A DNA stretch of 64,000 nt, taken from Pseudomonas fulva 12-X. Lineage in GTDB: Bacteria; Pseudomonadota; Gammaproteobacteria; Pseudomonadales; Pseudomonadaceae. Where the stretch lies: NCBI RefSeq assembly GCF_000213805.1, contig NC_015556.1, positions 4,355,001-4,419,000 on the forward strand, written 5' to 3'. Made by a program: the position numbers and the translations under genes. Positions 1-64,000 of this stretch are shown one piece after another (position 1 is the stretch's first letter; each line of letters starts with the position of its first letter). Below the pieces are notes generated by a model, which was given only the letters and a program-made list of their open reading frames with translations, was not told where the DNA came from and ran no database searches.

Positions 1-1749
1 CTGTTGCTCGTCGTCCTGCCTGCCGGCGCCGGGGTGTTCGACAGCCGCCCGAATGCCGCGCCGCTGGGTCAGGCGCTGAATAACAGCGCCGACTTCCTGC
101 CGGTCCGCGAGGCTTTCAAGCTCAGCCTGGTCGAGAGTTCGACGACATCGGCGAAGGTGCGTTTCGTTGCGGCCGAGGGCTATTACCTGTATCGCCACCA
201 GTTCAAGTTCAAGGTCGAACCGGCTGAACTGGCAGGCAAGCCCGTCGAGGTGCCGGAAGGCCTGCACAAGAACGATCAGTACTTCGGTGATGTGCAGGTG
301 TTCTACGAAGTGCTGGATATCGACATCCCGCTGAACAATCCGGACAACAAGCCGCTCAACCTCGCCGTCACTTACCAGGGCTGCGCCGACAAGGGCCTGT
401 GCTATCCGCCGGAAACCGAGACGCTGGCGATCAATGGCGGCGTTGCAGCCCAGGCCGACAGCAGCAGTGCTCCCGCTACCGGCAAAACCACCTGGAGCTG
501 GACCGACCTGGCACTGATGTTCGCCGCCGGTCTGACCCTGACCTTCACGCCCTGCGTGCTGCCCATGCTGCCGATCCTCTCCGGTGTGGTCCTGCGCGGC
601 CGGCCGAGCAAGGGCCGCGGCCTGGTGCTGTCGCTGGCCTACGTGCTGCCGATGGCCGCCTGCTACGCGGCGCTCGGCGCGCTGATGGGGCTGTTCGGCG
701 CCAAGCTCAACCTGCAGGCCATGCTGCAGTCGCCGTGGATTCTGGTGCCCTTCGCGCTGTTCTTCGCGCTGTTCGCGGTGGCCATGTTCGGCGTCTTCGA
801 ACTGCGCCTGCCGGCGTTCATTCGTGAGCGACTGGACCGCAAGGCCGCGCAGACCCAGGGCGGCACCATCGCCGGCGCCGCGACCCTGGGCGTGCTGTCC
901 AGCCTGATCGTCTCGCCGTGCATTACCGCGCCCTTCACCGCGCTGCTTCTCTATATCAGCAGCACCGGCGACGCCGCGGGCGGCGCCCTGCAGCTGTTCG
1001 CCCTGGGCCTGGGCATGGGCACGCCGCTGGTGATCTTCGCCGCGGGCGGCGGCGCCCTGCTGCCCAAATCCGGCACCTGGATGGTCGCCGTGCGCAACGC
1101 CTTTGGCGTGATGCTGCTGGGCGTTTCGTTGTGGTTGCTCGAGCGCGTGCTGCCGGGGCAAGTCGCCCTGGCGCTGTGGGGGCTGCTGGCTGCAGGCGTT
1201 GCGCTGTTTCTCGGTGCCCTGGAATTCACCGCTAAAGATGCTCGCGGCAAGCTCGCCCAACTGCTCGGCCTGGCGCTGCTGGTCTACGCCCTGGCTGCCT
1301 GGACGGGCGCCCTGAAGGGCAACGACGATCCCCTGCAGCCGCTCGCCGGCGGTATCGCCAGCGCTCAGTCGAGCGCCTCCGGTAGCTGGCAGACGGTCAG
1401 CACACCCGCCGAGCTGGACGCCGCGCTGGCTCAGGCCAAGAGCGACGGCCAGCCGCTGCTGCTCGACTGGTACGCCGACTGGTGCATCAGTTGCAAGAAG
1501 ATCGAGCGCGAAGTGTTCAATTCTCCGCAGATCGGCCCGCAACTGGCCGACTATCACCTGCTGCGGTTCGACATGACCGACAGCACCGCTGCCCAGCGCG
1601 CGCTGCTGGATCGCTACGGGCTGTTCGGCCCACCGGCGATCCAGCTGTTCGCCGCCAACGGGCAGGAAATGCATGACTTGCGAGTCATCGGTGAAATCGA
1701 TGCGCCAGGCTTTGCCGAGCGTCTGAACGGCGCGCGAGAACGATTCTAG
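1..1749 (+). CDS. dsbD: Thiol:disulfide interchange protein DsbD (5' end cut by window)
   Basis: Inner-membrane protein that passes electrons from cytoplasmic thioredoxin to periplasmic disulfide isomerases and cytochrome c maturation proteins. The visible 581 residues show the three DsbD parts. The N-terminal periplasmic domain has its Cys pair near residues 127 and 133 (CADKGLC). The hydrophobic core carries FTPCVLP and SPCITAP, one membrane cysteine each. The C-terminal thioredoxin fold has WCISC (Cys 494/497). The start is missing: the window opens inside what looks like the signal peptide. Its place before aroQ matches the dipZ-aroQ1 order I recall in P. aeruginosa. Confidence 0.95.
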   Translation: MLLVVLPAGAGVFDSRPNAAPLGQALNNSADFLPVREAFKLSLVESSTTSAKVRFVAAEGYYLYRHQFKFKVEPAELAGKPVEVPEGLHKNDQYFGDVQVFYEVLDIDIPLNNPDNKPLNLAVTYQGCADKGLCYPPETETLAINGGVAAQADSSSAPATGKTTWSWTDLALMFAAGLTLTFTPCVLPMLPILSGVVLRGRPSKGRGLVLSLAYVLPMAACYAALGALMGLFGAKLNLQAMLQSPWILVPFALFFALFAVAMFGVFELRLPAFIRERLDRKAAQTQGGTIAGAATLGVLSSLIVSPCITAPFTALLLYISSTGDAAGGALQLFALGLGMGTPLVIFAAGGGALLPKSGTWMVAVRNAFGVMLLGVSLWLLERVLPGQVALALWGLLAAGVALFLGALEFTAKDARGKLAQLLGLALLVYALAAWTGALKGNDDPLQPLAGGIASAQSSASGSWQTVSTPAELDAALAQAKSDGQPLLLDWYADWCISCKKIEREVFNSPQIGPQLADYHLLRFDMTDSTAAQRALLDRYGLFGPPAIQLFAANGQEMHDLRVIGEIDAPGFAERLNGARERF

Positions 1750-1869
1750 GCAATTCGGTCACATATTCAGCCAACCCTGCATGGATCGTGCTGACTACTC
1801 CCAAAAACTGGACAGCCCTACGGCACTTCTGGCAGAGTCCGCGCAGCTAAAAAGAAGGAAGCCCGGATC

Positions 1870-2319
1870 ATGTCGACGCTGCTGGTTTTGCACGGCCCCA
1901 ATTTGAACCTGCTCGGCACCCGAGAGCCCGGCACCTATGGCGCCACCACGTTGGAGCAGATCAACCTCGACCTGGAACAGCGCGCCCGCGAAGCCGGCCA
2001 CCATCTGCTGCACCTGCAGAGCAACGCCGAGTACGAGCTGATCGAGCGCATCCACGCCGCCCGCGGTGAAGGCGTCGACTTCATCATCATCAACCCGGCA
2101 GCCTTCACCCACACCAGCGTCGCATTACGTGACGCATTGCTGGCAGTGAGCATCCCATTCATCGAAGTGCACCTGTCCAACGTGCACAAGCGTGAGCCTT
2201 TCCGGCACCACTCCTACTTCTCCGACGTGGCGGTAGGCGTGATCTGCGGGCTCGGCGCCACCGGCTACGGCCTGGCGCTCGAAGCGTCGCTGGAGCAACT
2301 GGCGAGCAAAAACACCTGA
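1870..2319 (+). CDS. aroQ: 3-dehydroquinate dehydratase, type II
   Basis: Cytoplasmic shikimate-pathway enzyme that dehydrates 3-dehydroquinate to 3-dehydroshikimate. The 149-residue length is typical of the dodecameric type II family. Visible signatures are [14 protein letters not shown] at the N-terminus, Tyr23 (catalytic in the family), the NPAAFTHTS segment and His101 in [23 protein letters not shown] lies just upstream of the ATG as ribosome binding site. It precedes accBC, as in P. aeruginosa, where the two are also neighbours. Confidence 0.97.
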
Positions 2320-2431
2320 TACCGGCGTCACGACAGATCGCCTGAATGCGCAGTAGCTTTCACAAGATCTGTTCAAGCGGCGGTTCATCTACAACTTGAA
2401 CGACCCTGACCAGACTGGGAGTTGAACACCT

Positions 2432-2887
2432 ATGGATATTCGCAAAGTCAAGAAACTGATCGAGCTGCTGGAAGAGTCCGGCATCGACGAGCTGGAAATC
2501 AAAGAGGGCGAAGAGTCCGTACGCATCAGCCGTCATGGCAAGCAACCGGCTTACGCCCAACCGACCTACGCACCGGCGCCTGCTCCGGTCGCTGCCGCCG
2601 CCGCTCCAGCCGCCGCCACCGCAGAAGCCGCTCCGGCCGCTGCCAAGCTGAACGGCACCGTGGTGCGCTCGCCAATGGTCGGTACCTTCTACCGCGCCGC
2701 TTCGCCGACTTCGGCCAACTTCGTTGAAGTCGGTTCGACCGTGAAGAAAGGCGACATCCTCTGCATCGTCGAAGCGATGAAGATGATGAACCACATCGAG
2801 GCCGAAACCAGCGGCACGATCGAATCCATCCTGGGCGAGAACGGCCAGCCGGTGGAATACGATCAACCGCTGTTCACCATCGTCTGA
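2432..2887 (+). CDS. accB: Acetyl-CoA carboxylase biotin carboxyl carrier protein
   Basis: Carries biotin for acetyl-CoA carboxylase, the first committed step of fatty-acid synthesis. The 151 residues consist of an N-terminal helical segment (1-35), an Ala/Pro-rich flexible linker (about 39-71) and the biotinyl domain, with the attachment site EAMKMM (Lys117). It forms an operon with accC, whose start lies 17 bases after this stop. The linker is coded by GCC/GCT/CCG-rich sequence but is not a perfect tandem repeat. Confidence 0.97.
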
Positions 2888-2904
2888 TGCACGGGGAACC
2901 CGTA

Positions 2905-4260
2905 ATGCAGAAGCTGGAAAAAGTTCTGATCGCCAACCGCGGCGAGATCGCCCTGCGCATCCTGCGCGCCTGCAAGGAGCTGGGCATCAAGACCGTGGCC
3001 GTGCACTCCACTGCCGACCGCGAGCTGATGCACCTGGCCCTGGCTGACGAGTCCGTGTGCATCGGCCCGGCGCCGGGCAACCTGTCGTACCTGAACATCC
3101 CGGCCATCATCAGCGCCGCGGAAGTCACCGGTGCCACCGCCATCCACCCCGGCTACGGCTTCCTCGCGGAAAACGCCGACTTCGCCGAGCAGGTGGAAAA
3201 ATCCGGGTTCGCCTTCATCGGCCCGAAAGCCGACACTATCCGCCTGATGGGTGACAAGGTGTCCGCCAAGGACGCCATGATCAAGGCTGGCGTACCGGTG
3301 GTTCCAGGCTCCGACGGCCCGCTGCCGGAAGATGAAGCAGAAGCCCTGCGCATCGCCCGTGAAGTCGGCTACCCGGTGATCATCAAGGCCGCCGGTGGCG
3401 GTGGTGGTCGCGGCATGCGCGTGGTGTGGAAGGAAGAAGACCTGATCAAGTCGGCCAAGCTGACCCGCACCGAAGCCGGTGCTGCGTTCGGCAACCCGAT
3501 GGTCTATCTGGAGAAGTTCCTCGGCAACCCGCGTCACGTGGAAGTCCAGGTACTGTCCGACGGCCAGGGCAACGCCATCCACCTGTACGATCGCGACTGC
3601 TCGCTGCAGCGCCGTCACCAAAAGGTGCTGGAAGAGGCTCCGGCCCCGCTGATCGACGAGAAGGCCCGCGCCGAAGTGCTGCAGCGCTGCGTCGATGCCT
3701 GCATCGAGATCGGCTACCGCGGCGCCGGTACCTTCGAGTTCCTCTATGAAGACGGTCGTTTCTACTTCATCGAGATGAACACCCGCGTCCAGGTCGAGCA
3801 CCCAGTCACCGAAATGGTCACCGGTATCGACATCGTCAAGGAGATGCTCAGCATCGCCGCGGGCAACAAGCTGTCGTACAAGCAGTCGGACATCAAGCTG
3901 CTGGGCCACGCCCTGGAGTGCCGCATCAACGCCGAAGACCCGGACAACTTCATGCCCTGCCCAGGCAAGGTGAAGCACTTCCACGCGCCGGGCGGCTTCG
4001 GTGTGCGCGTCGACTCGCACCTGTACAGCGGCTACTCGGTACCGCCGAACTACGACTCGCTGATTGGCAAGCTGATCACCTACGGCGTGACCCGCGACGA
4101 GGCCCTGGCCCGTATGCGCAACGCCCTGGACGAGATCGTCGTCGACGGCATCAAGACCAACGTGCCGCTGCACCGCGACCTGGTTCGCGACAAGGGTTTC
4201 TGCCAGGGTGGGATCAATATCCACTACCTGGAAAAGAAACTGGGCATGGACAAGCACTAA
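2905..4260 (+). CDS. accC: Acetyl-CoA carboxylase, biotin carboxylase subunit
   Basis: ATP-grasp enzyme that carboxylates the biotin of AccB. The protein begins [19 protein letters not shown] and has the glycine-rich nucleotide loop GGGGRGMRV, the EVQVLSD strand and the [16 protein letters not shown] active-site stretch. I chose this ATG over one six codons upstream because GGGGAA sits at normal spacing before it and the 451 residues then match the family length (about 449). It is followed directly by a strong hairpin terminator, so accBC end here. Confidence 0.96.
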
Positions 4261-4279
4261 GCGCGTCCGGCATCACCAG

Positions 4280-4309
4280 AAGGGGAGCGGCCAAGGCCGC
4301 TCCCCTTTT
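4280..4309 (+). terminator. Intrinsic terminator of accBC
   Basis: A perfect 12-bp stem (AAGGGGAGCGGC pairing with GCCGCTCCCCTT) with a CAAG loop and a run of T, 19 bases after the accC stop. It separates accBC from the following DUF4272 gene. Confidence 0.9.
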
Positions 4310-4337
4310 GCATTTAAAGCCCTGCAAAGGAGGCGAC

Positions 4338-5024
4338 ATGAACGGATCTTCCCAGGCCAGCCAAACGCCCGAGGCACGCAAGCAGGCCTCCATCGCCCGC
4401 CTCAAGTCGGCCGGCATTCCCTATATCGAACACCTGCCGTGCATCGAGAGCGCCAGCGAAGTGCGCGTGCGCAGCGCCGAGGAAATCGCCCGCCGCGCCA
4501 TCGCCTGCCTGATCGCCATCCAGGCCGCCTGCGACCGCCAGGCCGGCCAGTACACGCCGGACACCGCCCGCTGGTGCCAGGACTTGCTGGAGCAGTACGG
4601 CATCAATGGGCTGACGCGCAACGAAGTGCGCATCCTCAGCAACGAGGGCGGCGAGCAGGATGTCGTCAACATGGTGTGGAAGTACGAAGCCTACTGGGTG
4701 CTGCTGTGGGCGCTGGGCGTGGTGGAGGAGCTGGATTTCCCGGACCACGCCATCGACTGCGACTTCGCCATCCAGGCCGTGGCCCAACACCAGGACTTCG
4801 CTGCCTTCATGGCGCAGACGAAACTGCGCGACATCGCCAGCATCCTCGACGAAGCCGACCTGATCTACCGCTACCACTGGGCCTGCGTGGACGCCCGCCT
4901 CAAGCAGGCGCCGATGCCCGCCGGCCTCAATCCCAGCGTAGTCATGGAGCGCCACGCGGCCTTAAACTGGATCATCGACAACGACGGCCAGGACGACTGG
5001 GACAACCCGGACGTCAGCACCTGA
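4338..5024 (+). CDS. DUF4272-like conserved protein
   Basis: Conserved protein of 228 residues without a known activity. The N-terminal part (RKQASIARLKSAGIPYIEHLP) and later WKYEAYWVLLWALGVVEEL are what I associate with the DUF4272 family; this family call is from memory. No signal peptide or membrane segment is visible, so it should be cytoplasmic. The ATG is preceded by AAGGAGGCGAC, a near-perfect ribosome binding site. It lies between the accC terminator and prmA, where PAO1 also has an unnamed gene. Confidence 0.8.
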   Translation: MNGSSQASQTPEARKQASIARLKSAGIPYIEHLPCIESASEVRVRSAEEIARRAIACLIAIQAACDRQAGQYTPDTARWCQDLLEQYGINGLTRNEVRILSNEGGEQDVVNMVWKYEAYWVLLWALGVVEELDFPDHAIDCDFAIQAVAQHQDFAAFMAQTKLRDIASILDEADLIYRYHWACVDARLKQAPMPAGLNPSVVMERHAALNWIIDNDGQDDWDNPDVST

Positions 5025-5090
5025 ACCACCTCTGATCATCATCCTGCCACCGCCAGCCCCGCGCTTGCGGCCGCCCCACCGGAGCCTCCC

Positions 5091-5969
5091 ATGCCCTGGC
5101 TACAACTGCGCCTCGCCATCACCCCCGAGCAGGCGCCCACTTATGAAGATGCCCTACTGGAAGTCGGCGCGGTGTCCGTCACCTTCATGGACGCCGAAGA
5201 CCAACCGATCTTCGAGCCCGACCTGGGCACCACGCCGCTGTGGAGCCACACCCATCTGCTCGCTCTGTTCGAGGCCGATACCGACGCCGACGCGCTGGTC
5301 GCCCACCTGCAATTGCTGACCGACGGCGACCTGCCCGAACACCAGATCGAGCATATCGAAGACCAGGACTGGGAGCGCAGCTGGATGGATGGCTTCGCGC
5401 CGATGCGCTTCGGCCAGCGCCTGTGGATCGTGCCCAGCTGGCACGAAGCTCCTGAGCCAGACGCGGTGAACCTGCTGCTCGATCCGGGCCTGGCCTTCGG
5501 CACTGGCACCCACCCGACCACCTCGCTGTGCCTGCAGTGGCTCGACGCCCAGCCACTGGAAGGCTGCAGCGTGCTGGATTTCGGTTGCGGCTCGGGCATC
5601 CTGGCCATCGCCGCGCTGCTGCTTGGCGCGCCGCGTGCGGTGGGTACCGATATCGACCCACAGGCCCTGGAAGCCTCGCGCGACAATGCGCAGCGCAACG
5701 GCATCGCCGATGAGCGCTTTCCGGTCTACCTGCCGGCGGACCTGCCCCAGGAGCCGGCTGACGTGGTGGTCGCCAACATCCTTGCCGGCCCTTTGGTCAG
5801 CCTGGCGCCGCAGATCACCAGCCTGGTCAAGTCAGGCGGACGCCTGGCGCTGTCGGGCATCCTCGCCGAACAGGCCGACGAAGTGCGTGCTGCCTACGCC
5901 GCCGACTTCGCGCTCGACCCGACCGCCGTTCAGGACGGCTGGGTGCGCATCAGCGGCGTTCGCCGTTAA
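5091..5969 (+). CDS. prmA: Ribosomal protein L11 methyltransferase
   Basis: SAM-dependent enzyme that methylates several amino groups of ribosomal protein L11. The 292 residues have the PrmA N-terminal substrate-recognition domain ([10 protein letters not shown] onward), the linker with [18 protein letters not shown], and a Rossmann domain with [15 protein letters not shown] motif VLDFGCGSG and [11 protein letters not shown] (the N-I-L-A post-motif). GGAG precedes the ATG. The gene is terminated by a long hairpin before the zinc-ribbon gene. Confidence 0.97.
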
Positions 5970-5979
5970 GCATGCGCCG

Positions 5980-6009
5980 GTGCCGTGTCCGCACGCGCGG
6001 GCACGGCAC
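5980..6009. terminator. Hairpin after prmA
   Basis: A 13-bp stem including one G-T pair (GTGCCGTG...CACGGCAC outer arms) 10 bases after the prmA stop. No clear T-run follows, so its efficiency as an intrinsic terminator is uncertain. Confidence 0.55.
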
Positions 6010-6083
6010 TTAATGCAGCTTTTGCAATCTGTTGGGTTAGACTATCGCCCCGTTTTTGCCGCCCCGCGGCCGTCGGATGACGC

Positions 6084-7514
6084 ATGACCGAAAGCTTCGT
6101 GACCCAATGCCCGAACTGCAGCACCAGTTTCCGCGTGAACCTGGCCCAGCTCGCCGTCGCCCAGGGTTCGGTGCGCTGCGGCGCCTGCCTGCAGGTATTC
6201 AACGCCGCCCGCCAGCTGCGTGAGCAGGGTCATCACATTCCGGACATGCGCGCCGCGGCGCCGGCTACTCCCGCGCCAGCCGCAACGCCCAAGACCTCTG
6301 CACCTGCACCTGCACCTGCACCTGCACCTGCACCTGCACCTGCACCTGCACCTGCACCTGCACCGAGCATGGCAGCCGCACCACCGCCCGCTGCCAAGCC
6401 GCGCGGCAAGGCCGACGACGGCACCCTGTGGATTCATGACGACCTGGATCTCGACAGCCTGGACCTCGACGAAGAGCTGGCCAAACTCGAAGCCCAGGAA
6501 CAGCAGCTGTCGCGCCAATTCCTCGAGCTCGATCTGCCGACCCGGCAGACGCCGCGCTTCGACGATCGGGACGATGACGAGCCTGGTGAAGACGAGCGCT
6601 GGGCCGAGGCGTTGCTGCGCGACGACCCGCCCGTCAGCAAGCTGGAGCTCGAGCCCATCGACGAGCCCAAAGCGCCGAGCATCGATTTCGGCCAGCCGCC
6701 GCCCGCCAAAACACCGGAAAGCGTGCCGCCGATCCCCAAGACGCCGCGCCTGCGCGATGTGCTCGCCACGCCCAAGCCCGCTGCACCGCCCCGCGAGGAG
6801 CCGGAGCCCGAGCTGGAGCCGACCTTCAGCCTCAGCGCCGAACGCGACGACGAGCCAGAGCCCACACCGCTCCACGACCTCGACCACCACGACGACGATG
6901 AGCCGGAAACACCAGCACCTGTGCCCAAGGGCGCGAAAGCACGGCCGCGCAGCGAGCCGAACCTGCGCGGTGAAGCGCTGTTCGAACTCGAAGAGGAACC
7001 GCTGCAGCTCGACTGGCGTCCGCCGCGCAAGCCCTGGGGCCGCTGGATCGCCTGGAGCCTGCTCAATCTCGTGGCAGTCGCCGCGCTGGCCGGGCAATAC
7101 GTGATCTATCACTACGCCGAACTGGCCCGCCAGGATCAGTACCGCCCCTGGTTCGAGCAGATCTGCCCGACCATTGGCTGCACCCTGCCCTCCAAGGTCG
7201 ATATCGAGCAGATCAAGAGCAGCAACCTGGTGGTGCGCAGCCATCCGGAATTCAGCGGCGCCCTGGTCGTGGATGCGATCCTTTACAACCGTGCGTCGTT
7301 CTCCCAGCCATTTCCGCTGCTGGAGATGCGTTTCGCCGATATGAACGGCCAGCTGATCGCCAGCCGCCGCTTCAAGCCCAGCGAATACCTGGCGGGTGAA
7401 CTGGCCGGCCAGGCGGAAATGCCGCCGCAGACGCCGATCCATATCGCCCTGGACATTCTCGACCCGGGCCCACGCGCGGTGAACTACAGCCTCAACTTCC
7501 ACTCGCCGGAGTGA
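6084..7514 (+). CDS. Zinc-ribbon / DUF3426 membrane protein with Ala-Pro repeat linker
   Basis: Single-pass membrane protein of 476 residues, function unknown. It begins with an MJ0042-type zinc ribbon (CPNCSTSF...RCGACLQVF, two CxxC pairs). An Ala-Pro repeat follows (about residues 73-92, coded by a perfect CACCTG tandem array). Next come a long acidic/proline-rich region and one membrane helix (about residues 314-334, WGRWIAWSLLNLVAVAALAG). The C-terminal DUF3426 domain has CPTIGCTLP. The same gene neighbourhood (prmA, this gene, dusB, fis) is conserved in pseudomonads. The topology suggests a cytoplasmic zinc ribbon tethered to a periplasmic domain. Confidence 0.88.
   Translation: MTESFVTQCPNCSTSFRVNLAQLAVAQGSVRCGACLQVFNAARQLREQGHHIPDMRAAAPATPAPAATPKTSAPAPAPAPAPAPAPAPAPAPAPSMAAAPPPAAKPRGKADDGTLWIHDDLDLDSLDLDEELAKLEAQEQQLSRQFLELDLPTRQTPRFDDRDDDEPGEDERWAEALLRDDPPVSKLELEPIDEPKAPSIDFGQPPPAKTPESVPPIPKTPRLRDVLATPKPAAPPREEPEPELEPTFSLSAERDDEPEPTPLHDLDHHDDDEPETPAPVPKGAKARPRSEPNLRGEALFELEEEPLQLDWRPPRKPWGRWIAWSLLNLVAVAALAGQYVIYHYAELARQDQYRPWFEQICPTIGCTLPSKVDIEQIKSSNLVVRSHPEFSGALVVDAILYNRASFSQPFPLLEMRFADMNGQLIASRRFKPSEYLAGELAGQAEMPPQTPIHIALDILDPGPRAVNYSLNFHSPE
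6301..6364 (+). repeat. Perfect CACCTG tandem array, ten copies
   Basis: Ten uninterrupted copies of the hexamer CACCTG plus a partial CACC. They lie inside the zinc-ribbon/DUF3426 gene and encode alternating Ala-Pro. Because the unit is six bases, copy-number change alters linker length by two residues per unit without shifting the frame. Confidence 0.97.
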
Positions 7515-7624
7515 TGCCGGGCAACCGATAGACGGCCGCGCAGCGCAGGCCGTCTGCATCGCGGCCGCCCGCCAGCGCGACCGGGCACCGCACCCCAGCT
7601 GTTCAGATTTTGTTCAAAACCACC

Positions 7625-7653
7625 TTTATCCGGTCATTGAGAGCGGGTATGAT
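7625..7653 (+). promoter_or_regulatory. Candidate promoter of dusB-fis
   Basis: TATGAT at the 3' end of this interval, 60 bases before dusB, with a weak -35-like TTTATC 17 bases upstream. It fits the dusB-fis operon, whose promoter is strongly growth-rate controlled in other gammaproteobacteria. Only the -10 is convincing. Confidence 0.45.
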
Positions 7654-7713
7654 CACCCCCCTTTCGCACCCTCCTACGGTCTCAACAGCACGTCTCTTGA
7701 GCAGGGAAGCCCT

Positions 7714-8712
7714 ATGTCGGCGCTAAGCATCGGCCCCTATACATTGCCCAATCGACTGATCCTGGCCCCCATGGCCGGCGTCACCGATCAGCCATTCCGG
7801 CAGCTGTGCCGGCGCCTCGGCGCCGGCATGGTGGTCTCGGAAATGGTCACCAGCGATGTACGCCTGTGGAATACGCGCAAGTCGAGCCTGCGGATGATCC
7901 ACAGCGGCGATCCGGAGCCACGCTCCGTGCAGATCGCCGGTGGCGACCCGCAGATGCTCGCCGAGGCAGCCCGCGCCAACGTGCAGCTGGGCGCCCAGAT
8001 CATCGACATCAACATGGGCTGCCCGGCCAAGAAGGTGTGCAACAAGGCGGCTGGCTCCGCCCTGCTCAAGGATCAGCCGCTGGTACAGGCGATCCTCGAA
8101 GCGGTGGTCGCCGCCGTCGACGTCCCGGTGACCTTGAAGATTCGCACCGGCTGGGACCGTCAGAACAAGAATGGCGTAGAGGTGGCGCGCATCGCCGAAC
8201 AGTGCGGCATCGTCGCCCTGGCCGTGCATGGCCGCACCCGTGCCGACCTGTACACCGGCGAGGCCGAGTACGACACCATCGCCGCGATCAAGCAGGCCGT
8301 ATCGATTCCGGTACTGGCCAATGGCGACATCGATTCACCGGAGAAGGCCGCCCATGTGCTGGCCGCCACCGGTGCCGATGGCCTGCTGATCGGTCGGGCA
8401 GCCCAAGGCCGCCCGTGGATTTTCAGAGAAATTGAGCATTACCTGCGCACCGGAGCCCATTGCCCGGCCCCTGCGCTGGCCGAGATCGAACGCATTCTGC
8501 TCGAGCACCTGGCCGCCCTGCACGCCTTCTATGGCGATGTGATGGGCGTGCGCATCGCTCGCAAGCATGTGGGCTGGTACCTCGCGACGCTGCCCGGCGC
8601 CCGCGAATTCCGTGCCCAGTTCAACCGTCTCGACAGCCAGGAGGCGCAATGTGCAAGCGTTCGCCAGTTTTTCGGTGAGCGCTATAACGACGAAAAAGAG
8701 GCTGCCGCATGA
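7714..8712 (+). CDS. dusB: tRNA-dihydrouridine synthase B
   Basis: FMN enzyme that reduces uridine in the tRNA D-loop. The 332 residues form a TIM barrel starting [15 protein letters not shown]. It carries the catalytic cysteine segment [12 protein letters not shown] and the FMN-phosphate segment [19 protein letters not shown]. Its stop overlaps the fis ATG by four bases, the classic dusB-fis arrangement, which couples translation of the two. Confidence 0.97.
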
Positions 8713-9029
8713 CACTGTTGACCGAGACTTTAGGAAGTGGGATTGCACCCGTGAGCGACAACGCCAGTTTGAAACAGCACCTCAACACACCGAGCGAAGA
8801 AGGCCAGACCCTGCGCGGCAGCGTCGAGAAAGCCCTGCACAACTACTTCGCTCACCTTGAGGGCGCAGACGTCACCGACGTCTACAACCTGGTGCTCACC
8901 GAAGTGGAAGCCCCGCTGCTGGAGACCGTCATGAACTACGTGAAGGGCAACCAGACCAAGGCCTCCGAGCTGTTGGGCCTGAACCGCGGCACCCTGCGCA
9001 AGAAGCTCAAGCAGTACGATCTGCTGTAA
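8709..9029 (+). CDS. fis: DNA-binding protein Fis
   Basis: Small nucleoid protein (106 residues) that bends DNA and activates rRNA promoters during fast growth. The C-terminal helix-turn-helix is fully recognisable ([27 protein letters not shown]), and the N-terminal arm is the pseudomonad type with [16 protein letters not shown]. It is translationally coupled to dusB and followed by a strong terminator. Confidence 0.98.
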
Positions 9030-9047
9030 ATCACCAAAATCCTGAAG

Positions 9048-9076
9048 AAGGGCGGCTCTGATCAGCCGCCCTTTTT
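9048..9076 (+). terminator. Intrinsic terminator of dusB-fis
   Basis: A perfect 10-bp stem (AAGGGCGGCT with AGCCGCCCTT), a six-base loop and five T, 19 bases after the fis stop and before purH. Confidence 0.93.
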
Positions 9077-9104
9077 ACTGATTCCCCTGCTGATGGATCC
9101 TGTA

Positions 9105-10709
9105 ATGACCGACCAGACCACCCGCCTCCCCGTCCGCCGTGCGCTGATCAGCGTGTCCGACAAGACCGGCATCCTCGAATTCGCCCGCGAGCTCGTCGCC
9201 CTCAACGTGGAAATCCTCTCCACCGGCGGCACCTACAAGCTGCTCAAGGACAACGGCGTGGCAGCAGTGGAAGTGGCCGACTACACCGGCTTCCCGGAGA
9301 TGATGGACGGCCGGGTGAAGACCCTGCACCCGAAAATCCACGGTGGCATCCTCGGCCGTCGCGCCCTCGACGGCGCGGTGATGGACGAGCACGGTATCAA
9401 GCCGATCGACCTGGTGGCCGTCAACCTGTACCCCTTCGCCGCCACCGTCGCCAAGCCGGGCTGTGACCTGGCCGACGCCATCGAGAACATCGATATCGGC
9501 GGGCCGACCATGGTGCGTTCGGCCGCCAAGAACCACAAAGACGTGGCCATCGTGGTCAATGCCGGTGACTACGCCGGCATCGTCGAATCGCTGAAAGCCG
9601 GTGGCCTGAGCTACGCCCAGCGCTTCGACTTGGCCCTCAAGGCCTTCGAGCACACCGCCGCCTACGACGGCATGATCGCCAACTATTTGGGTACCATCGA
9701 CCAGAGCCGCGACACCCTCTCCACCGAAGACCGCGGCCAGTTCCCGCGCACCTTCAACACCCAGTTCATCAAGGCGCAGGAAATGCGCTACGGCGAGAAC
9801 CCGCACCAGAAAGCCGCGTTCTACGTCGAGCATGCCGACGAGGCCTGCGTGGCCACCGCCGTGCAGCTGCAGGGCAAGGAACTGTCGTTCAACAACGTGG
9901 CCGACACCGACGCCGCGCTGGAATGCGTGAAGAGCTTCGTCAAGCCGGCCTGCGTGATCGTCAAGCACGCCAACCCGTGCGGCGTCGCCGTAGTGCCGGA
10001 AGACGAAGGCGGCATCCGCAAGGCCTACGACCTGGCCTACGCCACCGACACCGAGTCGGCGTTCGGCGGCATCATCGCCTTCAACCGCGAGCTGGATGGC
10101 GAAACCGCCAAGGCCATCGTCGAGCGCCAGTTCGTCGAAGTGATCATCGCCCCGAAAATCAGCGCCGCTGCCCGTGAAGTGGTCGCTGCCAAGGCCAACT
10201 TGCGTCTGCTCGAGTGCGGCGAATGGCCGGCCGAGCGTGCGCCAGGCTGGGACTACAAGCGCGTCAACGGCGGCCTGCTGGTACAGAGCCGTGATATCGG
10301 CATGATCAAGGCAGAAGACCTGAAGATCGTTACCCAGCGCGCGCCGAGCGAGCAGGAGATCCATGACCTTATCTTCGCCTGGAAAGTGGCCAAGTTCGTC
10401 AAATCCAACGCCATCGTGTACGCCAAGAACCGCCAGACCGTCGGCGTCGGCGCCGGCCAGATGAGCCGCGTCAACTCCGCGCGCATCGCCGCCATCAAGG
10501 CCGAGCACGCCGGCCTACCGGTCCCGGGCGCGGTGATGGCCTCGGACGCCTTCTTCCCGTTCCGCGACGGCATCGACAACGCCGCCAAGGCCGGCATCAC
10601 CGCGGTGATCCAGCCCGGTGGCTCGATGCGCGACAACGAAGTGATCGCCGCCGCCGATGAAGCAGGCATTGCCATGGTGTTCACCGGCATGCGCCACTTT
10701 AGGCACTAA
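9105..10709 (+). CDS. purH: Bifunctional AICAR transformylase / IMP cyclohydrolase
   Basis: Carries out the last two steps of IMP synthesis. The 534 residues contain the N-terminal MGS-like cyclohydrolase domain ([42 protein letters not shown]) and the C-terminal transformylase domain with the KHANPCG motif and [12 protein letters not shown]. An ATG four codons upstream is in frame; I prefer the later one because homologues begin [16 protein letters not shown]. The ribosome binding site is weak for both starts. Confidence 0.95.
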
Positions 10710-10742
10710 ATCGGCCGCACTGAAACCGGCATCTGCGTTGTT

Positions 10743-10802
10743 GCCCCGGGTTCCGCCAATGCTCATTGCCAATAGGCAACTCCGCTTGTCGAAACCCGGG
10801 GC
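10743..10802. repeat. Intergenic palindromic repeat with nested hairpin
   Basis: Ten-base inverted repeat ends (GCCCCGGGTT / AACCCGGGGC) around a 40-base interior that itself holds TTGCC-aata-GGCAA. It could serve as purH terminator structure or be a dispersed extragenic repeat. A shorter relative with the same CCCGGGT arms lies before dctB. Confidence 0.7.
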
Positions 10803-10840
10803 GCCTAGCATCTACTGGCTTCATCGCGACCTCTGAATTT

Positions 10841-10870
10841 GTAGGGTGGATAACGCTTCGCTTATCCACC
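10841..10870. repeat. GTAGGGTGGA-type extragenic repeat
   Basis: GTAGGGTGGATAACGCTTCG followed by the inverted arm TTATCCACC (9-bp inverted repeat). It shares the GTAGGGTGGA/ACGCTTC wording with the repeats on both sides of the gshA-marR segment, so it belongs to a dispersed intergenic family. It lies between purH and purD. Confidence 0.7.
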
Positions 10871-10907
10871 GAACGGGCCAGCAGCCCGCCTCCATCGGGA
10901 GAGAGAC

Positions 10908-12197
10908 ATGAACGTATTGATCATCGGCAGCGGCGGTCGTGAACACGCCCTGGCCTGGAAAGTGGCGCAGGACAAGCGCGTCGCCAAGGTATTTGTTGCA
11001 CCGGGTAACGCCGGCACCGCCACCGAAGCCAAATGCGAGAACGTGGCCATCGACGTGCTGGACATCCAGGCGCTGGCCGACTTCGCCGAAAAGAACGTAC
11101 AGCTGACCATCGTCGGCCCGGAAGCGCCGCTGGTGAAGGGCGTGGTCGACCTGTTCCGTTCCCGCGACCTGGACATCTTCGGCCCGACCGCCGCGGCGGC
11201 CCAGCTGGAAGGCTCCAAGGCCTTCACCAAGGATTTCCTGGCCCGCCAGAACATCCCGACCGCCGATTACCAGAACTTCACCGAGGTCGAGCCAGCCCTG
11301 GCCTACCTGCGCGAGAAGGGCGCACCGATCGTGATCAAGGCCGACGGCCTGGCCGCCGGCAAGGGCGTGATCGTCGCCATGACCCTGAGCGAGGCCGAAG
11401 ACGCCGTGCGCGACATGCTGTCCGGCAATGCCTTCGGTGACGCCGGCGCCCGCGTGGTGATCGAGGAGTTCCTCGACGGCGAGGAAGCCAGCTTCATCGT
11501 CATGGTCGATGGCGAGAACGTGCTGCCGATGGCTACCAGCCAGGACCACAAGCGCGTTGGCGACGCCGACAGCGGCCCGAACACCGGCGGCATGGGCGCC
11601 TACTCGCCGGCTCCGGTAGTCACCGCCGAGGTGCACAAGCGGGTGATGGACGAAGTCATCTACCCGACCGTGCGCGGCATGGCGGCCGAAGGCAACGTCT
11701 ATACCGGCTTCCTGTATGCCGGCCTGATGATCGACAAGAGCGGCGCGCCGAAGGTCATCGAGTTCAACTGCCGCTTCGGCGACCCGGAAACCCAGCCGAT
11801 CATGGTGCGCCTGGAAAGCTCCCTGGTGCTGCTGGTCGAAGCCGCCCTGGCCAAGGCGCTGGACAAGGTCGAAGCGACCTGGGACCCGCGTCCGACCGTG
11901 GGCGTGGTGCTGGCCGCCGGCGGCTACCCGGGCGACTACGCCAAGGGTGACGTGATCGAAGGCCTGGACGACGCTGCTCAGCTGGAAGGCAAGGTGTTCC
12001 ATGCCGGAACTGCGCTCAAGGATGGCCAGGTGGTCACCGCCGGCGGCCGCGTACTGTGCGCCACCGCCATCGGCGCAAGCGTGGCGGATGCCCAGCAGCA
12101 GGCCTATCGCCTGGCCGCGAAGATCCGCTGGAATGGCATGTTCCACCGCAACGACATCGGCTACCGGGCCATCGCCCGCGAGCGTGGCGACAACTGA
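10908..12197 (+). CDS. purD: Phosphoribosylamine--glycine ligase
   Basis: ATP-grasp ligase joining glycine to phosphoribosylamine in purine synthesis. The 429 residues start MNVLIIGSGGREHALAWK (N-terminal Rossmann domain). They carry KADGLAAGKGVIVA (ATP-grasp loop), the PurD signature MGAYSPAP, and the metal/ATP segment VIEFNCRFGDPETQ. GGGAGAGAGAC precedes the ATG. It follows purH with only an intergenic repeat region between, as in P. aeruginosa. Confidence 0.97.
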   Translation: MNVLIIGSGGREHALAWKVAQDKRVAKVFVAPGNAGTATEAKCENVAIDVLDIQALADFAEKNVQLTIVGPEAPLVKGVVDLFRSRDLDIFGPTAAAAQLEGSKAFTKDFLARQNIPTADYQNFTEVEPALAYLREKGAPIVIKADGLAAGKGVIVAMTLSEAEDAVRDMLSGNAFGDAGARVVIEEFLDGEEASFIVMVDGENVLPMATSQDHKRVGDADSGPNTGGMGAYSPAPVVTAEVHKRVMDEVIYPTVRGMAAEGNVYTGFLYAGLMIDKSGAPKVIEFNCRFGDPETQPIMVRLESSLVLLVEAALAKALDKVEATWDPRPTVGVVLAAGGYPGDYAKGDVIEGLDDAAQLEGKVFHAGTALKDGQVVTAGGRVLCATAIGASVADAQQQAYRLAAKIRWNGMFHRNDIGYRAIARERGDN

Positions 12198-12322
12198 TGT
12201 AACACGATGGCGGCATCAAGCGCTGCCGCCCATCGGCAATACCACAGCCGGGCCGCTCAACCACGCGGCTCGGCTGGCAGGATAGGCTTTCAGCTCGCAT
12301 AGTCGGCGCCACACCGGCTGAC

Positions 12323-12328
12323 TATAAT
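12323..12328 (+). promoter_or_regulatory. Candidate -10 element of retS
   Basis: A consensus TATAAT 30 bases before the retS GTG. No good -35 lies 17 bases upstream (TAGTCG), which would fit an activator-dependent or extended promoter. Confidence 0.5.
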
Positions 12329-12358
12329 CCGGTCGTATAACCTCAAAGGGATTGCCAC

Positions 12359-15145
12359 GTGCGTCGGCTCAGGATTGCCATCGGTTTACTCGTCAGCCTG
12401 CTCTTGGCCGGCTTCTGCCTGTCGAGCGTAGCCGCGCAGCGAGTGGCCACGCCGTACGCTACCGGCTGGTCGGCGTTCGTCGATGACAGCGCCCAGCTGG
12501 ATCTGGATGACGTACGCAGCCGCCGCAACCAGTTCCTGCCTCTCGACGACCTCGCTTTCACCTTCCCGCCCAGCGACCGAGCCGTGTGGCTGCGCTTCGA
12601 CGTGCCCGAACACCAGGCGCCCTACTGGCTGTGGCTGTTCGCGCCACGGGTGCAGTACCTCGACTACTACCTGCTGCGCGGCGAGCTGATCGAGCAGACC
12701 GTGCACAGCGGTGAGTCGATGCCGATGAGCTCGCGCCCGCTGCCCTCGCGCGCCTACCTGATGTCGTTGCCCAACGACGGCCAGGCTCGTGAAGTCTATG
12801 TCCGCATGACCTCCAACCACCCGCTGATGGCCTGGTTCAAGGTCATCGACGAGGCCGAGCTGGTCAGCCTCGAGCGCCCGGCCTACCTGTTCGGCGCGCT
12901 GCTCGGCGCCCTGCTGCTGGTGGTGATCTACAACCTGATTCGCTTCGCCTACATGCGCTCGGTGTGCAGCCTGTGGCTCGCCGCCCTGCATACCGGCCTG
13001 GCGGTGTGCGCCGCTGCCAACCTGGGCCTGCTGGCGGCCTGGGTGCCGCAGCTGGGCTACAACCAGTCGCTGATCGCCGACAGCAGCGCCCTGCTCGCCG
13101 CGTTCAGCCTGTCGGCCTTCGTGCTCGGTTTCTTCCGCCAGACGCCGATGCGCGACAGCAAGCTGAACCGTGTGCTGCAGGGCCACGCCCTGCTGGCGCT
13201 GCTGCTGGGCCTGACCATCGTCACCACCGGGCTACTCTGGTACAGCGCCGTGGTCTACCTGATGGTGTTTCTCGGCACCCTCGCGGTGCTGGTGGTCAGT
13301 GGCGTGCACTGGCACAACGGTTACCAGTCGGCGCGGCTGCTGGTGGTGGCCATGGTGGTGTTCAACGTCGGCTTCGGGCTGTTCATCCCCATCCTGTTCG
13401 GCTTCGACCAGCTCGACCCGGGCTGGTTGGTGATCGGCGTATTCACCATCGCCACCCTTAGCGGCGTGGTGCTCAGCGCTGCCCTGGCCGAGCACCAGCG
13501 CCACATCCAGCGCGCGGCCTCGCGGGCGCGCACTGCCCTGGCCGCCAACGACGCCGAGCTGCGTGCCAAGGCCGAGTTCCTGGCCAAGATCAGCCACGAG
13601 ATCCGTACGCCCATGAACGGCGTGCTGGGCATGACCGAGCTGCTGCTCGGCACACCACTGTCGGCCAAGCAGCGCGACTACGTGCAGACCATCCACAGCT
13701 CGGGCAACGAGCTACTCAACCTGATCAACGAGATTCTCGACATATCCAAGCTGGAATCCGGGCAGATCGAGTTGGATGACGTGCAGTTCGATCTCAACGC
13801 CCTGACCGAGGACTGCCTGGACATCTTCCGCGCCAAGGCCGAGCTGCAGAAGATTGAGCTGATCAGCTTCATCCAGCCCCAGGTGCCGCGCATCGTCAGC
13901 GGCGACCCGACGCGCCTGCGGCAGATCCTGCTCAGCCTGCTCGACAACGCCTTCAAGCAGACCAGCGAAGGCGAGATCCTGCTGGTGGTGGCGCTGGATA
14001 CCAGCGGTGATCAGCCGCGCCTGCGCTTTGCCGTACAGGACAGCGGCCACCCGCTGGATGCCGCCGAGCGCGACGCACTACTCAACACCGAACTGCAGAG
14101 CCGCGACTTCCTGTCGGCCACTCGCCTGGGCAGCCGCCTGGGGCTGATCATCGCCCGCCAGCTGATCCTGCTGATGGGCGGCGAATTCGGCATCCAGAGC
14201 GGCGGCAACCAGGGCTCCACCCTGTGGCTGACCCTGCCGCTGGACGACGCCCGCCTGCAGCAGCCGAGCACCGATATCGATGGCACCCTGCAGGGCACTC
14301 GCCTATTGGTAGTGGACGACAACGACACCTGTCGCAAGGTGCTGCTGCAGCAGTGCAACGCCTGGGGCATGAACGTCAGCAGCGTGCCGTCCGGCAAGGA
14401 GGCGCTGGCGCTGCTGCGCACCCGGGCGCACATGCGCGAATACTTCGACGTGGTGCTGCTCGACCAGGACATGCCGGGCATGAGCGGCATGCAACTGGCG
14501 GCGAAGATCAAGGAAGACCCGAGCCTCAACAACGATATCCTGATCATCATGCTCACCGGCATCAGCCACGCGCCGAGCAAGATCATCGCCCGTAACGCCG
14601 GCATCAAGCGCATCCTCGCCAAGCCGGTGGCCGGCTACACCCTCAAGGCTACCCTGGCCGACGAACTCGCCCAGCGCCAGCACGGTACGGACACGCCGGC
14701 CATCACCAGCCCGGCGACCCTGGAGGTGCCGCGCGATTTCCGCATTCTGGTCGCCGAAGACAACAGCATCTCCACCAAGGTGATCCGCGGCATGCTCGGC
14801 AAGCTCAACCTGCAACCCGACACCGCGAGCAACGGCGAGGAAGCCCTCAATGCCATGAAGGCCCAGCGCTACGATCTCGTGCTGATGGACTGCGAAATGC
14901 CGGTGATGGACGGCTTTTCCGCCACCGAACAGCTGCGCGCCTGGGAAATCGCCGAGCGTCGACCTCGCACGCCGGTGGTCGCGCTGACCGCGCACATCTT
15001 GAGCGAGCACAAGGAGCGCGCGCGCCAAGCCGGCATGGACGGCCACATGGCCAAGCCCGTGGAGCTCTCGCAGCTGCGCGAACTGATCGAGTACTGGGTC
15101 GCCGAGCGCCATCCCCAGGCCGAGGACGACACCGTCACCTCCTGA
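12359..15145 (+). CDS. retS: Hybrid sensor kinase RetS
   Basis: Inner-membrane hybrid histidine kinase that in P. aeruginosa blocks GacS and so lowers RsmY/Z RNA, favouring acute over biofilm behaviour. The 928 residues comprise a signal anchor (1-24), a periplasmic 7TMR-DISMED2 domain (about 30-165) and seven membrane helices (about 175-390). A HisKA with SHEIRTPMNG (His413), an ATPase domain, and two receiver domains with Asp702 (LLDQDMPG) and Asp844 (MDCEMPVMDG) follow. The ATPase G1 box reads DSGHP rather than DxGxG, so kinase activity may be weak. GTG start after AAAGGG. Position after purD matches PA4854-PA4856. Confidence 0.93.
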   Translation: MRRLRIAIGLLVSLLLAGFCLSSVAAQRVATPYATGWSAFVDDSAQLDLDDVRSRRNQFLPLDDLAFTFPPSDRAVWLRFDVPEHQAPYWLWLFAPRVQYLDYYLLRGELIEQTVHSGESMPMSSRPLPSRAYLMSLPNDGQAREVYVRMTSNHPLMAWFKVIDEAELVSLERPAYLFGALLGALLLVVIYNLIRFAYMRSVCSLWLAALHTGLAVCAAANLGLLAAWVPQLGYNQSLIADSSALLAAFSLSAFVLGFFRQTPMRDSKLNRVLQGHALLALLLGLTIVTTGLLWYSAVVYLMVFLGTLAVLVVSGVHWHNGYQSARLLVVAMVVFNVGFGLFIPILFGFDQLDPGWLVIGVFTIATLSGVVLSAALAEHQRHIQRAASRARTALAANDAELRAKAEFLAKISHEIRTPMNGVLGMTELLLGTPLSAKQRDYVQTIHSSGNELLNLINEILDISKLESGQIELDDVQFDLNALTEDCLDIFRAKAELQKIELISFIQPQVPRIVSGDPTRLRQILLSLLDNAFKQTSEGEILLVVALDTSGDQPRLRFAVQDSGHPLDAAERDALLNTELQSRDFLSATRLGSRLGLIIARQLILLMGGEFGIQSGGNQGSTLWLTLPLDDARLQQPSTDIDGTLQGTRLLVVDDNDTCRKVLLQQCNAWGMNVSSVPSGKEALALLRTRAHMREYFDVVLLDQDMPGMSGMQLAAKIKEDPSLNNDILIIMLTGISHAPSKIIARNAGIKRILAKPVAGYTLKATLADELAQRQHGTDTPAITSPATLEVPRDFRILVAEDNSISTKVIRGMLGKLNLQPDTASNGEEALNAMKAQRYDLVLMDCEMPVMDGFSATEQLRAWEIAERRPRTPVVALTAHILSEHKERARQAGMDGHMAKPVELSQLRELIEYWVAERHPQAEDDTVTS

Positions 15146-15202
15146 AGCGGCTGCTAGAATTTTCCCGCAGCCCGGCATCGCCACCTTCTCGATAGAGCGC
15201 CC

Positions 15203-16087
15203 ATGGATATCAAGCAGCTCAAGTTTCTGATCGCCCTCGACGAAACCCGCCACTTCGGGCAGGCAGCCGCTCGCTGCCACGTCACCCAGCCAACCCTGTC
15301 GATGCGCCTGCGCAATCTGGAAAACGAACTGGGTCTGGAACTGGTGCGCCGCGGCCAGCGCTTCGAGGGTTTTACCGCCGAAGGCGAGCGAGTGCTGGCC
15401 TGGGCGCGCAGCCTGATGGCCGCCCATGATGGCCTGTATGCAGAAGCTGCCGCCTGTCGCGGCCAACTGGTCGGTACCCTGCGCCTGGGCGTGGTGCCGC
15501 TGTCCGGCTTCGATCCCATGGAGCTGGTGCGGCTGTTCGCCGAACAGCATCCGGGCCTGCGCTTTCAGCTGTTCGCCCTGAGCAGCGACCAGATTCTCGA
15601 ACGCCTGGGCAGCAATCAGCTGGATCTGGGCCTTTCCTATCTGGACCGGCTGGACCGCGAGCACTTCGACAGCCTGGAGCTGGCGGCCACGCGCATGGGC
15701 CTGCTGTACGACCGCCGGCATTTCCAGTTCAGCGAAACCACCCTGCGCTGGGAAAACCTGATCGACCTGCCCCTGGGTTTGCTGTCGGCCGGCATGCACT
15801 TTCGCCAGTCCATCGACCACTGCTTCCGCTCCCGCGGCCTGACACCGCTGCCCAAGCTGGAAACCGATGCCGTTCACCAGCTGCTGCAGGCCGTCAGCGC
15901 CGGTCTGTGCTGCTCGATCATGCCGCTGCGCAACGGCCTGGCCGAATTCACCAACGAGCTGGTACTGACGCCCATCGAAGACGCCCACACCCTGGCGCCC
16001 CTGGGCCTGATCATGCGTCGCGGCGCGCCACGCTCGCCGCTGGCCGAAGCCTGTTTCAGCGAAGCGCGCACGCTGATCAGCGCCTGA
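15203..16087 (+). CDS. LysR-family transcriptional regulator
   Basis: Regulator of 294 residues with the LysR N-terminal winged helix (MDIKQLKFLIALDETRHFGQ, then the helix-turn-helix around QPTLSMRLRNLENELG) and a C-terminal effector-binding domain. The target is not evident, since neither neighbour is divergent from it. It lies downstream of retS on the same strand and its last 11 bases overlap the end of the convergent membrane carrier gene. I do not recognise a specific named orthologue. Confidence 0.85.
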   Translation: MDIKQLKFLIALDETRHFGQAAARCHVTQPTLSMRLRNLENELGLELVRRGQRFEGFTAEGERVLAWARSLMAAHDGLYAEAAACRGQLVGTLRLGVVPLSGFDPMELVRLFAEQHPGLRFQLFALSSDQILERLGSNQLDLGLSYLDRLDREHFDSLELAATRMGLLYDRRHFQFSETTLRWENLIDLPLGLLSAGMHFRQSIDHCFRSRGLTPLPKLETDAVHQLLQAVSAGLCCSIMPLRNGLAEFTNELVLTPIEDAHTLAPLGLIMRRGAPRSPLAEACFSEARTLISA

Positions 16088-17399
16088 CCGCCGCCTCGCT
16101 CTCGGTCACCGGTAGGTCGACTGTACCGCGATCGGCCCGCCCACCGAGATACCAGCCCAGCACGCCCCAGACCGCCGCGCAGATGGCGCCGATCACCGCG
16201 ATCAGCGCCACACCGTAGCCGAGCAGGTCGATCAGGCTCTTGGCCCAGCCGCTGAGCGCATCGCCGCCGCGATAGACAACGGTATCGATGAAGTTCTTGG
16301 CCTTGTACTTGCTCTCGGCATCCAGCGGCGCGAAGAGCATTTCCCGCCCCGGGCGCACGAAGGCGTATTCGCCGATACGCCGCACGATCATCAGCCCGGC
16401 CAACACTGCGAAGGTCGGCGCCATAGCCAAGGCCAGAAAGCCCACGCACATCAGCATCGGCACCGCGGCCAGCAGGGTTCGCACGCCCATGCGCTGGGCC
16501 ACCCGGCTGGTGATGAACAGCTGGGCCAGCAGTGCGCCGGCCTGCACGACGAAATCGATCAGCCCGAACACCCGCACCTGCTCGTCCCGGTCTGGAAACA
16601 GCTCGGCGACCAGCCGCGCCTGCTCGAAGTACAGAAAGGTGGTGACGGTGGCGAGCAGGATGACGAAGGCGCAGATGCCCAACAGATAGGAGGAGGTGAA
16701 CACCCGAGTCATGCCGCTGAACGGATTTCCTGCCACTGGGCGACGCGGGCTTTCCGCCTGGCTGGCGCCCGGTCGCCCTGCTCCGGCTCGCTCGCGCCAG
16801 GCCATCAGGTAATGCTTGAGCGCCATGGCTGCGGCTAGCAGCAGCGCCGCAAGGAGCGCCAGGCCGCTGGCACCGATACTGCCGACCAATAATGTGCTCA
16901 GCGCCGGCCCAGCCAGACCGCCAACGCTGGCACCGGCGGCGATAAAAGCGAACAGGCGCTTGGCCTGGGGTGAGTCGAACACGTCGGCCATCAGGCTCCA
17001 GGCCACCGACACCACGAACAGGTTGTAGACCGAGATCCACACATAGAATGTGCGCGCCAGCCACAGGCTTTCGGTCATCAGGCTGAAGGCCGCGGCAAAG
17101 CCCAGCAGGTTGAGGCAGAAGAAGCCGTACACCCAGTCGATGAAATGGATGCGCGGCACTCGCGAGTTGAGCCAGGCGAACAGCGGCACCGCCAGCAGCA
17201 TGACCACGAAGGTGGCGGTGAACAGCCACTGCAGGTTTTCCACGCCGGCCTGGATGCCCATCGACTCACGGATCGGGCGCAGCATGAAGTAGCCGCAGAA
17301 CAGGCAGAAAAACAGCGCGAACCCGGCCAGCGCCGCAGCCAGCTCGCCGGGCTGCGCATTGATGGCGCGGGCCAGGCGCTGGGTTGGGGAAAGGGTCAT
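16077..17399 (-). CDS. Twelve-helix MFS-type carrier, possibly NTP/NDP-exchange-like
   Basis: Integral membrane protein of 440 residues with about twelve hydrophobic segments in two halves split by a charged loop (residues 200-225, WRERAGAGRPG onward). The segments FMLRPIRESMG near the N-terminus and ESKYKAKNFIDTVVYRGGDA before the last helices are ones I associate with proteins annotated as NTP/NDP exchange or MFS transporters. The substrate is unknown. The start MTLSPTQR is chosen because longer in-frame starts add a non-membrane tail that overlaps the recQ 3' end. Convergent with the LysR gene. Confidence 0.75.
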   Translation of the reverse strand: MTLSPTQRLARAINAQPGELAAALAGFALFFCLFCGYFMLRPIRESMGIQAGVENLQWLFTATFVVMLLAVPLFAWLNSRVPRIHFIDWVYGFFCLNLLGFAAAFSLMTESLWLARTFYVWISVYNLFVVSVAWSLMADVFDSPQAKRLFAFIAAGASVGGLAGPALSTLLVGSIGASGLALLAALLLAAAMALKHYLMAWRERAGAGRPGASQAESPRRPVAGNPFSGMTRVFTSSYLLGICAFVILLATVTTFLYFEQARLVAELFPDRDEQVRVFGLIDFVVQAGALLAQLFITSRVAQRMGVRTLLAAVPMLMCVGFLALAMAPTFAVLAGLMIVRRIGEYAFVRPGREMLFAPLDAESKYKAKNFIDTVVYRGGDALSGWAKSLIDLLGYGVALIAVIGAICAAVWGVLGWYLGGRADRGTVDLPVTESEAAVRR

Positions 17400-17469
17400 G
17401 GCAAGGCGTCCGAATATCGAAGCCTTGCAGTATGGCCTACGACACCAGGCAGGCCTGTGCCGCGCGCCG

Positions 17470-19395
<1,926 letters not shown>

Positions 19396-19502
19396 AAGCT
19401 GTCACTCCATTGACCGCTGAATGGCCAATAACCGTAACCTGTGTGGCAGGCGTTTCACAGCGCACAGCCGCCCGGGGGCCATGAGAAGTGTTGCACCATA
19501 AA

Positions 19503-19532
19503 TGACAAAGCCGCCCGAAGGCGGCTTTGTCA
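19503..19532. terminator. Terminator between pckA and recQ
   Basis: A perfect 13-bp stem (TGACAAAGCCGCC with GGCGGCTTTGTCA) and a CGAA loop, 17 bases after the pckA stop. Both flanking genes are on the minus strand, so it should end the pckA transcript before recQ. Confidence 0.88.
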
Positions 19533-19548
19533 GCAAGCGCGGGTCAGC

Positions 19549-21090
19549 TTAGAGCTGGGGGCCGGCTTTCTTGATGGCGTCGCTGACATCGAACTTGGTG
19601 AAGTTGTCGATGAACAGCTTGGCCAGGCCTTTGGCGGCCTCGTCGTAGGCGTTCTTGTCAGCCCAGGTGTTGCGCGGGTTGAGCAGGTTGGTCTCGACGC
19701 CCGGAACCGACTTCGGCACATCCAGGTTGATGATCGGCAGGTGCTCGGTTTCGGTACCGATCAGCGCGCCGCTCTGGATCGCCGCGATCACGCCACGGGT
19801 GGTCGGGATGTTGAAGCGTTTGCCGACGCCGTAGCCGCCACCGGTCCAGCCGGTGTTGACCAGGTACACCTTGGAGCCGAAGGCCTGGATGCGCTTGATC
19901 AGCAGCTCGGCGTAGACGCCAGCCGGACGCGGGAAGAACGGCGCGCCGAAGCAGGTGGAGAAGGTCGACTTGATGCCGCTACCCGAACCCATTTCGGTGG
20001 AACCGACCAGCGCGGTGTAACCGGACAGGAAGTGGTAGGCCGCCTGCTCGTTGTTGAGGATCGACACCGGAGGCAGTACGCCGGTCAGGTCGCAGGTCAG
20101 GAAGATCACCGCGTTCGGCTCACCGCCGAGGTTCTTCTCGCTGCGCTTCTCGACGAATTCCAGTGGGTAGGCGGCGCGGCTGTTCTGGGTCAGGCTGTCG
20201 TCGGTGTAATCCGGCTTGCGCTGCTCGTCGAGCACCACGTTTTCCAGCACGGTACCGAACTTGATGGCTTTCCAGATCACCGGCTCGTTCTTCTCGGACA
20301 GGTCGATGCACTTGGCATAGCAACCGCCCTCGATGTTGAACACCACGCCCTCGCCCCAGCCGTGCTCGTCGTCACCGATCAGGTAACGCGACTCGTCGGC
20401 GGACAGGGTGGTCTTGCCGGTGCCGGACAGACCGAAGAACAGGGTCACGTCGCCTTCTTCGCCGATGTTGGCAGCGCAGTGCATCGGCAGCACGTCGGCG
20501 GCCGGCAGCAGGAAGTTCTGCACGCTGAACATGGCTTTCTTCATTTCACCGGCGTAACGCATGCCGGCGATCAGCACCTTCTTCTGGGCGAAGTTGATGA
20601 TCACGCAGCCGTCGGAATTGGTGCCGTCACGCTCAGGCACGCATTCGAAGTTGGCAACGTTGAGAACCTGCCACTCCTGCTTGCCGGACGGGTTGTACTG
20701 AGCCGGCTCGATGAACAGCTGACGGCCGAAGAGGTTCTGCCAGGCGGTGGCAGTGGTCATCTTGACGGGCAGGTAGTGAGCTTCGGCGGAACCTACATGA
20801 ACGTGGGAAACGAAGCTGTCCTGGGCATCGGAGAACGCCTGGACGCGATCCCACAGGGCATCGAACTTGTCGGCTGGAAACTTGCGGTTGATCGGGCCCC
20901 AGCCGATTTCGGCCGAAGTGCTCGGCTCGTCGACGATGAAGCGGTCGACCGGAGAACGCCCGGTACGGTGGCCGGTGCGTACAACCAGAGCACCGGTGGA
21001 CGCCAGTTCGCCTTCACCGCGACGAAGGGCTTCTTCGACCAGTTGGGCAGTGCTGATGTCGGTGTACACAGCGTTGTTGGCTTGCGTCAT
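19549..21090 (-). CDS. pckA: Phosphoenolpyruvate carboxykinase (ATP)
   Basis: Gluconeogenic enzyme converting oxaloacetate to phosphoenolpyruvate with ATP. The 513 residues carry [15 protein letters not shown], the P-loop [10 protein letters not shown], the metal site [22 protein letters not shown], and [15 protein letters not shown] chose [13 protein letters not shown] over an in-frame ATG 18 codons upstream because GGGGAC precedes it and the length then equals the P. aeruginosa enzyme as I recall it. Next to hslO, as in PA5192-PA5193. Confidence 0.96.
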
Positions 21091-21243
21091 TTGAGTCCCC
21101 GTCGGCCGATTGGCCGAGTCTTCCAAACGTTTGTAGCCATGCACAGGGCAGGACTACAGCTAAAAAAGTGCGCGGATTATGCCAGAAAAGCGGGCCACGG
21201 GTGCAGCCCCCATTCAGAACAGCCTGCGCGTTGCCGGCAGCCC

Positions 21244-22131
21244 TCAGTGACGGGTGTCGGAGGGCTGTTGACTGCCCCCACCCGCGAACAGCTGAGCGAT
21301 GTCTGCGGCGTCGAAGCCGTAGCGTTCGTTGCAGAACTGGCAGTCGATTTCCACGCGGCCGTTATGCTCGCTGAGCAGCAGCTCGGCATCGGCCCGCCCT
21401 AAACTGACCAGCGCTTTGGCCGAGCGTTCACGCGAGCAACTGCAACGGAAGCGAATGCCGCGCGGCTCGAACAGGCGAACTGTCTCCTGGTGGTACAGGC
21501 GGTGCAGCACCGTCTCGTTGTCCAGGCCCAATAATTCCTCGTTCTGCAGGGTGTCGGCCAGGGTCACCAGATGCTCCCAGCTGGCGGCGCGCTCTTCCTC
21601 GTCGGTCAGGCGATCGGGCGGCAGTTGCTGGAGCAGCAAGCCGCGGGCGCGCAGGCCGTCGGCGCACAGCCAGAAGCGCGTGGCCAGCTGCTCGGACGTG
21701 GCGAAATAGGAGGTCAGGCACTCGGCCAGGGTGGCGCCTTCCAGCGGCACGATGCCCTGGTAACGCTGGCCCTGGGTGGGGTCGACGGTCATCGCCAGCA
21801 CGCCTTCGGGCATCAGCTGGCCCAGGCCATCACCATCGGCGATGCGCTCGGCCTCGTAACGGGCGATACCGCGCACGTCGCCTTCGCTGGAGCATTCCAC
21901 CATCAATAGCGGCACCGGCCCTTCGGAGCGCACCTGCAGAATCAGCAGACCGTCGAACTTCAGGGTACCGACCAGCAGCGATGCGGCGGCCAGCAGTTCA
22001 CCGAGCAGCTGCGCCACCGGGCGCGGGTAGTCGTGCTTGGCCAGCACCTGCTGATAGCTGCCGGACAGCCCGACCAGTTCACCGCGCACATCGGTGTCGT
22101 CGAAAATAAAGCGTTGGGTGAAGTCGGACAT
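21244..22131 (-). CDS. hslO: Redox-regulated chaperone Hsp33
   Basis: Holdase chaperone activated by oxidative unfolding in the cytoplasm. The 295 residues start [18 protein letters not shown] and carry the family's [19 protein letters not shown] and the [19 protein letters not shown] segment. The C-terminal redox zinc switch is intact: CSCSRE, then about 27 residues later CQFCNERY. A longer in-frame start exists, but this one agrees with the conserved N-terminus. Confidence 0.96.
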
Positions 22132-22344
22132 ATCGGATCGCCTGCTGATGGATGCAAGACAGACCAGGGGCGCACCCGCTGGACTGGGGGCCGGCAATTT
22201 TAGGCGCAAACGCGGCGCCGACCAAGCTGCAGGCGAAGAACGGCTGCCGCTTGCAGCCTGAATGCCACCTGAACGAAAGCCAGATATCGCGCCGCCGCTT
22301 GCGCCGGCTGCCTACACTCAGCGGTTTTTCCCAGAGCCGCCATC

Positions 22345-23136
22345 ATGCACCTCGCTCTCAACGCCCAATGGCGCCCGCGCGCCCTACTCATCAGCCATCT
22401 GCTCATCGCCGTGCTGTTCGCCAGTTGGCTGTGGCCGGTCACCCGCGTCTACTGGAATCAGTTCGACGTATGGTTGTTCCATCTGCTCAACGACCCGGTA
22501 CATGCCGGCGGCCTGTGGGCGCATATCTGGGCCATCGGCAGCATGCGCCCGGTGGATGCGGGCGTTGGGGTGGTGATGCTGGCGATCATGCTGCGCGCCG
22601 GCCTGGTATTTCCGGCCAATCAGGTGCGCGTCGGGCTGTACGCCTTTCTGGTCGCGCTGATCGTCATGCTGCTGATGCGCGTGGGCTTTTCCGATCTGAT
22701 CGAGTACATGGGCTGGCAGCATGCGAGCCCTTCGTTACAGGTTGAAGGCAGCGCGCGGCTGACCGAGATGTTCCCGGCCTGGGAAGAGCGCTGGGACCTC
22801 AAGGACAGCGCTACGCGCAGCTTCCCGGGCGACCACGCCTCGGTGCTGATGATCTGGGCGATGTTCTGCAGCTTCTTCGTCAGCGGCTGGCGCCGCCTGC
22901 TGGTCTGGAGCGTAGCGGTGATCGGCATGCTGCCGCGCCTGGTCGCTGGCGCCCACTGGGGCGCGGACGCCTTCGTCGGCGGCGTGCTGCTCAGCGTCCT
23001 GGGCATCGCCTGGAGCTGCTACACGCCATTGGCCTACCGCGCCAGCGCCGCGATCGAACGTGCCACCGCACCGATGATGCGGGTGCTGGCCCGAGTGCCG
23101 GTGCTGCGCGCCTTCGCGGTCGTCAGCGGGCGCTGA
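22345..23136 (+). CDS. PAP2-family membrane phosphatase
   Basis: Membrane phosphatase of 263 residues related to lipid phosphatases. About six hydrophobic segments are seen. The PAP2 signatures are SFPGDHASV (motif 2, with the catalytic histidine) and RLVAGAHWGADAFVGG (motif 3). Likely substrates are undecaprenyl or phosphatidylglycerol phosphates, or lipid A phosphates; the sequence does not decide. It lies divergent from hslO and convergent with hslR, the same setting as PA5194. Confidence 0.85.
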   Translation: MHLALNAQWRPRALLISHLLIAVLFASWLWPVTRVYWNQFDVWLFHLLNDPVHAGGLWAHIWAIGSMRPVDAGVGVVMLAIMLRAGLVFPANQVRVGLYAFLVALIVMLLMRVGFSDLIEYMGWQHASPSLQVEGSARLTEMFPAWEERWDLKDSATRSFPGDHASVLMIWAMFCSFFVSGWRRLLVWSVAVIGMLPRLVAGAHWGADAFVGGVLLSVLGIAWSCYTPLAYRASAAIERATAPMMRVLARVPVLRAFAVVSGR

Positions 23137-23144
23137 GCCCGACC

Positions 23145-23170
23145 GGGCAGCCGGTTCGATCCGGCTGCCC
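23145..23170. terminator. Hairpin between convergent PAP2 and hslR genes
   Basis: A perfect 10-bp stem (GGGCAGCCGG with CCGGCTGCCC) and a six-base loop that ends at the hslR stop codon. It can serve both convergent genes, although no T-run follows on either side. Confidence 0.65.
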
Positions 23171-23595
23171 TACTCCACCCATTCCCCCGAGCCGCCGCGC
23201 AAGTAGAACAGCTGGCGGCGCTGCTTCTTGCTCGGCCGACCGTCGGTCTGCACGCCCAGGGCGCCGGCCTTGCGCTGCTCGGCAGCCTTCTCGCGGCGCA
23301 CGATGCTCTCGCCGGTCTCGGCATACAGGGTCTGCGCCTCGGGCGCTCCGCGGCGCACCACCGACAGCGCCTGCACCACCACGGTTCGCTCATCGAAGCC
23401 AGTGCGAATCACATATTCCTCGCCAACCTTGGGCTCCTTGCCCGGCTTGCAGCGCTCGCCCCGGCAATGCACCTTGCCACCCTCGATGGCCGCCTTGGCC
23501 AACGCTCGGGTCTTATAGAAGCGTGCGGCCCACAGCCATTTATCCAAGCGAACCTTGTCATCGGCATCCTGCTTTGCCACCCTTACCTCACTCAT
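23170..23595 (-). CDS. hslR: Hsp15, S4-domain ribosome-associated heat shock protein
   Basis: RNA-binding protein that rescues stalled 50S-nascent chain complexes after heat shock. The 141 residues have an S4 domain at the N-terminus (VRLDKWLWAARFYKTRALAKAAIEGGKV) and a basic tail ending GRPSKKQRRQLFYL. It matches PA5195 in position between the PAP2 gene and the rim genes. Confidence 0.93.
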   Translation of the reverse strand: MSEVRVAKQDADDKVRLDKWLWAARFYKTRALAKAAIEGGKVHCRGERCKPGKEPKVGEEYVIRTGFDERTVVVQALSVVRRGAPEAQTLYAETGESIVRREKAAEQRKAGALGVQTDGRPSKKQRRQLFYLRGGSGEWVE

Positions 23596-23686
23596 TGCTG
23601 GCTATCATTGCAATTCTTTCCACACTCCAGCCTGTGCGCATTGTCCGATGCATGCAAGCCCGAGCGATCCTCATTCTGGAGCAGCG

Positions 23687-24478
23687 GTGACCCACTTTCC
23701 CAGCGATCTCGTCCACCCCGAAAAATGCCGTGGCTGCCAGGGCAGCACCGAGCTGGACTTCGCCTTTCATTTCGCCTTCCAGCCGATCATCGACGTGCGC
23801 ACCCGCCAGGTGTTTGCCCACGAGGCGCTGGTGCGCGGCCCAGCCGGCGAAGGCGCATTGTCGGTGCTCGAGCGGGTCAACGACGCCAACCGCTACCGCT
23901 TCGACCAACGCTGCCGCACTCAAGCCATCGCCGAGGCCAAGCAACTGGGCATGAACAGCTACCTGTCGATCAACTTCCTGCCCAATGCCGTGTACCGCCC
24001 CGAGCTGTGCATCCGCAGCACCCTGGAAGCGGCGCGCGAACATGACTTCCCCCTCGACCGACTGATCTTCGAGACCCTGGAAAGCGACCATATGGTCGAC
24101 AGCAAACACCTGACCAATATCCTGCGCCAGTATCAGGAGTTCGGCTTCAAGACCGCCATTGACGACTTCGGCGCCGGCCATTCGGGTCTCACCCTGCTGG
24201 CAGACTTCCAGCCCGACCTGATCAAGCTGGACATGGCGCTGATTCGCAACGTCGACCAGGACAAGGCCCGCCAGGCCATCGTGCGCGGCATCCTGAACAT
24301 TTGTAACGATCTGGGTGTAACGGTGATCGCCGAGGGTATCGAAACCGCCGGCGAGCGGGATTTTCTGGCCGCCAGCGGCATCGACCTGATGCAGGGCTAC
24401 CTGTTCGCCAAGCCGCAGTTCCGGGGTTTGCCGACCATCGCCGAGGCGGCATGGGCAGCGGCGAAAACCGCGCACTGA
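23687..24478 (+). CDS. rimA: EAL-domain c-di-GMP phosphodiesterase RimA
   Basis: Stand-alone EAL protein of 263 residues expected to hydrolyse c-di-GMP. Key residues are visible: EALVRG, SINFLPN, FETLES, the metal site DDFGAGHSG, LIKLD, EGIET and QGYLFAKP, so an active enzyme is likely. The short N-terminus has a CRGCQG pair, possibly a metal or redox site. I chose the GTG start because GGAG lies five bases before it; an ATG 13 codons upstream is an alternative. In P. fluorescens the orthologous trio RimA-RimB-RimK links c-di-GMP to ribosomal S6 glutamylation. Confidence 0.85.
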   Translation: MTHFPSDLVHPEKCRGCQGSTELDFAFHFAFQPIIDVRTRQVFAHEALVRGPAGEGALSVLERVNDANRYRFDQRCRTQAIAEAKQLGMNSYLSINFLPNAVYRPELCIRSTLEAAREHDFPLDRLIFETLESDHMVDSKHLTNILRQYQEFGFKTAIDDFGAGHSGLTLLADFQPDLIKLDMALIRNVDQDKARQAIVRGILNICNDLGVTVIAEGIETAGERDFLAASGIDLMQGYLFAKPQFRGLPTIAEAAWAAAKTAH

Positions 24479-24541
24479 CCCGCGTGCAGAACCGCAGATT
24501 TTCAGTACCATGCGCGCCTTAGCTAGAGACGGAATGCGTCC

Positions 24542-25009
24542 TTGAAAACCTTCGACCACCTCAACGTGATCGGCCTGCGCGAGTGGGTGAACCTGCCGGA
24601 GCTGGGCATCGTCGGCCTGCGCGCCAAGATCGACACCGGCGCCAGCACGTCGAGCCTGCACGCCAGCGACATCCAGCCCTTCGAGCGCGACGGCGAACGC
24701 TGGGTGCGCTTCACCGCCTACATCGGCACCCAGGTGCAGCGCCGCCACCGCTGCGAGGCGCGCCTGGTCGCGCTCAAGACCATCAAGAGTTCCAACGGCC
24801 AGGCTCAGACCCGCTACGTGATCCGCACCAGCCTGATGCTGGGCGATCTGCTGTGGCCGGTGGAGTTCACCCTGGCCAGCCGCAAGACCATGCGCTATCG
24901 CATGCTGCTCGGCTCCAAGGCGCTGATCGATGGCCACCTGGTGGTCAACCCGGCGCTGAGCTACGTACAAGACAAACCCGTGCTTCCCGACCCGACCGGT
25001 GCCCAATGA
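24542..25009 (+). CDS. rimB: Retropepsin-like protease RimB
   Basis: Small protein of 155 residues with the aspartic-protease motif [13 protein letters not shown] and the second hydrophobic turn [11 protein letters not shown]. It is often annotated as an ATP-dependent zinc protease. In P. fluorescens RimB is reported to trim the glutamate tails that RimK adds to ribosomal protein S6. The start is TTG; the ATG ten bases upstream is out of frame and stops after three codons. Its stop overlaps the rimK ATG. Confidence 0.85.
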
Positions 25010-25911
25010 AAATCGCTGTGCTGTCGCGCAATCCGCGCCTGTATTCCACGCGTCGCCTGGTCGAAGCCGGGCAACAGCGCGGCCATGAAATGGTGGTGAT
25101 CGACACCCTGCGCGCCTACATGAACATCGCCAGCCACAAGCCGCAGATCCACTACCGCGGCCAGCCGCTGGAAGGCTTCGACGCGGTGATCCCGCGCATC
25201 GGCGCCTCGGTAACCTTCTATGGCTGTGCGGTGCTGCGCCAGTTCGAGATGATGGGCGTGGTGCCGCTCAACGAATCGGTGGCCATCGCCCGCTCGCGGG
25301 ACAAGCTGCGCTCGCTGCAGCTGCTGTCGCGGCGCGGCATCGGCCTGCCGGTGACCGGCTTCGCCCATTCGCCAGACGACATTCCCGACCTGATCGACAT
25401 GGTCAACGGCGCCCCGCTGGTGATCAAGGTGCTCGAAGGCACCCAGGGCATCGGCGTGGTGCTGTGCGAAACCGAGAAGGCCGCCGAATCGGTGATCGAG
25501 GCCTTCATGGGCCTCAAGCAGAACATCATGGTGCAGGAATACATCAAGGAAGCCGGCGGCGCCGACATCCGCTGCTTCGTGGTCGGCGACAAGGTCATCG
25601 CAGCCATGAAGCGCCAGGCAAAACCCGGCGAATTCCGCTCCAACCTGCACCGCGGCGGCACCGCCAGCCTGATCAAGATCACCCCGGAAGAGCGCATGAC
25701 CGCCATCCGCGCCGCCAAGGTCATGGGCCTGTCGGTGGCAGGCGTCGACATCCTGCGCTCCAATCACGGCCCGCTGGTGATGGAAGTGAATTCCTCGCCC
25801 GGCCTGGAAGGCATCGAGGTGACCACCGGCAAGGACGTCGCCGGGATGATCATCGGCTATCTGGAAAAGAACGGCGGCCCCAACCTGACACGCACCAAGG
25901 GTAAAGGATGA
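25006..25911 (+). CDS. rimK: Ribosomal protein S6--L-glutamate ligase
   Basis: ATP-grasp ligase of 301 residues that adds glutamates to the C-terminus of ribosomal protein S6, changing the translated proteome. It starts [18 protein letters not shown]. It has [11 protein letters not shown], the ATP-grasp strand [32 protein letters not shown], and the metal-binding [14 protein letters not shown]. It overlaps both rimB (four bases) and ldcA (four bases), so the three are translationally coupled. Confidence 0.96.
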
Positions 25912-26804
25912 GTACAGCCTTCAAGGGCCGCGTGGCGCTGATCGCCCCAGCGTCGGCAATTGCCGACGAGGTTTTCGACGCTACCCTGGCGCAGCTCGAC
26001 GTGCAGGGCATCGACTATCACCTGGGCCGCCATGTGCGCGCCCGCCATCGCTACCTGGCCGGCACGCCTGCGCAGCGCCTGGACGACCTGCACGAAGCCT
26101 TCAGCCTGTCGGACATCGACGCCGTGTGGTGCCTGCGCGGCGGTTACGGCAGCGCGCAACTGCTGCCGGGTATCGACTGGGCGCTGCTGCAACGCGCCAG
26201 CCCAAGGCCGCTGATCGGTTACTCGGACCTGTCGGTGCTGCTCGACGCCTTCGCCCGTCATGAGCTGCCCGGCATCCACGGCCCGGTGGCCACCGCGCTC
26301 GGCCTGCAGGCCATGGCCGCACCGACCGGTCAGCGCGAGCGGTTGGCCTCGATGCGCTCGCTATGGGATCTGCTGCAGGGCCGCAGCCATTCGCTGCCGG
26401 TGCGCCACCTCAGCGGCCCGCAAACGGCGGTGAACGGCCCGCTGGTCGGCGGCAACCTCACTGCTCTGGCCAGCGGCTGCGGCACCGTGGCGGGTATGCA
26501 GTTGCCCGCGGACGCCATCCTGATTCTCGAAGACGTCGGCGAGCCGTACTACCGCCTGGAGCGCAGCTTCTGGCAACTGTTCGAGAGCTTCGGCGAACGC
26601 CGCCCGGCTGCGGTGTGCCTGGGCAGCTTCACCGACTGCCCGCGGCGTGGCGTGCAGCACAGCATCGAGGAAATCGTCGGCGAGTACCTGGCGCCCTTCG
26701 ACATCCCGCTGTACGGCGAGCTGCCCAGCGGCCACGGCGATGCCAACTTCGCCTGGCCTTATGGCCGCAGCGCCACGCTCAAGGGCGGCACGCTGAGCTG
26801 GTGA
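25908..26804 (+). CDS. ldcA: Muramoyltetrapeptide (LD-) carboxypeptidase
   Basis: Serine peptidase that removes the terminal D-Ala from tetrapeptides during peptidoglycan recycling in the cytoplasm. The 298 residues show family S66 features: [13 protein letters not shown], the nucleophile region GYSDLSVLL, and [17 protein letters not shown]. It is coupled to rimK by an ATGA overlap, matching PA5197-PA5198. Convergent with the large GGDEF/EAL gene, only four bases apart. Confidence 0.93.
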
Positions 26805-26808
26805 CGCC

Positions 26809-29800
26809 TCAGCCTCGCGAGGCCACCCGTGCGAGGAAATCCGCCTCGATCATCGGCCGGCCCAGCAAATAGCCCTGGCCGAACTCGCAGCCCAGGGTTT
26901 TCAGGTGTTCGAGCTGCTCAGCCGTTTCGATGCCTTCGGCCACGCACTCCAGTTCCAGATTGCGGGCGATCATCAGGATGGTTTCCACCAGCAGCACGTT
27001 GCTGCCGTTGCCGCCGCGCCCCAGATCCTGGGTGAAGCTGCGGTCGATCTTCAGGCGGTCCAAGGGCAGGCGCTTGAGGTAGGTCAGCGAGGAATAGCCG
27101 GTGCCGAAGTCGTCGATCGAGAAGCGCACACCGAGCGCCTTGAGCGCGTGCATGTTGGCGATGCACTGCTCGACGTCCTCGAGCAGCACGCCTTCGGTCA
27201 GTTCCAGCTCAAGCGCCGCGGCCGGCACGCCGTAGCGCTCCAGGCAGCCACGCACGCGCTCGGCGCAATCCTGGCTACGCAGTTCCCGCGGACTGAGGTT
27301 GACCGCCAGCACCAGGCCTGGGTACTCCTCCCGCCAGCCCTGCAGCGTGGCGCAGGCGCGCTCGAGCACCCAGTGCCCGATGTCCTGAATCAGCCCGGTT
27401 TCCTCGGCCAGAGGGATGAACTGACCAGGCAGAATCTCGCCCTTCTCCGGATGCGACCAGCGCACCAGCACTTCAGCTCCGATCAGCTGACCATCGTCCA
27501 GCTGCAGCTGCGGCTGGAACACCAGGTACAGCTGATCACGGGCAATCGCCTGGCGCAGTTCCCCCTGCAGCTGCAGACGCTGGTCGATGGCCGCCTGCAT
27601 CTCCGGGGCGAAGAAGTGCAGTGCATTGCGTCCGGCGTGCTTGGCGCGGTACATGGCGGTATCCGCCTGCTTGAGCACATCGGCAGCGTTCTGCTCACCA
27701 AACGGATGCAGGGCGATGCCGATACTGGCGCTTACCGACAGTTCATGGCCGTCGATCACACAGGGCTGCTCCAGACTCTTGAGCAGCCGCTCACCGACCA
27801 TGGCGGCCTGTTCGCCGGCAATCTGGGCATTGGCGTCCAGCCCTTCGAGCAGCACCACGAATTCGTCGCCGCCCATGCGCGCCAGGGTGTCCTCGGTGCG
27901 CAGCTGGCCTTCCAGCCGCTCGGTGACTTCGCGCAGCAGGTTGTCGCCGACCAGATGACCAAGGCTGTCGTTGACGGTCTTGAAGTGGTCCAGATCGATG
28001 AACAACAGCGCGCCCAGGCTGCCCTGGCGGATCTCGCGGTCCATGGCGTGCTGCAGGCGGTCGAGCATCAGTCGGCGATTGGGCAGGCCGGTCAGCTCGT
28101 CGCTATAGGCCAGGCGCTCGATCTCGCGTTGGTAACGCTGGCGCTCGGAGATGTCCGTGACGCTGCAGCGAATCAGCACCGGCTCGCCCGGCAGCCGCAC
28201 CAGACGCACCTCACAAGGGAACAGCCGGCCACGGCTGTCGAGATGCAGCCACTCGAACACCGGCACCTCACCGGCCAGTGCGGCCTCGAGGTAATGCCTG
28301 GCCGCCTCGGACGAAGCCCGCCCGTCTGCTTGCAACTCCGGGCTCAATTCAAAGGGTCGGCGGTTTAGCAGCTCTTCGCGTGGATAGCCGAACAGGCGCA
28401 GGGCATTGCCGTTGAAATCGACCATGCCGCCTTCATCGCTGTACAGCATGATCGCCTCGGGCGCATGCTCGACGACGGTCCGGTAGCGCGCCTCGGCCTC
28501 GTAGCGGGCGCTGATGTCCTCGACCAGCAGCACGAACATGCTGACCCCGCCGTCACTACGACGTACCGCACGCAGGTTGAGCCGGGTCGGCACCAGGCTG
28601 CCATCGGCGCGCCGGAAGCTGCGGTCACGCTCGAAGCCTTCACGGCGTCCCGCCATCACGTCGTTCATCAGCGGTTGTTCGGCGTCGAGATCCTCTTCGC
28701 AACTGATCTGCGCCCAGCTGGATTCCAGCAACTGCTCGCGGCTCATGCCGAGGATGTTGCACAGCTTGAGGTTGACCTCCGACCAGCTGTAGGTCGGGGT
28801 AATCAGCGCCATGCCGATCAGCGGCGTCTCGAAGAACAGACGCAGGCGTTCATCGCGCTCGCGCAGCTGCTGCTCGGTGCGGCGCCGTGCGGTGACATCC
28901 TGGGCCGCGCCATAGACGCGCACCAGCTGGTCGCCATCGCGTTCGGCAACACCCAGCAGGCGCACCCAGCGTGTGCGGCCCTTGGCGGTATTGGCGCGCA
29001 CCTCGATATCGAACTGGTCGTCCCCAGCGTGCATCTGCTGCAGGGTGCGCACGATCAGCTCGCGGCCCGGTGCATCGAACTGGCTCAGGGACTCCTCGAA
29101 CGACGGCGCTCCGCTTTTCGGGTCCAGTTCGTAGATGGCGAAACAGCCGGCACTCCAGTACATGCTCATGTCGCGCATGTTCAGCGACCAACCGCCCAGG
29201 TCGGCGATGTTTTCCGTCTGGGTGAACAGGTGGCTCTGCTGCTGCAGCGTCTCGCTCTGGCGCACCATGTCCTGGGCCAGCTGCTCGCGGGCGCTGACGT
29301 CCTGCTGCATGACGATGAAGTGGCTGACGCCCTGCTCGTCGCGCATTGGCGCCAGAATCACCTCGCCCCAGAACGCCTCGCCGCCCTGGCGCTGCAGGCG
29401 CAGCACGGCATTGCCGGGCACCTCGCGGCGAATGGCGGTTTCCAACACGTGCAGGCCCTCGTGGCGTTTCTCGCCACGCAGCAGGTCGAGCAGGCTCAGG
29501 CCCAGGGTTTCGTCGGCGTCGCGGCCGGTGATCTGCTCGAAGGCCGGGTTGCAATAGACCAGCGGCAGCTCTGCCTGGCGCGCATCGGCGATCAATACGC
29601 CCAGCGGGCTGGCATCCAGCGCCGAGTGGGCCAGAGTCAGCTGGCGCTGCACCATGGCGCTATGGGCCAAGGCCAGGCGCAGATCGGTCAGACTGCGGCC
29701 GATCAGCAGCGCCGCCAGAATGAACAGCAGGATGCCGAAGTGCAGCTCCAGGCGCTGCGGATCGATCCAGCTGCTCTGCTCGGTGAGCGCGTGAAACCAC

Positions 29801-30585
29801 GGCAGCCCGAGGATCGCCAGGGCGCTGGTGATCGCCCCACAGACCGCCCCGGTAAAGCCCCAGACCAGCGCCAGGCCGAGCATCACCAGGCCGATGATCG
29901 GCAGCTTCAGGGTGACCGGCAACAGCTCCAGCAGCAACGGCAGGCAGGCCAGCACCAATAGCAACGCATAGGGCGAACGCACCTTGCGCAAGGCTTCGGG
30001 TACGTGCCGCAGCGGGACTTTCAGGCCTTCGACCGGGATCAACCAGCCACGCCGCCGCAGCCAAGGGCTGAGGTAGGTCAGCAGCGCGATGGACACCACC
30101 AGCGCCAGCAGGCTGTCGGCCAGCCACAGCGTCAGCCCCAGTTGCGGTGCGTCCCTGAATGCCAGATCGGTGAACAGCAGGCGACTGCCGACCAGCAGCA
30201 GACAGGTAATAGCGGCCGGCACCAGAATGCCCAGCAGAATGAAACGCAGCACATGGCTGATGTCCGGCAAGGCCGCATCGAACGGTCGCCAGCGCAACAG
30301 CAGATAGCAACTGGCGACGCCCAGCACTTCAGGCAGCGCGTAGATGGGGGCCAGGCGCCAATCCAGCCCCCATAACGGCACGCTGAGAATGGCATTGATG
30401 TAGAGCGGGAGCAGCACGCGCGGCCCCCACCAGAGCACCAGCGCCAGGCTAAGGGCGAATGGCAGATAGACGATCCCCAGCCCGCCTTCGAGCTGAGTCG
30501 TCAGAGAGAATTGGGTCGCCAGGTGGAGCACCGGCAGCGGCAACCACCAAGTCCAGAACGGCAAGCGTTCGGCAGTGCGGGGCAT
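26809..30585 (-). CDS. MASE1-PAS4-GGDEF-EAL c-di-GMP turnover protein
   Basis: Large membrane protein of 1258 residues. The N-terminal 300 residues form a MASE1-type hydrophobic sensor (about eight helices). About four PAS domains follow (roughly 315-440, 455-575, 590-710, 715-840). A GGDEF domain has an intact active site at 905-909 (RMGGDEF) and an RTED inhibition site five residues before it. The EAL domain has EVLVRW at 1038, DDFGTGYSS and EGIET. Both halves look catalytically competent. It is absent from this position in the PAO1 order I recall (ldcA next to amgS), so it is an insertion beside the rim module. Confidence 0.9.
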   Translation of the reverse strand: MPRTAERLPFWTWWLPLPVLHLATQFSLTTQLEGGLGIVYLPFALSLALVLWWGPRVLLPLYINAILSVPLWGLDWRLAPIYALPEVLGVASCYLLLRWRPFDAALPDISHVLRFILLGILVPAAITCLLLVGSRLLFTDLAFRDAPQLGLTLWLADSLLALVVSIALLTYLSPWLRRRGWLIPVEGLKVPLRHVPEALRKVRSPYALLLVLACLPLLLELLPVTLKLPIIGLVMLGLALVWGFTGAVCGAITSALAILGLPWFHALTEQSSWIDPQRLELHFGILLFILAALLIGRSLTDLRLALAHSAMVQRQLTLAHSALDASPLGVLIADARQAELPLVYCNPAFEQITGRDADETLGLSLLDLLRGEKRHEGLHVLETAIRREVPGNAVLRLQRQGGEAFWGEVILAPMRDEQGVSHFIVMQQDVSAREQLAQDMVRQSETLQQQSHLFTQTENIADLGGWSLNMRDMSMYWSAGCFAIYELDPKSGAPSFEESLSQFDAPGRELIVRTLQQMHAGDDQFDIEVRANTAKGRTRWVRLLGVAERDGDQLVRVYGAAQDVTARRRTEQQLRERDERLRLFFETPLIGMALITPTYSWSEVNLKLCNILGMSREQLLESSWAQISCEEDLDAEQPLMNDVMAGRREGFERDRSFRRADGSLVPTRLNLRAVRRSDGGVSMFVLLVEDISARYEAEARYRTVVEHAPEAIMLYSDEGGMVDFNGNALRLFGYPREELLNRRPFELSPELQADGRASSEAARHYLEAALAGEVPVFEWLHLDSRGRLFPCEVRLVRLPGEPVLIRCSVTDISERQRYQREIERLAYSDELTGLPNRRLMLDRLQHAMDREIRQGSLGALLFIDLDHFKTVNDSLGHLVGDNLLREVTERLEGQLRTEDTLARMGGDEFVVLLEGLDANAQIAGEQAAMVGERLLKSLEQPCVIDGHELSVSASIGIALHPFGEQNAADVLKQADTAMYRAKHAGRNALHFFAPEMQAAIDQRLQLQGELRQAIARDQLYLVFQPQLQLDDGQLIGAEVLVRWSHPEKGEILPGQFIPLAEETGLIQDIGHWVLERACATLQGWREEYPGLVLAVNLSPRELRSQDCAERVRGCLERYGVPAAALELELTEGVLLEDVEQCIANMHALKALGVRFSIDDFGTGYSSLTYLKRLPLDRLKIDRSFTQDLGRGGNGSNVLLVETILMIARNLELECVAEGIETAEQLEHLKTLGCEFGQGYLLGRPMIEADFLARVASRG

Positions 30586-30675
30586 ACGAACCTCATATCG
30601 CTATGCCAGCACAGCATGAAGCAGCCCGTCAGGGCTGTACAGGTGCCTGCATCGAGTACACAGCCTAGTCGAGAA

Positions 30676-31989
30676 TCAGGCGGCGTCGCGTGGTAACAAC
30701 AAACCCAGAGGCAAGCAGATACGGGCCTCCAGCCCTCCGCCGGAGCGGTTGCGCAGCTCAACGCTACCGCCGTGCAGCGAGGCGATGCGCTTGACGATGG
30801 CCAGGCCCAGCCCGGCCCCCTTGCCACCGCGGGCGCTGTCGCCGCGGATGAACGGGTTGACGATACTACCCAGCTCGCTCGGGTCGATACCAGCGCCACG
30901 GTCCAGCACACTGAGCACCACATAGGGTGCGCTGTGATCATCGGCCACCGACAGCACGATCTCTACGGCGCCGCCGCCATAGCGCAGGGCGTTCTCGATC
31001 AGGTTGACGATCAGCCGCTTGATCGACACCCGGCGCAGCGGAAAGGCCGGCACCGGTTCGAGGAACAGACGCACCTGTTCCTGTTTCTGGTTGTAGGGCG
31101 CCACTACCTCGCGGATCAGCTCGGTCAGCTCCAGCTCCTCAACCGGCTCATCACGACCGTCACGGATAAAGGCCAGGAACTGATCGAGGATCGCATCCAT
31201 GTCCTCGATGTCGCGCACCATGTCGTCGGTCAGTTCCGAATCGTGATCGAGAAACTCCAGGGACAGCCGCAAGCGGGTGAGCGGCGTGCGCAAGTCGTGT
31301 GATACCCCGGCGAGCATAAGCTCGCGCTCGCGCCCGGCCTGCTCGACATCCTCGGCCATCTGGTTGAAGGCGCGGTACACCTCGGCCATTTCGCTCGGCG
31401 TATCGCCCACCGGCAGCCGCACGCTACGGCCCTGGCCGAACTGGCGGGCAGCGATCACCAGGCGCTTGAGCGGCGCGCTGAGCTGGCGCACGAAGATCCA
31501 GGCGGCGGCTGTGGACAACAGGCCGATACCCAGAAACCAGCCCAGCACGCTCCAGATTCGCTGGCCGCGCAACGGATGCGGATACAGTGGCACGCGCACC
31601 CAATCCTCACCGAGCGTCGGCGCATGCACCCAGAGCGCCGGCGGGCTCTTGGCCCGCACCCGGGTTTCGGTGTCCGGGCCGAGTTCGGACTGCATCTGCC
31701 GCTGGAAAATCTCGCTGTACGGCCAGTGCTCCTCGCTGGCCGGCACTTCCGCGCGCGTCACCCGCTTCAGGCCTGCCGCTTCGGCGATATTGGCGCGGTC
31801 CTCGGGGTCCGCCGCCCAGTAGGCGCGCAGGGTCAGCGCCGCTCCGTGGCTGTACTGACGGTCGACCAGCACGTCCTCGTTCATCATCAGGTAGACGAGG
31901 GTCAGCGCCTTGGAGAACAGCACGACGATCAGCACCAGCCAGAGGGTGCGCGAGAAGAAGCTTTGCGGAAACCAGAGTGGAGCTTTCAT
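30676..31989 (-). CDS. amgS: Sensor histidine kinase AmgS (EnvZ type)
   Basis: Inner-membrane kinase of 437 residues. It has two membrane helices (about 12-35 and 145-165) around a periplasmic domain, then HAMP, HisKA with GVSHDLRTPLTRLRLSLEFL, and an ATPase with N box LIENALRYG, DRGAGID and KGAGLGLAIVKR. In P. aeruginosa AmgRS responds to envelope stress and sets intrinsic aminoglycoside tolerance. It lies downstream of amgR with a hairpin in the 91-base gap. Confidence 0.92.
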   Translation of the reverse strand: MKAPLWFPQSFFSRTLWLVLIVVLFSKALTLVYLMMNEDVLVDRQYSHGAALTLRAYWAADPEDRANIAEAAGLKRVTRAEVPASEEHWPYSEIFQRQMQSELGPDTETRVRAKSPPALWVHAPTLGEDWVRVPLYPHPLRGQRIWSVLGWFLGIGLLSTAAAWIFVRQLSAPLKRLVIAARQFGQGRSVRLPVGDTPSEMAEVYRAFNQMAEDVEQAGRERELMLAGVSHDLRTPLTRLRLSLEFLDHDSELTDDMVRDIEDMDAILDQFLAFIRDGRDEPVEELELTELIREVVAPYNQKQEQVRLFLEPVPAFPLRRVSIKRLIVNLIENALRYGGGAVEIVLSVADDHSAPYVVLSVLDRGAGIDPSELGSIVNPFIRGDSARGGKGAGLGLAIVKRIASLHGGSVELRNRSGGGLEARICLPLGLLLPRDAA

Positions 31990-32034
31990 AGAAACAGGAG
32001 CCGGGCAGAACGCGAGAGGCGGGAGGCGGAACGC

Positions 32035-32063
32035 AAAAGGGCTGGTTTCAATCGCCAGCCCTT
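32035..32063 (-). terminator. Hairpin with T-run between amgR and amgS
   Basis: Read on the minus strand, AAGGGCTGG and CCAGCCCTT form a perfect 9-bp stem followed by TTTT. It sits 17 bases after the amgR stop and before amgS, so it should partly terminate the operon transcript. Confidence 0.75.
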
Positions 32064-32080
32064 GAGCGTCTTATAGCGGT

Positions 32081-32818
32081 TTATTTATTGCCGTCCGGCA
32101 CGAACACATAGCCCACACCCCAGACCGTCTGGATGTAGCGTGGCTTGGACGGGTCCGGCTCGATCAGGCGGCGCAGGCGGGAAATCTGTACGTCGATGGA
32201 ACGTTCCAGGGCGTCCCACTCACGGCCGCGGGCCAGGTTCATCAGCTTGTCGCGGGTCAGCGGCTCGCGGGCATGTTGCACCAACGCCTTGAGCACGGCG
32301 AATTCGCCGGTGGTGAGCATATGGACTTCGTCGCCCTTCTTCAGCTCGCGCGTTGCCAGGGACAGCTCGTAATCACCGAAGGTGACGGTCTCGTCCTCGC
32401 TGCCCGGCGCGCCCGGCACCACCGGCGCCTGGCGGCGCAGCACGGCCTTGATGCGCGCCAGCAGTTCGCGCGGGTTGAAGGGTTTGGCCAGGTAATCGTC
32501 GGCACCGATTTCCAGACCCTGGATGCGGCTGCCCTCGTCACCCTTGGCGGTGAGCATGATGATCGGCACCTGATTGTTCGAGGCGCGCAGGCGGCGGCAG
32601 GCGCTCATGCCGTCTTCGCCAGGCAGCATCAGGTCGAGCACCACCAGGTTGAACAGCTCGCGCGACAGCAGGCGGTCCATCTGCTCGACGTTTTCCACGG
32701 CGCGAACGCGATAGCCCTGTTCGTCGAAGAAGCGCTCGAGCAGACGACGCAGACGGGCGTCGTCATCGACAATCAGAATCTTCTCGCCTTCGACCGGTTG
32801 TACTGCAGTGCTGCTCAT
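32081..32818 (-). CDS. amgR: Response regulator AmgR (OmpR type)
   Basis: DNA-binding response regulator of 245 residues, partner of the adjacent AmgS kinase. The receiver domain shows ILIVDDDARLRRLLERFF, the phosphorylated Asp in VVLDLMLPGEDG and the K of LAKPFNPRELLARI. The C-terminal winged helix ends with IQTVWGVGYVFVPDG. Divergent from tex, with about 260 bases for both promoters. Confidence 0.93.
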   Translation of the reverse strand: MSSTAVQPVEGEKILIVDDDARLRRLLERFFDEQGYRVRAVENVEQMDRLLSRELFNLVVLDLMLPGEDGMSACRRLRASNNQVPIIMLTAKGDEGSRIQGLEIGADDYLAKPFNPRELLARIKAVLRRQAPVVPGAPGSEDETVTFGDYELSLATRELKKGDEVHMLTTGEFAVLKALVQHAREPLTRDKLMNLARGREWDALERSIDVQISRLRRLIEPDPSKPRYIQTVWGVGYVFVPDGNK

Positions 32819-33006
32819 AGAAGCTCCTTGACCGAGAGTCCGCGACGCGATGCGCCCGGCTGAACGGCGGCATTATGGCTCAGAGGCCGTATAGACCACG
32901 TATTGTCCATTGTTAGCAGATTTTTCGCTGGCGTTGGCGCACTTCGCCCGGATTCGCGGTCTGACGGCCGCCAGCGGCAGGTGGCCTGAGCGCAGCTTTG
33001 CGTGGC

Positions 33007-33012
33007 TATAAT
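33007..33012 (+). promoter_or_regulatory. Candidate -10 element of tex
   Basis: Consensus TATAAT 65 bases before the tex start in the divergent amgR-tex spacer. No convincing -35 is seen. Confidence 0.42.
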
Positions 33013-33076
33013 GCGCCGCTTTATCGTCCGGCCATCCTGAGCGAGGCCGGTTCTTCATCGTTTCCGAGTCAGGTTC

Positions 33077-35413
33077 ATGTCTTCTATGCTCAGCATCAAC
33101 AACCGTATCGCCGAAGAACTGGGCGTGCGCCCGCAACAGGTCGCCGCCGCCGTACAGCTGCTGGATGAAGGCTCCACCGTGCCGTTCATCGCGCGTTACC
33201 GCAAGGAAGTCACCGGCAGCCTCGACGATACCCAGCTGCGCAACCTGGAAGAGCGCCTGCGCTACCTGCGCGAGCTCGATGATCGCCGCGCCAGCATCCT
33301 GGCCAGCATCGAGGAACAGGGCAAGCTGACTCCCGAGCTGACCCGTGAAATCAACCTCGCCGACACCAAGACGCGCCTCGAAGACCTTTACCTGCCCTAC
33401 AAGCAGAAGCGCCGCACCAAGGGCCAGATCGCCCTGGAAGCCGGCCTCGGCGAGCTGGCCGATGCGCTGTTCAATGATCCGGGCCTGACGCCGGAGACCG
33501 AAGCGGCACGCTTCATCGATGCCGAGAAAGGCTTCGCCGACACCAAGGCGGTGCTCGAAGGCGCCAAGTACATCCTCATGGAGCGCTTCGCCGAGGACGC
33601 CAGCCTGCTCAGCAGCCTGCGCGGTTTCCTCAAGGATAACGCCACCCTGAGCGCCCGCGTTATAGCCGGCAAGGAAGAGGAAGGCGCCAAGTTCCGCGAC
33701 TACTTCGAACATGACGAGAAGCTCAAGGGCGCTCCGTCGCACCGTGCCCTGGCGATCTTCCGCGGTCGCAACGAGGGCATCCTCAACGCCAGCCTCAAGG
33801 TCGGCGAAGAGCTGCCGGGCACCCTGCACCCGTGCGAAGGCATGATCGCCGAGCGTTTCGGCATTTCCAATCAGGGCCGCGCCGCCGACAAATGGCTGGG
33901 CGAAGTGGTGCGCTGGACCTGGAAGGTCAAGCTCTACACCCACCTGGAAACCGACCTGCTCGGCGAATTGCGTGAAGCGGCCGAGGACGAGGCGATCAGC
34001 GTGTTCGCCCGCAACCTGCATGACCTGCTACTGGCCGCCCCCGCCGGTCCGCGGGCGACCCTGGGCCTCGACCCGGGCCTGCGCACCGGTTGCAAGGTGG
34101 CCGTGGTCGATGCCACCGGCAAGCTGCTCGACACCGCCACCGTCTACCCGCACGCGCCGCGCAATGACTGGGACGGCACCCTCAACGTGCTGGCCAAGCT
34201 GTGCGCCAAGCATGGCGTCGACCTGATCGCCATCGGCAATGGCACCGCCAGCCGCGAGACCGACAAGCTGGCCATCGAGCTGATCAAGAAATACCCGGGC
34301 CTGAAGATGACCAAGATCATGGTCAGCGAAGCCGGCGCCTCGGTGTACTCGGCTTCGGAATTGGCCGCCAAGGAATTCCCGGATCTGGACGTATCGCTGC
34401 GTGGCGCGGTGTCCATCGCCCGCCGCCTGCAGGATCCGCTGGCCGAGCTGGTGAAGATCGACCCGAAATCCATCGGCGTCGGCCAGTACCAGCACGACGT
34501 GTCGCAGCTGAAGCTGGCGCGCAGCCTGGACGCCGTGGTGGAAGACTGCGTGAACGCCGTGGGCGTGGACGTCAACACCGCCTCCAGCGCCCTGCTGGCG
34601 CGGATTTCCGGCCTCAACGCGACCCTGGCGCAGAATATCGTCGCCCATCGCGACGCCCACGGCGCCTTCAAGACTCGCGACGCCCTAAAGAAAGTCCCGC
34701 GCCTGGGCGACAAGACCTTCGAACAGGCCGCCGGCTTTCTGCGTGTGATGAATGGCGACAACCCGCTGGACGCTTCCGCCGTGCACCCGGAAACCTACCC
34801 GCTGGTGCAGCGCATCGCCGCCGACACCGGCCGCGACATCCGCTCGCTGATCGGCGATGCGGGCTTCCTCAAGCGCCTGGACCCGAAGAAATTCACCGAC
34901 GAAACCTTCGGCCAGCTGACCGTCAGCGACATTCTCAGCGAGCTGGAAAAACCCGGTCGCGACCCGCGCCCCGAGTTCAAGACCGCCGAGTTCCAGGAAG
35001 GCGTGGAAACGCTGAAGGACCTCGAACTGGGGATGATCCTCGAAGGCGTGGTCACCAACGTGACCAACTTCGGCGCCTTCGTCGACATCGGCGTACACCA
35101 GGACGGCCTGGTGCACATCTCGGCGCTGTCCGAGAAATTCATCAAGGACCCGCACGAGGCGGTCAAGGCCGGCGACGTGGTCAAGGTCAAGGTCATGGAA
35201 GTGGACATCCCGCGCAACCGCATCGCCCTGTCGATGCGCATGAGCGACACGCCCGGCGAGAAAGTCGATGGCCCGCGTGGTGGTGGTCGTCAGGGCGGCG
35301 GCAAAGGTGGCCAGGCGCCGCGCAGCGAGCGCCACTCCAGCCAGGAAAAACCGGCCCCGGCCAACGCCGCCATGGCCGCGCTGTTCGCCAACGCCAAGCA
35401 GCTGAGGAAGTAA
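33077..35413 (+). CDS. tex: Transcription accessory protein Tex
   Basis: RNA-polymerase-associated nucleic acid-binding protein of 778 residues. Visible parts are the N-terminal helical region ([14 protein letters not shown], then [18 protein letters not shown]), a YqgF-like domain ([17 protein letters not shown]), helix-hairpin-helix segments ([17 protein letters not shown]) and the C-terminal S1 domain ([22 protein letters not shown]). The tail is basic and low-complexity. An ATG three codons further in (MLSINN) is an equally possible start. In P. aeruginosa this is PA5201. Confidence 0.96.
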
Positions 35414-35416
35414 GCG

Positions 35417-35806
35417 ATGAGCGACTCCGCGGATGAAATCGGCAAGAGCAGCGCCTTTGGGCGCCTGCTGGGCCTGCAAATCGTCAAGGCTGAAGCCGGT
35501 GAGGCGATCATCGCCCTGAGCATGCATGACGGCCTGCGCAACCTGCACGGCAAGCTGCACGGCGGCGCGCTGTTCTCGCTGATCGACACGGCAATGGGCC
35601 AGGCCAGCCACAGCCTGACCGACGGCGAACCGAGCAGCGTGACTCTGGAGTGCAAGGTCAACTACATCCGTGGCGTCACCGAAGGCGACCTGAGCTGCCG
35701 CGCCTGGGTTATCCACGCCGGCCGCCGCACCCAGGTGATCGAAGCCGAGGTGCACCAGCACGACAAGCTGGTGGCCAAGGCTCAGGCCACCTTCGCCTGC
35801 CTCTAA
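35417..35806 (+). CDS. PaaI-type hotdog-fold thioesterase
   Basis: Thioesterase of 129 residues with the hotdog core: NLHGKLHGGALFSLIDTAMGQA (the HGG...D active-site segment) and LECKVNYIRGVTEGDL. It likely hydrolyses aryl- or acyl-CoA esters; the substrate cannot be told from sequence. Three bases after tex, so cotranscribed with it (PA5201-PA5202 order). Confidence 0.88.
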   Translation: MSDSADEIGKSSAFGRLLGLQIVKAEAGEAIIALSMHDGLRNLHGKLHGGALFSLIDTAMGQASHSLTDGEPSSVTLECKVNYIRGVTEGDLSCRAWVIHAGRRTQVIEAEVHQHDKLVAKAQATFACL

Positions 35807-35827
35807 GAACCACCTGACGGACAATTC

Positions 35828-35931
35828 GTAGCGTGGGTGACGCTTCACCTACGCGGCCCGACCCGTCCGCCGCCCCGTGATCGCAACGGTGGATGAAAAG
35901 AGCGTCGGCTACGCGCCCCGATCCACGCTAC
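35828..35931. repeat. GTAGCGTGG...CCACGCTAC intergenic repeat
   Basis: A 104-base element with 9-bp inverted ends (GTAGCGTGG / CCACGCTAC). A 28-base internal stretch starting at 35879 recurs with one mismatch in inverted orientation at 38807-38834. It sits directly before a REP palindrome. Confidence 0.8.
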
Positions 35932-35934
35932 GTC

Positions 35935-35986
35935 TGTGGGAGCGGGCCATGCCCGCGAAAAATCACGGGCATGGCCCGTTCCCACA
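35935..35986. repeat. Pseudomonas REP palindrome
   Basis: TGTGGGAGCGGGCCATGCCC and its near-perfect inverted copy, separated by a GCGAAAAATCAC core. The same sequence family recurs truncated at 38752-38790 and whole at 54124-54172. Confidence 0.9.
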
Positions 35987-36068
35987 ATGAATCGCTGAGT
36001 ACCTGCTTTTGCCTTGTAACTGCCGTTTCACGCGCAGCAGCCCCCCAAAAGCCGCCTGCGCGTGTCGC

Positions 36069-36168
36069 TAAAATGCACGTCCCTTTCGCCAGACGACCAA
36101 CGTCAGCAATTCGCCCCTTGTAGAGTCCAGCGTCCACCCCCATATTGGGGCGACCGCTGCGTGAAGGA
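36069..36168 (+). promoter_or_regulatory. gshA promoter and structured leader
   Basis: TAAAAT at 36069-36074 would start a leader of roughly 95 bases. A hairpin spans 36128-36159 (CAGCG pairs with CGCTG; inner CCCCA pairs with TGGGG), and AAGGA follows five bases later before the TTG start. The hairpin may influence translation initiation; this is inference. Confidence 0.4.
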
Positions 36169-36176
36169 ATGCAATC

Positions 36177-37757
36177 TTGAGCGACCTGTTCTCCCGCCGT
36201 CTGGCCCTGCTCGGCGAGCACGCCAACCTGTCCCTGCTCTCCGAGTGCCTGCACGGCATCGAGCGCGAATGCCTGCGCGTCGATGAAGGCGGCCAGCTGG
36301 CGCTGAGCGGGCACCCCGCTGCGCTGGGCTCGGCGCTGACCAACGGGCAGATCACCACGGACTATTCCGAGTCGCTGCTCGAGTTCATCACCGGCACCGC
36401 GGCAGACCCGGGCGAGACCCTGGCCGAGCTCGAACGCATCCACCGCTTCGTGTATAGCAAGCTCGACGGCGAGTACTTGTGGAGCCCCTCGATGCCGGGC
36501 CCGCTGCCCGAAGAAGAGGTCATTCCGATCGCCCGCTACGGCAGCTCGCATATCGGCCAGCTCAAGTACGTGTACCGCAAGGGCCTGGCCCTGCGTTACG
36601 GCAAGACCATGCAGTGCATCGCCGGCATCCACTACAACTTCTCCCTGCCCGAGCAGCTGTGGGCCCTGCTGCAGCAAGCCGAGGGTGACGGACGTAGCGC
36701 CCGCGACTACCAGTCCTCGCGCTACATCGCGCTGATCCGCAACTTCCGCCGTTACAGCTGGCTGCTGATGTACCTGTTCGGCGCCTCGCCGGCGCTGGAC
36801 AAGAATTTCATGCGCGGCCGCCCGCATCAGCTCCAGGAGCTGGACGCCGACACCCTTTACCTGCCCTATGCCACCAGCCTGCGCATGAGCGATCTGGGTT
36901 ACCAGAGCGAAGCCCAGGCCGGCCTTACGCCCTGCTACAACGACCTGGCGAGCTACACCGACAGCCTGCGCCAGGCCGTCGGCACGCCGTACCCGCCATA
37001 CGTGAATATCGGCACCAAGAAGGACGGCGAGTGGCTGCAGCTCAATACCAACGTGCTGCAGATCGAAAACGAGTACTACTCCAACATCCGCCCCAAACGC
37101 GTGACTTATAGCGGCGAGCGGCCGATCCAGGCGCTGATGGCTCGCGGCGTGCAGTACGTCGAGGCGCGCTGCCTGGACATCAATCCGTTCCTGCCGATGG
37201 GCATCGACCTCGCCGAATCGCGTTTCCTCGATGCCTTCCTGCTCTACTGCGCCCTGCAGGACAGCCCGCAGCTGAGCAACGGCGAATGCGGCAGCTGCTC
37301 GGACAACTTCCTCAAGGTGGTCAAGGACGGGCGTCGACCCGGCCTGCACCTGCAACGCCACGGCGCACCCGTGGTGCTGCAGACCTGGGCCCACGAGCTG
37401 CTCGACGGTATCGAAGCGATCACCAGGCTGCTCGACCGCAGCCAGGGAACGGACGCCCATGGCGCCGCCCTGCAGGCCCAACGCGCGAAAATCGATGATG
37501 CCAGCCTGACGCCATCGGCCCAGGTGCTGGCCGAACTGCAGAAAGGCGAAACCTTCGCCGCCTTTGCGCTGCGCCAGAGCAAGCGCCACGCCGAGCATTT
37601 CCGTGGCCAGCCGCTGAGCGCCGAGCAACAGGCCGAGTTCGAGCAGGCCGCGCGCCAGTCTCTGCAGGAGCAAGCTGAACTGGAAGCCCACGAGGAAGGC
37701 GACTTCGATAGTTTCGCCGCCGCCTACCAGGCCAGCATCCTTGCCCTAGCCGTGTGA
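36177..37757 (+). CDS. gshA: Glutamate--cysteine ligase
   Basis: First enzyme of glutathione synthesis, 526 residues. Conserved stretches include [75 protein letters not shown] and RCLDINPF. The start codon is TTG, with AAGGA eight bases upstream; no in-frame ATG gives the conserved N-terminus. It is the last gene of the PA5192-PA5203-like block. Confidence 0.96.
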
Positions 37758-37788
37758 AACGGGGCCTGGCCCGCGACGACTGCGTCAC

Positions 37789-37824
37789 AAAAAAAACCAG
37801 CGGTCATAAATCCGTGACCGGTGG
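37789..37824 (-). terminator. Terminator-shaped hairpin on the minus strand after gshA
   Basis: Read on the minus strand, CCACCGGTCA and TGACCGCTGG form a 10-bp stem (one mismatch) with an eight-base loop, followed by eight T. Both flanking genes run on the plus strand, so it would end a transcript antisense to the RMF-like gene. Confidence 0.6.
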
Positions 37825-37885
37825 GCGGGTTCGGCCCGGCGGATTTGGCTAGCATGGATTGCAAGCACGCTTAGCGAACCGCCCC

Positions 37886-38110
37886 ATGAGCCAACACGAC
37901 GACAAGCAGCACTGGAGCCTGGAAAGCCTGACCAAGGCCTACCAGCAGGGCTATATGGCCGGCCTGGCCGGCAACGCCTCGGACAGCCTGCCCTTTGCCG
38001 ACAGCATTCCCGCAGCCGCTTGGGAAGCCGGCTGGGTCGACGGCGAAGGCCAGCGCCGGCTCAGTGCGGAGAAGCTCAACCGCTCGCCGCATGCCAAGAA
38101 GCGCGCCTGA
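37886..38110 (+). CDS. RMF-like small protein
   Basis: A 74-residue protein whose middle (AYQQGYMAGLAGNASDSLPF ... AAAWEAGWVDG) aligns in spacing and key residues with ribosome modulation factor (AHQRGYQAGIAGRS, then a WLGGWREA-type end). RMF dimerises ribosomes in stationary phase. This copy has a longer acidic N-terminus and a basic tail (SPHAKKRA), so it may be a paralogue with a different trigger. An ATG nine codons upstream is possible, but the chosen start fits better. It lies alone between gshA and a marR gene. Confidence 0.72.
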   Translation: MSQHDDKQHWSLESLTKAYQQGYMAGLAGNASDSLPFADSIPAAAWEAGWVDGEGQRRLSAEKLNRSPHAKKRA

Positions 38111-38204
38111 TCTCCCGCCTAAAAGGCCCGCCTAGATTACATCAGCCCCGCGACCTTCCCGCACGCTACTGGCCAGTTGCTGCGCCAGGGTGCAGAATGC
38201 TTAA

Positions 38205-38218
38205 TTCACTTAACTGAA
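38205..38218. promoter_or_regulatory. Candidate operator before the MarR gene
   Basis: TTCACTTAACTGAA is palindromic except for two symmetric positions and contains the TTAACT core also seen before ech and vanA. It ends 13 bases before the marR ATG, a usual place for autoregulation. Confidence 0.4.
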
Positions 38219-38231
38219 GAAGCCTCCTGCC

Positions 38232-38711
38232 ATGAGCAACACTTCCAGCCAGATGGACACCTCGCCGCTGCCTCAGAACGGAGGCGATGCATTGCCTGAC
38301 AACTGGCTGGATACCCTGGTCGGCTACGCGCTGCGCCGCGCCCAGATGAAGGTCTTCCAGCACCTGGTCGGCAACCTGGCCGAGCACGACCTGCGCCCGG
38401 CGCAGTTCACCGCCATGGTGATCATCGACAACGAGCCAGGCCTGATGCAGGCCGACCTGGCGCGCCAACTGGCCATCGAGCCGCCGCAACTGGTGCCACT
38501 GCTCAACAAACTGGAAAGCCGTGGCCTGGCCCAGCGCGTGCGCGGCGTGCAGGACAAGCGCGCCTATGGGGTGTTTCTCACCAAAGCCGGCATCGCCCTG
38601 CTCGGCAAACTCAAGGCCATTGCCGTAGCCAGCGATGAAGCGGCCACCGCTGCCCTGGACGAGGATGAGCGTGCGCAGCTGCTGCGGTTGCTGCATAAGG
38701 TCAACGGTTAA
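38232..38711 (+). CDS. MarR-family regulator, probable FerR-type control of ferulate genes
   Basis: Winged-helix regulator of 159 residues: RPAQFTAMVIIDNEPGLMQADLARQLAIEPPQLVPLLNKLESRGLAQRV is the DNA-binding core, ending with the D-K-R-A wing turn. In other pseudomonads a MarR protein (FerR) next to ech-vdh-fcs senses feruloyl-CoA. Here the gene stands at the downstream end of that cluster, on the opposite strand, so the assignment to ferulate is an inference from position. Confidence 0.85.
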   Translation: MSNTSSQMDTSPLPQNGGDALPDNWLDTLVGYALRRAQMKVFQHLVGNLAEHDLRPAQFTAMVIIDNEPGLMQADLARQLAIEPPQLVPLLNKLESRGLAQRVRGVQDKRAYGVFLTKAGIALLGKLKAIAVASDEAATAALDEDERAQLLRLLHKVNG

Positions 38712-38736
38712 AGCGGCTTGGGAGAAGCCGCTTTAA
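38708..38736 (+). terminator. Terminator of the marR gene
   Basis: A perfect 12-bp stem (TTAAAGCGGCTT with AAGCCGCTTTAA) and a five-base loop; the stop codon lies within the left arm. Confidence 0.75.
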
Positions 38737-38751
38737 GGCAGAATCGGGTAT

Positions 38752-38790
38752 CACGCCCGCGAAAAATCACGGGCATGGCCCGCTCCCATA
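38752..38790. repeat. Truncated REP element
   Basis: Carries the GCCCGCGAAAAATCACGGGC core and the right arm CATGGCCCGCTCCCA of the REP at 35935-35986, but lacks the left arm. Confidence 0.8.
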
Positions 38791-38795
38791 GCTAG

Positions 38796-38871
38796 GTAGG
38801 GTGTATGACGCTCTTTTCATCCACCATTGCGATCGCAGAGTGGTGGACGGGTGAAGCGTCGTCCACCCTAC
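38796..38871. repeat. GTAGGGTG...CACCCTAC intergenic repeat
   Basis: A 76-base element with 8-bp inverted ends. Its 38807-38834 stretch is the inverted copy of 35879-35906 (27 of 28 bases). Together with the neighbouring REP it mirrors the repeat pair before gshA. Confidence 0.8.
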
Positions 38872-38940
38872 AAAAGGCCGCTCCCGCCACATTCCTGCCA
38901 TTGCTCTACACACCACACACCGGCGGATCGAGAGTGCCCG

Positions 38941-40680
38941 TCAAGAGAGAAACGCCAGCGGTGCCCGAGCAGCGTCGATCCGGGCGAGGCGCAGCTCGGT
39001 CTCCGGCAACAGGTAGGTGAAGAAGAACGCCGCGCTGTCGAGCTTCTCCTGATACCAGGGATCCTCGGCGCGCAACAGCGCCGCCAAGCGTGCCGAACGC
39101 GCCCAGGCGAACGCCAGCAGTGACCAGCCGAGCAGATGGAGAAAATCGCCGGCAATGCGATACGGGTATTCATCGTCGCCTTGGGCATGGTTGAAGATGC
39201 CGCTCACCAAACCGCGCCATTTCGCGCACAACGCGTTCAGCCGTTCGGCATATTCGCCGCCCGCCGCGGCTTCCTGCTCGAACACCGCCAGCAATTCATC
39301 CAGCGCTACGCAGCCATCCCCGAGCACCTTGCGCAGCAGCAGATCGTTGGCCTGAATCTCGTTGCTACCTTCGTAGATCATGGCGATACGGCTGTCGCGC
39401 AGGGTTTGCTCAATGGCGTACTCTCCGGTGTATCCATAGCCGCCAAAGACCTGCAGCGCCTCGCTGGCCAGATTGAACCCCTGGTCGGTGAAGAAGGCCT
39501 TGATCACCGGTGTCAGCAGACCGGCCAGGCGCGCGGCCTGCTCTCGCTCGGCCTCCTGTTCAGCGTGCTCGGCCTGGTCGAGCAGGTGAGCGCCCCAGTA
39601 GCCGATGGCGCGCAGCCCCTGGCTGACCGTGCGCAAGCGCAGCAGCGCCAGGCGCATGGCCGGGTGGTAATGGATTGGGTCGACAGCCGCCGCGGCGACG
39701 CCTTTCGGTCGGCGTGGCGCGCGCATCTGCTGGCGTTCGCGGGCGTAATCCGCCGCGTTCTGCCAGGCCGCTTCGGCATGCCCCAAGCCCTGCAGGCCCA
39801 CATGCAAACGCGCCGAGTTCATCATCACGAACAAGGCCGCCAGGCCGCGATTGGCCTCGCCGATCAGCCAGCCCTGAGCACTGTCGAAGCTTAGCGAGCA
39901 GGTGGCGCTGCCCTTGATACCCATCTTGTGCTCGATGCCGTCGCAGCGCACGGCATTGCGACGGCCGTCGTCCAGCCGCTTGGGCACCAGAAACAGGGAG
40001 ATGCCGCGGGTGCTCGCCGGCGCATCCGGCAAGCGCGCCAGCACCAGATGCAGGATGTCGTCGGTCAGGTCGTGCTCGCCGCCCGAGATGAACAGCTTGC
40101 TGCCGGTCAGACGATAACTGCCGTCGCCCTGAAGCTCGGCGCGGCAGCGCAGCAGACCCACGTCACTGCCGGCCTGGGGCTCGGTGAGGCACATGGTCGG
40201 CAGGATTTCCCCGCTGACGATGACCGGCAGATAGCGCTCCCTGAGCGCCTGCGGCGCATTGGCCCGCAAGCACAGGTAGGCGCCGTGGGCGATGCCGGTA
40301 TACATCGCCCAGGCGTGATTGCTGGCGTAGAGCATTTCCTGCAGCGCCGCGTCCAGCAACTGCGGCAAGCCCTGGCCGCCGTGCTCGGGCGCACAGGCCA
40401 GCGCCGGCCAGCCGCCCTCCACATAGGCGCGATAGGCGGCGGCGAAACCGTCTGGCGTGCCGACCTCGCCGGCCTGCCAGCGACAACCCTGGCGATCCCC
40501 GCTGGCATTGAGCGGCGCCAGCACTCCGGAGCTGAAGCGTGCGGCCTCCTCCAGTACCTGCAAGGCCAGCGGCAGGTCGACGTCAGTGAATGCCGGCAGC
40601 TCGGCCCAGACTGCAGGTGCCTGCAACCAGTGTTCGAGGACGAAACGCATATCGCGCAGCGGCGCCTTGTACTGCCACAT
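38941..40680 (-). CDS. acd: Acyl-CoA dehydrogenase (acd of the ferulate cluster)
   Basis: FAD enzyme of 579 residues with the long acyl-CoA dehydrogenase layout: N-terminal helical extension, MCLTEPQAGSDVG, KLFISGGEHD, GIEHKMGIKGSATCSL, and the C-terminal FGGYGYTGEYAIEQTLRDSRIAMIYEGSNEIQ. In P. putida an acd and a thiolase (aat) sit downstream of fcs, as here; their role in ferulate use is not settled. I chose the ATG with GGAGG six bases upstream over a TTG two codons earlier. Confidence 0.9.
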   Translation of the reverse strand: MWQYKAPLRDMRFVLEHWLQAPAVWAELPAFTDVDLPLALQVLEEAARFSSGVLAPLNASGDRQGCRWQAGEVGTPDGFAAAYRAYVEGGWPALACAPEHGGQGLPQLLDAALQEMLYASNHAWAMYTGIAHGAYLCLRANAPQALRERYLPVIVSGEILPTMCLTEPQAGSDVGLLRCRAELQGDGSYRLTGSKLFISGGEHDLTDDILHLVLARLPDAPASTRGISLFLVPKRLDDGRRNAVRCDGIEHKMGIKGSATCSLSFDSAQGWLIGEANRGLAALFVMMNSARLHVGLQGLGHAEAAWQNAADYARERQQMRAPRRPKGVAAAAVDPIHYHPAMRLALLRLRTVSQGLRAIGYWGAHLLDQAEHAEQEAEREQAARLAGLLTPVIKAFFTDQGFNLASEALQVFGGYGYTGEYAIEQTLRDSRIAMIYEGSNEIQANDLLLRKVLGDGCVALDELLAVFEQEAAAGGEYAERLNALCAKWRGLVSGIFNHAQGDDEYPYRIAGDFLHLLGWSLLAFAWARSARLAALLRAEDPWYQEKLDSAAFFFTYLLPETELRLARIDAARAPLAFLS

Positions 40681-40697
40681 GGTCAACCTCCCTGTAG

Positions 40698-40865
40698 GCC
40701 ACCTCTAAAAACTACCTGCGTTGCCATCGCGGCGTTTAAAACAGGCTCGCGTGCGAGCCCAGTCAAAATGCTCATTTACAGCTCGTAAACTGCGCTTTCT
40801 CGCCTGCTTTTGTGGGGCAGCCATCGGTATTGCGCTGGCTGCCTCGCCTACGGTTTTAGAGGTGC
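40698..40865. mobile_element. MITE-like element with 11-bp terminal inverted repeats
   Basis: CACCTCTAAAA at 40700-40710 is perfectly inverted as TTTTAGAGGTG at 40854-40864. Inside are three hairpins (GGCTCGC/GCGAGCC, TTTAC/GTAAA, GGCAGCCA/TGGCTGCC) and no gene. CCTGTAG occurs directly outside both ends (40691-40697 and 40866-40872), which looks like a target duplication. It separates the thiolase gene from acd within the minus-strand operon. Confidence 0.75.
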
Positions 40866-40879
40866 CCTGTAGAACGGCC

Positions 40880-42118
40880 TCAGGCCTGGTAGCCCGGATT
40901 CTCGATCAGCAGCGCCATGCCCTGCCCGCCACCGATGCAGGCTGCGGCGATGCCGTAACGCCGATTGGTGTCGCGCAGCTGCCGCGCCAGAGTCATCACC
41001 AGGCGCAGGCCGGTAGCGGCCAAGGGATGGCCGAGGGCGATGGAGCCGCCGCGCTGATTCAGGCACGTAGGGTCCAGCTCCAGTGCCTGACTGACCGCCA
41101 GCACCTGGGCGCCCTGGGCCTCGTTGATTTCCAGCAGGCCGATGTCGTTCAGCCCCAGGCCGCTGCGCTGCAGCAGCAACTGAATGGCCGGCGCCGGGCC
41201 GATACCCATGATCTCCGGTGCCACGCCAACCACGCTGGAGGCACGCAACAGCGCCAGAGGCGGTTTCGTGCAATCGGAGGCGCGACCGACCAGTGCCGCC
41301 GCCGCGCCATCGACCACCGCGCAGCTGTTGCCGGCGGTCTGCACGCCGCCTGGGTGAATGGCGTTGAGGCGCGCCAGCGCCTCGGCATCGGTGGGTCGCG
41401 GGTGGGTATCCTGCGTCACCTCGGTAACTCGCCTGGGCAGCTCGATGCCGCGGGCCTGATAACCGTCCAGCTCGAAACGCTCATTGCCGACGGCGACGAT
41501 CTCCTCGGCCAGCCAGCCGCTGTCGCGGGCCAGCAGTGCGCGTTGATGACTGTCCAAGGCGTAAATATCCACCTGCTCTCGGCTGATGCCGTACTCGCGG
41601 GCCAGGCGCTCGGCGGTGGCGATCATGTCCACGCCCGGCGCCGGGTCCAGCAGGGCTTCCCAGAGAAAATCCCTGAAGCCGACCGGCGCACCGAGGCGAA
41701 AACCTGCGCGGTGCTCGTAGCTGGCAATCGGGTTGCGCGACATCGACTCGCTGCCCACGCACAGCGCCAGCTGCCCGCCACACTGCAGATGCATCGCCCC
41801 TTGGCGCAGCAGCTCCAGACCGGTGCCGCAGATACGCTGCACCGCCAGCGCTGGCACCTGCTGGGGCACGCCACTGTACAGGCCAATATGCCGCGGCAGC
41901 ATATAGGCGTCGAAACTGGCCTGGGCCATGGAGCCGGCGAACACGCCGTCCACCGCTGTCGGATCGAGAGCGGCGCGGGCCAGCACCGCGCGGCCAACCT
42001 TGATACCCAGATCGATGGGCGATACCTGGGCCAGCGGCCCGTTCAGATCACTCCAGGGCGTGCGCAGCGCCTCGATGACGGCGATATCCTCGAAGGCGCT
42101 GTACTGGCCGCCACTCAC
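40880..42118 (-). CDS. aat: Thiolase (aat of the ferulate cluster)
   Basis: Acetyl-CoA acyltransferase of 412 residues. Thiolase residues are visible: the acylated Cys in QRICGTGLEL, INEAQGAQV, the GGSIALGHPLAATG histidine, and the final CIGGGQGMALL cysteine. In pseudomonad ferulate clusters this gene is called aat and was proposed for a beta-oxidative route from feruloyl-CoA. Its start overlaps the fcs stop by four bases, so it is coupled to fcs. Confidence 0.9.
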   Translation of the reverse strand: MSGGQYSAFEDIAVIEALRTPWSDLNGPLAQVSPIDLGIKVGRAVLARAALDPTAVDGVFAGSMAQASFDAYMLPRHIGLYSGVPQQVPALAVQRICGTGLELLRQGAMHLQCGGQLALCVGSESMSRNPIASYEHRAGFRLGAPVGFRDFLWEALLDPAPGVDMIATAERLAREYGISREQVDIYALDSHQRALLARDSGWLAEEIVAVGNERFELDGYQARGIELPRRVTEVTQDTHPRPTDAEALARLNAIHPGGVQTAGNSCAVVDGAAAALVGRASDCTKPPLALLRASSVVGVAPEIMGIGPAPAIQLLLQRSGLGLNDIGLLEINEAQGAQVLAVSQALELDPTCLNQRGGSIALGHPLAATGLRLVMTLARQLRDTNRRYGIAAACIGGGQGMALLIENPGYQA

Positions 42119-43971
42119 GCTGGCGGCCCGGCGCGCAGGATCGACTCGTCACGACCGCGGTACAGCGCTTCGACCTGCTCGGCGCGCCACTGCAGCACGG
42201 CACGCTGGTTGATCGAGCCCTTGTCGGTGATCTCACCGCGATCGATGGACGGCGCCTGGCTCATCAGGGCGATCCACTCCAGCCGTGTGGCGTTGCCGGT
42301 AGCTTCGCGATTGAGGCGCTGCAGCCAGTCGGCGAACCAGCCGCGTACCGGTGCGCTGGCCAGTACCTCGGCGTCGCTGGCGTCCGCCGCCAGGCCGGCC
42401 AGTTGCCGGCATTCATACAGACGCGGGAACACCAGCAAACCCAGGCATTCACGATCCGGCGCGGCGACCACCACATCCTGTACGTAGGGCGAGCCTTCCA
42501 GCACGGCGCGATTGCGCAGCGGGCCGACGCTGACGAACACCCCGGACGACAGCTTGAAGTCCTCGGCGATGCGCCCGTCGAACATCAGGCCCAGTTGCGG
42601 GTCGCTGGCATCGGCCAGCTTGAGCGCATCGCCGGAGCAGTAGAAGCCGTCCTCGTCGAACACCTCGGCGGTCTGCTGCTCGGCACGCCAGTAACCGGGC
42701 ATGATGTGCGGCCCGCGAAAGCGCCCTTCCAGCTTGCCGTCGACCGGCACCAGACGCACTTCGCAGCCCGGCGCCGGCAGGCCGACGTAACCGGCCATGG
42801 ACAGCGGCCCGGTGGTGAAGGTGCAGGACGGCGACGCCTCGGTCATGCCCAGCCCGGCCATCATGCGGATGCGCTCGCCACAATGCTGCTCGGCGATACG
42901 GTCGAGTCGATCCCAGATGCTCTGGGACAGCCCGGCGGCGGCGAAGAAGAACAGCTTGATACGCGCGAAGAACCGCTCACGCAGCGCCGCGTCCTGCTCC
43001 AGGGCATTGACCAGCTCTTCCCAGCCCTTGGGCACGGTCAGGTAGGCGGTCGGGGAAATCTCGCGCAGGTTGCGCAGGGTTTCGGCCATGCCCTGGGGCG
43101 TCGGCTTGCCGTCGTCGAGGTAGAAGATGCCGCCGTTGTACAGCACGATGCCCAGGTTGTGGCTGCCACCAAAGGTGTGGTTCCACGGCAGCCAGTCGAC
43201 CAGCACCGGCGGCTCCTCGCCGAACACCGGAAAGGTCTGCAGCAGCATCTGCTGGTTGGCGCAAAGCATGCGCTGGGTGGTGACCACTGCCTTGGGCAGC
43301 TTGGTCGAGCCCGAGGTGAACAGGAACTTGGCGATGGTATCCGGGCCGGTGGCGGCGAAGGCGGCTTCGGCCTCCGCGCCGCCTGGCTGAGCCAGCAGGC
43401 TGACGAAATCGATGGTGCGTCGCCCCGCCACTTCGCCCCTCACGGTGACTACCGGCACATCGGCGGGCAGCACGGCGTCGATGGCGCGCTGAAACGGCAC
43501 GGCGTTATCGACGAACACCAGGCCCGGCTGCAGCAGGTCGCAGACATGGCGCAGCTTGGCGTGATCCTGGGACATCAGTGAATAGGCCGGCGACACCGGG
43601 CAATACGGAATACCGGCGTACATGGCGCCAAGGGCGATCTGCAGATGCTGCAGGCCGTTGCCGGAGAGAATCGCCAGCGGCCGCTCGGCGCTCAGCCCGA
43701 AGCCGAGCAGGCCCTGGGCGATGGCGCGCACCGCGTCGAGCATCTGTGCATAACTGGTGTGCTGCCACTCGCCGTTCTCGCCGCGCACGGCCAGAAAAGT
43801 CTTTTCGCCACGCACCTCGGCCCAATGCACCAGGCGGTCGAGCAAACGCGGCGGCAAGGGCGCCAGCGGTTCCAGCGAGCGCATGTGCAACACACCCTGA
43901 CGCTCGCTGACCTCGACGGCCGAACGGCCGATGGACACCTGGCGATAACGCGGTCCGGTATCGGAGTTCAC
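42115..43971 (-). CDS. fcs: Feruloyl-CoA synthetase
   Basis: AMP-forming ligase of 618 residues that activates ferulate, p-coumarate or caffeate to the CoA thioester. It has the phosphate loop LFTSGSTKLPKAVV, the AMP motif GLGMTEASP, and GDALKLADASDPQLGLMFDGRIAEDFKLSSG. I place the start at GTG (VNSDTGPRYRQV) because GGAG lies seven bases upstream; the 21 extra codons of a longer reading lack support. It precedes the thiolase gene and follows vdh. Confidence 0.92.
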   Translation of the reverse strand: MNSDTGPRYRQVSIGRSAVEVSERQGVLHMRSLEPLAPLPPRLLDRLVHWAEVRGEKTFLAVRGENGEWQHTSYAQMLDAVRAIAQGLLGFGLSAERPLAILSGNGLQHLQIALGAMYAGIPYCPVSPAYSLMSQDHAKLRHVCDLLQPGLVFVDNAVPFQRAIDAVLPADVPVVTVRGEVAGRRTIDFVSLLAQPGGAEAEAAFAATGPDTIAKFLFTSGSTKLPKAVVTTQRMLCANQQMLLQTFPVFGEEPPVLVDWLPWNHTFGGSHNLGIVLYNGGIFYLDDGKPTPQGMAETLRNLREISPTAYLTVPKGWEELVNALEQDAALRERFFARIKLFFFAAAGLSQSIWDRLDRIAEQHCGERIRMMAGLGMTEASPSCTFTTGPLSMAGYVGLPAPGCEVRLVPVDGKLEGRFRGPHIMPGYWRAEQQTAEVFDEDGFYCSGDALKLADASDPQLGLMFDGRIAEDFKLSSGVFVSVGPLRNRAVLEGSPYVQDVVVAAPDRECLGLLVFPRLYECRQLAGLAADASDAEVLASAPVRGWFADWLQRLNREATGNATRLEWIALMSQAPSIDRGEITDKGSINQRAVLQWRAEQVEALYRGRDESILRAGPPA

Positions 43972-44085
43972 TTTGCTTCTCCACGCGGGCGACTGACTCG
44001 CCCCTGTTGTTCTTGTCGTCACGCAGCACCGCACCGCCTCGTCATCGAGGCAGCCGGTACTGGCAGGAATGTCGCAAACGCTGGG

Positions 44086-45534
44086 CTAGATCGGGTAATG
44101 CCGCGGGCCGTTCTGCAGGGTCACCCAGCGCAACTGGGTGAACTGCTCGATGGCCGACTTGCCGCCGAAGCTGCCGTAACCACTGGCCTTGACGCCGCCG
44201 AAGGGCATTTGCGCTTCGTCGTGCACGGTCGGCCCATTGATGTGGCAGATACCCGACTCGACGCGCTGCGCCAACGCCAGCGCCCGCGTGGTATCGCGGC
44301 TGAAGATCGCCGACGACAGGCCGAACTCGGAGTCGTTGGCCAGGCGCAGCAGCTCTTCGTCACCGCTGCCGCGCAGCACCACGGCCACCGGCCCGAAGGA
44401 CTCCTCGGCGTACAGCCGCATGGCCGGGGTGACGTTGTCGAGCAGGGTCGCTTGCATGATGCTGCCTTCGACCTGACCACCGGCGACCAACTTGGCGCCC
44501 TTGCCGACGGCGTCGTCGACCAGCGCCTTGATGCGCTCGCCTGCCGAGGTGTCGACCAGCGAGCCGAGTACCGAGGCGCTATCGGCCGGGTTGCCGGCGC
44601 GCAGGGTGGCGATCTTCGCCGCCAGTTTGGCGACGAAGGCATCAGCCACTTTGCTGTCGACCACCAGGCGCTCGGTGGACATGCAGATCTGCCCCTGGTT
44701 GAAGTAGGCACCGAAGGCCGCGGCTTCGACGGCGGCGTCCAGGTCGGCATCGTCGAGCACCAGCAGCGGCGCCTTGCCGCCCAGCTCCAGCAGCGCCGGC
44801 TTGAGGTGGCGGGCCGACAGCTCGCCGACGATGCGCCCGACCTTGGTCGAGCCGGTGAAGTTGACCCGCCGCACCGCCGGGTTGGCGATCAGCCGCTCGA
44901 CGATCGCCGCGGCGTCGGCCGGCGCGTTGCTGATCACGTTGACCACGCCGTCACCCAGGCCGGCATCCTGCAGCACCTGGCCGATCAGCCGGTGCACCGC
45001 AGGGCTCAGCTCGGATGCCTTGAGCACCACGGTATTGCCGCAGGCCAGCGGCATGGCGATGGCACGGGTGGCGAGAATCACCGGGGCGTTCCAGGGCGCG
45101 ATGCCGAGCACCACACCGCAGGGTTGGCGTAGCGCCATGGCGAAGCTGCCGGGCACATCGGAAGGAATCACCTCACCGTGGATCTGGGTGGTCAGCGACG
45201 CCGCCTCGCGCAGCATGTTGCTGGCCAGGTGCACGTTGAAGCCGTACCAGTTGGCCATCGCCCCGGTTTCCCCGGCAGCGGCGATGAACTCGCCAGCACG
45301 CGCCTGCATCTGCTCGGCGGCCTTGAGCAGACGCGTGCGCCGCTCGTTGGGCGCCAGCGCGGCCCAGGCAGGAAACGCAGCCTGGGCGGCGGCCACCGCG
45401 GCATCGGCATCTTCCAAAGTGGCGGCGGCGACTCGCGATACCACCTCGCCGGTTACCGGGTTACGACGTTCGAAGGTGCGTTCGTCCCGGGACGGGCACG
45501 AGCGGCCACCGATCAGCAGGGGCACGTCCAGCAT
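44086..45534 (-). CDS. vdh: Vanillin dehydrogenase
   Basis: NAD-dependent aldehyde dehydrogenase of 482 residues that oxidises vanillin and 4-hydroxybenzaldehyde. Family features: VLGIAPWNAPVIL, FTGSTKVG, LLELGGKAPLLV (catalytic Glu), YFNQGQICMSTERL (catalytic Cys), and EESFGPVAVV. The location between ech and fcs makes vanillin the likely substrate. Confidence 0.93.
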   Translation of the reverse strand: MLDVPLLIGGRSCPSRDERTFERRNPVTGEVVSRVAAATLEDADAAVAAAQAAFPAWAALAPNERRTRLLKAAEQMQARAGEFIAAAGETGAMANWYGFNVHLASNMLREAASLTTQIHGEVIPSDVPGSFAMALRQPCGVVLGIAPWNAPVILATRAIAMPLACGNTVVLKASELSPAVHRLIGQVLQDAGLGDGVVNVISNAPADAAAIVERLIANPAVRRVNFTGSTKVGRIVGELSARHLKPALLELGGKAPLLVLDDADLDAAVEAAAFGAYFNQGQICMSTERLVVDSKVADAFVAKLAAKIATLRAGNPADSASVLGSLVDTSAGERIKALVDDAVGKGAKLVAGGQVEGSIMQATLLDNVTPAMRLYAEESFGPVAVVLRGSGDEELLRLANDSEFGLSSAIFSRDTTRALALAQRVESGICHINGPTVHDEAQMPFGGVKASGYGSFGGKSAIEQFTQLRWVTLQNGPRHYPI

Positions 45535-45611
45535 GGTGATTCCTCATTGTTGTCGTTGTCGGAAACGCTCGCGACGCCCTGGCGGACGCCGCGCTATACA
45601 AGGCTAGGCGA

Positions 45612-46442
45612 TCAGCGCTTGTAGGCCTGCAGACCGGGCTTGATCGACTTGTCGTCGAGGAACTGCTTCATGCCCTGCTCGCGACCACCCTCTTCGTCCA
45701 GCAGGCGCGACTGGTCGAGCTTGGCGTAGAGATAATCCTCGTTCTGCTCCCAGGTCAGCTCGCGGCAACGCTTGAAGCCATGCTTGGCGGCACGCAGCAC
45801 CACCGGGTTCTTTTCCAGCAGGTTGCGCGCCAGCTCCAGGGTGGTGTCGCGCAACTGTGCCAGCGGCACGCTTTCGTTGACCAGGCCCATCTCGGCGGCT
45901 TTCTTACCGTCGAAGGTCTTGCCGGTCATGATGTAGTACAGCGACTGGCGGTGGCCCACGGTGTCGGCCATGGCCTTGCTGACCAGGTTGCCCGGCGGAA
46001 TGCCCCAGTTGATTTCGGAAAGGCCGAAGGTGGCTTCATCGGCGCAGATCGCCAGGTCGCAGGCAACCAGCGGGCTGAAGCCGCCACCGAAGCACCAGCC
46101 GTTGACCATGGCGATGGTCGGCTTGGCGTACATGCGCAGCAGTTTCCACTGCCACTGGGAGGCTTCGCGGCGAATCTTCTCCTGGAGAATTTCCGGGCCG
46201 GCGTCCACTTCGCGGAAGTATTCCTTGAGGTCCATGCCCGCGGTCCAGGATTCGCCGGCGCCGGTCAGCACCAGTACGCGGGCCTCGGCGTCCTGCTCCA
46301 GCACCTCGAGGATCTCGACCATCTCGCGGTTGAGGGTCGGGCTCATGGCGTTGCGTTTTTCCGGGCGGTTGAGGGTGACCCAGGCGATGCCTTCTTCGAC
46401 ATCGACCTTGACGGTTTGCCAGCGGCCTTCGTACTTGCTCAT
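45612..46442 (-). CDS. ech: Feruloyl-CoA hydratase/lyase (HCHL)
   Basis: Crotonase-fold enzyme of 276 residues that hydrates feruloyl-CoA and cleaves it to vanillin and acetyl-CoA. Residues described for the P. fluorescens enzyme are at the same numbers: Met70, Ser123, Glu143 (LSEINWGIPPG) and Tyr239, and the length is identical. It is the first gene of the minus-strand ech-vdh-fcs-aat-acd series, behind an AT-rich promoter with an inverted repeat. Confidence 0.96.
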   Translation of the reverse strand: MSKYEGRWQTVKVDVEEGIAWVTLNRPEKRNAMSPTLNREMVEILEVLEQDAEARVLVLTGAGESWTAGMDLKEYFREVDAGPEILQEKIRREASQWQWKLLRMYAKPTIAMVNGWCFGGGFSPLVACDLAICADEATFGLSEINWGIPPGNLVSKAMADTVGHRQSLYYIMTGKTFDGKKAAEMGLVNESVPLAQLRDTTLELARNLLEKNPVVLRAAKHGFKRCRELTWEQNEDYLYAKLDQSRLLDEEGGREQGMKQFLDDKSIKPGLQAYKR

Positions 46443-46491
46443 GGGGAATGCTCTTGTTTTGTTGTCGATGAACAGAAGCTAATCCTGAAAA

Positions 46492-46512
46492 ATAGTTATG
46501 TCAATTAACTAT
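46492..46512. promoter_or_regulatory. Inverted repeat upstream of ech (candidate regulator site)
   Basis: ATAGTTA and TAACTAT are perfect inverted arms seven bases apart, 50 bases before the ech ATG in a strongly AT-rich patch. The ten bases ATTAACTATT (46504-46513) also occur in the vanA promoter region (51907-51916). Candidate target of the MarR regulator. Confidence 0.55.
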
Positions 46513-46612
46513 TAATTAAAATCACCATCTATGCCGAATTCGGACATCTGCGCGACAAAGCCGCCCGTTCGCAGGCCCGAAGAACCTCGAACAGGTCACG
46601 TTGGCGCTTCGC

Positions 46613-46680
46613 TATAGCCAAAGGCTTACACGACGGCGCGCCGGTTCGCTCTGGTGACACCCCGGCCCGCGCCGTAATCT
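46613..46680 (+). promoter_or_regulatory. Promoter and partial GacA-box of the small RNA
   Basis: TAATCT at 46675-46680 is a fair -10, giving a start near 46687. GGCTTACA at 46623-46630 matches the right half of the GacA box (TGTAAG-N6-CTTACA) and lies near -60. The left half (TATAGC) matches only partly. Confidence 0.5.
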
Positions 46681-46686
46681 ATGTCC

Positions 46687-46798
46687 ATACCTGCAGCACA
46701 GGACGTGCTCAGGGTCATGGATGACGTGACCATAGCTAGGATGGCAGCCGACAGGACGTTGGCATTGGTCAGTAAAAGCCCGCTTCGGCGGGTTTTTT
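46687..46798 (+). ncRNA. Probable Rsm-type (RsmX/Y/Z-like) small RNA sequestering RsmA/CsrA
   Basis: About 112 nt with no reading frame. Four consecutive hairpins present GGA in the loop. They are AGCAC-aggac-GTGCT (46695-46709), GTCA-tgga-TGAC (46714-46725), GCT-aggat-GGC (46735-46745) and GCCGAC-aggac-GTTGGC (46747-46763). An intrinsic terminator follows. GGA in a hairpin loop is the binding motif of RsmA/CsrA, and titrating RNAs of this design (RsmX, RsmY, RsmZ) are made under GacA control in pseudomonads. Family assignment within X/Y/Z is not possible by eye. Confidence 0.8.
46776..46798. terminator. Terminator of the small RNA, usable on both strands
   Basis: AAGCCCGC-TTC-GGCGGGTT stem followed by T6 on the plus strand. 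On the minus strand the stem is followed by TTTT, so it can also end transcripts from the DUF3237 gene side. Confidence 0.9.
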
Positions 46799-46857
46799 AT
46801 TGCCTGTAGAAAAGTGCCGTGCCGAGTGCGGCGGCGCCTAGGCCGCCGCCGTGTCGG

Positions 46858-47397
46858 TCATTTCACGATGAAACCGTCGTAAATCACCGTCTTCTGCAGG
46901 CGCATCGCACTGCCGACTCCGACCATGCCGTTGAGCCAGCTGTAGCGCGGGTCGCTGGTCTCGAATTGCATGGTGATGCGGAAGTAATACTGCGACGGGT
47001 CCACCGGCTCGCCCTTGGCCACCTTGCGCAGTACCTCGGCCGGGCCGTGGCGAAAGCCCTTGGTCTGCAGATAGACCAGAGCGCCGTCATCGGTCTGCAA
47101 CAGATAGCGGGTGTCGATGATCGCCAGACCATTGCTGTCGACCAACTGCCAGTCGGCGCCGTTGTTGAGAATCTTGCCCTTGAAACCGGGGCCGTCGAAG
47201 TGCCCGCTGGTGATCGGAATGATCCGCCGCTGGCCTTGCGGGCCAACGGCGCCGAGCTCCCAGACCGGCGCTTCGAGGTTGACGGTGAAGCGCGCCAGGG
47301 GTTCAAGCTTGAGCGGCGGAGGCGTGTTCACATCGGCATTGGCCAGGCTGCTTGCCAGGCACAGCAACAGGGCCATCAGTTGCGTCAGTCTGCTCAT
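46858..47397 (-). CDS. DUF3237 protein with signal peptide
   Basis: Exported protein of 179 residues. The first 21 (MSRLTQLMALLLCLASSLANA) form a clear signal peptide. The rest resembles DUF3237, with FTVNLEAPVWELGAVGPQGQRRIIPITSGHFDGPGFKGKI and a final MVGVGSAMR. Its function is unknown; family members often sit in aromatic-compound clusters. It lies 12 bases after the MFS carrier gene on the same strand, so both are probably one transcript. Confidence 0.85.
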   Translation of the reverse strand: MSRLTQLMALLLCLASSLANADVNTPPPLKLEPLARFTVNLEAPVWELGAVGPQGQRRIIPITSGHFDGPGFKGKILNNGADWQLVDSNGLAIIDTRYLLQTDDGALVYLQTKGFRHGPAEVLRKVAKGEPVDPSQYYFRITMQFETSDPRYSWLNGMVGVGSAMRLQKTVIYDGFIVK

Positions 47398-47409
47398 CGG
47401 TCAGGTCCT

Positions 47410-48627
47410 TCAGTGCGATGGCGTCGATGCGCTTGGCGCTTCGGCAGCACGCCGCCGGCTCATGCCGAGTACCACCAGGGCAGCGATCACCAGGCCGGGC
47501 GACGCTGCCAGCAATACGCCGGCGGTGCCGGCACCTGCAGCAAGAATCTGCCCGGCAGCCAGTGGCCCGGAAACCGAACCCAGGCGACCGACCGCCACCG
47601 CGGCGCCCACGCCGGTGGCGCGTACCGAGGTCGGATAGGCCGGCGGCGCCAGCGCATAAAGCACCAGTTGTGCAGCGATGATGAACAGGCCAGCAGCAAA
47701 ACCGGCGATGGCCATGGCCAGCATGCCCGAGGCCAGACCCAGGCCGGCCAGGGACGCCAGCACGCCGCCATAGGCGAACAGCACCACGCCGGTGCGACCA
47801 CGACGATCCAGTAGCACGCCGCCGAGCAGCGAACCGATGGCGCCGCCAATGTTGAACAGCATCTGGATGGTGCCGGCCTGGGGCTTGGTGAAGCCCTGCT
47901 CGAGCAGCAGCGACGGCAGCCAGTTGAGCAGCATGTACATCACCGTCAGGGTGAAGAAGTAGCTGACCCACAGCGCCAGCGTGGCGCCGGCACGGCCCTC
48001 GCCGAACAGCGCCTGCACGGTGGATTCGCGCGCTGGCGCGGTGCCCTGGTGCTGCTCGCGGAAATCCCGCGACTCGGGCAGCGCGAAGATCAGCAGCGGG
48101 GCGATCAGCAGCGGCGCCACGCCGCCGACGATGAACACCGTCTGCCAGCTTTCGCCGCCAAGCATGCCCACCACCGCGGCGATAGCACCACCCAGCGGCA
48201 CGCCGCAGTACATGATGCTGATGGCCGTGCCGCGCCGGCGCTCGTCGACCGCCTCGGCGCACAGGGCGATCAGATTCGGCAAGGCAGCGCCCAGACCCAG
48301 GCCGGTCATCAGGCGCGCCAGCAGCAGGCCGTTGACGCTGGCGACATAGGCCGTCCACAGCGAGAAGATGCCGAACAGGATGACCGCGCCGATCAGCACG
48401 CGCTTGCGGCCGATGCGGTCGGCCAGCCAACCGCCAAAGAACGCTCCGGGCAGCAGGCCGATGATGCTGGCACTGAACATCCAGCCCATCATTTTCTGAT
48501 CCAGCTCGAACGCCTGGCGAATGCCCGCGGCGGCGATGCCCGCCGATTGCAGGTCCAGCCCTTCGATCAGCGCGACGATAAAACACAGCGTGACGGTCAG
48601 CGTCGAACGACGCGATGACGTATCCAT
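47410..48627 (-). CDS. MFS aromatic acid:H+ symporter (AAHS type)
   Basis: Twelve-helix carrier of 405 residues. The loop 2-3 signature GGWLADRIGRKR and LIEGLDLQSAGIAAAGIR resemble AAHS carriers such as the 3-hydroxyphenylpropionate transporter MhpT. Next to ech and a DUF3237 gene it is probably an importer of hydroxycinnamates; this is inferred from position. It is divergent from the OprD-type porin, with which it may form an uptake pair. Confidence 0.85.
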   Translation of the reverse strand: MDTSSRRSTLTVTLCFIVALIEGLDLQSAGIAAAGIRQAFELDQKMMGWMFSASIIGLLPGAFFGGWLADRIGRKRVLIGAVILFGIFSLWTAYVASVNGLLLARLMTGLGLGAALPNLIALCAEAVDERRRGTAISIMYCGVPLGGAIAAVVGMLGGESWQTVFIVGGVAPLLIAPLLIFALPESRDFREQHQGTAPARESTVQALFGEGRAGATLALWVSYFFTLTVMYMLLNWLPSLLLEQGFTKPQAGTIQMLFNIGGAIGSLLGGVLLDRRGRTGVVLFAYGGVLASLAGLGLASGMLAMAIAGFAAGLFIIAAQLVLYALAPPAYPTSVRATGVGAAVAVGRLGSVSGPLAAGQILAAGAGTAGVLLAASPGLVIAALVVLGMSRRRAAEAPSASTPSH

Positions 48628-48958
48628 GGGTAACCCTCGATTTTATTGTTGTTGTGATCGCTCGCGGGGCACCTATCTGGGCAGCCTGCGAAGCCTGAAA
48701 AAAGATTAACAAAGATAATTGATAACGAAAGTAATCCAGCCTGACCGCCTAATTCGGTGATAACCGAAACGGATCAATCACTTAGCCAATAATTTTTATT
48801 AACTTACAAAATAATTAAATTATTTAACGTTCGATTATCGAGCAAAGCGAATTGACCACCCGCCATTGCCTTTCCATTCTCGCCCCACGCAACGCGACCA
48901 GCGCTGCCTCCACCGCCCGCATCGGCGGGGCGAAAAACAACAATAAAAGGACAATGAC
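48628..48958. promoter_or_regulatory. 331-base AT-rich divergent promoter region (carrier / porin)
   Basis: Contains no gene. The segment 48700-48840 is far richer in A/T than the surroundings. It holds a perfect 17-base palindrome AAATAATT-A-AATTATTT at 48809-48825 and an ATTAACT core at 48798. It presumably carries both divergent promoters and an operator, but no clear -35/-10 pair stands out. Confidence 0.55.
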
Positions 48959-50263
48959 ATGCACAACCTCTGGGCGCTCGACTCCCGTTCACTGTTTCGC
49001 CGTGGCTCACTGACCGGTCTGCTGCTGGCCCCCGCCCTGTTCGCCGGCCACGCCCTGGCCGACGGCTTCGTCGAAGACAGCAGCGCCAAGCTGACCACCC
49101 GCAACTACTACATGGATCGCGACTACAAGGACGACGGCGCCAAGTCGGCGGCCCGCGAATGGGCCCAGGGTTTCATCCTCAAGATGGAGTCCGGCTACAC
49201 GCCGGGCGATGTCGGCTTCGGCCTGGACGTCACCGGCCTGCTGGGCGTCAAGCTGGACTCCTCGCCCGGGCGCAGCGGCACCGAGCTGCTGCCGGTTTCC
49301 GCCAGCAGCGGACGGGCCGCCGATGAATATTCACGCCTGACGCCGACCGCCAAGATCCGCGCCGGCAAGAGCGTGTTGAAAGTCGGCGACGTGTCGCCCT
49401 TCCTGCCGTCCATCGTCGCCAGCCCGGCACGCCTGCTGCCCCAGAGCTTCCGCGGCGCTTACCTGCAGTCCATGGATATCGAGAATCTGACCCTCAATGC
49501 CGGCTACCTCGACCGCATCAATCGTCGCGACTCCACCAACTACCAGGCCATGACGGTGGCCTCACCGAACCGGCGCTTCAACCCGGCGGCGGAAAGCTCC
49601 CACGCGGCGTTCTTCGGCGGTGACTACCAGCTCGGCAATGGCCTGAAGCTGCGCGCCTACCACACCACGGTCGCCGACCTGTATCGCCAGGAATACTTCG
49701 GTCTGCTCCACGAGCTGCCGGTCGGCACCGGAATGTTTAGCACCGACCTGCGCGCCTTTATCAGCAACGAGGATGGCAGCGCCAAAGCCGGCAAGGTGGA
49801 TAACCGCAACCTCGCCGCACAGTTCGCCTATGCGCTGGACGGCCACCGCTTCACCCTGGGCTACATGCACCAGAGCGGCGACACGGCCAAACCGTACATC
49901 TCCGGCACCGAGTCGATGGTGATCAGCGAGATGGCCATGAGCTCGGACTTCCTCAACCCAAAGGAACGTACCTGGCAGGCGATCTACGACTATGACTTCG
50001 CCGCTGCCGGCCTGCCCGGTCTGAAAACGCGCCTGCGTTATCTGCGTGGCGACAACATCGAGCTGCCAACCCTGGGTGGCGCGGGCCTCAAGGAGCGTGA
50101 GCTGCAGATGGAGATCGGCTACGTGATCCAGAGTGGTACATTCAAGGGCGTCGGCCTGAAGGCACGGCACTCGATCTATCGCAACGACTTCGCTGCCGGC
50201 GCAGCCTTCCGCGACGAGAACCAGACCCGCCTGCACATCGACTACACCCTGGCGCTCTGGTGA
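48959..50263 (+). CDS. OprD-family outer-membrane porin
   Basis: Outer-membrane channel of 434 residues with a signal peptide ending in AGHALA. OprD features are FVEDSSAKLTTRNYYMDRDY, REWAQGFILKMESGYTPGDVGFGLDVTGLLG and the terminal aromatic strand (LHIDYTLALW). Members of the OpdK/VanP branch import vanillate and similar acids; the location among ferulate and vanillate genes fits that, but the branch is not proven. ACAATAAAAGGACA precedes the ATG. Confidence 0.9.
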   Translation: MHNLWALDSRSLFRRGSLTGLLLAPALFAGHALADGFVEDSSAKLTTRNYYMDRDYKDDGAKSAAREWAQGFILKMESGYTPGDVGFGLDVTGLLGVKLDSSPGRSGTELLPVSASSGRAADEYSRLTPTAKIRAGKSVLKVGDVSPFLPSIVASPARLLPQSFRGAYLQSMDIENLTLNAGYLDRINRRDSTNYQAMTVASPNRRFNPAAESSHAAFFGGDYQLGNGLKLRAYHTTVADLYRQEYFGLLHELPVGTGMFSTDLRAFISNEDGSAKAGKVDNRNLAAQFAYALDGHRFTLGYMHQSGDTAKPYISGTESMVISEMAMSSDFLNPKERTWQAIYDYDFAAAGLPGLKTRLRYLRGDNIELPTLGGAGLKERELQMEIGYVIQSGTFKGVGLKARHSIYRNDFAAGAAFRDENQTRLHIDYTLALW

Positions 50264-50268
50264 GGGAG

Positions 50269-50295
50269 CGGGCGCGAGGAGCAACCTCGCGCCCG
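50269..50295. terminator. Hairpin between the porin and the vanK-like gene
   Basis: An 11-bp GC stem (CGGGCGCGAGG with CCTCGCGCCCG) between the convergent 3' ends. It lacks T-runs. Confidence 0.65.
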
Positions 50296-50302
50296 TTGCG
50301 GC

Positions 50303-51631
50303 TCAGGCCTGAGCCGGCGTCATCTGCTGCGGCTTCTGCGCCGGCAGCAGGGTCAACAACAGCACCGCAGCAGCCACGAACACCAGGGCGAACCAGGTGT
50401 ACAGCTGCAGCGGCTGCCAGCCGTCATCGAGCATGAAGCCGGCTACGGTCGGCGACAGGATCGCCCCGCCACGCCCGATACCGATCGCCCAGCCCACCCC
50501 GGTCGCTCGTACCGATGCGCCGTAGATCAGCGGCGACAGCGCATACAGCCCGGCGACGCAGCCGTTGGAGAACAGCCCGATCAGCAAGCCCATGCCCAGC
50601 GCCGCGGTGAACGACGAACCAATGCCGGTGAACACTACCAGCAGCACGGCGGTGATCAGCATGAAGCCGGCCAGCACCCGCGCCAGGGAAAAACGCGCCG
50701 ACAAGAGCCCCAGCAAGGTCGCGCCGAAGATGCCACCGATGCTCAGCAGCACCCCGCCAGTGACGCCCTGCTGCACCGACAGGCCGGACTGGGTGAGTAG
50801 CTTGGGCGTCCAGCTCATGATGAAGTAGAAGCCGAACATCACCAGGAAGAACAGCACCCAGATCAGCAGCGTGCTGCGCCGTTGCTCAGGGTCGAACAGC
50901 CGGGCGAAAGCGCCACTGCTGGCATGCCCGCCGACTGGCAACGCCGGCAGAGCGCTCAGATTCGGCCGGCCCAGTTTCGCGGCCAGGCGATTGACCCGCT
51001 CCAGCGCCTTGGCCGGCTGCCGAGAGAGCAGGAAGTCCAGGGATTCGGGCAACCACAGGAGTACCGGCACGATGGCCGCGAAGGTCATCAGGCCGCCGGC
51101 GAAGAACACCGAGCGCCAGCCCCAGTGCGACAGTAGCCACACCGCCAGCAGGCCGCCGAAGGTGGCGCCCAGGGCATAACCGGTGGATTGCAGGCTGACC
51201 GCCAGGCCGCGCCAGCGCTTGCTGGCGTACTCACTGGCGATCACGTTGCTGCTGGCCAGAATGCCGCCAATGCCCAGCCCGGTCAGACCGCGCAGCAGTG
51301 CCAGCTGGGTGGGCGTCTGGCTGAGTGACGAGAGCAGCATGCCGGTACCGGAAATCACCAGGCAGAGCAGGATCAGCGGGCGCCGGCCGATGCGATCGGC
51401 CCAGGGGGCGATGAACAGCGAGCCGGCCGCCATGCCGAGCAGCCCGGCGCTGAGCAGCATGCCCAGTTGCGCGCCGCTCAGCGACCAGTCGGCGGCCACC
51501 GACGAGGCCGTAAACGCCATCACCAGCACATCGAAGCCGTCGATCATGTTGAGCACGACGCAAACGGCGATGGCGACCCACTGAAAGCCGCGCATCGGCC
51601 CCTGGTCGACGACTTGCCTGAGGTCGCTCAT
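50303..51631 (-). CDS. MFS aromatic acid carrier, VanK/PcaK-like
   Basis: Twelve-helix AAHS carrier of 442 residues: NMIDGFDVLVMAFTASSV, the PWADRIGRRPLILLC loop and GYALGATFGGLLAVWLL are characteristic of VanK/PcaK proteins. Divergent from vanA with a near-perfect VanR-type operator on its side of the spacer, so vanillate or protocatechuate uptake is likely. Confidence 0.87.
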   Translation of the reverse strand: MSDLRQVVDQGPMRGFQWVAIAVCVVLNMIDGFDVLVMAFTASSVAADWSLSGAQLGMLLSAGLLGMAAGSLFIAPWADRIGRRPLILLCLVISGTGMLLSSLSQTPTQLALLRGLTGLGIGGILASSNVIASEYASKRWRGLAVSLQSTGYALGATFGGLLAVWLLSHWGWRSVFFAGGLMTFAAIVPVLLWLPESLDFLLSRQPAKALERVNRLAAKLGRPNLSALPALPVGGHASSGAFARLFDPEQRRSTLLIWVLFFLVMFGFYFIMSWTPKLLTQSGLSVQQGVTGGVLLSIGGIFGATLLGLLSARFSLARVLAGFMLITAVLLVVFTGIGSSFTAALGMGLLIGLFSNGCVAGLYALSPLIYGASVRATGVGWAIGIGRGGAILSPTVAGFMLDDGWQPLQLYTWFALVFVAAAVLLLTLLPAQKPQQMTPAQA

Positions 51632-51766
51632 CGCGCACCTCCCGCGACCACTGCTGGATAAACAAGGAACGGCCTGCCGCAGGCGGCAGCCGAGGGGAAT
51701 GGACGAATAATCATCGGCGCAGGTCCTGAATTGTTTTTATGGAACAGCCGTCATAACCGTTGCAGA

Positions 51767-51778
51767 AATGGATCCAAT
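51767..51778. promoter_or_regulatory. VanR-type operator, transporter side
   Basis: AATGGATCCAAT differs at one base from the palindrome before vanA. It lies 136 bases upstream of the carrier gene. Confidence 0.7.
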
Positions 51779-51958
51779 GTTCAATCCATGCCAGTCGCGT
51801 CGCGGCTCTGGATCCGATCCGCGATCTCGTCGAGCCCGCACCGCTCAAGGCCTTACATAATCGGGAGGCAGTGAAGAATGCGTTCGCTGATCGGACAGTT
51901 TGTTTTATTAACTATTTTTCCGAACCGCCCTTGACAGTAGGCTGATTAAAAACCAACC

Positions 51959-51970
51959 ATTGGATCCAAT
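51959..51970. promoter_or_regulatory. VanR operator at the vanA promoter
   Basis: The perfect palindrome ATTGGATCCAAT, identical to the VanR operator known from Caulobacter. It begins 22 bases after the TTGACA -35 element, so a bound repressor would cover the -10 and start site of vanA. Confidence 0.85.
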
Positions 51971-51995
51971 AACTCCAACAATAACCGAGGTCGTC

Positions 51996-53060
51996 ATGTA
52001 CCCGAAAAATGCCTGGTATGTAGCCTGCACCCCCGACGAGATCGCCGAGAAGCCACTGGGCCGGCAGATCTGCGGAGAAAAGATCGTCTTCTACCGCGGC
52101 GCCGAAGGCCAGGTCGTCGCCCTCGAGGATTTCTGCCCGCACCGCGGCGCGCCCTTGTCACTCGGCTATGTCGAAAACGGCAACCTGATCTGCGGCTACC
52201 ACGGCCTGGAGATGGGCTGCGAAGGCAAGACCGTGTCGATGCCCGGCCAGCGCGTTCGCGGTTTTCCCGGCATTCGCGCCTTCGCCGCGGTGGAGCGCTA
52301 TGGCTTCATCTGGGTATGGACCGGCGATCAGGCACTGGCCGATCCGGCCACCATCCACCACCTTGAATGGGCGGAAAACCCTGACTGGGCCTACGGCGGC
52401 GGACTGTTTCACATCAATTGCGATTACCGCCTGATGATCGACAACCTGATGGACCTGACCCACGAAACCTACGTGCACGCCTCCAGCATCGGCCAGAAGG
52501 AAATCGACGAAGCGCCGCCGGTCACCAAGGTCGAAGGCGATGAGGTGATCACCAGCCGCCATATGGAAAACATCATGGCCCCGCCCTTCTGGCGCATGGC
52601 GCTGCGCGGCAATGGCCTGGCCGACGACGTGCCGGTGGACCGCTGGCAGATCTGCCGCTTCAACCCGCCCAGCCACGTGATGATCGAAGTCGGCGTAGCC
52701 CACGCCGGCCATGGCGGCTACGAGGCGCCGGCCGAGGTCAAGGCATCAAGCATCGTGGTCGATTTCATCACCCCGGAAAGCGAAACCTCGATCTGGTACT
52801 TCTGGGGCATGGCGCGCAGCTTCAAGCCCGAGGACCAGGCACTGACCGACAGCATTCGCCAAGGCCAGGGAAAGATTTTCAGCGAGGACCTGGAGATGCT
52901 CGAGCGCCAGCAGCGCAACCTGCTCTGGCAGCCCGAACGCCAGCTGCTCAAGCTCAATATCGATGCCGGTGGCGTGCAGTCGCGACGCATCATCGACCGC
53001 CTGCTCGCGGAAGAGCAGGCCCTCGCCGCCCAGAAAATCGACGTCCGCCAGGTCGGCTGA
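51996..53060 (+). CDS. vanA: Vanillate O-demethylase, oxygenase subunit
   Basis: Rieske oxygenase of 354 residues that demethylates vanillate to protocatechuate with VanB. Rieske ligands are Cys47/His49 (CPHRGAP) and Cys66/His69 (CGYHG). The mononuclear iron site is in NLMDLTHETYVHAS. I take MYPKNAWYVAC as start, with GAGG seven bases upstream; an ATG twelve codons earlier lies inside the operator. vanB follows 58 bases later. Confidence 0.96.
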   Translation: MYPKNAWYVACTPDEIAEKPLGRQICGEKIVFYRGAEGQVVALEDFCPHRGAPLSLGYVENGNLICGYHGLEMGCEGKTVSMPGQRVRGFPGIRAFAAVERYGFIWVWTGDQALADPATIHHLEWAENPDWAYGGGLFHINCDYRLMIDNLMDLTHETYVHASSIGQKEIDEAPPVTKVEGDEVITSRHMENIMAPPFWRMALRGNGLADDVPVDRWQICRFNPPSHVMIEVGVAHAGHGGYEAPAEVKASSIVVDFITPESETSIWYFWGMARSFKPEDQALTDSIRQGQGKIFSEDLEMLERQQRNLLWQPERQLLKLNIDAGGVQSRRIIDRLLAEEQALAAQKIDVRQVG

Positions 53061-53118
53061 CCCCTGCCCGCCGCGCGCCGCCCAGATGGCGCGCGTCAGC
53101 CTTTACGAGAGCGCCACC

Positions 53119-54066
53119 ATGATCGACGTCATCATCACCGCCATCGAGCAGCAGGCTCAGGACATTCTCAGTTTCGACCTGGCCCGTGCCGACGGAGAAC
53201 CGCTGCCGGCGTTCAGCGCCGGCGCACATATCGACGTGCACCTGCCGGACGGGCTGATCCGCCAGTATTCGCTGTGCAACCACCCCGAAGAACGGCATCG
53301 CTACCAGATCGCCGTGTTGCGCAGCGCCGATTCGCGCGGCGGTTCCATCGCCATGCACGGCCTCGAGCAGGGCGTGCGGCTGCGCATCAGCGAGCCGCGC
53401 AATCTGTTCCCGTTGCAGCACGATGCCAAGCGCCATCTGCTGATGGCCGGCGGCATCGGCATCACGCCGATCCTGTGCATGGCCGAACGCCTGAGCCACA
53501 CCGGCGGCGATTTCACCCTGCACTATTTCGCCCGCTCGGCGCAGCAGGCCGCGTTCGTCGAACGCCTGCGCCAGTCGCCCTTCGCCGACCGCGTGCACCT
53601 GCACTTCGATAATGGCGAGCCGAGCAAGCGCCCGGACACCGCCGCGCTGATCGGCCCGGCAGATCCGCACGCCCATCTGTACGTATGCGGCCCGGGCGGT
53701 TTCATGGAGCATGTGCTGGGCAGCGCCCGCGATCTGGGCTGGGCGAACGACAACCTGCACCGCGAGTACTTCAGCGCCGAGCCGGACGATCAGCCGAAAA
53801 GCGGTTTCGAGATTCAGCTGGCCAGCAGCGGCGAAGTGCTGCAGGTGCCGGAAGGCGTCAGCGTGGTGGAGGTGCTGCGCGGGGTGGGCGTAGAGATACC
53901 GGTGTCCTGCGAGCAAGGCATCTGCGGCACCTGCCTGACCCGCGTGCTCGACGGCGAGCCGGATCATCGCGACCTGTTTCTCACCGAAGACGAGCAGGCC
54001 GCCAACGACCAGTTCACGCCCTGCTGTTCGAGGGCGAAAAGCGCGCGGTTGGTGTTGGATATCTGA
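53119..54066 (+). CDS. vanB: Vanillate O-demethylase, reductase subunit
   Basis: Flavin/iron-sulfur reductase of 315 residues that feeds electrons from NADH to VanA. Order: flavin domain with RQYSLCN, NAD domain with MAGGIGITPILCMAE and YVCGPGGFM, and a C-terminal plant-type 2Fe-2S domain (CEQGICGTC, final Cys in TPCCSRAKSARLVLDI). A ribosome binding site GAGAGC precedes the ATG. Confidence 0.96.
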   Translation: MIDVIITAIEQQAQDILSFDLARADGEPLPAFSAGAHIDVHLPDGLIRQYSLCNHPEERHRYQIAVLRSADSRGGSIAMHGLEQGVRLRISEPRNLFPLQHDAKRHLLMAGGIGITPILCMAERLSHTGGDFTLHYFARSAQQAAFVERLRQSPFADRVHLHFDNGEPSKRPDTAALIGPADPHAHLYVCGPGGFMEHVLGSARDLGWANDNLHREYFSAEPDDQPKSGFEIQLASSGEVLQVPEGVSVVEVLRGVGVEIPVSCEQGICGTCLTRVLDGEPDHRDLFLTEDEQAANDQFTPCCSRAKSARLVLDI

Positions 54067-54083
54067 TCCCTGCCAGCAGCGAT

Positions 54084-54101
54084 GGTGGGCTGAAGCCCAC
54101 C
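54084..54101 (+). terminator. Hairpin after vanAB
   Basis: GGTGGGC-TGAA-GCCCACC, 18 bases after the vanB stop; no T-run. Confidence 0.5.
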
Positions 54102-54123
54102 CTACTGGGATGCACCTGATGAA

Positions 54124-54172
54124 TGTGGGAGCGCGCCATGCGCGCGATTCGCGGGCATGGCCCGCTCCCACA
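54124..54172. repeat. REP palindrome between vanB and the GNAT gene
   Basis: TGTGGGAGCGCGCCATGCGC with an imperfect inverted arm GCATGGCCCGCTCCCACA. Same family as the REP at 35935. Confidence 0.88.
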
Positions 54173-54220
54173 GACCTTGCCTAGTCGGTATAAGCCTGCG
54201 CTTGAAAGATCGGCTCCACC

Positions 54221-54679
54221 TTACAGCTCACGCGCCATCACCTGGGTTCGCTCATCACCTTCGACAACTTCGCGAATCACGGTGTAGCCAAGAGCGGCAT
54301 AGAACGGCACCGCCGTCAGTGAGGCAGGCACCCGCAATAGCTGAACGCCAGCCGCACGAGCAACACCTTCGATATACCTCATCAGCGCCTTGCCCACGCC
54401 ACGCCCCTGCATCTCGGGCAGCACGAACACCGACCGCACCACATCGCCCGCCAGACTGGCGGTGGCGACCACCCGCTCATCATCGAGCGCCACGAACACC
54501 TGCCGTGATTCCAGCAGCCCACGCACACCGGCTGCATCGAAATTGGCTGCAACCCGCTCGATCACCTGCGGCGGATAATCCGCGGCATTGCTGAGCCTTA
54601 AGGTCTGCACGATGACCCTGCTGATGGCTTCGGCATCCGCCTCCCGGGCCGGTCGGATCGGCCTGCGCGACTCAGCCAT
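54221..54679 (-). CDS. GNAT-family N-acetyltransferase
   Basis: Acetyltransferase of 152 residues with the acetyl-CoA loop VLPEMQGRGVGKALMRYIEG and the hydrophobic strand preceding it (SVFVLPE). The substrate is unknown. Its first eight bases overlap the end of the vanR gene, so the two are cotranscribed. Confidence 0.85.
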   Translation of the reverse strand: MAESRRPIRPAREADAEAISRVIVQTLRLSNAADYPPQVIERVAANFDAAGVRGLLESRQVFVALDDERVVATASLAGDVVRSVFVLPEMQGRGVGKALMRYIEGVARAAGVQLLRVPASLTAVPFYAALGYTVIREVVEGDERTQVMAREL

Positions 54680-55406
54680 CGCGCAGGATCGTCATCGTGG
54701 CTTCACCCGTTTCATCGCCCTGCATCGCCCGGGCGTAGCGCAGGGTAGCGTTGGCGTGCTCGCGCATGATGCCTTCGGCGCGCGCGCCCTGGCCGTTGAT
54801 CAGAGCGTCGTAGACGGCGTGGTGCTGCATGTGGGCGAAACTGAAGCGCCGGTATTCGCGCGCCATGTCGTTGCCATCCACGGCCAGGGAACTGACCGAG
54901 GCGAACGGCAGGTGATCATTGCGCGACAGCGCCACGGCGATGGCGCTGTTGCCGCTCGCCTCGATGATCGCCTGATGGAAGCGCTTGTTGAGATCGTGGT
55001 AGATCTCCAGCTCCTCCATCACCACATGGCCCTTGTCGAACAGCTGATCGCCTTCCACCAGGCAGGCATGCAGGCGACTGCGAATAGCATCGGAAAGCCC
55101 ACGTTCGGCGGCCTGCCGTGCAGCCAGGCCCTCCAGCACGCCGCGCACTTCCACGGCGCCAGCGATGTCGTCGTCGGTCACCGCTCGCACCGTGTAGCCC
55201 CGGCCCGGCGCCTTGCACAGCAGGCCTTCCTGCTCGAGGGTACGAAAGGCGATACGGATCGGCGTGCGCGATACCTGCAACCGCTCGGCGGTGGGGATTT
55301 CAGCGATGCGCTCGCCCGCCGCCAGCTCCCCCGAGGCGATCATCTGCCGTAGTGCCGCCAGCACCCGCTGTCCGGATTTGTACATCACGCCCTCACCGCC
55401 AGTCAT
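54672..55406 (-). CDS. vanR: GntR/FCD-family regulator, probable VanR
   Basis: Repressor of 244 residues. The N-terminal winged helix (GERIAEIPTAERLQVSRTPIRIAFRTLEQEGLL) is GntR type and the C-terminal all-helical FCD domain carries the metal/ligand histidines (DLNKRFHQAIIEASGN, HMQHHAVYDAL). VanR proteins repress vanAB and are released by vanillate. I chose the ATG with GAGG five bases upstream; a second one seven codons later is possible. Proximity to vanAB and to VanR-type operators supports the name. Confidence 0.87.
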   Translation of the reverse strand: MTGGEGVMYKSGQRVLAALRQMIASGELAAGERIAEIPTAERLQVSRTPIRIAFRTLEQEGLLCKAPGRGYTVRAVTDDDIAGAVEVRGVLEGLAARQAAERGLSDAIRSRLHACLVEGDQLFDKGHVVMEELEIYHDLNKRFHQAIIEASGNSAIAVALSRNDHLPFASVSSLAVDGNDMAREYRRFSFAHMQHHAVYDALINGQGARAEGIMREHANATLRYARAMQGDETGEATMTILRDG

Positions 55407-55416
55407 AAGCGCCTCA

Positions 55417-55803
55417 TCATACTGCCCGCTCGTTTCGCAGTATCCAGCCGGCCAGACCGGCAGACACCACTTCGAACAGGATCGTCCAGAGGTTGAAGGT
55501 CTGCTGCGCGCCGCCATCGAGCCACAGGCCGGCAATGCGCCCGAGCGCCAGGCTGGCATAGAGCACCAGCAACAGGACCAGAACCGGGCGGGTCAGCTCG
55601 GGCCGCCACAGGGCCAGAGCGAGAAACACCGCCAGGCCGACCGGCAGGGCGCCGTACTGGGCGCGCACGTCGGTGACCGCGGACGACTCCATCAGCAGCA
55701 TACCGCTGACCGCACCCATTTCCTGGGGCCACAGAAAGTAGGCGCCGCCGAAGCCGGCGAGCAGCAACAATTGCACAACGAGAAATAGACGAGCAACGGG
55801 CAT
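55417..55803 (-). CDS. DUF4345-like small membrane protein
   Basis: Membrane protein of 128 residues with four hydrophobic segments. It resembles the DUF4345 family in layout (MPVARLFLVVQLLLLAGFGG, then YGALPVGLAVFLALAL). Function unknown. GGAGG eight bases before the ATG supports this start over one 13 codons earlier. It lies just after the pobR gene on the same strand. Confidence 0.75.
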   Translation of the reverse strand: MPVARLFLVVQLLLLAGFGGAYFLWPQEMGAVSGMLLMESSAVTDVRAQYGALPVGLAVFLALALWRPELTRPVLVLLLVLYASLALGRIAGLWLDGGAQQTFNLWTILFEVVSAGLAGWILRNERAV

Positions 55804-55842
55804 GGCTTGGTCCTCCGGGCACCTGGGCGCAGCATAGGCCAC

Positions 55843-58033
<2,191 letters not shown>

Positions 58034-58089
58034 GCAAATAACTCCTTGAGGGCGCTATGCTCGCGAAATCTTTCCGGAGGATTTCCAGC

Positions 58090-58524
58090 ATGCGCCCACT
58101 GCTTCTTGTCGCCGGCCTGTACGCCGGCCTCGCCCAGGCTGCCGAGCCGCTGACCATCGACGTGCACCGTGACGCCAACTGCGGCTGCTGCAAGGGCTGG
58201 ATCAGCCATCTGCAAGCCAATGGCTTTAGCGTGAATGACCATATCGAGACCGACATGCACGCGGTCAAGGAGCGCCTCGGCGTGCCCGAGCGCCTGGGTT
58301 CCTGTCACACCGGGGTGATCGACGGCAAATTCGTCGAAGGCCACGTGCCGGCGGCCGACATCCTCAAACTGCGCGAGCGCCGCGACCTGATCGGCATCGC
58401 CGCGCCCGGCATGCCCACCGGCTCGCCGGGCATGGAGCGCGGCAACATTCGCGATGCATACCAGGTGATTGGATTGGACGCACAAGGCGGCGAAAGCGTG
58501 GTCAGTAGTTATCCGGATAACTGA
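58090..58524 (+). CDS. DUF411 exported protein with CxxC-type metal site
   Basis: Exported protein of 144 residues. The signal peptide ends in AQA, followed by EPLTIDVHRDANCGCCKGWISHL, the DUF411 hallmark (Cys-Gly-Cys-Cys), and GSCHTGVIDGKFVEGHVPAADI. The family is linked to copper handling, which is an association only. GGAGG nine bases before the ATG supports this start; an upstream ATG lies 11 codons earlier. Confidence 0.85.
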   Translation: MRPLLLVAGLYAGLAQAAEPLTIDVHRDANCGCCKGWISHLQANGFSVNDHIETDMHAVKERLGVPERLGSCHTGVIDGKFVEGHVPAADILKLRERRDLIGIAAPGMPTGSPGMERGNIRDAYQVIGLDAQGGESVVSSYPDN

Positions 58525-58549
58525 CTCGCTGTCTTGAAAGGATATAGCC

Positions 58550-59410
58550 ATGCGCTGGAAACGAGCTCGCCGCAGTGACAACGTCGTGGACGCCCGCGGT
58601 GGCGGTGGCATGCGCTTTGGTGGCGGCCGCGGGCTGAGCCTGGGCGGCATCGCCATCGTCGTGGTGGTCGGCTTGCTGATGGGCCAAGACCCACTGCAGA
58701 TCCTCGGCCAGCTCGCCGGCCAGGGCGGCTACAGCACGACCCAGGCCGACCGCCCGGCGGGCAATGACGAGCAATCGGAATTCGTGCGCGCGGTACTCGG
58801 CGATACCGAAGACACCTGGCGCACCATCTTCCAGGCCAACAGCCGTCAGTATCAGGACCCGAAGCTGGTGCTGTTCGATGGCGGCGTGAATTCGGCCTGC
58901 GGCTTCGCCAGCTCGGCGGTCGGCCCCTTCTACTGCCCGGGCGATCGCCAGGTCTATCTGGACCTGAGCTTCTTCCGCGATCTGGAACAGCGCTACGGCG
59001 CAGCCGGCGATTTCGCCCAGGCCTACGTGATCGCCCACGAGGTCGGTCACCATGTGCAGACGCTCTTGGGCGTATCCGCCAAGGTCGATGCAGCGCGCCA
59101 GCGCGGCGAGAATCTGGAAGGTGCCAACGGTCTGCTGGTGCGCCAGGAACTGCAGGCCGACTGCCTGGCCGGCATCTGGGCGCACCACGCCCAGCGCCGC
59201 CTGGATTGGCTGGAGCCGGGCGACCTGGAAGAGGCACTGAACGCCGCCAACGCCATCGGCGACGACCGCCTGCAGCAACAGGCCCGCGGCCGCGTGGTGC
59301 CGGACTCCTTCACCCACGGCACCTCGGCGCAGCGCGTGCAGTGGTTCACCACCGGCTTCGAGAGCGGCAAGGTCGGCGCCTGCGATACCTTTTCCAGCGC
59401 TCGTCTATGA
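58550..59410 (+). CDS. YpfJ-family neutral zinc metallopeptidase
   Basis: Membrane-anchored protein of 286 residues with a basic, Gly/Arg-rich N-terminus, one membrane helix (about 31-48), then a peptidase domain with HEVGHHVQ (HExxH) and the downstream metal ligand segment [28 protein letters not shown] is the family signature. Substrate unknown. AAAGGA precedes the ATG. Confidence 0.9.
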
Positions 59411-59459
59411 TTCGTGGTGCAGGCATACTTCACCTTTTTCATGGCCGGGCACTTCTTAC

Positions 59460-60521
59460 ATGCGCATTCTCGTCACCGGTGGGGCGGGCTTTATCGGCTC
59501 CGCGCTGATCCGCCACCTGATCAAAAACACCGACCATGAGGTGCTCAACCTCGACAAGCTGACCTATGCCGGCAACCTGGAATCGCTGCGCGAGGTCGAG
59601 AATGACCCGCGCTACGGTTTCCTGCAGGCCGATATCGGCGATCAGGCTGCAGTCAGCGAGGCGCTAGACAGCTTCCAACCGGATGCCATCATGCACCTGG
59701 CGGCCGAGTCCCACGTCGACCGCTCCATCGACGGCCCGGCAGCGTTCATCCAGACCAATATCGTCGGCACCTACGCGCTGCTCGAAGCCACCCGCGCCTA
59801 CTGGGCCAAGCTGGAAGAGCCGCGCCGCCAGGCGTTTCGCTTCCACCATATTTCCACCGACGAGGTGTATGGCGACCTGCACGGCGTCGACGACCTGTTC
59901 ACCGAAACCACGCCCTACGCGCCCAGCTCGCCTTACTCGGCCAGCAAGGCGGCGTCAGACCATCTGGTGCGCGCCTGGCAGCGCACCTATGGCCTGCCGG
60001 TGCTGCTAACCAACTGCTCGAACAACTACGGCCCGTATCACTTCCCGGAAAAGCTGATCCCGCTGGTGATCCTCAACGCCCTGGATGGCAAACCACTGCC
60101 GGTTTACGGCAATGGCCAGCAGGTGCGCGACTGGCTGTTCGTCGAAGACCATGCCCGTGCCCTGCTGCAGGTGGTCACCCGCGGCGTGGTCGGCGAGACC
60201 TACAACATCGGCGGCCACAACGAGCAGAAGAACTTGGACGTGGTGCACGCCATCTGTGACCTGCTCGACGAGCTGCAGCCCCGCGCGGCGGGCTCCTACC
60301 GCGAGCAGGTCACCTTCGTCACCGACCGCCCCGGCCATGACCTGCGCTACGCCATCGACGCCAGCAAGATCGAGCGCGAGCTGGGCTGGACCCCCGAAGA
60401 AACCTTCCCCAGCGGCCTGCGCAAGACCGTGCGCTGGTACCTGGATAACCTCGACTGGTGCCGCCGTGTACAGGACGGCAGCTACCAGCGCGAACGGCTC
60501 GGCGCCCCCAAGGAGCAGTAA
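59460..60521 (+). CDS. rmlB: dTDP-glucose 4,6-dehydratase
   Basis: Second enzyme of dTDP-L-rhamnose synthesis, 353 residues. NAD fold [15 protein letters not shown], the catalytic STDEVYGDL segment, YSASK (YxxxK) and [15 protein letters not shown] are present. First gene of a tight rmlB-A-C-D operon; rhamnose enters lipopolysaccharide core/O-antigen and rhamnolipids in Pseudomonas. Confidence 0.97.
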
Positions 60522-60524
60522 TCG

Positions 60525-61394
60525 ATGAAAGGCATCATCCTCGCCGGCGGTTCCGGCACCCGGCTGCACCCGATCACCCTGGGCCTGTCCAAGCAGCTGC
60601 TGCCGATCTACGACAAGCCGATGATCTACTACCCGCTGTCGGTGCTGATGCTCGCCGGCATCCGCGAAATCCTGGTGATTTCCACGCCCCACGATCTGCC
60701 GCAGTTCAAGAAGCTGCTCGGTGATGGCAGCCAGTTCGGCCTCGAACTGAGCTATGCCGAACAGCCGGAGCCGGACGGCCTGGCCCGCGCCTTTATCATT
60801 GGCGAAGAATTCATCGGCAACGATTCGGTGTGCCTGATCCTTGGCGACAACATCTTCCACGGCCAGCACTTCACCGAAAAACTGCTGCGCGCCGCCGCTG
60901 CCGACAAAGGCGCCACGGTATTCGGCTACTGGGTCAAGGATCCTGAGCGCTTCGGTGTAGTGGAATTCGATGCCCAAGGCCAGGCGATTTCCATCGAGGA
61001 AAAACCGGCCCAGCCGCGCTCCAGCTACGCCGTGACGGGTTTGTATTTCTACGACAACGACGTGATCGAAATCGCCAAGGCGGTCAAGCCCTCGCCGCGC
61101 GGCGAGCTGGAGATCACCGACGTCAACAATGCCTACCTGCAGCGCGGCGATCTGCGCGTCGAGCGCTTCGGCCGCGGCTTCGCCTGGCTCGACACCGGCA
61201 CCCACGACAGCCTGCTGGAAGCCTCGCAGTACGTGCAAACCATCGAGCACCGTCAGGGGCTGAAGGTCGCCTGCCTGGAGGAGATCGCCTACGGGCAAGG
61301 CTGGATCGACCGCGACTGCCTGCTGCGCCAGGCCAAGGCATTCGGCAAGACCGGTTATGGCCAGTACCTGTTCAGTCTCGCCGAGGACAACTGA
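60525..61394 (+). CDS. rmlA: Glucose-1-phosphate thymidylyltransferase
   Basis: First enzyme of dTDP-L-rhamnose synthesis, 289 residues, feedback inhibited by dTDP-rhamnose in the family. Nucleotide loop [28 protein letters not shown] and [10 protein letters not shown] are visible. Starts three bases after rmlB and its stop overlaps the rmlC ATG. Confidence 0.97.
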
Positions 61395-61939
61395 TGCACA
61401 TCATTCAAACCGCCATCCCCGATGTTCTGATACTCGAACCCAAGGTGTTCGGTGATGAACGCGGCTTTTTCTATGAAAGTTTCAACGCCCGCGCCTTCAG
61501 CGAAGCCACCGGCCTGAACCCCAATTTCGTGCAGGACAACCACTCGCGCTCGCAACAGGGCGTGCTGCGCGGCCTGCACTATCAGGTCGAACAGGCCCAG
61601 GGCAAGCTGGTGCGGGTCACCGCCGGCAAGGTGTATGACGTGGCCGTGGATCTGCGCCGTCAGTCGCCGACCTTCGGCCAGTGGGTAGGCACCCACCTGT
61701 CCGCCGACAACAAACGGCAGATGTGGGTGCCGGAAGGCTTCGCCCATGGTTTTCTGGTGCTCAGCGAATTCGCCGACTTCCTCTACAAGACCACCGACTA
61801 TTACGCGCCAGCCCATGAACGCTGCATCCGCTGGGACGATCCCAAGTTGGCCATCGCCTGGCCGCTGCAGGGCGAGCCCAAGCTGTCGGCCAAGGATCAG
61901 CAGGGCCTGAGCTTCGACGCAGCGGACATGTTCGCATGA
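61394..61939 (+). CDS. rmlC: dTDP-4-dehydrorhamnose 3,5-epimerase
   Basis: Cupin-fold epimerase of 181 residues: EPKVFGDERGFFYESFN, NHSRSQQGVLRGLHYQ (catalytic His) and WVPEGFAHGFLVLSE. Its start and end both overlap neighbours by one to four bases. Confidence 0.96.
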   Translation: MHIIQTAIPDVLILEPKVFGDERGFFYESFNARAFSEATGLNPNFVQDNHSRSQQGVLRGLHYQVEQAQGKLVRVTAGKVYDVAVDLRRQSPTFGQWVGTHLSADNKRQMWVPEGFAHGFLVLSEFADFLYKTTDYYAPAHERCIRWDDPKLAIAWPLQGEPKLSAKDQQGLSFDAADMFA

Positions 61940-62805
61940 AGATCCTTCTGCTCGGCCAGCACGGCCAGGTCAGTCGTGAGTTGCAGTTGTTGCTCAGTCA
62001 GGGTCACGAATTGATTGTGCTGGGCCGCGAACAACTCGACCTCGCCGAGACCGATAACCTGCGTGACGCGGTGCGTCGCCTGCAGCCGCAGCTGATCATC
62101 AATGCCGCTGCGCACACGGCAGTCGATGCTGCGGAGAGCGAGCCGGAAGCTGCCTTCGCGATCAACGCCACCGCGCCCGGCGTACTCGCCGAGGAAGCCG
62201 CAGCGTTGGACGTACCGCTGATCCACTATTCCACCGATTACGTGTTCGACGGCAGCAAAGCCAGCGCCTACGACGAGAGCGATGCGCCCAACCCGCTGGG
62301 CGTCTATGGCCGCAGCAAGCTGGCCGGTGAGCAGGCCGTCGCCGCGGTGGGCGGCAAGCACCTGATCCTGCGCACCAGTTGGGTATATTCGCTGCACGGG
62401 CGCAACTTCCTGCTGACCATGCAGCGCCTGCTGCAGGAACGCGAGCAGCTGAGCGTGGTGGCCGACCAGATCGGCGCGCCGACCTGGGCTGGCAGCATCG
62501 CCGCGGCCACCGTGCAGCTCATCGAGCGCTGGCAGAGCGCGCAAACCGCTACCTGGGGCGTCTACCACTTCACCGCCCGCGGCGAGACCGCCTGGTTTGG
62601 CTTTGCCGAGGCCATCGCCGCGCAGCTGCAGGCCCAGGGCAAGACCGTTGCCCAGCTCACGTCCATCGCCACCACGCAGTACCCGACGCCTGCAAGGCGC
62701 CCACTCAACTCGCGGCTCGATTGCTCGCGCCTGGAGCGCGACTGGGGCGTGCGCCTGCCGGACTGGCACGATGGGCTGCTCGAGTGCCTGAACGCTCCGC
62801 GTTGA
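61936..62805 (+). CDS. rmlD: dTDP-4-dehydrorhamnose reductase
   Basis: Last enzyme of the pathway, 289 residues, NADPH-dependent: LLLGQHGQVSRELQ, INAAAHTAVDAAESEP, YSTDYVFDG and YGRSKLAGE (YxxxK). The order B-A-C-D differs from the B-D-A-C order I recall in P. aeruginosa, although dctB follows in both. Confidence 0.96.
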   Translation: MKILLLGQHGQVSRELQLLLSQGHELIVLGREQLDLAETDNLRDAVRRLQPQLIINAAAHTAVDAAESEPEAAFAINATAPGVLAEEAAALDVPLIHYSTDYVFDGSKASAYDESDAPNPLGVYGRSKLAGEQAVAAVGGKHLILRTSWVYSLHGRNFLLTMQRLLQEREQLSVVADQIGAPTWAGSIAAATVQLIERWQSAQTATWGVYHFTARGETAWFGFAEAIAAQLQAQGKTVAQLTSIATTQYPTPARRPLNSRLDCSRLERDWGVRLPDWHDGLLECLNAPR

Positions 62806-62817
62806 TGCCAGCCTGTA

Positions 62818-62847
62818 GCCCGGGTTGAGCGCAGCGATACCCGGGGC
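62818..62847. repeat. CCCGGGT inverted repeat before dctB
   Basis: GCCCGGGTTGAGCGCAGCGA followed by the inverted arm ACCCGGGGC. A dispersed intergenic repeat type, related to the palindrome after purH; it may also act as an rml terminator structure. Confidence 0.65.
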
Positions 62848-62934
62848 ACCACCCTCCATCGCTGCACTCGGGCCGGGCTACCTGGCGCCCGGCGTATGCG
62901 GTCATAATGGCCCGGTCTTCCCGGCGCCCACACG

Positions 62935-64000
62935 ATGAACACGATTCCCAGCACCATTCCCAAACGCCCTCGCTGGCGCAGCCTGGCAATCCTGGCCCTG
63001 CTGCTGGCGCCGCTGCTGTGGCCGCTGCATTACGTGGCCGACCGCTACTACCGCACCCAGCTGACCGAGCAGAACCGCCAGACCCTCGACCTGTACGTGG
63101 CCAACCTGCTGGGCACCCTGCGCCGCTACGAAGTGCTGCCGCCGATTCTCGGTGACCTGCCAGGCCTGCGCACCGTGCTGGCCACGCCGGCCGACGAGGC
63201 GGCGCAGGCCGCCGCCAACCAGCTGCTCAAGCGGGTACGCCAGCAGACGGGCGCCGACGTTATCTACCTGATGAACACCAAGGGCGAAACCCTGGCCGCG
63301 TCCAACTGGGACCAGCAGGACACCTTCGTGCGCGGCAACTTCGCCTTCCGCCCCTACTTCCAGGAAGCACTGGCTGGCCGTCTGGGCCGCTTCTTCGGCC
63401 TCGGCACCACCTCCGGCAAGCGCGGCTACTACTTCGCCTCGGCGGTCTACGACGGCAACCAGAAGATCGGCGTGATGGTCATCAAGGTCGACCTCGATCA
63501 CACCGAAAGCCTGTGGGGCAACACGCCGGAGCAACTGCTGGTGACCGACGGCAACGGCGTGGTGATCCTGACTTCACGCCCGGACTGGCGCTTTCACGCC
63601 AGCCGCCCACTGGACAAGGCCGAGCGCGCCTCCATCGCCGCCATCCAGCCCTACCCGACGCAGTCCCCACCGCCTCTGCACCTGGACGCCGACGTCTGGC
63701 TGACCCAGAGCCGGGTGCTCGATGAAACCGGCTGGAGCGTGAGCATTCTCGCCCCACGGCTGGTGCTCGACCGCTCGGTGCGCACCGTGATGGCCATCGG
63801 TGGCGGCGCCCTGCTGGTGCTGATCCTGCTGGTCGGCCTGATGATGCAGCGCCGCCGTCACTACCTGGACCGCATCGCCCTCAACACCCGCGCCCGTCAG
63901 GAGCTGGAACAGCGCGTACAGGAACGTACCCAGGACCTGGAACGCCTCAACAGCCGCCTCAAGCAGGAAGTACTGGAGCGCGAGCAGGCCCAGCAGGAAC
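62935..64000 (+). CDS. dctB: C4-dicarboxylate sensor kinase DctB (3' end cut by window)
   Basis: The first 355 residues of a membrane histidine kinase. A membrane helix (about 12-32), a periplasmic double-Cache sensor (TADVIYLMNTKGETLAASNW, FRPYFQEALAGRLGRFFGLG), a second helix (about 282-303) and the coiled-coil linker (LEQRVQERTQDLERLNSRL) are seen. The kinase domain lies beyond the window. The sensor wording and position after rml match DctB of Pseudomonas, which controls C4-dicarboxylate uptake with DctD. Confidence 0.87.
   Translation, partial: MNTIPSTIPKRPRWRSLAILALLLAPLLWPLHYVADRYYRTQLTEQNRQTLDLYVANLLGTLRRYEVLPPILGDLPGLRTVLATPADEAAQAAANQLLKRVRQQTGADVIYLMNTKGETLAASNWDQQDTFVRGNFAFRPYFQEALAGRLGRFFGLGTTSGKRGYYFASAVYDGNQKIGVMVIKVDLDHTESLWGNTPEQLLVTDGNGVVILTSRPDWRFHASRPLDKAERASIAAIQPYPTQSPPPLHLDADVWLTQSRVLDETGWSVSILAPRLVLDRSVRTVMAIGGGALLVLILLVGLMMQRRRHYLDRIALNTRARQELEQRVQERTQDLERLNSRLKQEVLEREQAQQE

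Follow-up and report, generated by a model that had tools for sequence, protein, structure and literature searches.

Which small RNA is encoded beside the ferulate gene ech of Pseudomonas fulva 12-X, and does this address bear on its function? The window analysed here is a stretch of 64 kb from the genome of this strain (4.92 Mb, one contig). A first reading from the letters of the window (the sequence-only reading) placed an Rsm-type regulatory RNA between ech and a gene for a DUF3237 protein, and noted that no Rsm RNA was known beside a hydroxycinnamate operon. Among the papers found by literature searches, none likewise deals with an Rsm RNA beside hydroxycinnamate genes, judged by titles and the beginnings of abstracts. 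The papers listed for rsmX synteny, for rsmX in Straminea species and for the rsm genes of Phytopseudomonas added nothing on the locus.

According to the covariance-model search, positions 46686–46798 of the plus strand match the Rfam family rsmX (RF02144) with 80.6 bits (gathering score 56, E = 2.9e-13), and the match covers the whole model (1–114 of 114). This is the sole Rfam family at gathering score in the whole 64-kb window. The RsmY model (RF00195) gives 40.9 bits at the same place, below its cut-off of 57, and the PrrB_RsmZ model (RF00166) gives no match there; the only match of the latter in the genome is at 1447883–1448016. The covariance-model scores thus rule out RsmY or RsmZ as the identity of the locus. 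By its sequence, the locus is an Rsm-type RNA, specifically rsmX. The sequence-only reading was right in assigning the locus to the Rsm family, and of the rsmX, RsmY and PrrB/RsmZ models that it had named for a search, only rsmX exceeded its cut-off at this place. The rsmX covariance model is reportedly the work of Moll et al. in 2010, which PMC7366521 cites.

The locus shares with the RsmX family the full-length match, the rsmX-type GacA box, four looped GGA motifs, an outer stem and the terminator, and differs in its number of GGA (four) and in its aromatic catabolism neighbours. With RsmY and RsmZ it shares several GGA motifs, an intrinsic terminator, a GacA-type box in front and presumably the same role, whereas it falls under the RsmY cut-off and is unmatched by the RsmZ model.

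The MFE fold of the RNA has an energy of −47.7 kcal/mol. The mean of 200 dinucleotide shuffles is −33.35 kcal/mol (z = −4.22), and none of the 200 is as low. The RNA contains exactly four GGA motifs, at 46701, 46719, 46739 and 46754, and all of them are unpaired at hairpin-loop positions in the predicted fold. The four hairpins with looped GGA and the intrinsic terminator, noted already in the sequence-only reading, were confirmed by this fold (Table 1). The terminator stem also suits the convergent DUF3237 gene on the minus strand. A simple promoter and terminator scanner lists the terminator on the minus strand only, perhaps because the U-tract of the plus strand pairs into the stem.

Table 1. 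Positions of the rsmX RNA, its structural elements and the genes and sites discussed with it, in the numbering of the window
Feature	Position	Strand	Basis or remark
GacA upstream activating sequence, rsmX type, TATAGCCAAAGGCTTACA	46613..46630	+	match with 0 mismatches; 0 expected in 64 kb
−10 element TAATCT	46675..46680	+	read directly; ends five bases ahead of the rsmX match
rsmX small RNA	46687..46798	+	about 112 nt, start inferred; RF02144 match, fold, four hairpin-loop GGA
H1	46690–46713	+	loop AGGAC (MFE)
H2	46714–46725	+	loop TGGA (MFE)
Outer 6-bp stem around H3 and H4	46727–46732 with 46766–46771	+	MFE; absent from the sequence-only reading
H3	46735–46745	+	looped GGA inside CTAGGATG (MFE)
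H4	46747–46763	+	loop AGGAC (MFE)
Rho-independent terminator of rsmX	46774..46797	+	MFE fold and Rfam alignment
ech, p-hydroxycinnamoyl-CoA hydratase/lyase	45612..46442	−	divergent neighbour; NF006588, 508.2 bits, cut-off 276
Perfect inverted repeat AATAGTTATGTCAATTAACTATT	46491..46513	none	before ech, outside rsmX
DUF3237 protein gene	46858..47397	−	convergent neighbour; PF11578, E = 2e-50
RetS	12359–15145		7TMR-DISMED2, 7TMR-DISM, HisKA, HATPase, two receiver stretches

The structure was compared with an alignment of 33 rsmX sequences (32 distinct). A GGA lies within three columns of loops 1 to 4 in 32, 33, 32 and 32 of the 33 sequences, respectively, so that the GGA loops, whose conservation in related genomes had been proposed as a check, are kept in 32–33 of 33. 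In this alignment 83.4% of the cells pair, against 79.1% in shuffled alignments and at most 46.7% for slid structures, every one of which is exceeded. Thirteen pairs are changed on both sides. The structure beats all 500 shuffles, which ignore relatedness, on four of five measures, and the fifth is reached by 38 of the 500. The outer stem scores low, with just 46.6% of its cells paired, and the RNAalifold consensus omits both H1 and this stem. When each sequence is read singly, however, all 33 show an outer stem of at least five pairs. We therefore judge that the weak score reflects the register of the alignment.

Upstream of the RNA, the element TATAGCCAAAGGCTTACACG (46613–46632) is the only site at three or fewer mismatches in 64 kb, with 0 expected, for a pattern taken from the alignment of rsmX loci, the window's own site among them. 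When 37 rsmX loci are aligned together with the DNA upstream of them, close variants of the full element occupy the same position. CTTACA is present upstream in 33 of these loci and CCTACA in three; one locus (L015) has neither. The upstream activating sequence of rsmX in P. brassicacearum, as given in the available part of PMC7911923, is TATAGCGAAACGCTTACA, and 16 of its 18 bases equal those of TATAGCCAAAGGCTTACA. The sequence-only reading had recognized half of a GacA box. The box stands, but it is not a half: the full rsmX-type box is present, and the region delimited in that reading begins at 46613, the first base of the box. At the sequence level, rsmX is thus preceded by a predicted GacA site. 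The −10 element TAATCT had been placed correctly, and it is present in 28 of the 37 aligned loci. A consensus scanner found no sigma-70 promoter pair and no −35 element at rsmX; this blank fits an activator-dependent promoter, and does not show one.

A loose box pattern, TRTRRSN6CTTACA, has five matches at four places in the whole genome (4.92 Mb), and the same pattern read backwards has six. Since the total does not exceed the control, the number of matches is uninformative, and the places are telling. Three of them lie before rsmX (4401613), rsmY (4144309) and rsmZ (1447693, matched on both strands). The fourth box-like site, TGTGGCTACCCACTTACA (L076, C1:3892490–3892507), stands before no Rsm RNA found in the genome and is probably due to chance.

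The genome contains one rsmX (150 of 1102 first-look candidates scored), one RsmY (100.6 bits; 150 of 353 scored) and one RsmZ (111.2 bits; 150 of 178 scored) over the respective cut-offs. A second, weak rsmX match of 36.2 bits at 3618817–3618932 has no GGA; it resembles a chance match to a terminator and was rejected as a second rsmX. Three proteins of the CsrA family are encoded, namely one RsmA, which matches the solved structure 1vpz with E = 1.1e-33, and two RsmN/RsmF-like proteins. The latter pair is located at C1:2290088 (L066) and C1:1583446 (L067); L066, the one compared with structures, matches 4kji with E = 3.4e-6. One response regulator scores above the cut-off of NF007018 (316.1 bits, cut-off 280), a family which we take to be of the GacA/UvrY type. 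RetS is indeed in the window, as the sequence-only reading had said: its best relatives among solved structures are named RetS (6dk8, E = 1.1e-119). The gene is, however, about 31 kb from rsmX.

The best explanation, in which we have high confidence, is that the locus carries the genome's single over-cut-off rsmX, which would be switched by GacA and titrate RsmA, and that its ech neighbourhood is most probably historical. Family membership, the promoter box, the predicted fold, the conservation of the loops and the partner genes (RsmA, RsmN/RsmF-like, GacA-family and RetS) were obtained directly.

The neighbourhood was examined in several samples. In a survey of the genus run with stricter filters, rsmX over the cut-off was found in 178 of 298 sampled genomes and a match at E ≤ 0.001 in 256 of 298; the highest score was 125.7 bits. 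A scan with the core sequence of the clade gave P. daroniae, P. straminea, strain G34, P. argentinensis, strain URMO17WK12:I2, P. punonensis and P. dryadis as named records, and ech adjoins rsmX in six of these seven records. It also adjoins rsmX in the window's genome and in five of 18 other genomes examined. As three of the core-sequence records are three of those genomes, there are nine distinct Straminea-type assemblies with ech beside rsmX, some of them assigned to the clade by inference from similarity. The plant-associated Phytopseudomonas corresponds to the Straminea clade of PMC10797017, and P. dryadis is its deepest branch according to the available part of that paper. Among the relatives compared, P. 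straminea alone shares with the window a DUF3237 gene beside rsmX; wherever another Straminea-type locus reaches that far, rsmX is directly followed by an MFS gene.

Across the genus, the neighbours of rsmX vary from group to group. When gene families in 1.5-kb flanks are compared between genomes, taking one rsmX copy per genome and a single representative for the Straminea species, 3 of 91 pairs have a family in common next to rsmX; the figure is 38 of 66 for rsmY and, for rsmZ, 78 of 78. Short contigs of draft genomes can hide neighbours in this count. The sample consists of 19 genomes hand-picked from the higher-ranking matches, the Straminea group included, with RsmY over the cut-off in 17 and RsmZ in 18; it omits, for no set reason, high-ranking genomes such as G114, G079, G220, G083, G108 and G233. 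The hint in the sequence-only reading that the hydroxycinnamate neighbour or RetS makes this rsmX special is not borne out, as neighbours vary and RetS is distant.

A functional link between rsmX and ech would mean that GacA acting at the shared region, or the RNA being made next to the operon, tunes hydroxycinnamate uptake and breakdown, and that plant phenols are thereby tied to Gac/Rsm signalling in the clade. The genes are divergent, with 170 bp between the ech start (46442) and the GacA box (46613), and the arrangement is kept in the nine Straminea-type assemblies, the window included. The lone GGA of the 170-bp stretch on the ech strand sits in AGGA; a single AGGA in 170 bases, however, is often expected by chance. 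Rsm RNA acts in trans, and its neighbours thus need not be targets, which counts against a link. The repeat AATAGTTATGTCAATTAACTATT before ech is a likely candidate for the ech operator, judged from its sequence, and is exactly kept in six of eight distinct relatives tested (eight of 11 loci, some sharing an assembly). A MarR gene is present at 38232–38711 (Pfam), and its product may be the regulator of AATAGTTATGTCAATTAACTATT sites. This gene and the perfect repeat suggest separate control of ech. A similar site with three mismatches is located at 51894–51916, just ahead of a VanA-type gene (51960). Between the operator block and that of rsmX lies a poorly conserved stretch (46543–46602), in which 12 of 60 columns are invariant in the nine assemblies. 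Furthermore, ech genes of 88–95% identity occur away from rsmX: the pair of copies in G183 is over 700 kb away from the rsmX matches listed, and in G288 and G336 ech is on contigs other than that of rsmX. With this evidence against it, a functional link is quite unlikely. In our view, the hydroxycinnamate operon is locally controlled, and rsmX reaches its usual targets in trans.

The right flank suggests how rsmX came to lie beside ech. The P. dryadis genome (G356) and G164 have an rsmX of 95–96% identity without a true ech, and no ech match above 36% identity is among their matches listed. In P. dryadis a DUF4345 gene lies on one side of rsmX, and in G164 a GNAT gene (62%) and then a DUF4345 gene come directly after rsmX, followed by later window genes. 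In the window, the counterparts are 7.4 kb (GNAT) and 8.6 kb (DUF4345, about 55435–55806) from rsmX. Between rsmX and the DUF4345 gene the window has the genes for DUF3237, two MFS proteins, an OprD porin, a VanA-type oxygenase, a ferredoxin-reductase-like protein (vanB, judged by position), GNAT and GntR. Since DUF4345 and GNAT adjoin rsmX in those genomes and are distant in the window, the catabolic genes seem to have gathered round a resident rsmX. Most likely, as judged from gene order, rsmX stayed put and the Straminea clade acquired aromatic catabolic genes to either side of it. The reverse, that rsmX moved into the ech cluster, is less likely, because the neighbour known from P. dryadis is still found 8.6 kb from the window's rsmX. 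The left flank is no test, because the two kinds of left flank, the ech side and the T3SS-like side, differ altogether; the history therefore rests on the right flank. Of the window ORFs picked from the left of rsmX, RetS included, none has a match in the 46 kb to the left of rsmX in P. dryadis or G164; a single match, of 44%, is found on the opposite side of rsmX in G164.

In P. dryadis and G164, rsmX is near T3SS-like genes (FHIPEP family, L080; YscD-like, L079). The T3SS is often Rsm-controlled in pseudomonads.

Another reading would see in the locus an extra Rsm copy that has decayed or fallen silent, since 80.6 bits is under the score of many rsmX (best 125.7) and four GGA are fewer than the five to seven found in all but one of the 25 aligned rsmX from outside the clade (five in seven, six in 14 and seven in three sequences; the remaining one has three). 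The four-GGA form is, however, exactly common to all eight aligned clade members (the window and L037–L043), and the box, −10 element, hairpins and terminator are intact. The RNA is conserved far above its flanks, with 99 of 105 columns invariant over 46693–46797 in the nine assemblies, and it is the sole over-cut-off copy among the candidates scored in the genome. Decay is thus very improbable. A second rsmX copy in P. dryadis (L081:5884–5996) is divergent and contains only three GGA.

That the hairpins arose by chance in the 3′ end of an mRNA, with no small RNA gene, has a negligible probability: although the terminator stem serves the minus strand too, and the 36.2-bit match without GGA indicates that little more than a terminator can suffice to draw the rsmX model, the full-model RF02144 match, the low fold energy and the GacA box conserved in the 37-locus promoter alignment refute it in practice.

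The rsmX of the window can be compared with studied systems. The available part of PMC7911923 describes RsmX-1 and RsmX-2 of P. brassicacearum as a tandem pair with six GGA, and rsmX transcription there as exclusively GacA-dependent. The RNA of the window resembles them in its box (TATAGCCAAAGGCTTACA against TATAGCGAAACGCTTACA), in its length of about 110 nt and in the ANGGA or AGGA motifs displayed by its loops, and differs as a single over-cut-off copy with four GGA. For P. protegens, the available part of PMC13187841 reports in vitro binding of RsmX to both RsmA and RsmE; RsmX has a lesser role there, and on its own it did not restore an rsmXYZ triple mutant.

Transcription, GacA dependence and protein binding of the window's rsmX are expected from these relatives. 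By analogy, GacA, set by GacS and modulators such as RetS, would act via the box at 46613–46630. Transcription would then start at about 46687, and the RNA of about 112 nt would end at the terminator near 46797. The four hairpin loops would imitate GGA sites found in mRNA leaders; RsmA, and perhaps both RsmN/RsmF-like proteins as well, would bind to these loops. RsmX, RsmY and RsmZ together would free target mRNAs from the hold of the RsmA-type proteins, and the share of RsmX may be minor, as in P. protegens. History most likely accounts for the neighbourhood of ech, which would keep a probable operator of its own.

The locus is an ordinary, well-supported addition to the rsmX family, with an address that is unusual and, in all probability, accidental. 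A bolder proposal would be that the Straminea RsmX, stripped to four looped GGA, works with RsmA and two RsmN/RsmF-like proteins, that its stable seat among hydroxycinnamate and vanillate genes couples Gac/Rsm to the breakdown of plant phenols, and that the neighbourhood of rsmX is generally free while that of rsmZ is fixed; taken together, this is unlikely. The contrast between a fixed rsmZ and a variable rsmX neighbourhood may merit a proper survey. The finding fills in the Gac/Rsm parts list of the plant-associated Straminea clade. As an rsmX of 95–96% identity has DUF4345 and T3SS-like genes for neighbours in P. dryadis, and ech in the sister species, caution is needed: the neighbours of rsmX are a poor guide to its function, and the seat beside ech looks like a by-product of gene gain rather than a new control circuit.
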